The notes below the pieces were generated by a model. The model did no database searches and was not told where the DNA came from. It was given only the letters and a program-made list of their open reading frames with translations. The translations under genes and the position numbers were made by a program. Of a DNA stretch of 49,038 bases, positions 1 through 49,038 are shown one piece after another. Source of the DNA: an uncultured Mycoplasma sp. GTDB lineage: Bacteria > Bacillota_I > Bacilli_A > RF39 > UBA660. Location of the stretch: positions 1 through 49,038 of the forward strand of contig CAMNSE010000009.1 of the NCBI GenBank assembly GCA_946554525.1, written 5' to 3'. The number at the start of each line of letters is the position of its first letter. Within the stretch, counting starts at the first letter, position 1.

Positions 1-1
1 C

Positions 2-304
2 TTAACATATCCAGTAGGATTAATAACAGCAGATGAAGTAGCATATGCTGGAGGAACAACTACAAGTATTAATAGTTCATATTATTTGTACACAGATAGA
101 GAGTATTGGACAATGACTCCCTTTTACTTTGGTGTCAGTTATGCGGCCGTGTTCGTTGAAAGATCAGATGGTGAACTGAGCGCCTACTGTGTGGGACATA
201 AGTTCGCTATGCTTGGACTTAGACCAGTTATAAACCTTAAAGCTGACACACAATTTAGCGCTGATGGAGATGGAACAACAGCGCATCCATACATGGTCGT
301 ATAG
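2..304 (+). CDS. DUF6273-like surface protein, C-terminal fragment (5' end outside window)
   Basis: The frame is open from base 2 to the TAG at 302-304, so only the last 100 codons are present and the start lies upstream. The fragment contains LITADEVAYAGG, a Trp-rich stretch (REYWTMTPFYFG) and the ending GLRPVINLKAD...DGTTAHPYMVV. The same order (Tyr-Pro near the start, Trp-rich core, GLRP, Leu-Lys, Asp-Gly, HPY, hydrophobic end) closes the complete protein at 10424-11923, so the two are paralogues. This layout is typical of DUF6273 modules in secreted proteins of gut Bacillota. No catalytic motif is visible. The role is unknown; an exposed surface protein is the likely reading. Confidence 0.75.
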   Translation, partial: LTYPVGLITADEVAYAGGTTTSINSSYYLYTDREYWTMTPFYFGVSYAAVFVERSDGELSAYCVGHKFAMLGLRPVINLKADTQFSADGDGTTAHPYMVV

Positions 305-345
305 GCGAAGTATAGAAAAATTAATTTACCTAATAGATGATTTTT

Positions 346-392
346 ATTTCTGCCTATATAGCTTTCTATTATAATTATATATAGGCAGAAAT
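346..392. repeat. 15-bp perfect inverted repeat after the surface-protein fragment
   Basis: Left arm 346-360 (ATTTCTGCCTATATA) and right arm 378-392 are exact reverse complements, separated by 17 bases. It begins 41 bases after the stop. No long T run follows, so it is not a textbook terminator; mRNA 3'-end protection, a protein-binding site or a recombination site are all possible. Confidence 0.7.
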
Positions 393-408
393 GTTTCAAA
401 TTTCATAT

Positions 409-434
409 GAGAGAAATTTATTTTCTCTCTTTTT
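409..434 (+). terminator. Rho-independent terminator
   Basis: Stem GAGAGAAA (409-416), loop 417-421, stem TTTCTCTC (422-429), then TTTTT (430-434). It ends the upstream surface-protein transcript just before the spoIIG promoter. Confidence 0.75.
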
Positions 435-469
435 GTTTGACAAAATATTTAGGTTATATCATTTATAAT
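435..469 (+). promoter_or_regulatory. spoIIG-type promoter with Spo0A box and 21-bp spacer
   Basis: A consensus -35 TTGACA (437-442) and a consensus -10 TATAAT (464-469) are separated by 21 bp, too far for unaided sigma-A. The -35 lies inside GTTTGACAAAA (435-445), whose reverse complement TTTTGTCAAAC matches the Spo0A box TTTTGTCRAAAA. The B. subtilis spoIIG promoter has the same design (consensus hexamers about 22 bp apart, Spo0A sites over the -35). Spo0A~P activation is therefore inferred. Confidence 0.75.
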
Positions 470-486
470 CATGGTAGGGTGATATT

Positions 487-1236
487 ATGATTGTTTATGT
501 TGATATAGTATTTTTAATAAATTTCTTTATTGATTTCTTTTTATTATTAACAATTAATATTGCTTTAAAAAGATTTTGTAAGATTAGAAGATTAATTGTA
601 TCTTCCTTATTTGGAAGTATTACATTAATTACATTATTTATTAAAATTCATTATTTAGTATTGTTATTTTTAAAATTATTAGTAGGTCTTATTATGTGTA
701 TAATAGCTTTTGGTTATAAAAACATAAAATATACTTTTTATAATATGTTATATCTCTTCATGACTAGTTTTATTTTAGGGGGATTTATGTATTATTTAAA
801 TTTAGAATATTCTAATAAATTTATCATATTATTAGTAGGGCCTTTTATACTTTTTATATTTATAAAAAGTATAAAGGCTTTAAGAGAAATTAAGAATTAT
901 TATTATAAAGTAAGTATTGTATTTAAAAGTGGTTATGAGCTTGTTTTAACAGGTTTTTTAGATACAGGTAATAGGTTAGTAGATCCTGTTACTAACAAGC
1001 CTATAATCATTATAAATAAGAAGAAAATTAAGGGCAAACTTAATATTCGTAGTCCAATGTATGTTCCTTATCATGCTCTAAATCATGAGGGAATATTAGA
1101 ATGTGTTAAGCCTAAAAAAATTATGATTGATGATAAAGAAGTAAAAGGCTATTTGATTGGGCTTAGCAATGATTCATTTAAATTAAATGGAGTTGATTGT
1201 TTACTTAATTATAAAATATGGGAGGATATTAAATGA
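487..1236 (+). CDS. spoIIGA: Sigma-E processing aspartic peptidase SpoIIGA
   Basis: SpoIIGA is the mother-cell membrane protease that removes the pro-sequence of sigma-E once SpoIIR signals from the forespore. The 249-residue protein is full length. The first 130 or so residues form about five membrane segments. The C-terminal cytoplasmic half contains FLDTGNRLVDPVTNKP, with the aspartic-protease signature DTGN at about residues 159-162. The ATG follows GGGTGAT at 478-483. The stop overlaps the sigE start as ATGA (1233-1236), so the two are translationally coupled, as in other spore formers. The upstream promoter looks Spo0A-dependent. Confidence 0.93.
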   Translation: MIVYVDIVFLINFFIDFFLLLTINIALKRFCKIRRLIVSSLFGSITLITLFIKIHYLVLLFLKLLVGLIMCIIAFGYKNIKYTFYNMLYLFMTSFILGGFMYYLNLEYSNKFIILLVGPFILFIFIKSIKALREIKNYYYKVSIVFKSGYELVLTGFLDTGNRLVDPVTNKPIIIINKKKIKGKLNIRSPMYVPYHALNHEGILECVKPKKIMIDDKEVKGYLIGLSNDSFKLNGVDCLLNYKIWEDIK

Positions 1237-1916
1237 TAAAAAAAATTATGGAGTGGCTGAAGCGCAAATATAGTGAATGCTTCTTTGTGGGAGCAACAGA
1301 TAAATTACCACCACCACTTAACGAAGATGAAGAGCGAGATGCCATTATAAAAGCTCAAAGGGGAGATATAGAAGCTCGTAATAAATTAATTGAACATAAT
1401 TTAAGATTAGTAGTGTTTTTATCAAAAAAGTATGAAAATACGGGATATGATGTAGAAGATTTAGTAAGCATTGGTTCAATTGGATTAATTAAAGGAATTA
1501 ATACGTATAAACTTGATAAAAATATTAAGCTTGCGACATATGCTTCGCGTTGTATTTCCAATGAAATTTTAATGTTTTTAAGAAAAAATAAAAAGCGAAG
1601 GGGAGAAATTAGTTTTGAAGATGCCCTTAATTATGATTCTGAGGGAAATGAATTACATTTAGAAGATATTATAGGAACTGAAGTAGAGTTTGTTCCTAAT
1701 GAGTATGAAAAGAAATTAAATAAGGAAATATTAGAAAGAGAATTATCATTATTAGATGATCGTGAAAAAGAAATTATGACTCTTAGATATGGACTTAATA
1801 ATACAGAAGATTTTACTCAAAAAGAGGTGGCAGAAAAACTTGGAATTTCTCAAAGCTATATATCAAGGATTGAAAAAAAGGTTATTAAAAAATTAAAACA
1901 AACTATGAAAATATAG
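1233..1916 (+). CDS. sigE: RNA polymerase sporulation sigma factor SigE (pro-sigma-E)
   Basis: This is the early mother-cell sigma factor, made as an inactive precursor. The N-terminal 25 or so residues (MIKKIMEWLKRKYSEC...) form an amphipathic pro-sequence, followed by FVGATDKLPPPL, which corresponds to the SpoIIGA cleavage region of B. subtilis SigE (YYIGGSEALPPPL). Region 2 is clear (HNLRLVVFLSKKYENTGYD, IKLATYASRCISNEIL), as is the region 4.2 helix-turn-helix (KEVAEKLGISQSYISRIEK). The length of 227 residues is close to the usual 239. It is coupled to spoIIGA by a 4-base overlap, and its stop codon lies inside the operon terminator. Confidence 0.95.
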   Translation: MIKKIMEWLKRKYSECFFVGATDKLPPPLNEDEERDAIIKAQRGDIEARNKLIEHNLRLVVFLSKKYENTGYDVEDLVSIGSIGLIKGINTYKLDKNIKLATYASRCISNEILMFLRKNKKRRGEISFEDALNYDSEGNELHLEDIIGTEVEFVPNEYEKKLNKEILERELSLLDDREKEIMTLRYGLNNTEDFTQKEVAEKLGISQSYISRIEKKVIKKLKQTMKI

Positions 1917-1925
1917 TTTGTTTTT
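1899..1925 (+). terminator. Terminator of the spoIIG operon, containing the sigE stop codon
   Basis: Stem CAAACTAT (1899-1906), loop 1907-1912, stem ATAGTTTG (1913-1920), then TTTTT. The sigE TAG (1914-1916) lies in the descending arm. Confidence 0.8.
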
Positions 1926-1932
1926 AAATACT

Positions 1933-1960
1933 AAAAAAGATACAGATTATTCTGTATCTT
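1933..1960 (-). terminator. Terminator of recU-ponA (minus strand), overlapping the ponA 3' end
   Basis: On the plus strand: AAGATACAG (1937-1945), loop 1946-1951, CTGTATCTT (1952-1960), with an A run at 1933-1938 that becomes the U tract on the minus strand. The ponA stop (1947-1949) is in the loop. Confidence 0.8.
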
Positions 1961-4580
1961 GATTATTATCAGCTGTTGTATTGGAATCATCTGAGTTAGT
2001 TGGTAAATCAGGATTATCAACCGGATTATCTGGAGTATCAGGTTCTGTAGGTCCACCAATTCCTCCGATGTTACTATCAACTTTCGCTTGCGCATCAATT
2101 ACTAAGCCATCGCTTATATTGCTTTTAAAAATACTATAAGATGTTTTAATTACAAAAGTATAATTTTCTGTTCCAGAAGTTGGAGTATAAGTAAAATTAC
2201 TATTAGTAGTATATCCCAAACTTGTTAGATTTCCATTACTATTTTTTAAGTAAATCTGATATCCTAATTCTCCAATATTTTTCTTGTTATAATCTATTCT
2301 TCTATTATAATATTTAGTTGCATATCTATCATAATTATCTTCGTATAATTTTTTTAAATATTCTTCGTCTATAGCATCTGGAGTATCAACTGGATTCCAA
2401 GATAGATGTATTAATTTGCCATCAAATGTGGCATTTCCATTAGTTGCATTATCTAATTTGCTAAATCTTTTTGATACATCAGTAGGTTCATATCCAGTCT
2501 TAAAATATTCTGTTGTTTTTAGATTTGCAGGAGTAAATTCACTTGCAAGCTCTGGTGGGAAAGTATCTTTTTCAACAGTTTTTGCAACAACTCCACTTGG
2601 AACATTAAATTTACTTGTTTGTTTAAATATTTTCTTACCAATATTTCCCATAACTCTTTTACGTACAAAATATCCAGCATCTGAAGTGGTATATGTTTGA
2701 GCTGTGATTTTATCATATCCATACCAGAAAGCTATAGAATAGTCTATCGAGTAGTTTACTACCCAATGATCTGGAGTAGCGTAAGGAGATACGCCGTTTT
2801 TAACTGCCCACGAAGCATCAATAGTAGTCGTACCAGTCTTAGATCCAATTTGTTTAGTTGTAGTATTGGCATTTAAGCTACCACCAACTCCTTGTGCTCC
2901 AGCAGTTGTTAACATATTATTCATTAAGAAAGCAGTTTCTTCACTCATAGCCCTTGTTTTTTCTACTGGGTGTTCAAAAGTTCCTTCGTTTTCAATATAA
3001 ACAATTTTTGTAAATGAATATGGTTTAATATAATATCCACCACGGCCAAATGCCGCATAAGCAGCTGACATTGTTAGAGGGTCGGCGCAATCAATACCTC
3101 CAATAGAACTTGATTCATAAAGTGTGTCTCCAAAATCAATTCCAAGGCCATGAACGAAATCAGCAATTTTATTAGTTCCGACTTCTTTAGCTACTGCTTG
3201 ATAAGCTTGAAGGGCTGGAATATTACGAGACTCTACTAAAGCTGTACGCATAGTCATTGCTCCCCAGAAACTATTATCGTGGTTTCTTACAACTCCACCG
3301 GTGGTATATGACCAAGGCTCATCTAAAAATTGTGTTCCGGTATAGCCATTTAAATATTCTAAATAAGGTCCATAGTCAAATATTGGTTTTGCTGTTGAGC
3401 CGGGTTGTCTTCTTACAGATTGATTTCTGTTATAATCATTCCATCCAACAGCTCTATTAAGACCTTTTGCAGCATAATTTCTTCCTGGGGATAAAGCTAA
3501 TATAGAACCATCTTCAACGCTTGTTACAGCAACACCAAATTGAATTTTATCATTAATCCATTTTTCAGTTTTGCCAGTTTCTAAATCTCTTAGAACGCTT
3601 TGAATGTTACTATCTAATGTACTATAGATATGCATTGGAACTCTTTCGGGATTATCTCCAGTTTCTTTTTGGACTTGATAAAGTACGAAATCGATAAACG
3701 CTTGATATTCATTTGTATCATCTTTAGAGTGATCCCTTAGTAAGCTTTGGATAGGTATTGAATTTGCAAAAGCTTCTTCATCTTTAGTAATATATCCATG
3801 TCTTACCATTAATGATAAAACAACAGCACGTCTTGCATAAGCAGTTTCAGGATTACTATATGGGTTATAGTATACTGGATTTTGGAACATTCCAACAAGT
3901 AAACTAGCTTCTGGAAGTGTTAAATCTGATACACTTTTTCCAAAGAAATATTGACTTCCTTGTTCAACTCCATTAGTAGAAGTATAAGTAAGTGTTCCTC
4001 CACTTAACCATTGACTATTTAAATAAAACTCAATTATTTCTTCTTTAGTATACGCGGCTTCTAATTTAAAGACAGCCATATATATATCTTTAAACTTACG
4101 AATTATTCCGCCGATTCCTGCAGATTCGGTTCCATTAAAGGTATTTTTCATAACTTGCATAGATAGGGTAGATGCACCACCAGCATTTTTACCAGCAAGC
4201 TGTCCTAGGGAAGCTTTAAAAAATCTTGCAGCATCGAATCCATTATGTTGAAAGAATCTGGAATCTTCTGTAGCAATAAGAGCATCTACTAATACTTGAG
4301 GCAGATCATCATATTTTACTAAGTCAACATTCTTAGAACCTATTCTTGCAATTTCATTATTATTTCTATCATATATAATTGTAGGTTCTTTTGTATATAA
4401 TTCACTGGCCACAAAATCTGGTGATGTAATTATAATATATAGTGCAAAAGCAAGTACAATAGATGCTACTGCAATTCCTAATGTGATAAAAAGCATTAAG
4501 ACTACATTCATTTTATTAACTTTTTTCTTATTTTTAGTATTATCTTTTTTTACTCTTTTTTTAAGTTTTAATTTTTTCAT
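1947..4580 (-). CDS. ponA: Class A penicillin-binding protein (transglycosylase/transpeptidase), PBP1A type
   Basis: This bifunctional enzyme polymerises glycan strands from lipid II and cross-links stem peptides outside the membrane. The 877 residues comprise a Lys-rich cytoplasmic tail and one membrane segment (about 25-50). The GT51 domain has ATEDSRFFQHNGFD, with the catalytic Glu in EDxxF, and GGASTLSMQVMKN. The transpeptidase domain has the SxxK motif in QPGSTAKP, SRN in ESRNIPAL, and KTG in GSKTGTTT. A fibronectin-III-like region and an Asp/Pro/Asn-rich tail follow. Its start overlaps the recU stop at base 4580, the conserved recU-ponA pair of Bacilli. Its terminator overlaps its own 3' end. 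Confidence 0.93.
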   Translation of the reverse strand: MKKLKLKKRVKKDNTKNKKKVNKMNVVLMLFITLGIAVASIVLAFALYIIITSPDFVASELYTKEPTIIYDRNNNEIARIGSKNVDLVKYDDLPQVLVDALIATEDSRFFQHNGFDAARFFKASLGQLAGKNAGGASTLSMQVMKNTFNGTESAGIGGIIRKFKDIYMAVFKLEAAYTKEEIIEFYLNSQWLSGGTLTYTSTNGVEQGSQYFFGKSVSDLTLPEASLLVGMFQNPVYYNPYSNPETAYARRAVVLSLMVRHGYITKDEEAFANSIPIQSLLRDHSKDDTNEYQAFIDFVLYQVQKETGDNPERVPMHIYSTLDSNIQSVLRDLETGKTEKWINDKIQFGVAVTSVEDGSILALSPGRNYAAKGLNRAVGWNDYNRNQSVRRQPGSTAKPIFDYGPYLEYLNGYTGTQFLDEPWSYTTGGVVRNHDNSFWGAMTMRTALVESRNIPALQAYQAVAKEVGTNKIADFVHGLGIDFGDTLYESSSIGGIDCADPLTMSAAYAAFGRGGYYIKPYSFTKIVYIENEGTFEHPVEKTRAMSEETAFLMNNMLTTAGAQGVGGSLNANTTTKQIGSKTGTTTIDASWAVKNGVSPYATPDHWVVNYSIDYSIAFWYGYDKITAQTYTTSDAGYFVRKRVMGNIGKKIFKQTSKFNVPSGVVAKTVEKDTFPPELASEFTPANLKTTEYFKTGYEPTDVSKRFSKLDNATNGNATFDGKLIHLSWNPVDTPDAIDEEYLKKLYEDNYDRYATKYYNRRIDYNKKNIGELGYQIYLKNSNGNLTSLGYTTNSNFTYTPTSGTENYTFVIKTSYSIFKSNISDGLVIDAQAKVDSNIGGIGGPTEPDTPDNPVDNPDLPTNSDDSNTTADNNQDTE

Positions 4581-5140
4581 TATTTTCCAACTCCTTTGTA
4601 AGCTTCTTTTAATCCATTAATATAATCAAGCCCAATATTATAATTATATTTTAATTTTATTCCTTTTTTTAATATTTCTTCATAAGGAATACTCTTTCTA
4701 CTATTAGTTTGAACAAATTCTATTAAATCTTCACCTTTAAATAAAAAATATTCATTATTTATATAAATAATTAAAAAAGCAATTCCTCCATGTCTTAAAA
4801 TACTATTTAAATGTGTTAATTGGTGAGGAGATATATTTTTAATAGGGAAAGAAGTTTTGCTATGACATTCTTTCGCATCAAATTCGATATATTTACCCAT
4901 AAAAATTCCATTATAATCGAGTGTAGATGGCTCCTTAAAATATGCTTTTGTAATTGTAGCACCACTATTATAATCAACATCGACTACTCCAATAGGCGTA
5001 GGCTTTTTATAAATAATAGCAATATCATGTTCTTTATAATAAAGACATGCTTCATTAATTATTTCCTCTAAATCCATTCCTCGATTTTTATAATTAATTT
5101 CTTTTTTAAATTCTTTTTTGATGTTATTTGGATATTTCAT
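4580..5140 (-). CDS. recU: Holliday junction resolvase RecU
   Basis: RecU cuts Holliday junctions during recombinational repair and chromosome segregation in Bacillota. The protein begins MKYPNNIKKEF, aligning with the MxRYPNG start of Bacillus RecU. It has the PD-(D/E)XK core: GVVDVDYNSGATITKAYF followed by GKYIEFDAKECHSKTSFP, with Asp, Glu and Lys catalytic candidates. I chose the ATG at 5138-5140 because AAAGGTGG (5147-5154, read on the minus strand) sits at the right distance; an in-frame GTG at 5147-5149 is part of that ribosome binding site. The 186 residues are near the usual length of about 200. It is co-transcribed with ponA. Confidence 0.93.
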   Translation of the reverse strand: MKYPNNIKKEFKKEINYKNRGMDLEEIINEACLYYKEHDIAIIYKKPTPIGVVDVDYNSGATITKAYFKEPSTLDYNGIFMGKYIEFDAKECHSKTSFPIKNISPHQLTHLNSILRHGGIAFLIIYINNEYFLFKGEDLIEFVQTNSRKSIPYEEILKKGIKLKYNYNIGLDYINGLKEAYKGVGK

Positions 5141-5230
5141 GTTTGCCACCTTTTTAATTATACTATATATAGCTCAAAATATCTACTCTATAAGAATTGT
5201 TTTTACTCCAAATTTACGTTAAAAGATAAG

Positions 5231-5256
5231 TTTTGACATGTTTTGTCGATTATAAT
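5231..5256 (+). promoter_or_regulatory. Spo0A-box-like pair next to a TATAAT
   Basis: TTTTGACATG (5231-5240) and TTTTGTCGAT (5241-5250) are two opposed matches to the Spo0A box and lie directly against TATAAT (5251-5256). TTGACA and TATAAT are only 12 bp apart, so this is not an ordinary sigma-A pair. It precedes the 33-codon gene at 5300. Whether Spo0A would activate or repress cannot be told. Confidence 0.45.
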
Positions 5257-5299
5257 GTAAAGCAATGTCTTTTATGCTATCATTGTTTTGGTGAGAATA

Positions 5300-5401
5300 A
5301 TGAGAAATGATATTTTAATTAGTGACATAATTAAAACGGTTGATAATCTTCTTTTATCATTAGAGCATGCTTGTGTTATGGATGATATAAAGAAAAAGTA
5401 A
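5300..5401 (+). CDS. Small protein of 33 residues, function unknown
   Basis: The ATG at 5300 is preceded by GGTGAG (5290-5295) at a short spacing of 4 bases. The product starts MRNDILISDIIKTVDNLLLS and ends in DDIKKK. It is probably one amphipathic helix with a single Cys, with no signal peptide or membrane segment. The gene stands alone between divergent recU and downstream gpsB, with its own candidate control region and a strong terminator 24 bases after the stop, which supports a genuine short transcript. I do not recognise the family; it matches neither Sda nor Spo0E. An alternative is a small RNA that happens to contain an open frame. Confidence 0.5.
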   Translation: MRNDILISDIIKTVDNLLLSLEHACVMDDIKKK

Positions 5402-5425
5402 TGTTTATAAATCAAAAATATTAAT

Positions 5426-5456
5426 TTTAAAAAAACTGCTGAGCAGTTTTTTTAAA
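5426..5456 (+). terminator. Strong Rho-independent terminator
   Basis: A 14-bp stem around the loop TGA (5440-5442): TTTAAAAAAACTGC (5426-5439) pairs with GCAGTTTTTTTAAA (5443-5456). The T7 run is part of the descending arm, so the element is close to symmetrical. Confidence 0.85.
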
Positions 5457-5507
5457 TTTCGTTTAACTAATTAAAAAGAGGAGAAGCATCTTTTTCTAAA
5501 CAGGTAA

Positions 5508-5537
5508 TTGACAAAAGACCTTAAAAAATATTATAAT
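5508..5537 (+). promoter_or_regulatory. Sigma-A promoter of gpsB (and perhaps rnpB)
   Basis: TTGACA (5508-5513), 18-bp spacer, TATAAT (5532-5537). Both hexamers are perfect consensus. Confidence 0.8.
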
Positions 5538-5564
5538 AATAGTTGTTAAAGGATGTGAAGGAAT

Positions 5565-5888
5565 TTGTATAGTGAAAAAATTTATTTAACACCTCAAGAG
5601 ATACTAGAAAAAGAATTTAAGATTGATGCTAGAGGATATCGTCCTCAGGAAGTAGATAAATACTTAGATATGGTGATTCGTGATTATACAGAATTTTTAG
5701 GAATCATTAAGAGAAATGAAAATACAATTAAAGATTTAACTGAAGATAATGCTAAATTAAAAGCAGAAATTAGAAGACTTAGAGAGGAAATTGTTTCTAA
5801 TGAATCTTCTGGTGAAGGAACTAATAATGTTGATTTATTAAGAAGAATTAGCAATTTAGAAAAAGTTGTATTTGGAAAATATGAATAA
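5565..5888 (+). CDS. gpsB: Cell division / elongation adaptor GpsB
   Basis: GpsB is a DivIVA-like cytosolic coiled-coil protein that ties class A PBPs such as PonA to the divisome. The 107 residues have the membrane-binding DivIVA fold at the N-terminus (LTPQEILEKEFKIDARGYRPQEVDKYLD), then a coiled coil (about 40-80), and the typical end LLRRISNLEKVVFGKYE. The start is TTG, chosen because the protein aligns from its first residue with Bacillus GpsB (MLADKVKLSAKDILEKEF). Upstream are AAAGGA (5548-5553) and AAGG (5558-5561), neither ideally spaced. It is followed directly by rnpB, as in Bacillus. Confidence 0.93.
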   Translation: MYSEKIYLTPQEILEKEFKIDARGYRPQEVDKYLDMVIRDYTEFLGIIKRNENTIKDLTEDNAKLKAEIRRLREEIVSNESSGEGTNNVDLLRRISNLEKVVFGKYE

Positions 5889-5890
5889 AT

Positions 5891-6247
5891 AATAATATCG
5901 TGACAAATGCTGCATTTTAAAATGTAGAGGAAAGTCCATGCTCACACAGTACTGTGATGTCTGTAGTGTTCGTGCTTAGGGAAAAAATAACCTAAGGTAG
6001 ATTTATCTAACGGCGAAGAAATTATCTAAGGAGTAATCTATGATAAGAGTATTTGTAAAGTGCCATAGTAACGTACAAATTGGAAACGATGGAAATGGAA
6101 CGCGGTAAACCCCACGAGTGAGAAATCCAAATTTGGTAGGAGAGCTCTTACAAAAGAATAAAGAATGGCGTAAGGGACTATTTTAATAGTAGATAAATAT
6201 TTGTCTATCATTTATTTGATAACAGAACATGGCTTATGAATATTATT
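5891..6247 (+). ncRNA. rnpB: RNase P RNA, type B
   Basis: This is the catalytic RNA that matures tRNA 5' ends. Universal elements are visible: GAGGAAAGTCCATGCTCACAC (from 5937), GGAACGCGGTAAACCCCACGAG (near 6096-6117), GAGAAATCCAAATTTGGTAGGAG, and ACAGAACATGGCTTAT (6222-6237). The order and wording follow the Bacillus type B RNA. The ends form the P1 helix: AATAATAT (5891-5898) pairs with ATATTATT (6240-6247), followed by a T run that should end transcription. About 357 nt, a little shorter than the 401 nt of B. subtilis. The gpsB-rnpB order is conserved, and the RNase P modulator RnpM is encoded at 39440. Confidence 0.95.
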
Positions 6248-6285
6248 TTTTTATTTACATAAAATTTTAAAGGAGTGAATAAACC

Positions 6286-6756
6286 TTGAATGAAATAGGG
6301 AGTTTATTAAAAGAAACTCGGGAAACTTCAGGTGTTAGTATTAAAGAAGCAAGCGAAGATTTAGATATTAAAGAACAGTTTCTATTAAATATTGAAGATG
6401 GTAAAATTGGATGTTTTGCAGATATCTTTGAATTAAAAGGCTATATAAGCAGTTATGCTAAATATTTAGGACTTGATGTTGATAAAATTATCGATGATTT
6501 TAATGAATATATCTTTGAATATACCTCTCGTATACCGATTAAGGAAATAGAGCGTCAAGCAAAGATAAAAGCTAAGGAAGATAATGGTAAAATGGCAAGC
6601 CCATATACAATAAAACCACGTAAGCATTCACAGATTTATTATATAGGAATTTATGTTGTGATTGCGCTGCTTGTTATTTTAACTATATTTTGGAGTTTTA
6701 AACAAATTACGATTGATAATCATAAGACTAATATAATTAGCTTTGTAGATAGATAG
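6286..6756 (+). CDS. RodZ-like helix-turn-helix membrane protein
   Basis: A short RodZ / YmfM-type protein, a membrane partner of the MreB elongation machinery. The N-terminal 85 or so residues form the HTH_25 domain (IGSLLKETRETSGVSIKEAS, ELKGYISSYAKYLGLD). A basic linker and one membrane segment (about 118-138) follow, with a tail of under 20 residues; the large outer domain of long RodZ proteins is absent. The start is TTG at 6286, preceded by AAAGGAGTG (6269-6277); an ATG four bases later meets a stop at once. The next gene is pgsA, matching the ymfM-pgsA pair of Bacillus. Confidence 0.82.
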   Translation: MNEIGSLLKETRETSGVSIKEASEDLDIKEQFLLNIEDGKIGCFADIFELKGYISSYAKYLGLDVDKIIDDFNEYIFEYTSRIPIKEIERQAKIKAKEDNGKMASPYTIKPRKHSQIYYIGIYVVIALLVILTIFWSFKQITIDNHKTNIISFVDR

Positions 6757-6769
6757 AAAGAGTGATAGA

Positions 6770-7363
6770 ATGAATTTACCAAATAAAATTACAATTACAA
6801 GAATTATTTTAGCAATTATTATTTTAATATTACTAATGGTTCCATGGTATCAATTTAGTTTTAGTTTTCCAGTATTTCAAGTAGCTGGTAGAATAAACAT
6901 GGATCTAAAATATATTATAGCAGGAGTATTATTTGTTATTGGAGCTTTAACAGATTTTATAGATGGGCATATTGCTCGTAGTAAAAATCTTGTAACTGAT
7001 TTTGGAAAGGTTATGGATGCTATTGCGGATAAAATATTAGTTAATGGTTTATTAGTTATTTTAGCTTGTGATCATAAAATTAATGTAGCAATTCCAGTTA
7101 TTATTATTACTCGTGATATATTTGTTGATTCATTTAAAATGGCTAGTGGTAAAAAAGGAAAGGTTGTAGCAGCGTCTTTTTTAGGAAAAGCTAAAACAAT
7201 GTGTATGATGATTGGTATTACTCTTACTATGTTTTACAATTTACCATTTGAATTAATTGGCATTAATATTGCTGGGGCTCTACTTATGATAGCAACTATT
7301 TTATCAGTTATAAGTGGATGTGAATATTACTATAAAACAAAGGATGCATTCAAAGCTAAATAA
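6770..7363 (+). CDS. pgsA: CDP-diacylglycerol-glycerol-3-phosphate 3-phosphatidyltransferase
   Basis: PgsA makes phosphatidylglycerophosphate, the committed step to phosphatidylglycerol, in the membrane. The CDP-alcohol phosphotransferase signature D-x2-DG-x2-AR-x8-G-x3-D-x3-D is complete in TDFIDGHIARSKNLVTDFGKVMDAIAD. The 197 residues carry several hydrophobic segments, the usual size for the family. It starts MNLPNKITITRI, a typical PgsA opening. It lies 13 bases after the rodZ-like gene, probably in the same transcript, and the terminator begins at its stop codon. Confidence 0.95.
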   Translation: MNLPNKITITRIILAIIILILLMVPWYQFSFSFPVFQVAGRINMDLKYIIAGVLFVIGALTDFIDGHIARSKNLVTDFGKVMDAIADKILVNGLLVILACDHKINVAIPVIIITRDIFVDSFKMASGKKGKVVAASFLGKAKTMCMMIGITLTMFYNLPFELIGINIAGALLMIATILSVISGCEYYYKTKDAFKAK

Positions 7364-7391
7364 GAGAATGAAATAGTTTCTCTTTTTATTT
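7362..7391 (+). terminator. Terminator after pgsA, touching its stop codon
   Basis: AAGAGAA (7362-7368) pairs with TTCTCTT (7378-7384), followed by a T-rich run. Confidence 0.7.
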
Positions 7392-7402
7392 TTTTCATAT
7401 TA

Positions 7403-7411
7403 TGTTATAAT
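7403..7411 (+). promoter_or_regulatory. Extended -10 promoter
   Basis: TGT-TATAAT, an extended -10, lies 17 bases before the start of the next gene. No good -35 is visible. AGGAGG follows at 7420-7425. Confidence 0.6.
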
Positions 7412-7428
7412 TTTTATAGGAGGTTTTT

Positions 7429-8682
7429 ATGAATATATTAAATAGATTATATTTATATAATTGTCTTGGAAAAAAAGACTATGAAGGAGTTTTGTATGTA
7501 CTTCATAGTGATGAAAATGCAATAAAGTTACTAAAGTTAGAACATATTAAAAAATTAATCGAATATGCTGAAAATCGAGGCAATATTGGTGATATTTTGA
7601 TTTTGCTTGATTATATGCCTTTGCAAAAAAGAAAAGAGGTTATATCAAAATATTGGGGCTTAAGATTGGATTCTAATTGTTTGAAAAAATATTTTGAGGA
7701 ATTTTTTGATGTTGCCAAGTCCATGCGTGATTCTTTTGATTATATGATTAATTTAATTGAAAGCATGGATAAAGATCCAAAATTATTTAAAGAACAAATA
7801 GAAATGGTTACTGCATACATTTGGGGCGAATTAGAAAAAAATAATCCTGATCTTACCGGGGACCATATTTTTTCATTATTAGAAATTCAGTCAGTTCCTA
7901 AAATTCCATACGAACATACTCTTAATAATGGGGTACTTGATCTTTATATTACATATGCTTTAAGCCATAATGATATAGAAGAATTAAATTCTATACTGGA
8001 TGACGTTTTTAGTGGGGAACCAAATGAAGATTTTATTAAGAACTTCCTTATAAGCTTCTTATTTGAAAATAGTATATTGGATGATGCAATATATAGACAT
8101 ATATTGCAAATTAAGGACAAAGAAACTAAGAGTAGGGCGTTATTAAATTATTTTGAAGTAGCTAATTCTAGAAATGGTAAAATAATTATTATTACCGATT
8201 TTGATAAACATTGGAATGATTTAGCAAATGAAATGCTTAAATTAAATGTTTATCAAGATGTTAAAGCGCTTATGAAAAATTTTAGTGCTAATATGCATGA
8301 TAAATATTGTAAAGAAGCACTAGAAAAGAAAGATAATAGATTAATTCTTACTTTAGCAAGTACTACAAAATGTTTTACTACATATAAATTAATTGATTAT
8401 ATTCTTAATGAAAACAAATTATCAACTATCTTAACGCTTTTAAATGATTTAGATGGAGAATTCTTAGATTATGCTTTAAGTAAGATATTTATACTGGGTG
8501 GAGTATGGCACTATTTAAGAATAGTTAGAGCGTTACTAGTAATGGGAAGTCCAAAAGTTATTCCAGCTATTAATTTTATTTTAAATACAAAACTAAAAGA
8601 ATTAATTAGTATAGAAGATTATCAAAATTTATCTAATACACTAAAAGAAGAACAAAAAAGAGTAAGAAATCACCATGAGTGA
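7429..8682 (+). CDS. Helical protein of unknown function, 417 residues
   Basis: I do not recognise this protein. It has no signal peptide or membrane segment and reads as a string of amphipathic helices, like HEAT or TPR-type solenoids (for example GNIGDILILLDYMPLQKRKE). The first residues (MNILNRLYLYNCLGKKDYEGVLYVL) resemble a helical hairpin repeat. The gene has its own extended -10 promoter, a strong ribosome binding site and a terminator that contains its stop codon, so it is monocistronic. A second large helical orphan lies at 22014-23324. A scaffold role would fit but is only inference. Confidence 0.75.
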   Translation: MNILNRLYLYNCLGKKDYEGVLYVLHSDENAIKLLKLEHIKKLIEYAENRGNIGDILILLDYMPLQKRKEVISKYWGLRLDSNCLKKYFEEFFDVAKSMRDSFDYMINLIESMDKDPKLFKEQIEMVTAYIWGELEKNNPDLTGDHIFSLLEIQSVPKIPYEHTLNNGVLDLYITYALSHNDIEELNSILDDVFSGEPNEDFIKNFLISFLFENSILDDAIYRHILQIKDKETKSRALLNYFEVANSRNGKIIIITDFDKHWNDLANEMLKLNVYQDVKALMKNFSANMHDKYCKEALEKKDNRLILTLASTTKCFTTYKLIDYILNENKLSTILTLLNDLDGEFLDYALSKIFILGGVWHYLRIVRALLVMGSPKVIPAINFILNTKLKELISIEDYQNLSNTLKEEQKRVRNHHE

Positions 8683-8689
8683 TTTTTTT
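8667..8689 (+). terminator. Terminator containing the upstream stop codon
   Basis: AAATCAC (8667-8673), loop CATGA, GTGATTT (8679-8685), then more T. The TGA stop (8680-8682) is in the descending arm. Confidence 0.85.
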
Positions 8690-8761
8690 CTTTACGTCAA
8701 ATATTAATTTACTATTGGTATTTGATATATTTTATAATATAATTATTTTAGGTGTTTATAA

Positions 8762-9316
8762 ATGAAAATAGGAAAAAGAGTAGTAGAGGACTTAGTATTT
8801 AAAAGTTATTTAGAAGAAGTATTAAAAAAGAAAAAATATTTAAAAATGAATCGTTTTATTCAACATGGTAATACAACACTTTTACAGCATAGTATTGCTG
8901 TAGCTTACTATTCTTTTCGATTATCTAAATTTTTAAAATTAAATGTTCATGAAAAAGAGTTAATTAGAGGAGCTTTATTACATGATTATTTCTTATATGA
9001 TTGGCATTCTAAGTATAAAAAAAGTAAAGAAATGGGAATGCATGGTAGAATTCATCCAACTATTGCATTATTTAATGCCAGAAAAGATTTCAATGTAAAT
9101 AGAATAGAAGCAGATATTATTGCTAAGCATATGTTTCCACTCACATTTACACCACCTAAATATAAAGAGAGCGTAATTGTATGTATAGTAGATAAAATAC
9201 TTAGTGTTTATGAAACTTTTAATAAACATGCTTACTCTTATATTACTGAAAATCTAGGAGAAAGCAAAAAGGAAAGAAGAGTTATTAAAAGAAGATTAAA
9301 TCCTTATATAAACTAG
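8762..9316 (+). CDS. HD-domain phosphohydrolase
   Basis: A 184-residue soluble protein with the metal-binding HD pattern: His43 (LLQHSIAVAYY), His74-Asp75 (GALLHDYFLYDWH), later His residues (HGRIHPT, AKHMFPL) and an Asp in VCIVDKI. Such small HD proteins hydrolyse nucleotides or other phosphomonoesters; the substrate cannot be read from sequence. A TATAAT at 8733-8738 and AGGTG at 8750-8754 precede the ATG. It is monocistronic, with a terminator right after the stop. It is the last ordinary gene before the Rpn/surface-protein island. Confidence 0.82.
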   Translation: MKIGKRVVEDLVFKSYLEEVLKKKKYLKMNRFIQHGNTTLLQHSIAVAYYSFRLSKFLKLNVHEKELIRGALLHDYFLYDWHSKYKKSKEMGMHGRIHPTIALFNARKDFNVNRIEADIIAKHMFPLTFTPPKYKESVIVCIVDKILSVYETFNKHAYSYITENLGESKKERRVIKRRLNPYIN

Positions 9317-9317
9317 G

Positions 9318-9345
9318 CTTCACAATTAAAATTTGTGAAGTTTTT
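9318..9345 (+). terminator. Rho-independent terminator
   Basis: CTTCACAA (9318-9325), loop 9326-9332, TTGTGAAG (9333-9340), TTTTT. Confidence 0.85.
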
Positions 9346-9423
9346 CTTTGTAAAATTTTTTGCTAAAAAATGTCGTAAAGTTGCAAATTTCTGCCCAAAA
9401 TAACCAAAAAAGAAGGAAAAGAG

Positions 9424-9459
9424 CACCTCACTAGTAATAAATAGTAGTAGAAGGAGGTG
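9424..9459 (+). promoter_or_regulatory. Hairpin that hides the ribosome binding site of the Rpn-family gene
   Basis: CACCTC (9424-9429) is fully complementary to GAGGTG (9454-9459), which is the core of the Shine-Dalgarno AAGGAGGTG (9451-9459). CTA (9431-9433) with TAG (9448-9450) extends the stem across a small bulge. Translation from the ATG at 9465 would need this helix opened. Control of translation is inference. Confidence 0.55.
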
Positions 9460-9464
9460 AAAAA

Positions 9465-10286
9465 ATGATAGAAGAAAAAAGATATTTAAGAGATGATGTC
9501 GCAGGAATAATATTTACAGATGAATCCCTACATGAATATATAGAAAAGATAGTAAGTAAAGCCCTAGATATAGATATTGAATTGGTAAGAAATAATTTAG
9601 TACTTAAAAGCCCTAGAATAAATGCAAATATAACAGTAAAAAATAGTATAGTAGATGCTATATATGAAATAGAAGAAGGAATGATAAATATAGAGATAAA
9701 CTATTGTTATTCTAAAGGTGTTAAAGCCAAAAATATGCGCTATATATGTCAGTTAGTATTAAATCAAATACCAAAGAAAGCAAAAGATAAATTAAAACCA
9801 ATATACCAGATAAATATAAATAGTTTTGATATATTTAAAAGAGGAAGATTTATATATCGAAGTGTAATGATGGAAGAGAGCATACATGAAGTAAGAGATA
9901 ATTTTATAACGATAGTAGACATAGATGTAGATTTTTTAAGTAAAATAGATTATACTAAGATAAAAGAGGAGGAATCCGATAGTTTAGAAAAACTTTTGTA
10001 TATCTTTGTATGTGATAATAAAGAAAGATTAGATGAAGTATATATCGGGGATAAGATTATGGATAAAGTAAGAGAAAAAATAAGTTGTCTAACAGATGAT
10101 TTTGCAGAAGGGCTATACTATGATAGAGAAGAGTTAATGAAAGAGGCGGCAAAAGAGATGGTAGAAGAAGAGAAAGCATTGGAGATTGCTAAAAATTTAC
10201 TTAATATGGATATGAATATAGAAGATATAGCTAAGGCAACCGGCTTAACTACTATAGAGATCAAAAGATTACAAAAGGAAGATTAA
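9465..10286 (+). CDS. Rpn-family PD-(D/E)XK nuclease (PDDEXK_2, transposase-like)
   Basis: The Rpn / PDDEXK_2 family comprises DNA endonucleases first labelled transposases; several promote RecA-independent recombination or act in phage defence. This 273-residue member starts IEEKRYLRDDVAGIIFTDESLHEYI and has the core VDAIYEIEEGMINIEINYCYS, giving an Asp...Glu-x-Asn motif where Gln or Lys usually follows the Glu. The C-terminus has the usual Glu-rich helix and a small helix-turn-helix (NIEDIAKATGLTTIEIKRLQ). Codons end in A (ATA, GTA, AGA) more than in neighbouring core genes. Its ribosome binding site is buried in a hairpin. It pairs with the surface protein as an inserted island. Confidence 0.75.
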   Translation: MIEEKRYLRDDVAGIIFTDESLHEYIEKIVSKALDIDIELVRNNLVLKSPRINANITVKNSIVDAIYEIEEGMINIEINYCYSKGVKAKNMRYICQLVLNQIPKKAKDKLKPIYQININSFDIFKRGRFIYRSVMMEESIHEVRDNFITIVDIDVDFLSKIDYTKIKEEESDSLEKLLYIFVCDNKERLDEVYIGDKIMDKVREKISCLTDDFAEGLYYDREELMKEAAKEMVEEEKALEIAKNLLNMDMNIEDIAKATGLTTIEIKRLQKED

Positions 10287-10304
10287 GATATTAATTTTCT
10301 TTTT

Positions 10305-10330
10305 TTATGAATTTATGTTATGAATTTATG
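10305..10330 (+). repeat. Two tandem copies of a 13-bp unit
   Basis: TTATGAATTTATG occurs at 10305-10317 and again at 10318-10330 with no mismatch, 38 bases before the poly-G promoter. It may be a slippage duplication or a regulator site. Confidence 0.8.
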
Positions 10331-10367
10331 CTTTGTAAAAAACGCTGTAAACGAAATACCTTAAATA

Positions 10368-10394
10368 TTGACTCGGGGGGGGGTATGCTATTAT
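10368..10394 (+). promoter_or_regulatory. Promoter with a G9 tract in its spacer (candidate phase-variable switch)
   Basis: TTGACT (10368-10373) is followed by C and nine G (10375-10383), then TATGC and TATTAT (10389-10394). TG at 10386-10387 makes an extended -10. The spacer is 15 bp at G9; G11 would give the optimal 17 bp. Nine G in such AT-rich DNA is striking, and the same TTGACTC-poly-G element ends the window at 49024. The Neisseria porA promoter is a known case of poly-G spacer variation. Confidence 0.75.
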
Positions 10395-10423
10395 TTTCTT
10401 ATAAAAGATAAGGAGATAATTGT

Positions 10424-11923
10424 ATGGAGAAGAAAAAGAATATAAAACTATTAATAATAGGATTACTTGCAGTAGTAGCATTCTCATTTGGAATAAGTTA
10501 TGCCTACTTTGTAAGTAGAATTACTAAAGAAGGAGAAGGAAGCAATGTAGGTGGTTCAACTGCAACAAAACAAGATACAGTAGTAAGTACTACAGGATCT
10601 ATTGGATTTACCGACACCAATATCTATCCAGGACATAAGAATATATCAAAGATTGTAGTAACAGCAACAGGAGATAGTCACGTACTATATAACTTAGTAT
10701 GGAATGGGACTAATACACTAAATACAACTATAAACTATAAAGTATATAAAACACCAGAAGAAGAGACACCCACAATAACATGTACAAAAAAAGAGAGAGG
10801 AACAATAAGAAAAGAGTTATATGAAGAATGTACAGAAAACTTAACTAATTTAGGCGAAGTAATAAAAAGCGGAGAAATAAAATCAAGTGGGTCAAATACA
10901 AAAGTAAAACTAGTAAAGAATGAAGAGATAGATGCAACAAACAACGGGGTAAAAGTATATTATTATATAGTGCTAGAATATCCAAATAAAGAAGATAGTC
11001 AAAACCTAGATATGAATGGAACATGTACAGGCAATATCAATATAGAGTTGTTAGAATATAGAGAAAATGCTGCAACAGATTTAATAGCAAAGAATGAAAT
11101 GATTCATGAAACATTTACAAATGATAGTGGAGAATTAATAGATACAGGATATAGATATGAAGGAGCAAATCCAAAAAACTATGTAAGATTTAATAATGAA
11201 TTATGGAGAATAATCGGAGTATTTGATACATTAAATGCGGATACAAACGAGACTGAAAGTTTAGTAAAACTAATAAAAGACGAATCTATTGGATATGTAA
11301 AATGGGATACAGAAGGAAGCAAAGGATCAAATGATTGGAGCAACTCAGATATCAAAACAATATTAAATGGACAATATTATAATGGAGAAGACATAAATTA
11401 TATGTATAAGAATTCAAGTTATGGGGCACTTTCAATAACAGGAAAGAGTTTAAATGAGATAGGCAGAAATATGGTTCAAAATATAGTATGGAATTTAGGA
11501 GGAGCAAGTTCATCTTCATTAACGACATCGGCATTGTATATAGCAGAGCGAGGAACAACAGGAGCAGGAGCAAATCCCACTTTAACAAACTGGTCAGGAT
11601 ATGTAGGATTGATGTATCCAAGCGATTTTGGCTATGCAGTAGATAGTATAAGTTGTTCAAGAGCAACAAGCCTACATAGCTATTATCACACTTCTTGCAC
11701 AGCCAACAATTGGTTATATAATACTTCCTCTAAATCTCAATGGCTGTTAGGAGCATATTCATATAATAATTATGATGTATTTGGAGTTTGTGATTTTGGT
11801 TCCGAGTGTAATAATTCGACATTTGGCTTGCGCCCCTCTTTATACCTTAAATCAAATGTATCTATAGTAGATAATGGTAATGATGGATCTATTGATCATC
11901 CATATGATTTGGTTTTGAGTTGA
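10424..11923 (+). CDS. Secreted/surface protein with C-terminal DUF6273-like domain
   Basis: The N-terminus has Lys residues then a hydrophobic segment (about 8-28, LLIIGLLAVVAFSFGISYAYF), like the signal anchors of TasA/camelysin-type proteins. A beta-rich middle (about 40-210) contains Cys-bearing insertions and is followed by a DUF6273-like domain (about 235-499): NYVRFNNELWRIIGVFD, several Trp-containing blocks, and the end GLRPSLYLKSN...DHPYDLVLS. There is no LPXTG motif. AAGGAG at 10410-10415 gives good spacing to the ATG. It is a paralogue of the fragment at 2-304 and is driven by the poly-G promoter. It has its own terminator. Function is unknown; a variable surface antigen or adhesin is the natural guess. 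Confidence 0.82.
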   Translation: MEKKKNIKLLIIGLLAVVAFSFGISYAYFVSRITKEGEGSNVGGSTATKQDTVVSTTGSIGFTDTNIYPGHKNISKIVVTATGDSHVLYNLVWNGTNTLNTTINYKVYKTPEEETPTITCTKKERGTIRKELYEECTENLTNLGEVIKSGEIKSSGSNTKVKLVKNEEIDATNNGVKVYYYIVLEYPNKEDSQNLDMNGTCTGNINIELLEYRENAATDLIAKNEMIHETFTNDSGELIDTGYRYEGANPKNYVRFNNELWRIIGVFDTLNADTNETESLVKLIKDESIGYVKWDTEGSKGSNDWSNSDIKTILNGQYYNGEDINYMYKNSSYGALSITGKSLNEIGRNMVQNIVWNLGGASSSSLTTSALYIAERGTTGAGANPTLTNWSGYVGLMYPSDFGYAVDSISCSRATSLHSYYHTSCTANNWLYNTSSKSQWLLGAYSYNNYDVFGVCDFGSECNNSTFGLRPSLYLKSNVSIVDNGNDGSIDHPYDLVLS

Positions 11924-11924
11924 T

Positions 11925-11951
11925 AAGAGTTCATAGTTGTGAACTCTTTTT
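11925..11951 (+). terminator. Terminator of the surface-protein gene
   Basis: AAGAGTTCA (11925-11933), loop 11934-11939, TGAACTCTT (11940-11948), T run. Confidence 0.85.
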
Positions 11952-11999
11952 GTTTTGAAAAAAGAAGATTAAGCATAAAATTATTTAGGTGAAGAAGAT

Positions 12000-12245
12000 A
12001 TGCGTATTGTAAAAAATATAGAGAATTTCTTATATGACCAAGAATATTTTATAGATTTATATCAAGATTGTTTGCATATCTATTATTATTTAGAATTAAT
12101 TAGTTTAAGTGATAAATTAATTGAACTTAAATTAAAATTATTTAATTTAGTAATTGAAGGTGCTGATTTAACTATTAATGCTATGGATAAACATGAGCTT
12201 TTAATTAAAGGTAAAATTAAAAATATGAGGTTTATTTATGAATAA
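12000..12245 (+). CDS. yqfC: Sporulation protein YqfC (YabP/YqfC family)
   Basis: This 81-residue member of the YabP/YqfC family is normally expressed in the sporulating mother cell under sigma-E. The family pattern is visible in the second half: LKLFNLVIEGADLTINAMDKHELLIKGKIKNMRF, short beta strands ending in a basic patch. The ATG at 12000 follows AGGTGAAGAAGAT. It overlaps yqfD by 8 bases, as in the conserved yqfC-yqfD pair. No sigma-E promoter could be called with confidence. Confidence 0.85.
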   Translation: MRIVKNIENFLYDQEYFIDLYQDCLHIYYYLELISLSDKLIELKLKLFNLVIEGADLTINAMDKHELLIKGKIKNMRFIYE

Positions 12246-13413
12246 TATGATAAGAGTTAAAATAGAAGTATCTAATAAAAGTAAGACTTTACTTAAATTA
12301 AATAGTTTAAATATAGAGATGAAAAATATTGTATATTCCAAAGATGCTATATTTTTTGATACTACAATTAGTGATTATAAAAGAATAAAGAAATATTTAA
12401 TTAGTGTAGATGCAAAGATAGAAAATGTGTATGGAAAAGACAAAATAAAAAAGAATATAAAAACGCATTCTTTATTTTTAACTGTTTTAATTTTTGGGGT
12501 TATTTTATTTATTTTTTTATCTAATATTATTGTTCAAGTAAACATTATTCATGATGATAAAAAAATAAGAGATATGCTTGATTATGCGCTTAAAATGCGC
12601 GGAGTATCGACTCTTAGCCTAAAGAAAAGCTATGATGAATATGAGCGCATTATTAGTGAAATAAAGAATGAGTTTAAAAACGAAATTGAATGGTTAGAAA
12701 TAGATGTTGATGGCATGGTTATTAATGTACGGGTTGAAGAACGTATTATTAAAAACTATGATAAAGAATATTCTACATGTCATATTGTTGCTAATAAATC
12801 AGGGGTAATTATGAATGTTCAAACTGAAAAAGGAGTAGCTTTAGTAAGAGGAAATGATAATGTTAAAAAAGGTGATATTTTAATTAGTGGAGAAATTGCC
12901 TTAAATGATCAAGTTAAAAACAATGTATGTGCAAACGGGAAAGTATATGCTGAGGTGTGGTATCAAGTAAGTACTAGTCTTCCTCTAGAATATGAAACTA
13001 ATGAGAAAACCGGGAAAATGCGTTATAATTTTATGATAAAAAATAATAATAATGAAACAGTTTTACTACGTAGTAGAGTAGGAGATAAAGAAGTAATAAA
13101 TAAACGTTTATTTAGTTTTTTTGGAATTGAATTTTATTTACAAAAAGAAGTAGAAATAGTAAGAACAAAACATAATTATAATGAAGAAGAAGCAGATAAA
13201 AAAGCAAGAGAATTAATAAGAGAAAAGTTACTTATAAAGTTAGATGAATTTGAAGAAATAATTCATGAAAAAGTCTTGCAAAAAAATATAAATAATGGTA
13301 ACTTATATATAGATATGTTTGTAGCTGTAAAAGAGCAAATAGGAGTAAAAAGAAATTACGTTGTAGAAATGGATAGTGGTACTAATGATAAAGGAAATAA
13401 CAACAATTCTTGA
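12238..13413 (+). CDS. yqfD: Sporulation protein YqfD
   Basis: YqfD is a mother-cell membrane protein needed for efficient sporulation in Bacillus (also called SpoIV stage YqfD). The 391 residues show a cytoplasmic N-terminal domain, one membrane segment (about 78-98, SLFLTVLIFGVILFIFLSNI), and an outer domain with the family hallmark SGVIMNVQTEKGVALVRGNDNVKKGDILISGEI (about 190-222), which resembles lipoyl/HlyD-like beta folds. The ATG lies inside the yqfC 3' end. In Bacillus the next genes are phoH and yqfF; here both are absent and a VanZ-like gene overlaps the 3' end by 29 bases. Confidence 0.9.
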   Translation: MNNMIRVKIEVSNKSKTLLKLNSLNIEMKNIVYSKDAIFFDTTISDYKRIKKYLISVDAKIENVYGKDKIKKNIKTHSLFLTVLIFGVILFIFLSNIIVQVNIIHDDKKIRDMLDYALKMRGVSTLSLKKSYDEYERIISEIKNEFKNEIEWLEIDVDGMVINVRVEERIIKNYDKEYSTCHIVANKSGVIMNVQTEKGVALVRGNDNVKKGDILISGEIALNDQVKNNVCANGKVYAEVWYQVSTSLPLEYETNEKTGKMRYNFMIKNNNNETVLLRSRVGDKEVINKRLFSFFGIEFYLQKEVEIVRTKHNYNEEEADKKARELIREKLLIKLDEFEEIIHEKVLQKNINNGNLYIDMFVAVKEQIGVKRNYVVEMDSGTNDKGNNNNS

Positions 13414-14011
13414 AGAATCTATTAATAATATGTGGCCAATGCTTACTATTTTTTTAGTAATTATAGCTACAGTTAGAATTGCCGCAATAAAAAGTAGTGG
13501 TGAAAAACTTGTATTTCATAAAGAATTTTCTAATTTATTATTTATAATTTATATTTTACTTTTATATGAGTTACTTACAAGAACAGAAATGAATACTATT
13601 AGAGGTTATAATTTAGTACCGTTTACAGAAATATTTCGTTATAAAATAGGCTCTAGTTTATTTTATTTTAATGTAATTGGTAATATTATAATATTTATTC
13701 CTTTTGGGTACTTTATATCTAGATATATTAAGCCAAAAAGGATTTTGCCTATTTTAATAGTAAGTGTTATTTCTAGTGCTACTGTTGAATTTGTTCAAAT
13801 ATGTATTGGAAGAAGCTTTGATGTTGATGATATTATTTTAAATGCAATTGGAGCTATTGCTGGTTTTCTACTTTATGTAGCTTTAAATGCTATAAAGAAA
13901 TTTTTACCTGGGATTTTTGGTAAGGATATTGTTTACAATGTAGTATGTTTTATTATTTTAATATTTATGGTTATTTATTTGCTTAGTATTATGGGAGTGA
14001 ATATCTTATGA
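13385..14011 (+). CDS. VanZ-like membrane protein
   Basis: About 208 residues with five or so membrane segments. The VanZ-like core is clear: [35 protein letters not shown], then [33 protein letters not shown], with conserved Asn, Glu and Asp-Asp. VanZ proteins give low-level teicoplanin resistance in enterococci, but most homologues have no known substrate. I prefer the ATG at 13385; GTG 13376 is possible. No good ribosome binding site is seen, so coupling to yqfD is likely. Its stop overlaps ybeY by 4 bases. Confidence 0.82.
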
Positions 14012-14448
14012 GAACTTATCAAATAAATGATTTGGTAAAGGTTAGCTTTAAGTATTCTTATTTAAAGAAAGTAATAAAGAAAACTTTAAAAAGTGAAGGT
14101 GTAAAAAAAGCTTATTTTTCAATTATATTCGTTAATTCGGATGAAATTAGAAGAATAAATCGTGAGTATCGAGGTATTGATAAAATAACTGATGTCATTT
14201 CTTTTGCACTTGAAGATTCTAAAGATTTACCAGGAAGAGTTAGAGTATTAGGAGATATATATATTTGCATTCCTAAAGCTATAGAGCAAAGTGAAAGCTA
14301 TGGTCATTCAGTAAAAAGGGAATTATCATTTTTAACAGTTCATGGGTTACTTCATTTGCTAGGATATGATCATATGAATAAAGAAGATGAAAAAGTAATG
14401 TTTGCAAAACAGGAGTTGGTATTAAATGAAGCAGGAATCACAAGATAA
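14008..14448 (+). CDS. ybeY: Endoribonuclease YbeY (16S rRNA maturation)
   Basis: A zinc-dependent endoribonuclease for 16S rRNA 3' processing and ribosome quality control. The 146-residue protein has the diagnostic [11 protein letters not shown] motif (H-x3-H-x5-H) near residue 111, plus the upstream [18 protein letters not shown] block. It starts in an ATGA overlap with the VanZ-like gene and overlaps dgkA by 23 bases, so the cluster is tightly coupled. Confidence 0.95.
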
Positions 14449-14854
14449 ATTAGAAGAATTTAATCGTGAATCAGTAAAAGTATATGGTTTTAAAAGATTT
14501 TTAAAGAGTATTAAATATTCAATGCAAGGCCTATTTTATGCATATAGATATGAGCAAAGTATGTGGATTCATGGACTTGCAACAGCCCTTGCTATAATGA
14601 TGGGAATAATTTTTAAAATTAAATTATCAGAATGGGCAATTATTTTTATCGCCTTAGGAATTATTTTAGCATTAGAATTAATTAATACTGCAATTGAAGC
14701 AACAGTAGATCTTGCTTGTAATAAAATACATCCTTTAGCAAAAATTGCTAAAGACTGTGGATCTGCAGCAAGTTTTGTTATGTCTATTGTTTCTATTGTT
14801 ATTAGTTTATTTGTTTTTGGCCCATATTTACTAGAAATATTAAAAACATTGTAG
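14426..14854 (+). CDS. dgkA: Undecaprenol / diacylglycerol kinase
   Basis: The Gram-positive DgkA family mostly phosphorylates undecaprenol, feeding the lipid carrier pool of wall synthesis. The 142 residues include three membrane segments and the signature [35 protein letters not shown], with the Glu and Asn that bind metal-ATP. The N-terminal 25 residues before [14 protein letters not shown] are somewhat longer than usual. AGGAG at 14411-14415 supports the ATG at 14426. The position between ybeY and era is conserved. Confidence 0.93.
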
Positions 14855-14863
14855 GAGGTAGTT

Positions 14864-15745
14864 ATGAGGAGTGGTTTTGTAAGTTTAATTGGTAGACCAA
14901 ATGTTGGTAAATCTACACTTTTAAATGCAATTATTAATGAAAAAGTAGCTATTACATCAAAAGTTGCTGGTACAACTCGTAATATTATTCAAGGGATTTA
15001 TAATGAACCTGATTATCAAATAGTATTTATGGATACTCCAGGTATTATTAGACCAATGAACAAATTGGGCAAAATAACAAATAAACAAGCAATGAGTTTA
15101 GTAAAAGATATTGATGTGCTCTTATTTGTAGTAGATGCCTCAGCAGGACTTGGACCTGGTGATAAATTTATTATGGAAGTTTTAAAGAAAACGAATGCTC
15201 AAGTCTTTCTAGTACTAAATAAGATTGATAAAATCAGTAAAGAAGATATTTTATATAATATAAATGAATATAAAGACTTATATCCTTTTGCGGAGATTGT
15301 TCCGGTTTCAGCTATATCTCATGATAATGTGAGCCATTTAATTGATGTTATAAAGACTTATTTAAAAGACGATATTAAATATTTTCCTGAAGATGTTACA
15401 ACTAGTAGTAGTGAAAACTTTATGATTAGTGAAATTGTAAGAGAAAAATTATTTGATGTAACATTAGAAGAAATACCTCACAGTATTACTTGCCATACGG
15501 TCTTTTATGAAGAGAAAAAAGATTTGATTGAAACTCATGTAGATATTATTGTTGATCGAGATACTGTTAAAAAAATAGTGATTGGTAAAAAGGGTGAGCG
15601 ATTAAAAGAGATAGGTACAGCATCAAGAAAAGAATTAGAAGATAGATATGGTAAAAAAGTATATTTAGAATTATATGTAAAGACCATTAAAAATTGGAAA
15701 GATAAAGAGCGTTATATTAAAGAGTTTGGCTTTTATGATTTTTAA
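14864..15745 (+). CDS. era: GTPase Era
   Basis: Era is an essential GTPase that binds 16S rRNA and checks 30S assembly. All G motifs are present: GRPNVGKST (G1), TTRN (G2), DTPGI (G3), NKID (G4), SAIS (G5). The C-terminal KH domain has VIGKKGERLKEIGTASR. At 293 residues it has the usual length. GGAGG (14852-14856) precedes the ATG, 9 bases after dgkA. Confidence 0.97.
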   Translation: MRSGFVSLIGRPNVGKSTLLNAIINEKVAITSKVAGTTRNIIQGIYNEPDYQIVFMDTPGIIRPMNKLGKITNKQAMSLVKDIDVLLFVVDASAGLGPGDKFIMEVLKKTNAQVFLVLNKIDKISKEDILYNINEYKDLYPFAEIVPVSAISHDNVSHLIDVIKTYLKDDIKYFPEDVTTSSSENFMISEIVREKLFDVTLEEIPHSITCHTVFYEEKKDLIETHVDIIVDRDTVKKIVIGKKGERLKEIGTASRKELEDRYGKKVYLELYVKTIKNWKDKERYIKEFGFYDF

Positions 15746-15797
15746 TGAATAAAAATTTATGAGTTATATCATAATTATATTAGAAAGGATGTAACTC

Positions 15798-15890
15798 ATG
15801 AATAAAAAGGAAGCTTGGAAAAAATTTCAAAAATCAGGAAAAGTTGAAGATTATTTAGAATATAAAAGACTAGAAAAAGAAGAAAAATAA
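15798..15890 (+). CDS. yqzL: YqzL-family small protein, 30 residues
   Basis: AGAAAGGATG (15782-15790) lies 7 bases before the ATG. The product begins MNKKEAWKKFQKSGKVEDYL and ends with a charged helix. The pattern W-x2-F-x2-(S/T)-G-x-(V/I)-x2-YL-x-(Y/F)-K is that of YqzL, a short protein encoded between era and recO in B. subtilis, exactly the position here. Its function is unknown. Its stop lies at the edge of a terminator. Confidence 0.8.
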   Translation: MNKKEAWKKFQKSGKVEDYLEYKRLEKEEK

Positions 15891-15911
15891 TTAAATTTTT
15901 CTTTTTTTTAA
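15881..15911 (+). terminator. AT-only terminator after yqzL
   Basis: AGAAAAAT (15881-15888) pairs with ATTTTTCT (15895-15902), then a run of T. The stem is weak and overlaps the yqzL stop. Confidence 0.5.
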
Positions 15912-15953
15912 GTATTTATATGATAAAATATATTTCCAAGAAGGAGAAAATAT

Positions 15954-16316
15954 ATGAATTTATTAGAAAAAAGTATATTATTAAATCAAGTTTTAGAGGA
16001 TCATGTTTATCAAGTATTTGAAGATAGTATTTATACTGTAATTCCTCAAAAAATTAAAAAAAGCTTAGAACTTGGAATATGTGCTACAAGCGTTGTTTTA
16101 GGATATTCAGATACAAACTTATTGAAAGTAGACGTTTTTGCAGATAGATATGCTAATTTAGATGAATTATGTACCTATTTTGATAATATACCTGTAAGCA
16201 AATGTAAAAGATACGCTAGAAGAGCAGTTATTTATGAGTTTGACACATTAGAACTAACTAGATATTATTATGAAGAATTGCAACGAGAAGAATACCAAAC
16301 TAGTATAAAAAGATAA
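15954..16316 (+). CDS. Conserved-looking protein of unknown function, 120 residues
   Basis: The ATG at 15954 follows AAGGAG (15941-15946). The soluble protein starts MNLLEKSILLNQVLEDHVYQ and has alternating helices and strands (YTVIPQKIKKSLELGI, ATSVVLGYSDTNLLKVDVFAD), ending in a charged helix. There is no membrane segment or catalytic motif I can name. It sits in the era-recO interval as a separate unit between two terminators. I do not recognise the family. Confidence 0.65.
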   Translation: MNLLEKSILLNQVLEDHVYQVFEDSIYTVIPQKIKKSLELGICATSVVLGYSDTNLLKVDVFADRYANLDELCTYFDNIPVSKCKRYARRAVIYEFDTLELTRYYYEELQREEYQTSIKR

Positions 16317-16350
16317 GAAGTAAAAATAATTTAAATCTTCTTTTTATTTT
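16315..16350 (+). terminator. Probable terminator
   Basis: AAGAAG (16315-16320) pairs with CTTCTT (16337-16342) across an AT-rich loop, followed by TTTATTTT. The stop codon (16314-16316) touches the ascending arm. Confidence 0.5.
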
Positions 16351-16363
16351 GGCTTTTTTAAGA

Positions 16364-16369
16364 TATAAT
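16364..16369 (+). promoter_or_regulatory. -10 element of recO
   Basis: TATAAT, 16 bases before the recO ATG. It lies inside the open frame upstream of that ATG, which argues that translation begins at 16385 and not earlier. No clear -35. Confidence 0.55.
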
Positions 16370-16384
16370 GTAGATGGTGATAAC

Positions 16385-17104
16385 ATGATAAGAGAAGTAG
16401 AGGGTATTATTATTAAAGAAATTGCCTATGGGGAAACATCTAAGATTATTCATGTCTATACTAATGATGGGGTAATTGGGATTATGTGTAAAGGTGCAAG
16501 AACCTTAAAAAGCCCATTTCGAGCAACTACTCTTAAATTTACTTATGCAAAATTCAATATCTATTATAAAGAAAATAAATTATCTACTTTATCTAGTGTA
16601 GATATTATAGATACGTTAAATTTAATAAAAAGCGATATTGTTTTATTGAGCTATACAAATTATTTGACAGAATTAACTACTCAAGTAATTAAACAATATA
16701 GTGAGAGTATATATGAAGACTATATTACAGCTATTCTAAAAATAAATGAAGGCTTAGATCCATTAATAATATGTAATATAATTGAAATTAAATATTTAGA
16801 TTATTTAGGAGTAGGACTTAATTTAGATTCATGTGTGGGATGTGGTAAAAAGGTTAATATACTAACAATAGATGGAGATAGAGGTGGATTTGTTTGCTCA
16901 AATTGCTATCAAAACGAATTCATTACTGATCCAAAATCTATTGAACTTTTAAGAATGTATTATTATGTTGATTTAAAGAGTATTACCAAATTGAAAATTA
17001 GTGATAGAGTGCGAGACGAAATTAATCAGTTCCTAAATACTTATTATGATAGATATACAGGTTTATATGTAAAGAGTAAAGAATTTTTAAAAAAATTGTT
17101 ATAA
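16385..17104 (+). CDS. recO: DNA repair protein RecO
   Basis: RecO loads RecA onto SSB-coated single strands in the RecFOR pathway. The protein starts MIREVEGIIIKEIAYGETSKIIHVYT, a typical RecO OB-fold opening with GARTLKSPFRATTLKF. A zinc finger is present: CVGCGKK...GFVCSNC, four Cys, about residues 150-175. It is 239 residues long, the usual size. The TATAAT at 16364 and the alignment select the ATG at 16385. Its place downstream of era-yqzL is conserved. Confidence 0.93.
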   Translation: MIREVEGIIIKEIAYGETSKIIHVYTNDGVIGIMCKGARTLKSPFRATTLKFTYAKFNIYYKENKLSTLSSVDIIDTLNLIKSDIVLLSYTNYLTELTTQVIKQYSESIYEDYITAILKINEGLDPLIICNIIEIKYLDYLGVGLNLDSCVGCGKKVNILTIDGDRGGFVCSNCYQNEFITDPKSIELLRMYYYVDLKSITKLKISDRVRDEINQFLNTYYDRYTGLYVKSKEFLKKLL

Positions 17105-17114
17105 ATTTGTATCA

Positions 17115-17149
17115 TTTTGTCAACTTTTGTGTTAATATGAATGTATAAT
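17115..17149 (+). promoter_or_regulatory. Second Spo0A-box-like promoter with 21-bp spacer
   Basis: TTTTGTCAAC (17115-17124) matches the Spo0A box and contains TTGTCA (17117-17122), which stands 21 bp from a consensus TATAAT (17144-17149). This is the same spacing as the spoIIG-type promoter at 437-469, though the box has the opposite orientation. Confidence 0.45.
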
Positions 17150-17169
17150 AGATAAAGGAGTTGAATAGA

Positions 17170-18525
17170 ATGAGTGAGGAAATGATCATTCAAAATAATG
17201 AAAAACCAAAAAATAAGAAAAAAATGTTTCTTTTAATAGCTATCATTGGTTTAATTGCTATTGCAATAGGTTTATATGTTGGCTATAGAAAAGTAATGGA
17301 TGTGGATTCATCTAAAGTTGTTAAAGACGGCATAGAGGAAGGATATAATTATTTAGTTAATAAATTAGATAAAGCAAAAGATTCTAGTATTGATTTAAAT
17401 ATTATAGATAAGCCAGTATCTATGAATTTGAAAGGAAAATTAAATAGTAATCTAAAAGAGTTAGAAGCATTTACAGATTTTACTTATGATATTGGATTAG
17501 GTCTTGATCTTAAAAATGATCAGTTAAATATGAATGTTGGAGTTAGCAAAAATAGTGCTTCTTTAAATTTAAATGCAGCATTCTTAAATCATAAAGGGTA
17601 TTTAAAATGTGACGAATTATTTGATAAGGTTTTAGATTTAGGAGATAATGAAGTATTTGAGGAATTTGACTTATCAGAATTTGAAACATTAAAAACAAAA
17701 ATGATAAGTATAGATGACTTAAAATATTTATTAAAATCTATGAAAGATATGTTAGTATCAAATATTACGAATAAAAATATAACAAGTACAGATGAGACTT
17801 TTACAGTAGAAGGAAAAGAATATAAGGGTAAAAAAATTATTTTACATATTGATACAGAATTTAAAAATCAATTGTTAGATAAGATGCTTCAAGATGATAA
17901 AATGTTAGATGTTTTGAGTAAAGTGTCTGGAGCTGCAAAAGAAGATATTAAATTAGAACTAGAAGACTTAAAAAAGGAAGAAGTAAAAACTTCAGATGTT
18001 GAAATATTAACAAATAAATCAAATAAGATTGTTTCAGTTAGTGTAAAAGAAGAAGGAGCTTCACTTACTCTAACAAATGTAGATTCTTTAGTTAAACTTG
18101 AGTTAGAAGCAGATAAAAATTCTTTTGTTGTAACAATTAAAGATGAATTAGTTTCATTTAAGGTTATTGAAAATGGTAAAGAACTATTTGTATTAGAATC
18201 ACAAAAAGATTCTGCAACAATTAAAATAAATATTGAAGAAGGTAGCGTTAACGGCAATTTAGTAATGGAACTAAAAAATATTAATACGAGCGATAAAGAA
18301 GTTAGTGCAGATATTAATATGAATATGAATATAAAGTATGATACTGAAGATGTACAATTAGGAATCGACGGTACTTTAAAAGTATCAACAGGAAGCCTAA
18401 GCTTAATGAATGTTGATGGAGCCGTATCAGTTGATTCTCTTACAGAAGATGATCAAACACAAATCATGCAAAAATTAACTGATATTTTGGAAAAATTTGA
18501 ATTAACTGATCTTTTAGCAATGTAA
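17170..18525 (+). CDS. Membrane-anchored extracytoplasmic protein, function unknown
   Basis: About 451 residues. A polar tail (MSEEMIIQNNEKPKNKKK) is followed by one membrane segment (about 19-39, MFLLIAIIGLIAIAIGLYVGY) and a long outer domain of repeated short strands (for example FTYDIGLGLDLKNDQLNMNVGVSKNSASL), very Lys/Asp/Asn/Ser rich. It resembles large beta-sheet lipid-binding or DUF-type proteins of Bacillota, but I cannot name the family. AAAGGAG (17154-17160) fits the ATG at 17170; an in-frame TTG at 17161 is too close to it. The promoter resembles that of spoIIG, so a sporulation link is possible. Confidence 0.75.
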   Translation: MSEEMIIQNNEKPKNKKKMFLLIAIIGLIAIAIGLYVGYRKVMDVDSSKVVKDGIEEGYNYLVNKLDKAKDSSIDLNIIDKPVSMNLKGKLNSNLKELEAFTDFTYDIGLGLDLKNDQLNMNVGVSKNSASLNLNAAFLNHKGYLKCDELFDKVLDLGDNEVFEEFDLSEFETLKTKMISIDDLKYLLKSMKDMLVSNITNKNITSTDETFTVEGKEYKGKKIILHIDTEFKNQLLDKMLQDDKMLDVLSKVSGAAKEDIKLELEDLKKEEVKTSDVEILTNKSNKIVSVSVKEEGASLTLTNVDSLVKLELEADKNSFVVTIKDELVSFKVIENGKELFVLESQKDSATIKINIEEGSVNGNLVMELKNINTSDKEVSADINMNMNIKYDTEDVQLGIDGTLKVSTGSLSLMNVDGAVSVDSLTEDDQTQIMQKLTDILEKFELTDLLAM

Positions 18526-18531
18526 AAAAAT

Positions 18532-18556
18532 AAGTGGGGAACCACTTTTTTATTTT
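18532..18556 (+). terminator. Rho-independent terminator
   Basis: AAGTGG (18532-18537), loop GGAA, CCACTT (18542-18547), T run. Confidence 0.85.
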
Positions 18557-18566
18557 GTAAAAATGA

Positions 18567-18595
18567 TTGACATACATACAAATGTATTATATAAT
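18567..18595 (+). promoter_or_regulatory. Consensus sigma-A promoter of the dGTPase-recX unit
   Basis: TTGACA (18567-18572), 17-bp spacer, TATAAT (18590-18595). Confidence 0.85.
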
Positions 18596-18620
18596 AAAAA
18601 TATAGTTTGGAGGTATAAGA

Positions 18621-19754
18621 ATGAATAAACAGATAAAAAATCAAATGCAAAGACACAATGACCATTTATTAGAATTTGCAACCAAAGATGAAGACGCAAT
18701 TTATTTAAAAGAAAATATTCAAAATGATTTTAGGACACCGTTTTTTAGAGATATTGACCGTATTTTATATTCTTTATCATTTATTCGCTATCAAGATAAA
18801 ACTCAAGTATTTCCAAAGATGCAACATGATCATATATCGAAAAGAATGATTCATGTTCAATTTGTTAGCAAAATTGCCAGGACAATTGGTAGAGCTCTTG
18901 GATTAAATGAAGATTTGATTGAAGCCGCTTCTTTAGGACATGATTTGGGTCATGCACCATTCGGACATGAGGGCGAATATATATTAAATGAAATTAGTTT
19001 GGCTTGTGGCGAAGGATATTTTAATCATAATATTCAAAGTGTAAGAACACTTTTAAATATTGAAAACTATGGTAAGGGACAAAATATAACGATTCAAGTA
19101 ATAGATGCTATTATGTGCCATAATGGTGAGGTTGCTTTAGGAAAGTATGTTCCTAATTTTAAAAAGAGTAAAGAAGAGTTTTTAAATGAATATAATAGTA
19201 GTTATCATGATAAAAGCATGATATTAAAAATGAGACCAATGACACTAGAAGGTTGCGTAGTTAGAATTAGTGATTTAATTGCATATTTAGGTAGAGATAT
19301 AGATGATGCAGTTCGCTTAGGATTAATTAATAGAAATGATATTCCTAAAAATATTTCAGATGTATTAGGAAATAATACTAAAGACATTGTGAATAATTGT
19401 ATTTTAGATATTGTAGAAAATAGTTATGGAAAAAGCTATATATTACTTAGTGAAAAATTATTTAAAGCAATAGATGAGTTAAAAAAATTTAATTATATTA
19501 ATATATATTCTAAATCTATGCCAAAAGAGGATAAAAATAGATTAAAAGATATGTTTAATGCTTTATTTAAAAAGTATGTAAATGATATCAAAACAAATAA
19601 TACGTCTTCGCCAATCATATATTCTTATTTAAAAAATATGAGCGAAGAATATAGAAAAAGTTCTTGTGAACGAATAGTTCTAGATTATATTGCAGGAATG
19701 ACAGATGATTATTTCATAAGAGAATATGAGGAATGTAATCATGAAAATAATTAA
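18621..19754 (+). CDS. dGTP triphosphohydrolase-like HD protein
   Basis: The Dgt family converts dNTPs to nucleosides plus triphosphate and so controls dNTP pools. The 377 residues show DFRTPFFRDIDRILYSLSFIRYQDKTQVF, then His78, then SLGHDLGHAPFGHEGE with the His107-Asp108 pair, and later VRISDLIAYLGRDIDDA with the distal Asp. This is the full metal site. The start has GGAGG at 18609-18613. It overlaps recX by 14 bases. Substrate preference (dGTP or other dNTPs) is not predictable. Confidence 0.88.
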   Translation: MNKQIKNQMQRHNDHLLEFATKDEDAIYLKENIQNDFRTPFFRDIDRILYSLSFIRYQDKTQVFPKMQHDHISKRMIHVQFVSKIARTIGRALGLNEDLIEAASLGHDLGHAPFGHEGEYILNEISLACGEGYFNHNIQSVRTLLNIENYGKGQNITIQVIDAIMCHNGEVALGKYVPNFKKSKEEFLNEYNSSYHDKSMILKMRPMTLEGCVVRISDLIAYLGRDIDDAVRLGLINRNDIPKNISDVLGNNTKDIVNNCILDIVENSYGKSYILLSEKLFKAIDELKKFNYINIYSKSMPKEDKNRLKDMFNALFKKYVNDIKTNNTSSPIIYSYLKNMSEEYRKSSCERIVLDYIAGMTDDYFIREYEECNHENN

Positions 19755-20511
19755 ATATAAAAAAGCTTCTGGTAATAGTTATAAAGTTGTTACAAATAAA
19801 GGTGAATATAAATTATATGATGATGTTATTATCAAACATGAACTTTTATTAAAAAAAGAAATAACAGAAAAAGATTGGGGGAAGGCCCTAAAAGAAAATA
19901 GTAATTTAGCTTCTTATTATGCTTGTTTAAAAGCAATAGAAACTAAGCTTAGGACTGAAAAAGAATTAAAAATAATTTTAAATAAAAAAAAATTTAGTCA
20001 GAATGAAATAGATTATGCTATTAAAAGGATTAAATCGGAAGGTTATTTAAATAATAAAGTTTATATTGAAGCTTATATTCATGATAAATTAGCATTAGAT
20101 TTGGTAGGAGAGCAAAAACTTATTAAAGATTTAGAACAATTAGGATTTCGAACTGAAGAAATTTTGCCATATATAGAGAAAATTGATAAAGATATATATA
20201 TTGATAAAATAAAAAAATATGTTGATAAAAAAGCAAAAGCTAATAAGAAGAGTGTGAATGAATTTAAAAAAAAGACCATGGCTGAACTTATTAATAAAGG
20301 TTTTAATAAAACCGATATACAAAGTTATTTAAATGTTCTAAATTTAGAAGAAAACATTGATGCACTAGAAAAGCAAGTTTTAAAATTGTATCATAAGTAT
20401 CATCAGAAAAACGATGATACCACAACATTTTTAAAGATAAAAAAGCATTTATATAGTAAAGGTTATGCGTTAGACGATGTAGAAGAAATCATAAAAAAAG
20501 CTTCAGATTGA
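19741..20511 (+). CDS. recX: RecA regulator RecX
   Basis: RecX modulates RecA filaments. The 256-residue protein has RecX helical repeats: YACLKAIETKLRTEKELKIILNKKKFSQNEIDYAIKRIKSEGYLNNKVYIEAYIHDK, and further copies through to KIKKHLYSKGYALDDVEEIIKK. I chose the ATG at 19741, with GAGG at 19728-19731; an ATG at 19726 would leave the ribosome binding site inside the gene. It overlaps the dGTPase-like gene, so the two are coupled, linking nucleotide supply with recombination control. Its stop codon forms part of the terminator. Confidence 0.85.
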   Translation: MKIIKYKKASGNSYKVVTNKGEYKLYDDVIIKHELLLKKEITEKDWGKALKENSNLASYYACLKAIETKLRTEKELKIILNKKKFSQNEIDYAIKRIKSEGYLNNKVYIEAYIHDKLALDLVGEQKLIKDLEQLGFRTEEILPYIEKIDKDIYIDKIKKYVDKKAKANKKSVNEFKKKTMAELINKGFNKTDIQSYLNVLNLEENIDALEKQVLKLYHKYHQKNDDTTTFLKIKKHLYSKGYALDDVEEIIKKASD

Positions 20512-20525
20512 AGCTTCTTTATTTT
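20493..20525. terminator. Bidirectional terminator between recX and prsA
   Basis: AAGCTTCA (20498-20505), loop GAT, TGAAGCTT (20509-20516). A run of A upstream and T downstream lets it serve both strands. The recX TGA (20509-20511) lies in the stem. Confidence 0.85.
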
Positions 20526-21547
20526 GAACTATTTTGTGATTTATATGAATTAATCATGTTATTCATATACTTTGAATATTGTGATTCCATCTCACTATCA
20601 ATAATATCCATTTCATATTTTTTACGATAATGTTTAATGGCATCTGTGATTAAAGTAGCATCTTTTGTCAATTTTTCATTAGCAATTGCTTCTTTCATAG
20701 ATTCTAAAGAATCTTCATAACTTGCTTTTTCGCCAGTTTTAGTTTTTAAAATAACATGGAATCCAATTTCGGTAGTGATAACCTCTGTTGAATATTCACC
20801 GTCTTTTAGCTTAGCTGCTGCTTTTACTAATTCATCATACTGACTTCCTAAAGAACCAATATTAATTTCTCCTAAAAGGCCACCTTTATCTTTATTAGCG
20901 CTATCGTCAGAATATTCTTTTGCTAAATTACTAAATGTTTCATTTAGATCTTTATTTTCTTTTTTAGCTTTATTTAATTCTTCAATGATTTTCTTTACTG
21001 TATCTTTTGCTTCATTTTCTGCTTTTGTTTTTTCTTCCGCAGAAGAAGAACTTGTTGCTTTTGAAGTTACTAAGATATGAGATATTGTCATATTTGGATA
21101 TACACTTTTTTCGTAATAATCTTTTAACTCTTTTTCAGTTAGATTATCTTTTACGTATGTTTCAATACCAATACTTTGTAAACTATTAATATAAACATAA
21201 TTACGATAAGCTTCTTCATCTTTATATCCATAATATTCAAGAGCTTGTAAGAATTTTTCCTTATCTTCATAGTTTGCTTTTACAGCTTTTACTTGTGCTT
21301 CAGCTTCTTTTAAAGCTTCCTCTTTATGATCACTAAATTCTGTTTCATAAATGTGTTTATCAATCATAGTTAATAAGATTTGTAGTCCATAATTATTTTT
21401 TATTTCTTCATAAAAATCATTAGCGCTAATCTTTTGACCATCTTTAAATGTTATTACTGCTTCATCTCCGTTTGAAAGTTTTGGAATCTTCCCACATCCA
21501 CAAAGCATAAGGGAACATAACCCTAAAATACATATTTTTTTCTTCAC
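20519..21547 (-). CDS. prsA: Foldase lipoprotein PrsA (peptidyl-prolyl isomerase)
   Basis: PrsA helps secreted proteins, including PBPs, fold outside the membrane. The start is GTG at 21545-21547, with AGGAGG (21556-21561) eight bases upstream; an earlier in-frame start would lie upstream of the promoter. The lipoprotein signal KKKICILGLCSLMLCGC ends in a lipobox (LCGC). The PpiC/parvulin domain spans about residues 150-270: MTISHILVTSKA, FSNLAKEYSDDSANKDKGGLLGEI, TEIGFHVILKTKTGE. 342 residues, usual for the family. It faces recX across a shared terminator. Confidence 0.9.
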   Translation of the reverse strand: MKKKICILGLCSLMLCGCGKIPKLSNGDEAVITFKDGQKISANDFYEEIKNNYGLQILLTMIDKHIYETEFSDHKEEALKEAEAQVKAVKANYEDKEKFLQALEYYGYKDEEAYRNYVYINSLQSIGIETYVKDNLTEKELKDYYEKSVYPNMTISHILVTSKATSSSSAEEKTKAENEAKDTVKKIIEELNKAKKENKDLNETFSNLAKEYSDDSANKDKGGLLGEINIGSLGSQYDELVKAAAKLKDGEYSTEVITTEIGFHVILKTKTGEKASYEDSLESMKEAIANEKLTKDATLITDAIKHYRKKYEMDIIDSEMESQYSKYMNNMINSYKSQNSSK

Positions 21548-21569
21548 TTTTATTTTCCTCCTAACTAAA

Positions 21570-21598
21570 ATTATAGCAACTATCAAGGCAAAAAACAA
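21570..21598 (-). promoter_or_regulatory. prsA promoter
   Basis: On the minus strand: TTGTTT (21598-21593), 17-bp spacer, TATAAT (21575-21570), then AGGAGG. Confidence 0.6.
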
Positions 21599-21688
21599 GC
21601 TTTTTTATGAAATAAACTCTTGCCCAGCACCAAAAAGAAACTTTCGTATAATATATAAGTGAAAAGACAAATAAAGGAGGAATGAGTT

Positions 21689-21781
21689 ATGAATAATTGT
21701 GGATGTGGAAATGGCTTAGGCGCTGCGATCATTTTAGTACTATTTATCTTACTTATTATCATAGTAGGAGCATTCATTTAG
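21689..21781 (+). CDS. YjcZ-like small membrane protein, 30 residues
   Basis: AAAGGAGGAATG (21672-21683) lies just upstream of the ATG at 21689. The product starts MNNCGCGNGLGAAIILVLFI and is otherwise one hydrophobic helix ending in GAFI. A Gly/Cys-rich head and a single membrane span typify the YjcZ-type sporulation peptides of Bacillus, many of which are spore components. A TATAAT lies at about 21647-21652. The second Cys-containing peptide gene follows after 30 bases, so they form a pair. Confidence 0.75.
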   Translation: MNNCGCGNGLGAAIILVLFILLIIIVGAFI

Positions 21782-21811
21782 TCTTTTTTTAAGAATCTAA
21801 GGAGGTGTCCC

Positions 21812-21937
21812 ATGGGATGTTGTAAAGACAGAGAACCACAAAAGAAATGTTGTGGAGGTCTACAAAATAGTGCATTCTTAGTAATTGTTCTATATATTTT
21901 ATTAGCAATAATTCTAGGCGGCATATTATATTATTAA
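21812..21937 (+). CDS. Small Cys-pair membrane peptide, 41 residues
   Basis: The ATG has AAGGAGGTG (21799-21807) at good spacing. The N-terminus MGCCKDREPQKKCCGG carries two CC pairs. It is followed by one membrane helix (about 21-39, AFLVIVLYILLAIILGGILYY). I do not know this family. Its pairing with the YjcZ-like gene suggests a spore envelope or membrane role; the CC pairs could bind metal, form disulphides or be acylated. All of this is inference. Confidence 0.7.
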   Translation: MGCCKDREPQKKCCGGLQNSAFLVIVLYILLAIILGGILYY

Positions 21938-21963
21938 AAAGGGGAATAAAACCTCTTTTTTAT
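21936..21963 (+). terminator. Terminator of the small-peptide pair
   Basis: AAAAAGGGG (21936-21944) pairs with CCTCTTTTT (21952-21960) with one G-T pair; its first bases belong to the stop codon. Confidence 0.75.
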
Positions 21964-21982
21964 TTACTTTGAGTTACTATTA

Positions 21983-21991
21983 TGCTATAGT
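21983..21991 (+). promoter_or_regulatory. Extended -10 promoter
   Basis: TGC-TATAGT, 22 bases before the next start; no suitable -35. Confidence 0.45.
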
Positions 21992-22013
21992 AGTACGTGT
22001 TAGGTGGATGGTT

Positions 22014-23324
22014 ATGAAAGCTGATCAAATGTTAATGTTAATGCAATATGCAGAAGCAAAAGGAATAGATAAAGATTTATTTAAAAAAATAGTTAGCTTG
22101 TATGAAAGTGGAAAAATTACATATCCATTATTAGCTCGGTTCTTAGATGATGGTAGAAAATATACTGAAGCAGAAAATGAACTTAGAATGGATATTTTAG
22201 TTAGATTTAAAAAAGTACTAAATTATAATTTTTCAGTAGCTAAATTGTCTGGTGCTACTAAAAAAGCACTAAAAGATCCAAAAAATGAAGAAGCATTAGG
22301 AATGATTTTTAAAATAACTGATGAAAGTCATTTTTTATTAGCAGTAGACGATGATACTTTAAATTCTTTTCTACAAAAATGTTTTTCTTTTAATAACGCT
22401 AAAAAACTTTCTATTTATTTACAAGCAGTTAGTAAAATATGTGAAAATCATACTTTAGACTATGTTTTTGACAGAATAAATGAAATCAGTGATTTGCCAG
22501 TTTCTTATAAAGAGAGACAAGCTCTTTTTACATTATTTGCTGATGTAATGGATTTAAAAGAAGGAGAAACAATAATCGAGATTGCAAAACAATATGGCTC
22601 AAGTTATGCTCATATGATAAAAGAACTTTATATTAAAACTGGGATTATATTAAACCCTTCAATAAATAGTCGAGACGATTATAAATTTTATTTGAAGCTT
22701 TTTAAAAATTTGTTAAAACTTAATGACAATTATATAACAGCATTTTTTAATAATTACTCATATTCTAGATTTGTTTTATTTAATGAGAAAATAGATTTAC
22801 TAGTTCGCAGTGATTACGTTGATATTATTGTTAATCCAATTATATTTAAGGAGAGTATTGTAAAATTGCTAATTGAAGCATATCACAAATATGGGAAAGA
22901 TTGTGCTTTGGTTTTAAGTTATTTATTTAGAAATAATGGAGTTAGAACAAATATTTTATGTGCATCTTTTATAAAAAAAGTAAGAGATGTTGATGTATTA
23001 AAATTAGCAAAACAAGCATTTGCTACTAATTCATTAAGAAGAAATTTGGAAGGACTTTGTTTATTAAATGATGCTGGAACTAAAGAAGAACAAATAGAAG
23101 TTCTTAATTATTTAATGCAGTCTACACCATTTAAAGAAGATGACGTAGTAGAAGAAGCTATGCCAGTTGTAGAGGAACCATCACAAAACTTAGAAGATAT
23201 TAATCGCTTTTATGAAATGTATTTAAGCGGGGAGCTATCATTTAAAGAGTTCCTAAAAATACTAAGGGAAAGAACTGAGGATGATTTGAGTTTAGAGTTA
23301 GTACCTAAAAATATTAAAAAATAA
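22014..23324 (+). CDS. Large helical protein of unknown function, 436 residues
   Basis: I chose the ATG at 22014 because AGGTGG (22002-22007) lies 6 bases away. The protein is soluble and almost all helix (MKADQMLMLMQYAEAKGIDK, KISIYLQ-type repeats, YKERQALFTLFADVMDLKEG). A Pro/Glu-rich linker (about 395-408, EEAMPVVEEPSQNLED) precedes a C-terminal helical hairpin (INRFYEMYLSGELSFKEFLKILRERTEDD). No known catalytic motif is seen. With the gene at 7429 it is one of two large helical orphans here. It may be a lineage-specific scaffold. Confidence 0.72.
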   Translation: MKADQMLMLMQYAEAKGIDKDLFKKIVSLYESGKITYPLLARFLDDGRKYTEAENELRMDILVRFKKVLNYNFSVAKLSGATKKALKDPKNEEALGMIFKITDESHFLLAVDDDTLNSFLQKCFSFNNAKKLSIYLQAVSKICENHTLDYVFDRINEISDLPVSYKERQALFTLFADVMDLKEGETIIEIAKQYGSSYAHMIKELYIKTGIILNPSINSRDDYKFYLKLFKNLLKLNDNYITAFFNNYSYSRFVLFNEKIDLLVRSDYVDIIVNPIIFKESIVKLLIEAYHKYGKDCALVLSYLFRNNGVRTNILCASFIKKVRDVDVLKLAKQAFATNSLRRNLEGLCLLNDAGTKEEQIEVLNYLMQSTPFKEDDVVEEAMPVVEEPSQNLEDINRFYEMYLSGELSFKEFLKILRERTEDDLSLELVPKNIKK

Positions 23325-23346
23325 AGATAAAAATTTTAGTAAGCAT

Positions 23347-23379
23347 AAATGATAAGAAGATAAAGCTTATCATTTTTTT
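23347..23379 (+). terminator. Strong terminator before the dcw cluster
   Basis: AAATGATAAG (23347-23356), loop 23357-23365, CTTATCATTT (23366-23375), T run. Confidence 0.9.
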
Positions 23380-23465
23380 ATGTGTAAAATTTACGTAAAA
23401 TATTTGAATTTTAGGTTAAGGGCAATAATTATTTATTTACAAAAAACAATGGTTTTGATAAGATA

Positions 23466-23500
23466 ATGGTAAGCAGTGGTACATTGTGGTAGAAAGTGGG
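23466..23500 (+). promoter_or_regulatory. MraZ operator: four repeats with 10-bp period
   Basis: ATGGT (23466), GTGGT (23476), GTGGT (23486) and GTGGG (23496) are spaced exactly 10 bp apart, ending 9 bases before the mraZ ATG. MraZ binds direct TGG-containing repeats with 10-bp period upstream of its own operon in E. coli and Mycoplasma. Autoregulation is therefore expected. GATAAT at 23462-23467 may be the -10, which the first repeat would overlap. Confidence 0.8.
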
Positions 23501-23509
23501 GGATTCAAA

Positions 23510-23941
23510 ATGTTCATGGGCGAGTATCATCATAATATTGATGATAAAAATAGACTAGTTATTCCGGCTGAATTTCGTAACATGTTAGGTGAGAAATTCA
23601 TTATTACTCGTGGTTTAGAAAAATGTTTATACATTTATACTGAGAGTGAATGGAATAAAATCGTTGAAAAACTATCTAGTTTGCCATTTACCAAAAAAGA
23701 TGCTCGTGTATTTATTAGGTCTTTCTTTTCTGCTGCTGCTAATTGTAATCTTGATCGCCAAGGTCGTATCAATATTACCTCTGGACAGTTTACTTATGCT
23801 GAAATACAAAAAGAATGCGTAATTATCGGTGTAAGTGACCGTGTTGAAATTTGGTCTCGTGAAAATTGGGATAAATTCAATTTAGAATATGGTGAAGCGC
23901 TAGAGAATGTAGCGGAACACTTATTTAATGAGGAAATATAA
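23510..23941 (+). CDS. mraZ: Transcriptional regulator MraZ
   Basis: MraZ is a ring-forming AbrB-like DNA-binding protein that controls the division and cell wall cluster. The 143 residues start MFMGEYHHNIDDKNRLVIPAEFR, and the second half repeats the motif as NCNLDRQGRINITSGQF. The conserved DxKxR and DxxGR signatures are both present. The start at 23510 is preferred because upstream in-frame GTG codons belong to the operator repeats. The stop overlaps rsmH by one base (TAATG). Confidence 0.95.
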   Translation: MFMGEYHHNIDDKNRLVIPAEFRNMLGEKFIITRGLEKCLYIYTESEWNKIVEKLSSLPFTKKDARVFIRSFFSAAANCNLDRQGRINITSGQFTYAEIQKECVIIGVSDRVEIWSRENWDKFNLEYGEALENVAEHLFNEEI

Positions 23942-24861
23942 TGCACTATAGTGTGATGAAGAGTGAAGCAATTGATGCTTTAAATTTAAAAGAGGACGGA
24001 ATATATGTAGATGCCACACTTGGATATGCCGGCCACAGTAGCGAAATTTTAAAAAGAATTAAAAAGGGATTTCTTTTCGCCTTTGATATGGATGATGAAG
24101 CAATTCATCATTCTTATCAAAAATTAAGTGAGATTAACTCTAACTTTAAGATTATTCATTCTAATTTTAAGTTTTTGAATGAATACTTAACACAGGAAAA
24201 TGTTTTACTTGTTGATGGATTTTTATTTGATTTAGGTTTATCTAGTCCTGAAATTGATGATGCTAGAAGAGGATTTAGTTTTATGCAAGATGCAGAATTA
24301 GATATGAGAATGGATAGAACAAGTAATTATGATGCTAAAGAGATCGTTAATACTTATAGTGAAGAGGATTTAGCAAAACTATTTTATAAATATGCTGAAG
24401 AGCCTCGAAGCAGGAGTATTGCAAATGGTATTGTAAAATATCGTACTACTAAGAAAATTGAAAGAACATTAGAATTAGTAGAAATTATTAAATCTAGTGT
24501 TGGAGCTAACTATTTTTATAAAAAGCATCCTGAGCGAGAAATATTTCAAGCGATTAGAATTGAAGTTAATCATGAGTTAGAAGCCATCGAAATGGCTTTG
24601 CCAGAAGCAATTAAAAGATTAAATAAAGGTGGAAGAATAGTAGTTATAACATTTCATTCGTTAGAGGATAGAATAGTAAAACAAATTTTTAAAAAATATT
24701 CCGAGGTTGATGATGTTTTTAAAGGAATGCCTGATATTCCAGAAGAGTATCAACCATTAATTAAAATTATAAATAGAAAACCAATTACAGCAAGTATGCT
24801 TGAGGTTGAAGAAAATAGTCGAAGCAAAAGTGCAAAATTAAGAGTAATTGAAAGGATTTAA
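23941..24861 (+). CDS. rsmH: 16S rRNA (cytosine-1402-N4)-methyltransferase RsmH
   Basis: RsmH methylates C1402 in the decoding centre using SAM. The 306 residues carry MHYSVMKSEAIDAL at the start, the SAM loop DATLGYAGHSSEIL, LFDLGLSSPEIDDARRGFSF, ERTLELVEIIKS, FQAIRIEVNHEL, and VITFHSLEDRIVKQIFK, all family hallmarks. It is coupled to mraZ by TAATG. The next genes are ftsL and a PBP, the standard order. Confidence 0.97.
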   Translation: MHYSVMKSEAIDALNLKEDGIYVDATLGYAGHSSEILKRIKKGFLFAFDMDDEAIHHSYQKLSEINSNFKIIHSNFKFLNEYLTQENVLLVDGFLFDLGLSSPEIDDARRGFSFMQDAELDMRMDRTSNYDAKEIVNTYSEEDLAKLFYKYAEEPRSRSIANGIVKYRTTKKIERTLELVEIIKSSVGANYFYKKHPEREIFQAIRIEVNHELEAIEMALPEAIKRLNKGGRIVVITFHSLEDRIVKQIFKKYSEVDDVFKGMPDIPEEYQPLIKIINRKPITASMLEVEENSRSKSAKLRVIERI

Positions 24862-24865
24862 TGAT

Positions 24866-25165
24866 ATGAGAACAAAAAGAGTAAAAAGGATAAAATTGTT
24901 AAAAGGAGAAAAAATGATGTTTTTCTTAGGAGCAATGTTTTTATTTGTTGTACTTCCTGTTTCATGGGTTTACACAAAGGCTTTATTATCAGAGACTAAT
25001 ATATCATTAGAAAAAATAAATTACAAAATAAGTAAGCAAATGGACACTAATGAAGCTTTGGGAATGCAAATTGATGAACTTGCTTCGATAGAAAACATTC
25101 AAAGTATTGCAAATGCGAATGGACTTTCGTATAATAATGATAATATCAAAACAATTAGTGAATAA
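24866..25165 (+). CDS. ftsL: FtsL-like cell division protein
   Basis: A bitopic divisome protein of 99 residues: a basic cytoplasmic tail (MRTKRVKRIKLLKGEK), a membrane segment (about 17-38), and an outer coiled coil (LEKINYKISKQMDTNEAL) with the short tail typical of FtsL/DivIC. AAAGGA (24851-24856) supports the ATG at 24866. The assignment rests mainly on position between rsmH and the PBP gene and on topology, since FtsL sequence is poorly conserved. Confidence 0.82.
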   Translation: MRTKRVKRIKLLKGEKMMFFLGAMFLFVVLPVSWVYTKALLSETNISLEKINYKISKQMDTNEALGMQIDELASIENIQSIANANGLSYNNDNIKTISE

Positions 25166-25177
25166 AGGAGCATATTT

Positions 25178-27268
25178 ATGAGAAATAAAAGATCAAGAGT
25201 AAGAGTTAGTAAATTATTTATCTTTATCTTTTTTTTCTCTTTTTTATTTGCTATTATTAAATTATTATATGTAGCAGTTAGTCCTAATGTCGATGGAAAA
25301 AATTTAACAGAGTTTGCTGCTAATAGAAATACAGTAAAAGAAACTCTTTATGCTTCTCGTGGTAAAATTTATGATGTTAGAGGAGAAGTACTTGCTCAAA
25401 ACGTTAATTCTTATACTCTTATTGCTTATCTGAGTGAATCAAGAACTACAAATGCAAATTATCCTCAACACGTAGTAAATAAAGAAGAAACGGCAAAAGC
25501 ATTATCAGAAGTATTACATATGGATTATGATTATGCTTTAGGTAGACTAAATCAAAAAGCATATCAAGTAGAATTTGGTTTATATGGTAAAAATTTAAGT
25601 GAAAACCAAAAAAGAGAAGTTGAAGCATTAGGATTACCAGGTATTAGTTTTATTTCAGGTATCAAAAGATATTATCCAAATAGTAAAGCTGCATCTTATA
25701 TTATTGGATATACAAGAAGATATGATAATGGAGAAATAAATGGAGAAATGGGTGTCGAAGGCTATTATAATGAGTTATTAAAAGGAACTGATGGTTCTAA
25801 AGAATATATTAAAGATGCAGTAGGGTATCAAATTGAAAATGTATATACGATTGATCCTGTAAGTGGTAGTGATATTTACTTAACTCTTGATTCACAAATT
25901 CAGCTTATTTTGGAAAATGCTGTTTCAACATTATCAAGTAATAATACTTATACATGGTTTACAATTAGCGTTATGAATGCCAAAACAGGGGCAATAGTAG
26001 GTAGTGCTTCAAGCCCTAATTTTGATCCAAATACTTTAAGTGGACTAAAAAGTTATGTTAATCCTTTAGTTGGTTATACTTATGAGCCAGGATCAACTAT
26101 GAAAATATTTTCTTTCTTAGCAGCAATGGAAAATGGAATTTATAATGGCGATGATACATTTATGTCAGGTAATACTAAAGTTCAGGGCTATTCAATCTTT
26201 GATTTTAACCGTGTTGGATGGGGAAAAATAAGTTATGATAGAGGATTTTATTATTCTTCGAATGTAGCTGCAACTAATTTAGGCCTTAAGCTTGGTAATG
26301 AAAAATTAACTGAATTTTATAAAAACGTAGGATTTGGAGCCAAAACAGGTATTGAACTTCCAGGAGAAGAATATGGTATTATTAAAATGCAGCGACCTAT
26401 TGAACTTGCTAATGCAGCTTTTGGTCAAGGTATTACTACAACGCCGATTCAAACCTTACAAGCCTTAAGTGTTCTAACTAATGATGGTGTGATGTTAAAA
26501 CCATATATCGTTGATAAAATAGTTGATGAAAAAGGCAATGTTACTTACGAAGGAAAAAGAACAGAATTAGGTAAAAAAGTGTCTAGTGAATCAGTAAATA
26601 AAATGAAAGAGTTAATGTACGGGGTGGTATATAAAGGTTTATCTAAATCATGGCAACCCAATAATGTTCATTTAGCAGGAAAAACGGGAACAGCTCAAAT
26701 TGCAGGAAGAAATGGATATTTAAGCGGAGCAAGTGATTATATTAGATCTTTTGCAGGAATTTTTCCTTATGAAGATCCGAAATATATTATTTATGCATCT
26801 GTAAAGCAAATCAATCATGAATATGGACTTAATCCTATAGTTAGAAGTGTTGTTGAAAATATTGCTAACTACGCAAATATAACTGATACTAGCACAGAGG
26901 TTGATACTTCAAAAATTCCTAAAATAGGAAATTATATTAGTTCTAGTGTTGATGATGCAAAAGAAGCTTTGATATCTCTAAATTTAGAACCTATTGTAAT
27001 TGGAAGTGGAAGTAAAGTGATTAATCAGTATCCACTTAATAATCAAATAGTTCTATCAGGTAGTAAAGTGTTTTTACTTACTGAAAGTGACGAATATGAA
27101 GTTCCAAATATGATGTCTTGGAATAGTAGTGAAGTAATTAGTTTCTGCAATTTAATTGGTCTTAAATATAAGTTTACTGGTTATGGTAAAGTATCTGATT
27201 ATAATTTTTTAGATGATGCTGTAATTGATTTATCAAAAACGTTAGAAGTTACATTAAGCCCTGAATAA
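25178..27268 (+). CDS. Class B penicillin-binding protein with PASTA domains (FtsI/PBP2B or SpoVD type)
   Basis: A septal or spore-cortex transpeptidase anchored by one membrane segment (about 13-33). The dimerisation domain has RGKIYDVRGEVLA. The catalytic domain has EPGSTMKIF (SxxK), YSSNVA (SxN) and LAGKTGTAQ (KTG). Two PASTA-like domains close the 696-residue protein (about 570-635 KIGNYISSSVDDAKEALISLNLEP, and 640-696 VPNMMSWNSSEVISFC). Bacillus has both PbpB and the SpoVD paralogue at this locus; with only one here I cannot choose. The dcw genes mraY, murD, murG and ftsZ do not follow, so the cluster is broken. Confidence 0.92.
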   Translation: MRNKRSRVRVSKLFIFIFFFSFLFAIIKLLYVAVSPNVDGKNLTEFAANRNTVKETLYASRGKIYDVRGEVLAQNVNSYTLIAYLSESRTTNANYPQHVVNKEETAKALSEVLHMDYDYALGRLNQKAYQVEFGLYGKNLSENQKREVEALGLPGISFISGIKRYYPNSKAASYIIGYTRRYDNGEINGEMGVEGYYNELLKGTDGSKEYIKDAVGYQIENVYTIDPVSGSDIYLTLDSQIQLILENAVSTLSSNNTYTWFTISVMNAKTGAIVGSASSPNFDPNTLSGLKSYVNPLVGYTYEPGSTMKIFSFLAAMENGIYNGDDTFMSGNTKVQGYSIFDFNRVGWGKISYDRGFYYSSNVAATNLGLKLGNEKLTEFYKNVGFGAKTGIELPGEEYGIIKMQRPIELANAAFGQGITTTPIQTLQALSVLTNDGVMLKPYIVDKIVDEKGNVTYEGKRTELGKKVSSESVNKMKELMYGVVYKGLSKSWQPNNVHLAGKTGTAQIAGRNGYLSGASDYIRSFAGIFPYEDPKYIIYASVKQINHEYGLNPIVRSVVENIANYANITDTSTEVDTSKIPKIGNYISSSVDDAKEALISLNLEPIVIGSGSKVINQYPLNNQIVLSGSKVFLLTESDEYEVPNMMSWNSSEVISFCNLIGLKYKFTGYGKVSDYNFLDDAVIDLSKTLEVTLSPE

Positions 27269-27307
27269 AATATAAGATATTTAACATACTAATAACGGTG
27301 AGGCGAT

Positions 27308-27460
27308 ATGAAAGAAATAGACCGTTATTATAAAAGTTTTAGTGAAACGAATAAAAATATTGATTATTTAAAATATGGGCTTTTAAATGAGTATGGTCCT
27401 AATTTAGAAGCAGCTAATAAAGAAGTATATAATGAAGATGAAATTATGAAAAGAAAATAG
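27308..27460 (+). CDS. Small protein of 50 residues, function unknown
   Basis: GGTGAGG (27297-27303) lies 4 bases before the ATG. The product begins MKEIDRYYKSFSETNKNIDY and continues as a charged helix (Tyr, Asn, Glu rich) ending in KRK. There is no membrane segment. It follows the PBP gene by 39 bases and ends in a terminator that includes its stop codon, so it is probably the last gene of the mraZ operon. I do not recognise it. Confidence 0.6.
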   Translation: MKEIDRYYKSFSETNKNIDYLKYGLLNEYGPNLEAANKEVYNEDEIMKRK

Positions 27461-27478
27461 AAATTTCTTTTCTTTTTA
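27449..27478. terminator. Terminator of the dcw unit, shared with the convergent gene
   Basis: AAAAGAAA (27449-27456) pairs with TTTCTTTT (27464-27471), followed by T-rich sequence. It overlaps the stop of the small gene at 27308. Confidence 0.6.
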
Positions 27479-27829
27479 TTTTAGATTATTTAATTCTTGT
27501 TGTAATTTCTGTACAGCATCTAATAAAAAGTCCACTTCAGGTCTTTGAGTTTGATTACTCTTACTTCCATTTGCGTAAAAGCTTCCACCATTTTTATGTT
27601 CGCGACTATTAATATTTATATTATTGGATTCAAGACGAGCTTCTATTAATTGCTGTTGAGCAGCAGTAGTTAATATGAATTGCCCTACAAGAATAAGCCA
27701 GTTTCCAAAACTATTTTGTTCATTTGCGGTTAAATCTCCAACACAGGCAGATCCAACTAATACAGCAATCCAAGCAAATACTTGCGGATTAATATTTGGA
27801 GGAAATCCATCGATATTTTTGTTATGCAT
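27476..27829 (-). CDS. Small membrane protein of unknown function, 117 residues
   Basis: I chose the start at 27829 because AAGGAGG lies 7 bases upstream on the minus strand. The N-terminal part has NINPQVFAWIAVLVGSACVGDLTANEQNSFGNWLILVGQFILTTAAQQQLIEAR, giving two membrane segments with polar loops. A Ser/Asn/Gly-rich linker and a short coiled coil (DFLLDAVQKLQQELNNL) follow. The first part looks highly conserved in style, like short membrane proteins of unknown function in spore formers. It is divergent from engB. I cannot assign a role. Confidence 0.7.
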   Translation of the reverse strand: MHNKNIDGFPPNINPQVFAWIAVLVGSACVGDLTANEQNSFGNWLILVGQFILTTAAQQQLIEARLESNNININSREHKNGGSFYANGSKSNQTQRPEVDFLLDAVQKLQQELNNLK

Positions 27830-27865
27830 AAAATTCCTCCTTCTATTAATTTTATTCGCTATGAT

Positions 27866-27894
27866 TTGCAAAAATAGCAAAAATATACTATAAT
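27866..27894 (+). promoter_or_regulatory. engB promoter
   Basis: TTGCAA (27866-27871), 17-bp spacer, TATAAT (27889-27894). Confidence 0.75.
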
Positions 27895-27914
27895 GAGTAG
27901 TAGGTGATTAATGC

Positions 27915-28493
27915 ATGCAAATTAATAATGTAGAATTAACAATTAGTGCTGTAAGAACTAGCCAGTATCCCGAAGCGAATATTCCAGAGTTTTTATTAGT
28001 AGGAAGAAGTAATGTAGGAAAATCAAGTTTTATCAATACGATTATTAATCGTAAAAACTTTGCTCATACTTCCTCAAAGCCTGGTAAAACCCAAACATTA
28101 AATTTTTATTTAGTAAATGATGAGTTTTATTTAGTAGATGTTCCAGGATACGGATATGCTTCTGTTAGTCATGAGCGCCAAAAGAAATTTGGACTTATGA
28201 TTGAAGAGTATATTAAAAGTCGTGAAAATTTAAAATGTGTATTTTTATTAATTGATTATCGTCATAAACCTACAGAAGATGATATTTTAATGTATAATTT
28301 TTTAAAGTATTATAATTTAGATGTTAAAATTATTGCTACAAAATTTGATAAAATCAGTAAAAATGGACGTGATAAGCAAAATAAACTTATTAAAGATACT
28401 TTAAAATTAAGTGAAGAAGAATTTATTACATTTTCTACCGTAACTAAAAAGGGAAAAGAAGAGGTTTATCAGATATTAGAGGAATATTTATGA
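27915..28493 (+). CDS. engB: Ribosome biogenesis GTP-binding protein EngB (YsxC/YihA)
   Basis: An essential GTPase for 50S assembly. The 192 residues contain GRSNVGKSS (G1), SKPGKTQTLNFYLV (G2), DVPGYGYA (G3), TKFDK (G4) and FSTVTKKG (G5), all in usual places. AGGTGAT at 27902-27908 precedes the ATG. The stop overlaps the next gene as ATGA. Confidence 0.95.
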   Translation: MQINNVELTISAVRTSQYPEANIPEFLLVGRSNVGKSSFINTIINRKNFAHTSSKPGKTQTLNFYLVNDEFYLVDVPGYGYASVSHERQKKFGLMIEEYIKSRENLKCVFLLIDYRHKPTEDDILMYNFLKYYNLDVKIIATKFDKISKNGRDKQNKLIKDTLKLSEEEFITFSTVTKKGKEEVYQILEEYL

Positions 28494-29032
28494 TAGAGCA
28501 TCATAAAGAAAAAAAATTGGTTAGCAATTATATTGTATTTGATTTAGAAACTACAGGATTTGATCCAAAAGTATGCAAAATTATTGAAATAGGAGCTTTA
28601 AAGTATCGTAATAACGAATTAGTAGATAAATTCGATATTTTAATAAATCCTGAGATACCTATTCCTGAAGTTATTACATCTATTACAGGCATTAATAATG
28701 ATATGGTTAAGAATTCTCCTTTGATTTGTGAGATATTACCTAAATTTATAGAGTTTATTGAAGACTATCCGCTTGTTGCTCATAATGCACCATTTGATTT
28801 ATCTTTTATTGAGCAAAATATTTTAAATTTAGGGCTTGATATGATTAAAAATACTAATTTAGATACTGTTTTATTATCAAGGAAATATATTCCTCAGGCA
28901 TACAATCATAAATTAGAAACTTTAAAAAAATATTTTCATTTAGACTATGGTTCTCATAGGAGTATAGATGATTGTAAAACAACTAATTATATTTATCAAT
29001 ATTGTAAAAACAAAGCTTTAGTACAAAACTAA
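28490..29032 (+). CDS. DEDDh 3'-5' exonuclease (DnaQ / PolC-epsilon type)
   Basis: A single-domain, 180-residue exonuclease. The three Exo motifs are intact: FDLETTGFDP (I), AHNAPFDLSFIE (II) and HRSIDDCKTT (III, His and Asp), so the enzyme should be active on DNA or RNA 3' ends. It is not fused to a polymerase or to DinG, which leaves proofreading, repair or RNA turnover open. It is coupled to engB by an ATGA overlap. The stop codon falls in the terminator stem. Confidence 0.88.
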   Translation: MIEHHKEKKLVSNYIVFDLETTGFDPKVCKIIEIGALKYRNNELVDKFDILINPEIPIPEVITSITGINNDMVKNSPLICEILPKFIEFIEDYPLVAHNAPFDLSFIEQNILNLGLDMIKNTNLDTVLLSRKYIPQAYNHKLETLKKYFHLDYGSHRSIDDCKTTNYIYQYCKNKALVQN

Positions 29033-29040
29033 AGTTTTTT
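29016..29040 (+). terminator. Terminator containing the exonuclease stop codon
   Basis: CTTTAGT (29016-29022), loop ACAAA, ACTAAAG (29028-29034), T6. Confidence 0.85.
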
Positions 29041-29078
29041 CTTGAAATTAAATAACAAATGAGATACTATATAAGCAT

Positions 29079-29987
29079 TTGGAGGTGGAGAATATAAAAA
29101 AAGTTTTAGAATTCAGTAATGAATGGATTAAAAAGTTTATGGCTAGATATCCAGAAAATATTAATATTTTGATTGACTCTTATGCTGAGTTTTATGGTTT
29201 AGAATACAGACAATATATAGAAAATTGTTTTAAAGATATTCAAATTGAATTTATATTAAATTTTAACTCCCCTTTGAATGTTAAAAATATTGTTTTAAAT
29301 AATAAGAATACTCGCTTATTATTGTCTTATTTTAATTTGAGGGAAAGAATAATTTGTAGGGAAAGAAGACTTGGAAAAGGTGGAATAGCAAAGTTAATTC
29401 AATTCAGTTCATTAAAACTTATAAAGCCACATAATAATGGTTATACTCTTTTAAAAGAATTTTTAGATGTGCCTACTATGGCTTTCGTTCATGGCATTAG
29501 AGATAAAGCGAAAATGTATTTGCCTATTTATTTTGTTAATAATATTATCATTATCCATGAATTTAGTCATACTATCAGTACACCCGATACAGAAAGTAAC
29601 AATATATTTCCATATAGCGAAGTGGACGAAATTATTAATCAGTTAGTAAGCATAGATGTTACTCAAATATTTGAAAGTAAAAAAGGAAATTTTGTTGAAG
29701 AAGATTTTGAAATTTTAAGTGTTGATGATGCTAAGTCGTTTTTAATGAGAGATTTTTATATTAAATTTATAGATTTAATTAAAGAATGTCTTATAAAAAG
29801 AGACATTACAATCTTAGAAGATAATCTTGGTAAGTCATATTTAGATAAATATTTTTTACTTGTAAAAAAACTATATTATCATAAGGAAGTATCTCAAAAT
29901 GATATGAGAAAATTACAATTTTTGGTTTTGTTAATGGAAGAAAACTTAAAGAGAAAAGGAAAAAGAGTAAGAAGGATATCTAAATAA
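29079..29987 (+). CDS. HExxH protein, possible zinc metallopeptidase; start uncertain
   Basis: A soluble protein of about 300 residues. The centre has YFVNNIIIIHEFSHTIS (about residues 155-170), an HExxH zinc motif, followed by SEVDEIINQLVS, whose Glu could be the third ligand as in gluzincins. The surroundings are helical, with a basic end (RKGKRVRRISK). No signal peptide, so it acts in the cytoplasm. The start is unclear: GGAGGTGG (29081-29088) is an excellent ribosome binding site, but TTG 29079 and GTG 29085 overlap it, and the codon at the right distance is ATA at 29094. No family could be named. Confidence 0.65.
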   Translation: MEVENIKKVLEFSNEWIKKFMARYPENINILIDSYAEFYGLEYRQYIENCFKDIQIEFILNFNSPLNVKNIVLNNKNTRLLLSYFNLRERIICRERRLGKGGIAKLIQFSSLKLIKPHNNGYTLLKEFLDVPTMAFVHGIRDKAKMYLPIYFVNNIIIIHEFSHTISTPDTESNNIFPYSEVDEIINQLVSIDVTQIFESKKGNFVEEDFEILSVDDAKSFLMRDFYIKFIDLIKECLIKRDITILEDNLGKSYLDKYFLLVKKLYYHKEVSQNDMRKLQFLVLLMEENLKRKGKRVRRISK

Positions 29988-30036
29988 TTTATTACAAAAT
30001 CGTCATTTTAAAAGACTTTTTTCTTTTATTATATTT

Positions 30037-30045
30037 TGATATAAT
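30037..30045 (+). promoter_or_regulatory. Extended -10 promoter of the two-component system
   Basis: TGA-TATAAT, 21 bases before the regulator ATG; -35 not clear. Confidence 0.5.
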
Positions 30046-30066
30046 AATAAAGAAAGAAGGGTATTT

Positions 30067-30747
30067 ATGAAAATTCTATTAGTAGAAGATGATACAAGTA
30101 TTTTAGATGGTTTATCATTTTGTTTAACAAAAGAAGATTTTTGTGTTATCGCAGCTTGTAAGGCAAGTGATGCACTTAAAACAATCGAAGAAGAACCAAT
30201 TGATTTATTACTATTAGATATTAATTTGCCTGATATGAATGGAATTGAGTTATATAAAAAAGTAAAAGAGTTAAAAGATATCCCAACTATTTTTTTGACT
30301 GCAAATGATTTAGAAACGACAATTGTACAAGCTTTAGATATGGGTGCTGATGATTATATAACAAAACCCTTTAAAACTAGAGAATTAATTAGTCGAATTC
30401 ATTCAGTTTTAAGAAGAACAAAAAGCGTAAACGATGTTTTGATTAAAATTCAAGATGTTACAATTAATTTAAAAGAAGCAACTGTATTAAAAGGGGACGA
30501 AAAAGTTTTTTTGACAGCTTTAGAATATAAAATTTTACTAATTATGTTTATGCATCCAGAAGTAGTTTTTACCAGAGATACAATATTAGCGGATATTTGG
30601 GATACGAGTAGTCAATATGTTAATGATAATACCCTTACTGTTTATATTAAAAGAATTCGGGAGAAAATTGAAGATGATCCAACAAACCCTAAAATAATTT
30701 TAACAGTAAGAGGTTTAGGATATAAGGTGACTAAAAATGCAGAATAG
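30067..30747 (+). CDS. OmpR-family response regulator
   Basis: A DNA-binding regulator controlled by phosphorylation. The receiver domain has EDD at residues 7-9, the phosphorylated Asp in LLLLDINLPDMNG (about 51), Thr in IFLTAND, and Lys in DYITKPF. The winged-helix output domain ends with YVNDNTLTVYIKRIREKIEDDP and VRGLGYK. 226 residues. It overlaps the kinase gene by 11 bases. The ABC exporter just downstream is the likely target, as in BceRS-BceAB-type modules. Confidence 0.94.
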   Translation: MKILLVEDDTSILDGLSFCLTKEDFCVIAACKASDALKTIEEEPIDLLLLDINLPDMNGIELYKKVKELKDIPTIFLTANDLETTIVQALDMGADDYITKPFKTRELISRIHSVLRRTKSVNDVLIKIQDVTINLKEATVLKGDEKVFLTALEYKILLIMFMHPEVVFTRDTILADIWDTSSQYVNDNTLTVYIKRIREKIEDDPTNPKIILTVRGLGYKVTKNAE

Positions 30748-31918
30748 GCGACTTATTACTTTTTTATTATTAGCTATTATTTTATTTTTTGTTATGAATT
30801 TTTTAACTATTAGAATTTATGAAAATTATGTGTATGTTACTTTTAATAATATCACTTCTAGTTTAATAAAAAAATATCCGCAAGATGAAAGCCTTATTAT
30901 GGATACATTATTAAATAATAATAATCAAGATATTTTAAGTAAATATGGTTTAACTAAAGAAACAGTCTCTGAAATAACATCTCTAAAGAAAACGGTTAAA
31001 ACTATTAACTTAGTAACTTTTTTAACATATATTCTTTTAATAAGTGTATTAGTAGTAATAGAATATGCTCATAATAGAAAACTAAAAAAAGAAATAAAAA
31101 CTATTAATGATTATTTAGCTTTAATTTTACAAAATTCTTATGATTTATGTATATCAGATTATAATGAAGATGAAATATCAATTTTAAAAAATGATATTTA
31201 TAAAGTAGCAATTAAATTAAAAGAATATAGTTTATTTGAGATACATGAAAAAGAGTATTTAAAGAATACTTTAGAAGATATTTCTCATCAACTTAAAACA
31301 CCACTTACAGCTCTAACTATTATGAATGATATTTTAAGAAATAATGACCTTACTATGGAAGAGAAAAAAGACTTTTTATTAAAACAAGCTAAAGAATTAG
31401 AAAAAATGGAATGGTTAATTACAACACTTCTTAATATGAGTAAACTTGATAGTGGTTCAGTGACTCTTAAAAAAGAAGAAGTGATTGTTGGTGATTTAAT
31501 TGATCTTTCTTTAGAATCTATTATTGTTCCTAGCGAACTTAAAGAAGTAAAGCTAGAAAAAAGTAATTTAGATTTTATGCTTGTTTGTGACATTAATTGG
31601 ACAAAAGAAGCAATTATGAATATTTTAAAGAATGCCCTTGAACATGTAAGTGTTGGTGGCATAATAAAAATAGTAGGTGAAGATAACCCCTTATATCAAT
31701 CTATTTCAATTACCGATAATGGTGTAGGTATTTCTAAAAATGATATTAAAAATATCTTTAAACGTTTTTATACTCAAAGTGGAAGTAAAGAAAGCGTAGG
31801 AATTGGGCTTAATTTAGCTAAGATAATACTTGAAAAAGAAAATGGTAAAATAGAAGTTGAAAGTGAGAAGAATAAATATACGACTTTTAAAATTATTTTT
31901 TATAAAACAGTTGTGTGA
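30737..31918 (+). CDS. Sensor histidine kinase
   Basis: Partner kinase of the regulator upstream. Two membrane segments (about 7-25 and 88-108) flank an outer loop of about 60 residues, larger than in the BceS intramembrane sensors. HisKA follows with DISHQLKTPLTALT (His184), then the ATPase domain with NILKNALEHV (N box), DNGVGI (G1), a F box, and GIGLNLAK (G2). 393 residues. Ligand unknown; antimicrobial peptide or envelope stress would suit the linked exporter. Confidence 0.92.
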   Translation: MQNRRLITFLLLAIILFFVMNFLTIRIYENYVYVTFNNITSSLIKKYPQDESLIMDTLLNNNNQDILSKYGLTKETVSEITSLKKTVKTINLVTFLTYILLISVLVVIEYAHNRKLKKEIKTINDYLALILQNSYDLCISDYNEDEISILKNDIYKVAIKLKEYSLFEIHEKEYLKNTLEDISHQLKTPLTALTIMNDILRNNDLTMEEKKDFLLKQAKELEKMEWLITTLLNMSKLDSGSVTLKKEEVIVGDLIDLSLESIIVPSELKEVKLEKSNLDFMLVCDINWTKEAIMNILKNALEHVSVGGIIKIVGEDNPLYQSISITDNGVGISKNDIKNIFKRFYTQSGSKESVGIGLNLAKIILEKENGKIEVESEKNKYTTFKIIFYKTVV

Positions 31919-31942
31919 CAAAATTGTAATAAGTTATGTCAC
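31915..31942 (+). promoter_or_regulatory. Inverted repeat, candidate operator of the exporter
   Basis: GTGACA (31915-31920) and TGTCAC (31937-31942) form an inverted repeat with 16 bases between, just upstream of a TATAAT at 31964-31969. The first half contains the kinase stop codon. A site for the adjacent response regulator is inferred. Confidence 0.4.
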
Positions 31943-31992
31943 TTTAGAGTCATAATAAAAATATATAATTAATATCAAGGAGGAGAAATTAT

Positions 31993-32676
31993 ATGGAAAT
32001 TTTAAAAGTTGAAAATTTATCTAAAACATATAAATCAGGCGGAGGCGCAGTTCATGCCCTTGATAATATTAGTTTTAGTGTTGAAAAAGGGGATTTTGTA
32101 GCTATTGTCGGAGCTAGTGGAAGTGGTAAATCAACTCTTTTACATATTTTAGGAGGAGTAGATAAACCTACTAGTGGACATGTATATTTAAATGGTAAAG
32201 ATGTTTTTAAATTAAATGAAAACAATTTAGCTATTTTTAGAAGAAGAGAAGTAGGACTAATTTATCAATTCTATAATTTAATACCAATATTAAATGTTGA
32301 AGAAAATATTACATTACCAGTACTTCTTGATGGTAAAACTCCTGATAGAAAATATTTAGCGGAGTTAATAAGTACTTTAGGATTAGAAGCAAGAGTAAAA
32401 CATTTACCTAATGAGTTATCAGGAGGTCAACAACAAAGAGTATCAATAGGTCGAGCCCTAATGAATCATCCGGCACTTTTACTTGCAGATGAACCGACTG
32501 GAAACTTAGATTCTAAAGCTAGTAATGAAATAATCGAATTATTAGAATTATCAAATACAAAATTTGGGCAAACAATTATTATGATTACACATGATAAAAA
32601 TTTAGCACTTCATGCTAAAAGAATTATTACCATTGAAGATGGGCATATAATCGCGGATGAACGTGTAGGTGAATAA
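31993..32676 (+). CDS. ABC transporter ATP-binding protein (MacB/BceA type)
   Basis: The ATPase subunit of a type VII (mechanotransmission) ABC system. Walker A GASGSGKST, Q loop YQFYNLIP, signature LSGGQQQR, Walker B LLLADEPTGNLD and the H loop THD are all intact in 227 residues. AAGGAGGAG (31978-31986) gives strong translation. The permease follows after 2 bases. Together with the TCS this looks like a peptide-sensing or detoxification module. Confidence 0.95.
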   Translation: MEILKVENLSKTYKSGGGAVHALDNISFSVEKGDFVAIVGASGSGKSTLLHILGGVDKPTSGHVYLNGKDVFKLNENNLAIFRRREVGLIYQFYNLIPILNVEENITLPVLLDGKTPDRKYLAELISTLGLEARVKHLPNELSGGQQQRVSIGRALMNHPALLLADEPTGNLDSKASNEIIELLELSNTKFGQTIIMITHDKNLALHAKRIITIEDGHIIADERVGE

Positions 32677-32678
32677 AA

Positions 32679-35192
32679 ATGAATATTTTAAATAAGCTTA
32701 CTATTAAACATCTATGTATGAATAAGAAAAGAACTTTAGTAACTATTATTGGAATTACACTTTCTTGTGCTTTAATGGTTGGTATTGGGCTTTTAGTATC
32801 AAGTTTCTTATATAGCGAGAGAGTAAGCTCTGAGAAAGTTTATGGATCTTACCATGCTTATTTTGAAGATTTAAGTAGAAGAGAACTGGATACTATAGAA
32901 AAAAATGTAACCGTAGATAAAACGTATTATTTTAGTCCCATAGGTTTTGCTAAATTTGATACAGGAGCTATTAATAAACCATATATCTATGTTACAGAAG
33001 CAAGCAAGAGTTTCCTTGATACTTTTAATCTAATTGAAGGAAGATTACCCCAAGATGATAGTGAAATTATTATTACGAAGTATGCAAACGGATTTACTAG
33101 TGGCAAATTAAGTGTTGGAGATACTCTAGAACTTGATATTGGTGAGAGAATCAGTGAAGGTGAGAATCTTGGAATTGCTCATAATTATGCGATTGCGGCT
33201 GGTTGGGAAACAGAAACTAATGAAATAAAATATGCTTTAGAAGAATTAAACATTATTACTCATAAGACATATAAAATAGTAGGGATGATAAGCGATGGCT
33301 ATTTTCAAGAATATAATAGTGCTGGATTAATGGTATTTTCTCTTAATAATACACCTCGCGATATAAATAATATGTTTATTGAGTTTAAAAATCCTAGTGA
33401 TACATATGACAATGTAAAAAATATTATTAATAATGTTCACTTAGAAGGTAAGAGCTATAAAATTAATAATAATTTATTATATTATTATGGTGAAACTAAA
33501 TATTCTAATGTTAATGAAACATTCTTACCATTAATACTTATTGCTTTAACAGTTATATCTATAGGCTGTATTGTTGTAATTTATAATTCATTTGCTATTT
33601 CAACAATGGAGCGAAAGAAAAGTTTTGGACTTTATGCTTCTATTGGAGCTACAATGAAGCAAATTAGACATACTGTTTTATTTGAAGCCTTTATTGTAGG
33701 TGTCATTGGCATAGTTTTAGGTATTTTAGGAGGATTTTTAGGAATATTTATTGTTGTAAAAACTTTAAATCATTTATTAGCAGATATTTTATCTATGGAA
33801 GTTTTATTCCATGTAGAACCCTTATATCTAATAATACCTCTTATATTTATGGTTATCGTTATATTTGTTAGTGCGTATTTTCCTGCTAAGCGAAGTAGTA
33901 AGGTTTCACCAATTGAAGCTATACGTGGAAACGATGATATAAAGATTAGTAAAAAAGATGTTAAAACCCCAAAAATTATTCGTAAAATTTTTGGAATAGA
34001 GGGCGAAATTGCTCATAAAAATATTAAAAGAAATAAAAAGAAATACCGAGTTACAGTTATCGCTTTATTTATTAGTATTGTTATGTTTAATACTTTTACA
34101 ACTTTCTTAAGTTATATCGTAAAGGGTAGTGATACCGTAGATTATTATGATTATGATATAGGTTTGTCTTTTACAGGTAAAAAAGAAGATATTTATAATG
34201 ATATGAAGACAGTTAAAAATAAATATAAACTAACGAAAAGTCTAGAGATTGTTTATTATAATTATCCTGCTAAAGTAACTAATTTAAGTGATGCTGATTA
34301 TACTAAAGATTTTATTAAATATTATAGTATTGATGCCGAAGGTGATAATGCTCTTTATAGTATTATGGCTTTATCTAATGAAGATTATGGATGTATTACT
34401 AATAAAGAAGCATTACTTATAAATAGCAAATATTTTACAATATATGAGGGTACGACTAGAAAAACTAATAGTGTAAAAGTATTTAATAAGAATAACTTTA
34501 ATATAGAGTTTGCGAGTGGTGGAAGTGTTAATGCTACAGTTACTAATGAAGATATATTTGGATTAAAAAGTTTTATGTATGATCCTAAACCAATTATTGT
34601 AATGTCTATTGATACTTTTGAACATCTATTTGGTAATATGGAAGAATATACAGCATTTCTCGCAATAAGTTCTAAGGATTATAAAAAGATAAATGATGGT
34701 TTAGCGGAAGATAGGAAAAACTTTGCATCAAGTTGTTATTATGAATCTCCAGCTGTTGAAATGGCTAATGTTAGAAATGTTATTTTAGCAGTTAAAATAT
34801 TATTTTATGGTTTTATTGCTTTAGTAACTTTAATTGGTGTTACAAGTGTTATTAATACCATTAATACTAGTATTAATTTAAGACGTAAAGAATTTGCAAT
34901 GTTAAGAAGTGTTGGATTGTCTCCTAGAGGATTTAATAAATTGTTATTCTTTGAAAGCTTATTCTTTGGATTAAAATCACTTCTTTATGGGATTCCTGTA
35001 TCAATAGGTATTAATGTACTTATTTCAATGAGTATTGGAAATGTGATTGATACTGGAGTAATTCTTTCATGGAATAGTTATATAATCACTATAATAGGAG
35101 TCTTTATGATTGTTTTAATAGCTATGAGTTATGCTACAAAAAAGATAAAAAAAGAAAATATTTTAGAAGCTTTAAGAGAAGAAAATATTTAA
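32679..35192 (+). CDS. FtsX-family ABC permease with two modules
   Basis: An 837-residue permease that should dimerise or act alone with the ATPase. The first module has a membrane segment at about 18-42, an outer domain (about 45-280), and three more segments (about 285-400) ending at the coupling sequence PAKRSSKVSPIEAIRG. The second repeats this: membrane segment at about 460-480, outer domain to about 690, then three segments ending KKIKKENILEALREENI. This 8-segment duplicated FtsX layout differs from the 10-segment BceB type. The ligand is unknown; antimicrobial peptides or lipoproteins are typical. Confidence 0.9.
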   Translation: MNILNKLTIKHLCMNKKRTLVTIIGITLSCALMVGIGLLVSSFLYSERVSSEKVYGSYHAYFEDLSRRELDTIEKNVTVDKTYYFSPIGFAKFDTGAINKPYIYVTEASKSFLDTFNLIEGRLPQDDSEIIITKYANGFTSGKLSVGDTLELDIGERISEGENLGIAHNYAIAAGWETETNEIKYALEELNIITHKTYKIVGMISDGYFQEYNSAGLMVFSLNNTPRDINNMFIEFKNPSDTYDNVKNIINNVHLEGKSYKINNNLLYYYGETKYSNVNETFLPLILIALTVISIGCIVVIYNSFAISTMERKKSFGLYASIGATMKQIRHTVLFEAFIVGVIGIVLGILGGFLGIFIVVKTLNHLLADILSMEVLFHVEPLYLIIPLIFMVIVIFVSAYFPAKRSSKVSPIEAIRGNDDIKISKKDVKTPKIIRKIFGIEGEIAHKNIKRNKKKYRVTVIALFISIVMFNTFTTFLSYIVKGSDTVDYYDYDIGLSFTGKKEDIYNDMKTVKNKYKLTKSLEIVYYNYPAKVTNLSDADYTKDFIKYYSIDAEGDNALYSIMALSNEDYGCITNKEALLINSKYFTIYEGTTRKTNSVKVFNKNNFNIEFASGGSVNATVTNEDIFGLKSFMYDPKPIIVMSIDTFEHLFGNMEEYTAFLAISSKDYKKINDGLAEDRKNFASSCYYESPAVEMANVRNVILAVKILFYGFIALVTLIGVTSVINTINTSINLRRKEFAMLRSVGLSPRGFNKLLFFESLFFGLKSLLYGIPVSIGINVLISMSIGNVIDTGVILSWNSYIITIIGVFMIVLIAMSYATKKIKKENILEALREENI

Positions 35193-35215
35193 AAGAAGCC
35201 TTGAGCTTCTTTTTC
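35191..35215 (+). terminator. Terminator of the exporter operon
   Basis: AAAAGAAGC (35191-35199), loop CTTGA, GCTTCTTTT (35205-35213). It begins at the permease stop. Confidence 0.8.
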
Positions 35216-35232
35216 TTTATTGCAATTTATAG

Positions 35233-35238
35233 TATAAT
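35233..35238 (+). promoter_or_regulatory. -10 element of the following gene
   Basis: TATAAT; a transcript starting near 35245 would exclude the ATG at 35243 and favour the one at 35276. Confidence 0.5.
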
Positions 35239-35275
35239 AAATATGAAAACAAACTTTGAAGGGAATTTAGTTTAT

Positions 35276-35980
35276 ATGAAATTGAAGAAAAAATATGATG
35301 TTGATTTATATATTATAGGGTTAATAAATCAAATTTATTTACTTATTCATAACTTAGGAAGTCATAAAAAACAAAAGCACGAAAATAAGTTTAGAAGAAT
35401 ATTAGATGATTATCAAGTTACTAATTCAATATTTAGAGATTTAGAGAGTGAATTATATGATAATGCTCCTTATAAAGATGTGCTTTATATGAAACTAAAA
35501 CTAATTGAGAAAAATTTAGAACATTTTAAAAATATACTTTTAAAAGAAAAAATTACAATTAATGATAGTATTTTAGAACAAATAATAAATCAAATAAACT
35601 TATTTATATTTGATGAAAATAATTTGTTAAATTTAAAATTATTTTTAGATTTAATGAGTAGTATAACGGCGTTATATTTAAAGCTAAATACTGAAGACCA
35701 AAAATTTATAAGTATTCAAATAAGTCTTATTTTTGTTCATACTTTATCAATTAATAAAGGTAATAATATAGAAGAATTAGTAAGCTTTATTCCTAGCTGT
35801 TTTTATGATGCTATATTAAGGCTTGGAGAATATTATTTGTTTGAGATAATGAAATATGAAGATAAAGAAGGGCTAATAAAAAAGCAAGATTGGTTATCAA
35901 AAGAAGAATATTTAGGTTTAATCTATGATATTGCTTTTAAAAAATATCATATGGCTTATCAAACTTCTTTTTTAAGATAA
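35276..35980 (+). CDS. Helical protein of unknown function, 234 residues
   Basis: The start at 35276 is chosen from the -10 position and GAAGGGAA (35258-35265). The protein begins MKLKKKYDVDLYIIGLINQI and is made of amphipathic helices (LIEKNLEHFKNILLKEK, LLNLKLFLDLMSSITALYLKL). No membrane segment, signal or motif is recognised. It precedes the coiled-coil phosphoesterase gene, whose N-terminal region is of the same helical style, so the two may work together; that is a guess. Confidence 0.65.
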   Translation: MKLKKKYDVDLYIIGLINQIYLLIHNLGSHKKQKHENKFRRILDDYQVTNSIFRDLESELYDNAPYKDVLYMKLKLIEKNLEHFKNILLKEKITINDSILEQIINQINLFIFDENNLLNLKLFLDLMSSITALYLKLNTEDQKFISIQISLIFVHTLSINKGNNIEELVSFIPSCFYDAILRLGEYYLFEIMKYEDKEGLIKKQDWLSKEEYLGLIYDIAFKKYHMAYQTSFLR

Positions 35981-36018
35981 TTTTATAAAAGAAACAGGTT
36001 TTATTTTCTTTATTGATA

Positions 36019-36027
36019 TGTTATAAT
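36019..36027 (+). promoter_or_regulatory. Extended -10 promoter
   Basis: TGT-TATAAT upstream of the phosphoesterase gene, the same type as at 7403. Confidence 0.55.
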
Positions 36028-36048
36028 GTTCCTATTGGGGGAAATGGT

Positions 36049-37959
36049 ATGGAACTAAATCAAGTAGATAAAGTTAAATTATTTGGTTACTTAAGATCTC
36101 ATAGTATAGATGATATTTATTTTAGTGATTTAACAGATCATGTATTAAATACCAAAAAATATTCTGTTCAAGATATTACTATATATTTTATTCAATATGT
36201 TGAATCTTCTTTTAATAGTAATACTTTTTCGGATAATCTAATATTAAAAATGCTTAAATTTATTCATACTTATTTTGTATATTTTTCGGCTGATTTTAAG
36301 GAGTTAAAATTAAGTTGCATAGAAACTGTAAGTAATTTCCAAGTAAAATATGAAGAATATTTAAAACGTACTGGTTCATTTGAAAATGATGAAATTGTTG
36401 TTTCTATTAGTCATATTTTGTCGAGTATTAGAGATTATAAAATAGTTCCAAGCCCTAAAGGAGAATCCCATAAAGAAACTGAAGAACTAAACAAAAGAAT
36501 TGAAAAATTACAAGAAGAAGTTAGAAAATGCGAACGCAGAATTAAAGAGTACCAGGATAATTTAGCATTATATGATAAAAAAATAAAGCATCGCGATAAT
36601 AGAATTGAAACATTATCTGAAGATATAGAAAAGCAAAAAAGTAAAATAGCTGATCTTAATAATATTATTTTATCTTATGAAAATAGTATTCGTGAGTTAA
36701 AAGCAATTTTAAGCGATAACCCAGATGATGAAAATAAAAAAGCTTCGGGGTTAGATACATTAGCAAATTTAAAGAAATTATGTAGGAAACTTTTGCAAGA
36801 TCTTTCAAACATTAAAACTTCTTATGATATTGTTATTGTAGAAAAACAAAATTTGATTACTAGATTACGAGAATTAGAAAGTTTAAGGCAAAAATATACT
36901 GAAGGTATGGCAAATTATAGTGATCTTTCTACAAAGCTTCAGAAAGCAGAAGAAGAAAGACTTAAAGTACAGCAAGATAATCAACAAGATAAAATAGATG
37001 AAAAGATAAAAAAAATAATTGTTGAAAGCTTATTTAAAAAAGACTTATCAATTGAAGAAATTCTTACAACTTTAAATTCAGCTGGATATCCTATATCAAA
37101 AGAACAATTATTTAAGTATATAAAACAGTTAGAATCAATAATGAATATTTCGCCATCAAAACTAACTTTGGGTGAAAAAGTATTTAGTATTCATCATGCA
37201 TCATATAGAACAGGTGAGACTTTTACAGTGGATCTTTCAGATACTGGTGAACTTGATTTATTGTTTGCATCTGATTTCCATATATATGGATGGAATATAA
37301 ATACAAGAATAGATAGTTATCAAAGACTTCTTGATTATTGTAATATGAATGGCATTAAATTGATTGTTAATTTAGGAGATTTTTTCGACTGGAGTAAAGA
37401 AGGATACCAATTTTCATATGATTATTTTAGTAGATGCTTAGAGAATATTGATAGTTTGGCAGCTAATATGCCTAAGCTAAATGGGCTTCATCATTTAGTT
37501 CTTGGTGGTAACCATGATATAGATAATATGTATTTAGGATGTGACTTTTTAGGGACCTTTATTAGTAAAAGGGATGATTTTATTTCTTTAGGACATGAAA
37601 ATTGTACTTTAGAACTTAGTAGAACAGACAAAAGCGTAACTAAATTACTGTTAGCTCATCCTAGAGAAACAATTCAAAAATGTGCTATTGCAAATAGTAT
37701 TGATAGTATTTGCAATAAAATGGGAGTTAAGGAGAATGATTATGCATTTAAATTTTTAGGACATCATCATTCTAGTTTTTTAGATTTTGAGCACGCAACT
37801 TGTATAGTGCCATCACTTACTATAGATAGAATAAAAAATGGAGCATGGCATGTTAAAATTTATTTTAATGAAAAAGGGATTGAGGACATAGTGTTCTTAC
37901 CTTTAGTATTAGATAAAGAACTATATCCAACAAGTAGAATCTTGTATCGTAAAAATTAG
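36049..37959 (+). CDS. Coiled-coil protein with C-terminal calcineurin-like metallophosphoesterase
   Basis: The 636-residue protein has three parts. Residues 1-135 are helical, with no known family. Residues 140-310 form a long coiled coil (ELNKRIEKLQEEVRKCERRI...). Residues 400-630 are a metallophosphoesterase with the full metal set: ASDFHIYGW (DxH), NLGDFFDW (GD), LGGNHDID (GNHD), LLAHPRE and GHHHSS (GHxH). Substrate unknown; nucleic acid or phosphoester hydrolysis is possible. The fusion resembles Mre11/SbcD plus SbcC-like coil in concept, but no ATPase is present. The ATG at 36049 follows GGGGGAAA. Confidence 0.8.
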   Translation: MELNQVDKVKLFGYLRSHSIDDIYFSDLTDHVLNTKKYSVQDITIYFIQYVESSFNSNTFSDNLILKMLKFIHTYFVYFSADFKELKLSCIETVSNFQVKYEEYLKRTGSFENDEIVVSISHILSSIRDYKIVPSPKGESHKETEELNKRIEKLQEEVRKCERRIKEYQDNLALYDKKIKHRDNRIETLSEDIEKQKSKIADLNNIILSYENSIRELKAILSDNPDDENKKASGLDTLANLKKLCRKLLQDLSNIKTSYDIVIVEKQNLITRLRELESLRQKYTEGMANYSDLSTKLQKAEEERLKVQQDNQQDKIDEKIKKIIVESLFKKDLSIEEILTTLNSAGYPISKEQLFKYIKQLESIMNISPSKLTLGEKVFSIHHASYRTGETFTVDLSDTGELDLLFASDFHIYGWNINTRIDSYQRLLDYCNMNGIKLIVNLGDFFDWSKEGYQFSYDYFSRCLENIDSLAANMPKLNGLHHLVLGGNHDIDNMYLGCDFLGTFISKRDDFISLGHENCTLELSRTDKSVTKLLLAHPRETIQKCAIANSIDSICNKMGVKENDYAFKFLGHHHSSFLDFEHATCIVPSLTIDRIKNGAWHVKIYFNEKGIEDIVFLPLVLDKELYPTSRILYRKN

Positions 37960-37962
37960 TCT

Positions 37963-37990
37963 TTGACAATTTCTAATTTTATGATATAAT
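37963..37990 (+). promoter_or_regulatory. Promoter of the rimP-truB operon
   Basis: TTGACA (37963-37968), 16-bp spacer, TATAAT (37985-37990). Confidence 0.8.
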
Positions 37991-38004
37991 GAAATTACAG
38001 ATTT

Positions 38005-38029
38005 AAGTGGGCAGAAAATTCCCACTTTT
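38005..38029 (+). promoter_or_regulatory. rimP leader hairpin (attenuator-like)
   Basis: AAGTGGG (38005-38011), loop 38012-38020, CCCACTT (38021-38027) followed by TT lies in the leader between promoter and rimP. Its form is that of a terminator with a short T run, so it may attenuate the operon. Leader hairpins of this kind before rimP are known in other Bacillota. Confidence 0.55.
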
Positions 38030-38053
38030 ATTATTAAAAAAATGAGGTGAAGA

Positions 38054-38317
38054 ATGAAAAAGTTAGAGGCTTTAGAAGAAAAAATTAAAGAAGTTTTAAC
38101 TCCTATGGAAATCATTGTTGATAGTGTTACTTATGAAAAAACAAGTGGAAACTATAATGTTTTATCAGTTGTATTAGATAAAGTTGGTGGTATTGATATT
38201 GATACTATAGTAGATGCAACAAATATTATTAATCCAATTGTTGATGAATATGATATTACAGATGATTCTTATATTTTAGATGTTACAAGTAAAGAAAGAG
38301 GTGGAAGTAATGAATAG
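38054..38317 (+). CDS. rimP: Ribosome maturation factor RimP, N-terminal domain only
   Basis: RimP assists 30S assembly. This copy has 87 residues and ends right after the N-terminal alpha/beta domain: DIDTIVDATNIINPIVDEYDITDDSYILDVTSKERGGSNE, where longer homologues continue from the LEVSSPG-like segment into an SH3-like C-terminal domain of about 65 residues. The stop overlaps nusA by 8 bases and the nusA start is sound, so this looks like true reduction rather than a frameshift. GAGGTGAAG precedes the ATG. It is the first gene of the operon. Confidence 0.85.
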   Translation: MKKLEALEEKIKEVLTPMEIIVDSVTYEKTSGNYNVLSVVLDKVGGIDIDTIVDATNIINPIVDEYDITDDSYILDVTSKERGGSNE

Positions 38318-39422
38318 TGAAGAGTTCATTAAAGCAGTAAAAAATATTACAAAGGAAAAAGGAATAAGTGAAGAAGTTGTTTTTGAAGGCATGGAAAGTG
38401 CTTTAGCAACTGCTTATAAAAAGAATTTTGATAATAAAACCAATGTAAGAGTAGATATTAATCGTGAAACTGGCGAAATTAAAGTATTTACTTATTTAGT
38501 AGTGGTTGATGATGTTGATTTTGGCAGTGAAGAAGTAGATGAAGATGGAAACGTTGTAAAAATTGCACCTGAAATTAATATTGATGCACAAATTATATTA
38601 GAACAAGCGGAAGAAATAGTTCCGGGTATTAAAGTCGGAGAAACTATTGAAACTGAAGTTACTCCAAAAGATTTTGGACGTGTAGCAGCGTCTACTGCCA
38701 AACAAGTTTTAACACAAAAAATTAGAGAAGCTGAAAAAAATAGTATTATTGAAGAATTCCAAGATAAACAAGATGAAATGTTACTTGGTACAGTAGCTAT
38801 GGAAGATGCTCGTAATTATTATATTGATTTTGGTAGAGCTCGTGGTATCTTGCCTAAAAAAGATATTATTCCAGGAGAAAATATTGTAATGGGATCAAGT
38901 ATTCGTGTTTATGTTTCTAAAATTGAGGATGGAACAAAAGGGCCTTTAATTTTACTTTCTAGATCTACTTATGGATTTGTAAAAAGATTATTTGAACTTG
39001 AAATTCCTGAATTTAGAGATGGAACACTTTTAATGCATATGTGTGTTAGAGAAGCTGGAGTTAGAAGTAAAGTTGCGGTTTCATCAACAAATGAAAAAAT
39101 AGATGCTATTGGAACTTGTATTGGAGAGCGTGGATCTCGTATAGCGGGAATATTAAAAGAATTAAATGGTGAAAAAGTAGATGTTGTATTATATAGTGAA
39201 GACCCAGAAGAGTATATTAAGAGTGCACTTAGCCCTGCTAAAAATGCAATTGTAAGTATTACTGATCCAGTAAAAAAGGAGGCACTTGCTATTTTACCAG
39301 ATGAAGAGTTTGCTAAAGCTTTGGGTAAAGGAGCTAACAATGTAAAACTTGCTAGTCGTCTTACAAAATATAAAATTAATTTAAAGACAATGAAAGAAAT
39401 TAATGAAGAGGGAAATAAATAA
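38310..39422 (+). CDS. nusA: Transcription termination/antitermination protein NusA
   Basis: NusA binds RNA polymerase and RNA to modulate pausing and termination. It comprises the N-terminal domain (MNSEEFIKAVKNITKEKG), S1 domain (LLGTVAMEDARNYYIDFGRARGILPKKD), KH1 and KH2 (VSSTNEKIDAIGTCIGERGSRIAGILKELNGEKVDVV). The 370 residues lack the acidic C-terminal repeats of proteobacteria, as is normal in Bacillota. AGAGGTGG (38297-38304) fits the ATG at 38310. Confidence 0.95.
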   Translation: MNSEEFIKAVKNITKEKGISEEVVFEGMESALATAYKKNFDNKTNVRVDINRETGEIKVFTYLVVVDDVDFGSEEVDEDGNVVKIAPEINIDAQIILEQAEEIVPGIKVGETIETEVTPKDFGRVAASTAKQVLTQKIREAEKNSIIEEFQDKQDEMLLGTVAMEDARNYYIDFGRARGILPKKDIIPGENIVMGSSIRVYVSKIEDGTKGPLILLSRSTYGFVKRLFELEIPEFRDGTLLMHMCVREAGVRSKVAVSSTNEKIDAIGTCIGERGSRIAGILKELNGEKVDVVLYSEDPEEYIKSALSPAKNAIVSITDPVKKEALAILPDEEFAKALGKGANNVKLASRLTKYKINLKTMKEINEEGNK

Positions 39423-39439
39423 TTAAGGAGGTATTTAAA

Positions 39440-39700
39440 TTGAAACAAAAAAAAATACCGATGCGTAGTTGTGTAGTAACGCATGAAAAGTGTGAAAAGA
39501 GAGAACTACTTCGAATTGTTAGAACACCAAATGGTGAAGTAGTATTAGATATAACTGGTAAAGCTAATGGCAGAGGAGCATACCTTAAAAAAGATGAAAG
39601 TGTTATTTTAAAAGCCCAAAATACTAAAATATTAGATAAAATTTTAGGAGTAGAAGTTCCAAGCTCAGTTTATAATGAAGCAATGGAGTTATGTAGATAA
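39440..39700 (+). CDS. rnpM: YlxR/RnpM, RNase P modulator (DUF448)
   Basis: A small RNA-binding protein shown in B. subtilis to bind RNase P RNA and lower its activity. The 86-residue protein has the family signature PMRSCVVTHEKCEKRELLRIVRTPNGEVVLDITGKANGRGAYL. The start is TTG at 39440, with AAGGAGG (39424-39430) 9 bases upstream. In Bacillus ylxQ lies between this gene and infB; it is missing here, the gap being only 22 bases. The window also holds rnpB. Confidence 0.92.
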   Translation: MKQKKIPMRSCVVTHEKCEKRELLRIVRTPNGEVVLDITGKANGRGAYLKKDESVILKAQNTKILDKILGVEVPSSVYNEAMELCR

Positions 39701-39722
39701 AAATTAGAAAGGAAGGTTTATT

Positions 39723-41825
39723 ATGACAGTAAAAGAATATGCATTAGATGTAAGTTTAAGTGTAGCAGAAATATTAAAGAAATGTACTGATTTAGGTATT
39801 GAAGTTAAATCAGGAGATGATTATTTATCAGATGAGGATATTATTTCTTTAGATAATGCAATTAATTTAATTGTAGAAGATGAAACCTTTGAAGAAGAAG
39901 AAACAATTGATGAAGTTGTTGAGCAAATTGTTGAAAGTAGTAACATTACAAAAAATATAAACATTACAGATAAAAAACAAAAATTAAAGAAGAAAAAAGA
40001 TCAAGTAGAGAATAATGATTATTCTCGTCTTCGTAAAGAAATGTATAAAAATAAAGATAAGTTAATGAAGAACAAAGAAGACGATAATATTATTGTTTTC
40101 AAAGATGGTATGAGTGTTGGAGATTTAGCTAGTGAGCTAAATGTTAGTGGATCAGATATTATCAAAAAATTAATGGGGTTAGGATTAATGATGAGTCTAA
40201 ATACTGCTATTGATTTTGAAAATGCTGAAATTATAGCCTTAGAATATCACAAAACACTAAAAAGAGAAGAAACTCAAGATGTTTCAAATTTTGAAGAATA
40301 TGAAGTAGTTGATAATGAGAGTGATTTAGAAGAAAGACCTCCAATTGTAACTATTATGGGACATGTTGATCATGGTAAAACAACACTTTTAGATTATATT
40401 CGTTCATCTCATATAGTAGATGGAGAAAGTGGAGGAATTACTCAAGCTATTGGTGCTTATGAAATTGATGCAAATGGCCATAAAATAACTTTTATTGATA
40501 CTCCTGGACATGCTGCATTTACAGAAATGAGAGCAAGAGGTGCAAGTGTTACTGATATAGTTATTATAATAGTCGCTGCTGATGATGGAGTAATGCCTCA
40601 AACTAAAGAAGCAATTGAACATGCTTTAAGTGCTAAAGTTCCTATTGTTGTTGCCGTTAATAAAATGGATAAGCCTACTGCTAATCCGGAACGTATTATG
40701 ACTGAGATGGCAGAACTTAATATTACTCCAGAAGAATGGGGCGGAGAAGTTCCATTTATCAAAATTTCTGCTCAAACAGGTGATGGAATTGATAAATTAT
40801 TAGAGACTTTGATCGCTATGAGTGAAATGATGGAATTAAAAGCTAATCCAAATCGTTATGCAATGGGTTCAGTAATAGAATCTCGTCAAGATAAAAATAT
40901 TGGTGGAGTAGCAAGCCTTCTTATATTAAATGGTACTTTAAGACTAGGAGATCCAGTTGTGGTTGGTACGACTTATGGTAAAGTAAGAACTATGAAAAAT
41001 GATTTAGGAGAGAGCATTACTATGGCTCATCCAGGAACGCCAGTAGAAATAACTGGTCTAAATGATAATCCTAGTGCTGGAGATAAGTTTATGGCTTTTG
41101 AAACGGAAAAAGAAGCAAAAGAAATAGCCTTTAAAAGAGCAGAAAATGCTAGAGAAAGTAAATATAAAAAAGATATAATTTCATTAGATGATTTATTTAG
41201 TAAAATTAATGAGGGACAAAAAGAGATTAATGTTGTTTTAAAAACAGATGTTAAAGGTAGTGAAGAAGCAGTTAAAAATAGCTTACTTAAAATTGATGTT
41301 GAGGGAGTAAAAATTAATATTATTCGTTCAGGAATTGGTACTGTAACAGAAAGTGATATAGTCTTAGCTAATGCTTCTAATGCAATAATTATTGGATTTA
41401 ATGTTAGTCCAACTAACACTATTAAAGAAATGGCAAAAGAATACGGAGTCGATGTAAGACTTTATACTATAATTTATAAATGTATTGAAGAAATAGAGCT
41501 TGCTATGAAAGGAATGCTTGATCCTGAATTTGAAGAAAAAGTTTTAGGAAATGCTGAAATTAGGAAAATATTTAAATTTTCTAAAGTTGGGAATATTGCT
41601 GGAACATATATTATTGATGGCGTTATAAAAAATAATGCTTGCGCAAGGCTTATTCGTGATGGTGTGATTATTTATGAAGGGAAAGTAGCTTCTATTCAAA
41701 GAGAAAAAGATAGTGTTAAAGAAGTTAAGAAAGGCTTTGAATGTGGCATTACATTAGATAATTTTAGTGATATCAAAGTTGGAGATATTATTGAATGCTT
41801 TGAAATGGTTGAGGTGAAACGTTAA
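39723..41825 (+). CDS. infB: Translation initiation factor IF-2
   Basis: IF-2 places fMet-tRNA on the ribosome and drives subunit joining. There are two IF2-N domains (about 1-50, and 120-180 with [23 protein letters not shown]) separated by a Lys-rich linker, then the GTPase domain with [13 protein letters not shown] (G1), DTPGHAAF (G3), NKMDKP (G4), and domains II-IV ending in [20 protein letters not shown]. 700 residues, with a fairly short N-terminal region. AAAGGAAGG precedes the ATG. It ends one base into rbfA (TAATG). Confidence 0.97.
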
Positions 41826-42169
41826 TGCCAAGCTATAAATCAGCAAAAATATCATCTGATATGATGAGAGTTATAAGTGAAATAATATTTACCGAAGCTA
41901 GAGATGAATTATTAAAAACAATTACTATTACGGCTTGCAGAGTTTCTCATGATTTGTCTTATGCAAAAGTATATTTTACATCATTTAGTGATTTAGGTAA
42001 GAAAGAACTAGAAAAAGAAGTTAATGAAGCAGCGCCTTTTATTAGAACAGAAGTATCTCAAAGGCTAAATTTAAGACATACTCCAGAGCTGGAATTTATC
42101 TTTGATGAATCAATTGAATATGGTAAAAAAATAGAAAATTTAATTAAAGAAATTCATGAGGAGAATTAA
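41825..42169 (+). CDS. rbfA: Ribosome-binding factor A
   Basis: RbfA is a KH-fold factor that binds 16S rRNA late in 30S maturation. The 114 residues contain SDMMRVISEIIFTEARDELLKTITITACRVSHDLSYAKVYFTSF and RLNLRHTPELEFIFDESIEYG, clear family markers. It is coupled to infB by TAATG and followed directly by truB. Confidence 0.95.
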   Translation: MPSYKSAKISSDMMRVISEIIFTEARDELLKTITITACRVSHDLSYAKVYFTSFSDLGKKELEKEVNEAAPFIRTEVSQRLNLRHTPELEFIFDESIEYGKKIENLIKEIHEEN

Positions 42170-43015
42170 GTGAATGGTATTTTAATAGTTAATAAACCAA
42201 CCGGATATACATCTCGTGATATTGTAAATATTGTTGGAAAAATTCTTAATACAAAAAAAATTGGACATACTGGAACTCTTGATCCGCTTGCAAGTGGAGT
42301 TCTTGTTTTAACAACTGGAAGATATACAAAACTAGGGGAACTTCTTACTTCTTATGATAAAGAGTATATTGCCGAGATTAAGTTAGGCATTGATACGGAT
42401 ACTTTAGATATTACTGGAAATATTTTAAATAAAAAAGATTTTGCTATTACTAAAGATGATATTTTAAATGTATTTGCATCGTTTATAGGCACCTATCATA
42501 TGGAAGTCCCTAAATATTCTGCAATAAAAATAAATGGCAAAAAATTATATGAGTATGCCAGAAATAATGTTGAAGTTGAACTACCAGTAAAAGATGTGCA
42601 AATATATGAATTAGAATTATTAGATTTTTATGAAGACGTTATAAAATTTCGATGTAAAGTTGAAAAGGGAACTTATGTTAGAAGCCTTATTAGAGATATA
42701 TGTAAATTATTAGGAACAGTTGGAGTCATGACTAATTTAGTAAGAATAAAACAAGGTCCTTTTTCTATAGATAATGCTATTTCTTTAGATGATATTAAAA
42801 ATGATAATTATCAGCTACTAAATATAAAAGATGTTCTTCCTATAAAAGAATATGATTTATCTTTTTTAGAATATCAAAAAGTGAAAAATGGTAATGATAT
42901 AACTATTTCTAATATAGATGAATATGTATTATTAAAATATAATGATGATGAAATAGCTATTTATAAAAGACAAAATAATTTTTATAAATGTTATGTGATG
43001 TTGAAAATTGATTGA
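42170..43015 (+). CDS. truB: tRNA pseudouridine-55 synthase TruB
   Basis: TruB makes pseudouridine 55 in the T loop of tRNAs. The start is GTG with GAGGAG (42158-42163) upstream. NGILIVNKPTGYTSRDIVN and GHTGTLDPLASGVL contain the catalytic Asp; KGTYVRSLIRDI is the other conserved block. 281 residues. Last gene of the operon; the promoter of the downstream small RNA overlaps its 3' end. Confidence 0.96.
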   Translation: MNGILIVNKPTGYTSRDIVNIVGKILNTKKIGHTGTLDPLASGVLVLTTGRYTKLGELLTSYDKEYIAEIKLGIDTDTLDITGNILNKKDFAITKDDILNVFASFIGTYHMEVPKYSAIKINGKKLYEYARNNVEVELPVKDVQIYELELLDFYEDVIKFRCKVEKGTYVRSLIRDICKLLGTVGVMTNLVRIKQGPFSIDNAISLDDIKNDNYQLLNIKDVLPIKEYDLSFLEYQKVKNGNDITISNIDEYVLLKYNDDEIAIYKRQNNFYKCYVMLKID

Positions 43016-43040
43016 TAAAATTTTAAATTTATGTTATGAT
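43012..43040 (+). promoter_or_regulatory. Promoter of the candidate antitoxin RNA
   Basis: TTGATA (43012-43017), 17-bp spacer, TATGAT (43035-43040), with TG at 43032-43033 as an extended -10. Confidence 0.65.
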
Positions 43041-43046
43041 GTATAT

Positions 43047-43155
43047 AGATGAAGAGAACTTCATACAATAAAAAAGGAACACTTGATTTTGCAATGTTGA
43101 GTGTCGTCCAAATGGGTTCACCTAATTCAAATGCTTTGAGTTAGGTGTTTTCTTT
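43047..43155 (+). ncRNA. Structured small RNA, candidate type I antitoxin
   Basis: Between a good promoter and a strong terminator lie about 108 nt without a sensible open frame. They fold as three hairpins: 43049-43064 (ATGAAG / CTTCAT), 43079-43104 (ACACT / AGTGT with inner pairing) and the terminator 43119-43147. The RNA is exactly antisense to the predicted 3' UTR of the minus-strand peptide gene and ends at its stop codon. It lacks SRP RNA, 6S or tmRNA signatures. Confidence 0.6.
43070..43104 (-). terminator. Terminator of the toxin-like mRNA (minus strand)
   Basis: Read on the minus strand, the hairpin at 43104-43079 is followed by CC and six T (43075-43070). The same hairpin forms the middle of the plus-strand RNA. 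Confidence 0.55.
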
Positions 43156-43156
43156 T
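43119..43156 (+). terminator. Terminator of the antitoxin-like RNA
   Basis: CACCTAA (43119-43125) pairs with TTAGGTG (43141-43147), with further CAAA/TTTG pairing inside, then TTTTCTTTT. Confidence 0.85.
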
Positions 43157-43238
43157 ATATCAAAACTATAAATAGTAAAAATATAAGTAAGAAGATTATA
43201 ACTACTAGAGCTTGGATTAAAGAATCTTTCTTTTTCAT
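43155..43238 (-). CDS. Hydrophobic 27-residue peptide, candidate type I toxin
   Basis: The ATG (43238-43236) has AAGGGAGG seven bases upstream on the minus strand. The peptide starts MKKKDSLIQALVVIIFLLIF and ends in LLFIVLI: three Lys and an Asp, then one membrane helix to the end. This size and make-up match membrane-acting type I toxins and holin-like peptides of Bacillota (Fst, TxpA, BsrG), though the sequence is not one I recognise. The mRNA starts near 43292 from a consensus promoter and has a leader of about 54 nt that can pair around the ribosome binding site. A convergent RNA covers its 3' UTR. A harmless small membrane protein is the alternative. Confidence 0.65.
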   Translation of the reverse strand: MKKKDSLIQALVVIIFLLIFLLFIVLI

Positions 43239-43298
43239 TATATCGCCTCCCTTCATATTGAAGATTGGCAGCACCCAACTATCAAATGTTTCATATTT

Positions 43299-43327
43299 AT
43301 TATACTTTAAATTATGTTTGATGTAAA
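43299..43327 (-). promoter_or_regulatory. Promoter of the toxin-like gene
   Basis: Minus strand: TTTACA (43327-43322), 17-bp spacer, TATAAT (43304-43299). Confidence 0.75.
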
Positions 43328-43362
43328 GAAAAAATAAAACGCTTGTTCTAAAATAATAAATT

Positions 43363-43386
43363 AAAAAAACTTCTAAAAAGAAGTTT
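43363..43386 (-). terminator. Terminator of the EIIB-like operon, overlapping the CDS end
   Basis: AAACTTCT (43367-43374) pairs with AGAAGTTT (43379-43386), with an A run at 43363-43369 that gives the U tract on the minus strand. Confidence 0.75.
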
Positions 43387-43642
43387 ATCTTGTAGGAACT
43401 GCAACTTTAAAAGTAGTGATACCATCAGTTATTTTTTCACATTTCACAGTGCCATTTTTTAATAAGTCATCTAAAACTTTATTAGTATCAGCATTAGTTA
43501 TTTCAATATTATGTTCTTTACTAACTAAATCTATTAAATTATATAAATCATTAATAGTAAAATCATCTTTAAAACTTAATATTGCCTCACTAATTAATCT
43601 ATATTTGGTTAAAACTGTATTTATTACATCTTCTATCTTCAT
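43385..43642 (-). CDS. Small protein of unknown function, 85 residues
   Basis: It starts MKIEDVINTVLTKYRLISEA and has helices followed by a short beta hairpin (NGTVKCEKITDGITTFKVAVP), which could be a winged-helix-like fold. No membrane segment. It lies 8 bases after the EIIB-like gene, so they share a transcript and perhaps a function. I do not recognise the family. Confidence 0.65.
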   Translation of the reverse strand: MKIEDVINTVLTKYRLISEAILSFKDDFTINDLYNLIDLVSKEHNIEITNADTNKVLDDLLKNGTVKCEKITDGITTFKVAVPTR

Positions 43643-43650
43643 AAGTTACC

Positions 43651-43968
43651 TTAAATAATATCATCAATATATCTTTTTAATTGGTGAGCATCTTTACCAA
43701 AGATTATTTTTAATTGATTATCAATTTCTACTATTCCTTTAGCGCCTAATTTTTCAATAGATTCTTTATCAACAATACTTATATCTTTTAATATAACTTT
43801 AAATCTGCTCATATTACACTCAGCACTAACGATATTGTCTTTGCCTCCTAAGAAAGTTATTAATTTATTTGCTTCAAGTCTAAAATCTCTTTTTGATAGC
43901 TTTATTACTATTAAACATATTAATACTAAAACAATTCCTATAATTAAATATTGTATCCATGTGTCCAT
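43651..43968 (-). CDS. Membrane-anchored PTS EIIB-like domain lacking the active-site Cys
   Basis: 105 residues: one N-terminal membrane segment (about 5-23, IQYLIIGIVLVLICLIVIKL) and an EIIB-like domain: LITFLGGKDNIVSAECNMSRFKVILKD, LGAKGIVEIDNQLKIIFGKDAHQL. Aligned with NagE (NIVSLDCCITRLRLELKD) and PtsG (LDACITRLR), the phosphorylated Cys before I-T-R is replaced by Asn; the Cys present is one position earlier. So it is probably not a phosphocarrier. No EIIC or EIIA is nearby. AAGGTGAT precedes the ATG. A sensory or structural role is inferred. Confidence 0.75.
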   Translation of the reverse strand: MDTWIQYLIIGIVLVLICLIVIKLSKRDFRLEANKLITFLGGKDNIVSAECNMSRFKVILKDISIVDKESIEKLGAKGIVEIDNQLKIIFGKDAHQLKRYIDDII

Positions 43969-44020
43969 CTTATCACCTTATGATTATTATACTACATCTT
44001 ATAAATAAAAAAAACAATTT

Positions 44021-44050
44021 TTGTATAATTATTTTTAATTTATTCATAAT
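44021..44050 (+). promoter_or_regulatory. Promoter of the lipoprotein gene
   Basis: TTGTAT (44021-44026), 18-bp spacer, CATAAT (44045-44050). Confidence 0.5.
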
Positions 44051-44073
44051 AAAAATAAAGGAAAGGTGAGAAA

Positions 44074-44613
44074 ATGAAAAAACTATTTGTATTTATTATT
44101 AGTATGTTTTGCGTTGTAGGTTGTTCATGTATGAAAGATAAAGCTAGTGATGCTGTAGAAAAATATTTAAATGATTATAAAGGGTTAAATGAAAATGTTA
44201 TTAATAATATGGACCAAGTTATTGCAAAAGAAAATTTAGAAGATAAGGATAAAGAAACTTATAAAGGTATTTTAGAAAAGCAATATCGCGATTTAACTTA
44301 TACAATTGAAAATGAATCATATGATGGAGATACAGCAAAAGTTACAGCTAAAATTACAGTATATGATTTATATAAAGCAAATAAAAATTCTAGCGATTAC
44401 TTAAATGAACACCAAGATGAATTTGTAACTGATGGAATATATGATTCTGCAAAATATATTAAATATAAATTAGAAGAATTAACAAAAATGAAAGATACAG
44501 TTTCTTATACTATTGTATTTAATGTAAAAAAAGAAAATAGCAAATGGATAGTTGAACAACCTAGTGATGAAGATTTACAAAAAATTCATGGTATTTATAA
44601 TTATGAAAAGTAG
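44074..44613 (+). CDS. Lipoprotein of unknown function
   Basis: A 179-residue secreted lipoprotein. The signal MKKLFVFIISMFCVVGCSC ends in the lipobox VVGC, so Cys17 should carry the lipid. The rest is helical, then alternating strands (YTIENESYDGDTAKVTAKITVYD ... VSYTIVFNVKKENSKWIVEQPSDEDLQKIHG), a pattern like NTF2/DUF4878-type small lipoproteins. AAAGGTGAG (44061-44069) gives a strong start. It is monocistronic. Binding partner unknown. Confidence 0.8.
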   Translation: MKKLFVFIISMFCVVGCSCMKDKASDAVEKYLNDYKGLNENVINNMDQVIAKENLEDKDKETYKGILEKQYRDLTYTIENESYDGDTAKVTAKITVYDLYKANKNSSDYLNEHQDEFVTDGIYDSAKYIKYKLEELTKMKDTVSYTIVFNVKKENSKWIVEQPSDEDLQKIHGIYNYEK

Positions 44614-44630
44614 GAGAAATCCTACTTTTT
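44607..44630 (+). terminator. Terminator containing the lipoprotein stop codon
   Basis: AAGTAGGA (44608-44615), loop GAAA, TCCTACTT (44620-44627), T run. Confidence 0.9.
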
Positions 44631-44650
44631 GTATAGTTTATGTTTTAATA

Positions 44651-44679
44651 GTGACTTTATTTTAAAGAAATGATATAAT
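44651..44679 (+). promoter_or_regulatory. Promoter of the femAB-asnB cassette
   Basis: GTGACT (44651-44656), 17-bp spacer, TATAAT (44674-44679). Confidence 0.6.
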
Positions 44680-44698
44680 TGAAAATGAAAGAAAGTAG

Positions 44699-45943
44699 AT
44701 GAATTACATGGAGTTTATTAGTAATATTGATGAGGCCGAATATACTGAATTTGTTTCTAATCATGAAAAAAGTCACTTTTTACAATCATATGAATGGGGG
44801 AAAGTTGCTACTTATAGAAATTCTTCTCCATATTATGTTGGACTAAGAGAAAATGGAGAACTAAAAGCAACAGCGCTTTTACTTAAAAAAAGTTTACCTT
44901 TAGGGTATTCATACTTTTATATTCCAAGAGGATTTGTGCTTGATTACAACGATTTTAATTTAATAGAGGTATTTACTAAAGAGATAAAGAAGTTTGCTAA
45001 AAAACATAAAGCATTATATTTTAGAATTGATCCCGATATTAAACTTCATACTATAAATGATATGGCTGAAGTAATTCCAGGTGAAAATAATTATCAGCTA
45101 GTAGAATTTTTAGAAAAAATAGGTTACAAAAGAAAGCCACTTACAGTATATTTTGAAACATCTCAGCCAAGATATACTTTTCGTATAGATTTAACTAGAA
45201 ATATTGATGAAGTTATAAGTAGTTTTTCATCTACGGCAAGAAATGCTATTAAAAGAGCAGATCAATATCATGTTAAGGTAAAAATAGGTAAAAAAGAAGA
45301 TGTTAAGGAATTTGTAAGACTTATGAAAATGACAGAGATAAGACAAGATTTTTATTCTCATGATAGTGCCTTTTATGATAAATTTTATGATATTTTTAGC
45401 AAAGATAATCATTTAAAAGTTCTTTTAGCAGAACTTAATTTTAAAGATGTTTTAGATGTAATTACTAAGAAAATTGATGAAGAAAGTAATAAGAAAAAAA
45501 TAGATCAAGACCATTTAAGAAAACTAAAAGAAGAAAAAAATTTTTATGAAGAGAAAAAGAAATTAAAAGATAGTGAAATTGTAAGTGCATATTTTATGGT
45601 TTATTATGGCAATAAAAGTTGGTATTTATACGGCGCTAATGATATGGAATATAAAAGTGCTTTTGCAAATTATAAAATATTTGATTATCAAGTAAAAAAA
45701 GCCAAAGAGGAAGGAATTGAAATATTTGATGAATTCGGTACTATTGGAAATCCTAAAAGTACCAAAAGTATAATTGGAATACATGATTTTAAGAAAAAAT
45801 GGGGCGGAGAATATACAGAATTTATTGGCGAATTTGATTATATATTAAAACCTATTTCTTATAAGGTATATCATTTTATTAATCCGATTCGTCATCGTAT
45901 TATAAATAAAAGACTAAGAAAGGAAAATCATCAAAATGGATAA
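44699..45943 (+). CDS. FemAB/MurM-family peptidoglycan branching peptidyltransferase
   Basis: FemAB enzymes add amino acids from aminoacyl-tRNA to the stem peptide of lipid II, forming the interpeptide bridge. The 414 residues have two GNAT-like halves: HFLQSYEWGKVATYR...YYIPRGFVLDY and SSFSSTARNAIKRADQYHVKVKIG. A helical coiled-coil arm (about 245-292, ITKKIDEESNKKKIDQDHLRKLKEEKNF) and the ending EIFDEFGTIGNPKSTKSIIGIHDFKKKWGGEYTEFIGEFDY are typical of FemA/FemX. The amino acid is not predictable. The ATG at 44708 is an alternative start. It overlaps the ATP-grasp gene by 8 bases. Confidence 0.9.
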   Translation: MNYMEFISNIDEAEYTEFVSNHEKSHFLQSYEWGKVATYRNSSPYYVGLRENGELKATALLLKKSLPLGYSYFYIPRGFVLDYNDFNLIEVFTKEIKKFAKKHKALYFRIDPDIKLHTINDMAEVIPGENNYQLVEFLEKIGYKRKPLTVYFETSQPRYTFRIDLTRNIDEVISSFSSTARNAIKRADQYHVKVKIGKKEDVKEFVRLMKMTEIRQDFYSHDSAFYDKFYDIFSKDNHLKVLLAELNFKDVLDVITKKIDEESNKKKIDQDHLRKLKEEKNFYEEKKKLKDSEIVSAYFMVYYGNKSWYLYGANDMEYKSAFANYKIFDYQVKKAKEEGIEIFDEFGTIGNPKSTKSIIGIHDFKKKWGGEYTEFIGEFDYILKPISYKVYHFINPIRHRIINKRLRKENHQNG

Positions 45944-47132
45944 AGAATTTGTTGGTGTTTGCTTAGGCGGCGATATGAATAGCTATGCTATCGCTAGAGC
46001 ATTTTATGAAGAATATCGTATTAAAACAATCGTTTTAGGAACTCATCCTATTTATCCTACTTATCCTAGCAAAATAATTGAAGGATTTTATGATAAAGAC
46101 ATTTTGAGTGATAAAGTGTTTTTAAAATTATTAAAAGATGTTCATGAAAAATATCCTGAGAAAAAGAAAATTTTGTTTGGAAATACTGATTATTATGTAA
46201 AACATATTATACATAATCGTAAAAAAATCGAAAAAATTAGTGACACATTTATTATTCCTATTACTAGTGAGGCTATGTTTAATAAGTTATTTTCAAAGGA
46301 ATCTTTTTATCAGTTATGTGAAAAATATAATCTAGATTATCCAAAAGGTCAAGAGTTTGATTTTGCAACTGATAAAATTAAAGATCTTAAATTAAGTGTA
46401 GATTATCCAATATTTATGAAGCCATCTGATACAGTACTTTATTCAAAATATAATTTTTCTGGAAAGCAAAAAGGTTATAAAATAAATAACAAGAAAGAAT
46501 TAGAAAAAACTCTTAATTTAATAAAGAAGAGTGGCTTTAATGGCAAGTTTATGATTCAAGAGTACATTGATGGCGATGATGAGTCCATGTTTGTTTTTAC
46601 GTGTTACGCAAATAGCCACCATAAAGTTGTCGCAGTTAGTGCTGGTAAAATTCTAATGCATGATAGAACTCCCGAATTAATTGGAAATTATAATGCTATT
46701 ACAAATGCTTATAATAAGGATTTAAGTTTAAAACTAAAAGCGTTTTTAGAAGCGATTAAATTTACAGGAATATGTCATTTTGATATTCAATATGACAAGA
46801 AAAATGATCGTTATGTTGTATTTGAAATGAATATAAGACAGGGTAGAAGTAATTATTATACTCTTGCTAGTAAAACTAATTTAGCTAAATTAATTGTAGA
46901 TGATTATATTTATAATAAAAATACTAAATTTTTTATTGCCAATAATGAATTTACTGCTAGTATAGTCTCTAGGCGAGCATTAAAGAAAAGCTTAAAGAAA
47001 CATAATCAATTAATTAGTACTAAAAATTTTAGTAGAATTGCTTTAGCGCCATATGATTGCATTTTAAAAAGATACTATTTGCAACATGTTTGGGATAAAA
47101 AAGTATTAACAGCTTATTATAAATATAACTAA
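45936..47132 (+). CDS. ATP-grasp carboxylate-amine ligase (D-aspartate ligase-like)
   Basis: A 398-residue ATP-grasp ligase. MDKEFVGVCLGGDMNSYAIARAFYEEYRIKTIVLG is an N-terminal Rossmann-like domain; FPIFMKPSD-type and MIQEYIDGDDESMFVFTCYA blocks form the ATP site; FDIQYDKKNDRYVVFEMNIRQGRSNYY carries the metal-binding Glu/Asn. This pattern resembles the AslA/Asl D-aspartate ligases of lactic acid bacteria, which attach D-Asp to the stem-peptide lysine. Position between FemAB and AsnB supports a wall role. The exact substrate is inference. No racemase is nearby. Confidence 0.78.
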   Translation: MDKEFVGVCLGGDMNSYAIARAFYEEYRIKTIVLGTHPIYPTYPSKIIEGFYDKDILSDKVFLKLLKDVHEKYPEKKKILFGNTDYYVKHIIHNRKKIEKISDTFIIPITSEAMFNKLFSKESFYQLCEKYNLDYPKGQEFDFATDKIKDLKLSVDYPIFMKPSDTVLYSKYNFSGKQKGYKINNKKELEKTLNLIKKSGFNGKFMIQEYIDGDDESMFVFTCYANSHHKVVAVSAGKILMHDRTPELIGNYNAITNAYNKDLSLKLKAFLEAIKFTGICHFDIQYDKKNDRYVVFEMNIRQGRSNYYTLASKTNLAKLIVDDYIYNKNTKFFIANNEFTASIVSRRALKKSLKKHNQLISTKNFSRIALAPYDCILKRYYLQHVWDKKVLTAYYKYN

Positions 47133-47153
47133 TTACAAAAGGAGGATGTAAAA

Positions 47154-48986
47154 ATGTGTGGAATTGTCGGATTTGTTAATCATGAAAAAAAGACTAAAAA
47201 GAAAAAAGTTATTCACGATATGGCAGATAAAATAATCCATAGAGGACCTGATAGTGATGGATATTATGTAGATGATGATATAGCTTTAGGTCATCGTAGA
47301 CTAAGCATTATTGATCTAAAGGGTGGATCTCAACCAATATATAATGAAAATAAAGATAAAGTAATTATTTTTAATGGTGAAATATATAATTTTGAAGAAT
47401 TAAGAAAAAAATTAGAAAAAAAAGGACATATTTTTAAAACAAATAGTGATACTGAAACTATTTTACATGGCTATGAAGAATATGGGGAAGATATCGTAAA
47501 TCACTTACGAGGAATGTTTGCTTTTGTAATATGGGATATTAATAAAAAAGAATTATTTGGCGCAAGAGATTTTTTTGGAATAAAACCATTTTATTATGCA
47601 AATATGAATGGCACTTTTATGTTTGCTTCTGAAATTAAGAGTTTTTTAGCTAATCCCAGTTTTAAAAAAGAGCTTAATAAAGAAGCATTAAAGCCATATT
47701 TAACTTTTCAGTTTTCCGCTTTAGAAGAAACATTCTTTAAAGGTGTATTTAAATTAAAGCCAGGATGTTCTTTTACATATAAAAATAACGAAATGAAAAT
47801 AAAGAAATATTATAAAGTTAATTTTAAAAAAGAAGAAAAACCATTTGACTATTACACAAAGGAAATCAGTAAAATGGTAGAAGAGTCTGTTAAATATCAT
47901 AAAATAAGTGATGTTAAAGTTGGAGCGTTTTTATCTGGTGGGGTAGATTCAAGTTATATTACAGCATCTTTAATGCCAGATAATACTTATTCTGTTGGTT
48001 TTGAATTAGGACCCTTTAATGAAATTAATGAGGCAAAAGAATTATCAGATATTTTAAAAATTGAAAATATTAATAAAGTAATTAAACCAGATGAGTTTTT
48101 TAATAGTTTAGATGATATTATGTATTATTGTGATGAACCAGAAGGAAATGAATCAACGATTCCATTATATTTTTTATCAGAGCTTGCAGCTCGCGATATT
48201 AAAGTTGTTTTATCAGGAGAAGGCGCTGATGAATTATTTGCAGGATATGATTGTTATAGATTTTCTGATACGGAGTTAAAATATCAAAAACTACCAAAAT
48301 TTATACGTTATCCTTTAGGTAAACTTGCACTTTCTCTTCCTTGGTTTCATGGCCGTAAATTTTTAATTCGAAATGGTCTTTCAGTAGAAGATTATTTTAC
48401 TGGTTCCGCATTTATTTTTTCTGAAAATGAAAAGAAAAAAGTATTAAAAAAAGACTATCTTGTAGGTAAAAACTTTAAAGAGATTACAAAGCCATATTTT
48501 GATGAAGTAAAAGGATATGATGATATTACAAAAATGCAATATCTAGATATGCATTTATGGATGCCTGAAGATATTTTACTTAAAGCTGATAAAATGACAA
48601 TGGCGCATTCTCTAGAACTTAGAGTGCCTTTCTTAGATAAAGAAGTTATGTCTTTAGCATCAACAATACCAAAGAAATATGAAGTTACACCAGAGACTAC
48701 TAAATATGTATTTAGAAAAAGCGCTAATGAATTACTTCCAGATGAATGGGCTACTAGACCAAAGTGGGGATTTCCGGTACCATTTCATTTTTGGTTAAAA
48801 GAAGAAAAATATTATAATTTAGTGAAAAAAGAATTTGAAAGCGATTATGTAAAAGAATTTTTCTATCAAGATGAATTAATTAAACTATTAGATGATTTAT
48901 ACTACAAAAATAAACCAACTGGTAGAAAAATATACATTATTTATGTATTCTTGCTATGGTATAAAAAATATTTTATTGAAAACTAA
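47154..48986 (+). CDS. asnB: Asparagine synthetase (glutamine-hydrolysing)
   Basis: A 610-residue class II glutamine amidotransferase. Cys2 (MCGIVGFVN) is the glutaminase nucleophile, followed by HRGPDSDGY, RRLSIIDL and FNGEIYNFEEL. The synthetase domain has the PP-loop LSGGVDSSYI and LSGEGADELFAGYD. It may make Asn, but AsnB homologues also amidate peptidoglycan (AsnB on meso-DAP in B. subtilis; AsnH on D-Asp and DAP in lactococci), and the two wall-type genes upstream favour that. AAAGGAGGATG gives a strong start. Confidence 0.93.
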   Translation: MCGIVGFVNHEKKTKKKKVIHDMADKIIHRGPDSDGYYVDDDIALGHRRLSIIDLKGGSQPIYNENKDKVIIFNGEIYNFEELRKKLEKKGHIFKTNSDTETILHGYEEYGEDIVNHLRGMFAFVIWDINKKELFGARDFFGIKPFYYANMNGTFMFASEIKSFLANPSFKKELNKEALKPYLTFQFSALEETFFKGVFKLKPGCSFTYKNNEMKIKKYYKVNFKKEEKPFDYYTKEISKMVEESVKYHKISDVKVGAFLSGGVDSSYITASLMPDNTYSVGFELGPFNEINEAKELSDILKIENINKVIKPDEFFNSLDDIMYYCDEPEGNESTIPLYFLSELAARDIKVVLSGEGADELFAGYDCYRFSDTELKYQKLPKFIRYPLGKLALSLPWFHGRKFLIRNGLSVEDYFTGSAFIFSENEKKKVLKKDYLVGKNFKEITKPYFDEVKGYDDITKMQYLDMHLWMPEDILLKADKMTMAHSLELRVPFLDKEVMSLASTIPKKYEVTPETTKYVFRKSANELLPDEWATRPKWGFPVPFHFWLKEEKYYNLVKKEFESDYVKEFFYQDELIKLLDDLYYKNKPTGRKIYIIYVFLLWYKKYFIEN

Positions 48987-49007
48987 AAGGGACAGAAGTC
49001 CTTTTTT
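48985..49007 (+). terminator. Terminator of the wall-modification cassette
   Basis: AAAGGGAC (48986-48993), loop AGAA, GTCCTTTT (48998-49005) with one G-T pair, T run. It starts in the asnB stop codon. Confidence 0.85.
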
Positions 49008-49023
49008 GTTTTGCAAAAAATAT

Positions 49024-49038
49024 TGACTCCGGGGGGGG
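49024..49038 (+). promoter_or_regulatory. Second TTGACT-poly-G promoter, cut by the window end
   Basis: TTGACT (49024-49029) is followed by C and at least eight G (49031-49038), at which point the window stops. AAATATTGACTC is identical to the promoter at 10368. A DUF6273-like gene is expected just beyond. Confidence 0.65.

Follow-up and report, generated by a model that had tools for sequence, protein, structure and literature searches.

A tract of nine guanines lies between the -35 and -10 elements of the promoter of a gene for a membrane-anchored, surface-type protein, and sequence comparison indicates that it is probably the variable part of a slipped-strand, spacing-tuned sigma-70-type promoter of the porA/tp0126 kind. 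The same architecture recurs throughout the genome and in several other lineages, its tract differs in length between copies, and the genes that it controls are biased to surface products. The repeated occurrence of poly-G promoters before surface genes points to surface variation in these bacteria through stutter in DNA copying. The window, a stretch of 49,038 nucleotides, is the whole of contig C9 in an assembly of 1.13 Mb and 23 contigs; its features, and two sigma-factor genes elsewhere in the genome, are given in Table 1.

Table 1. Features of the poly-G promoter, the gene that it precedes, and further loci of the class
Feature	Position	Strand	Remarks
-35 hexamer TTGACT	10368..10373	+	hexamer context shared by 18/18 G>=8 tracts in the genome
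C	10374	+	single base before G9
15-nt spacer (C, G9, TATGC)	10374..10388	+	spacer length is 14-18 among homologous copies in the genome
G9 homopolymer, proposed variable element	10375..10383	+	other copies in the genome are G7-G10
TATGC, 3' part of spacer	10384..10388	+	
Extended -10 (TGC + TATTAT)	10386..10394	+	hexamer at 10389-10394; TATGCTATTAT common to most copies
Ribosome-binding site AAGGAG	10410..10415	+	before the ATG at 10424
Membrane-anchored surface-type protein, 499 aa, family B	10424..11923	+	homologues in own genome and G002; no Pfam family
Terminator-like hairpin, then T-rich tail	11925..11948	+	directly 3' of the 499-aa gene
Another promoter of the class, truncated at the contig end	49023..49038	+	TTGACT, CC, G8; continues in C18
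Sigma-70-type factors, own contig C15	L166:5628-6962 and L166:2637-5429		consecutive, with a poly-G spacer promoter before each

The order TTGACT-C-G9-TATGC-TATTAT and the coordinates reported in the initial annotation are exact in the sequence, with a spacer of 15, and the accompanying arithmetic, that two extra G residues give a spacer of 17, holds. A weaker alternative -10 element, TATTTT at 10392-10397, overlaps TATTAT and has a spacer of 18. DNA of 27% GC should rarely contain long G runs: 0.18 G7 matches are expected in the window, and two tracts were seen; the window contains only G3-G5 runs and then the two long tracts, with no runs of G6 or G7. Markov simulations of 1.13 Mb produced 0 to 2 G/C runs of at least eight at order 1, 0 at order 2, and 1 to 9 at order 3, against 18 in the real genome, and the earlier judgment that a nine-G run is improbable by chance was thereby confirmed. 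The surface-gene targets alone would also fit an invertible promoter or another site-specific recombination switch, but no inverted repeats bracketing the promoter at 10368-10394 were found. The nearest inverted pairs have imperfect arms of 14 to 20 nt, spaced 270 to 1650 nt apart, as AT-rich DNA predicts, and we consider a recombination switch extremely improbable.

The closest homologues of the 499-aa protein in its own genome are 52 to 73% identical to it. Its N-terminal hydrophobic helix spans residues 7 to 27; this helix, together with the enrichment of such segments among targets over background, points to exposure at the surface. The initial annotation had called the protein DUF6273-like, a label that was not supported: no Pfam family matched at E<=0.001, and at E<=1 there was just one irrelevant match of 12 bits. 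The AlphaFold model is confident only in part, with a mean pLDDT of 52.5 and residues 45 to 210 at about 80; it gave weak beta-sandwich matches in the PDB, which were set aside. The gene is probably a single-gene unit because the terminator-like hairpin follows it immediately. A 273-aa open reading frame (9465-10286) lies upstream, and the downstream neighbors are housekeeping-like reading frames, such as an Era-like GTPase at 14864-15745 (names assigned by eye). Judged by these eye-named neighbors, the surface gene may be an inserted cassette.

The initial annotation considered one gene. The promoter stands at that gene, but as a lone site the description was much too small in scope: the genome has 18 G or C runs of at least eight, and all 18 stand behind TTGAC with 1 to 4 bases between. 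A -10 hexamer, mostly TATGCTATTAT, follows every G>=8 run that is not truncated by a contig end. The 18 runs correspond to 16 loci when the overlapping contig ends C6/C2 and C9/C18 are joined, and there is one additional G7 copy (C4:29245). Spacers range from 14 to 18, with 16 and 17 the commonest. Three further copies have interrupted tracts (C3:88776, C4:72461, and C17:8346), and all three have a spacer of exactly 17, compared with 6 of the 17 intact copies, an outcome with a probability of about 0.04. This fits interrupted copies having been frozen at the optimum spacing, although it is suggestive only. The C17 copy precedes an apparent decayed start codon. The C3 copy, TTGACT-TCGGATAGGGGG-TATGC-TATTAT, stands before L309:777-2707, which encodes a repeat protein of 625 aa whose C terminus is of the sortase type (PQTG, a membrane span, and a basic tail).

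Most of the targets in the genome belong to two paralogous families, A (MEFETLKKDNRKKW...) and B (MEKKKN..., including the window gene), whose proteins have a membrane helix at the N terminus. Besides these, the promoter precedes genes for a GNAT acetyltransferase, a DltA-like AMP-binding ligase, and the two sigma-70-type factors, of 444 and 930 aa, both with a long C-terminal extension. The bias to surface products is evident in the counts, which come from simple hydropathy on mechanically chosen starts and not from curated predictions. Among the matches listed in public genomes, 69 of 94 tract-promoter proteins have an N-terminal hydrophobic segment, versus 79 of 306 other genes at the same loci (P=1.6e-16), and a lipobox-like motif is found in 26/94 versus 13/306. 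In the window's own genome the hydrophobic segment is present in 10/14 targets and 17/51 others. The concentration in two families with flanks in common is what would be seen if a promoter cassette had been copied along with expanding surface families, the G run being near-inert baggage. We regard this as very unlikely, given that the ligase, the sigma factors, and the acetyltransferase are unrelated and have other flanks, that the genome has no G runs of at least eight elsewhere, and that the promoter recurs with other flanks in other species and phyla.

The assembly itself carries a trace of the tracts. Four contig joins overlap by exactly 55 nt, typical of a de Bruijn assembler with k=55. 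The end of C6 and the start of C2 have 46 nt plus G9 in common and diverge exactly where the tract ends. C9 stops at G8, and C18 begins one base later in the same flank and runs through G10, TATGC, and TATTAT into a family A gene. The upstream flanks of both broken tracts are unique in the genome. A break at such a place requires a fork after the G run, as arises when reads differ in tract length. Stutter in PCR or sequencing, instead of a true mixture of lengths, could also have produced the forks at these two loci, so they are counted as indirect evidence. In another genome (G018), three contigs likewise end at poly-G tracts.

Promoters of this class are hundreds strong outside the window's genome, and the matches listed are mostly from gut and rumen bacteria. 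In an unselected set of 296 Bacilli genomes, the pattern was present in five, all from the window's family, with 31 sites versus 0 for the reversed control. Within the genus of the window genome, a slightly looser pattern found at least one site in 11 of 36 members, the genome itself counted. Public genomes yielded at least 115 stretches, in Faecalibacterium, other Clostridia, Bacilli, and Ancillula, and 36 public genomes picked for having a match contained 190 sites versus 0 reversed-pattern controls. Single sites in distant phyla (Planctomycetota, Kiritimatiellae, and others) may be due to chance and were left out of the support. Essentially every long G run in some genomes is a promoter spacer: Faecalibacterium An121 has 21 G>=8 runs, all of them in such spacers, and G347 has 31, of which 30 are. 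Faecalibacterium genomes (An121 [G331, L040 and L125] and others) carry TTGACA-CC-G8/9-TATGN-TATNAT in up to 21 copies, and where a start was found, these promoters mostly precede small lipoproteins beginning MKLKKIAS.AL.AG.MAVSML.GC. Three G8 tracts on one contig (C2, L248) of the genus-mate G013 fall outside the spacer architecture; they have similar flanks, GTCAACYAT-G8-CTTA, and lie 93 to 116 nt before open reading frames. Phages were considered as carriers of the promoter and set aside, IMG/VR having given just five matches. MutS is present in the window's genome and in every genus-mate searched; a mismatch-repair defect was accordingly rejected as the cause, and extreme slippage is therefore not expected, a point against the switch.

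The comparison of tract lengths in related genomes that had been proposed at the outset revealed variation, in this case between paralogues and species, not strains. Tracts with the same flanks are G9 or G10 in the window's genome. Three tandem homologous genes in G016, with identical promoter flanks, have G9, G10, and G11; the 21 copies of one element in Faecalibacterium An121 are G8 in 14 cases and G9 in 7; and 16 promoters in Ancillula (Bifidobacteriaceae) range from G10 to G14 within nearly constant flanks. An orthologous sigma-factor promoter, syntenic and with a conserved upstream region, has G10 in G019 and G14 in G022, and the homologous sigma gene of the window's genome (L166:5628-6962), whose protein is 39 to 40% identical, has G9. 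Some lineages are tight, with G9 in 28 of 30 tracts of G347 and a spacer of 19 in 8 of 10 in G033, as would be expected of a fixed G-rich spacer that a dedicated regulator recognizes or that reshapes promoter DNA, its length being no switch. Several promoters of the class have spacers of 19 to 21, which we counted against a spacing switch. The near-exclusive use of coding-strand G also favors a fixed spacer: only four C-tract spacers occur in 35 tract-bearing genomes, and this preference for G over C exceeds what spacing alone explains. Against it stand the different lengths among copies with the same flanks and among orthologues, and the promoter flanks that differ between species. Moreover, the tract adjoins the -35 element in most copies and the -10 element in others, as in TTGACA-N8/9-G10-12-TATAAT of G011, G019, and G022 and a version with TTGATT in G020. 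Because the position of the tract varies in this way, there is no common site for a reader of the G spacer, and a fixed spacer of this kind is unlikely.

A different device in the genus-mate G002 also bears on this choice. Four surface genes of that genome (L236, L237, L238, and L239, on contigs C4, C11, C12, and C15) lack the spacer tract of the class. Two of them were compared, and one proved homologous to family A (E=1e-29), the other to the window protein (E=2e-53). A conserved leader open reading frame (KNFPTVAExASGGG...) precedes the four genes, with tracts of G10, G10, G10, and G9. Only at G9 does the leader continue for 25 codons to a TGA stop overlapping the ATG of the surface gene; at G8, G10, or G11 the stop falls 61 to 66 nt upstream. 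The leader tract is thus a candidate phase-variable switch that would act through translational coupling. The same surface families stand behind a different poly-G device, and switching as the purpose therefore gains support, at the expense of a fixed promoter spacer.

The spacer-length switch proposed in the initial annotation is accordingly the reading favored by the genome-wide class, the varying lengths, the interrupted copies at 17, the assembly-graph forks in the tract, and the surface targets. We infer from these patterns that the tracts slip in living populations and that transcription responds. Slipped-strand mispairing at replication would add or remove G residues, the altered count would change the spacing between -35 and -10 (15 at the window gene, with an optimum of about 17), and the changed spacing would alter transcription of the membrane-anchored protein. 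About 16 such promoters would together allow individual cells to differ in the surface proteins that they make, and the two sigma-factor promoters of the class could possibly bring about different regulons.

Most known genomes rich in phase-variable loci are those of pathogens, and whether database bias lies behind this skew is a question raised in a 2025 review (PMC11868660). The present class is seen in a commensal-type lineage of uncultured Bacilli and in Faecalibacterium. Sets of slippage-tuned promoters may have arisen repeatedly in host-associated bacteria (the window's Bacilli family, Faecalibacterium, other Clostridia, and Ancillula) and be an overlooked main way in which uncultured commensals diversify their surfaces, and one G may switch a sigma-factor regulon; we hold the chances of this broader proposal to be evenly balanced. 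If it is true, the G counts in shotgun metagenomes already record which of dozens of surface genes are ON or OFF, selection by immunity or phages on the surfaces of commensals could be read directly, and a phase-variable sigma factor would constitute a control tier above single surface genes.

Among known systems, the vlp genes of Mycoplasma hyorhinis also have a homopolymer in the promoters of a surface-lipoprotein family, but there it is poly-A, at one locus of few genes. The promoters described here resemble porA, fetA, and tp0126 in structure, with a homopolymer between -35 and -10; in spacing, which lies around 17 (14 to 18 in the window's genome, and G8 to G14 with the same flanks elsewhere); and in product, by the membrane helix and target enrichment from which surface exposure is deduced. 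In Neisseria, the spacer homopolymers of porA (poly-G) and fetA (poly-C) tune the -35/-10 spacing and expression, and a genome has few such transcriptional loci, N. gonorrhoeae NCCP11945 having three (PMC7864442, PMC5320596); the lineage and genes are unrelated to those described here. A search of the literature on Firmicutes, with subscription journals and preprints largely outside it, found no earlier report of spacer poly-G promoters; the initial annotation likewise knew of no described case in spore-forming Bacilli. The closest commensal case is Bifidobacterium breve, a Gram-positive gut bacterium in which G-run slippage governs a surface structure, the sortase-dependent pilus (PMC9187656), although that tract is intragenic and switches the reading frame, whereas the tract here is in the promoter. 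In Treponema pallidum, tp0126, encoding an OmpW homologue, has poly-G between -35 and -10 and is transcribed best at a spacing of 17 (PMC7864442). It shares with the present promoters the spacer poly-G and a surface protein, but it is described as a single spacer-type locus among differently placed poly-G loci of a spirochaete pathogen, whereas here the spacer is the genome's main use of G runs. The element itself is already known; what appears to be new is its genome-wide use in these lineages.
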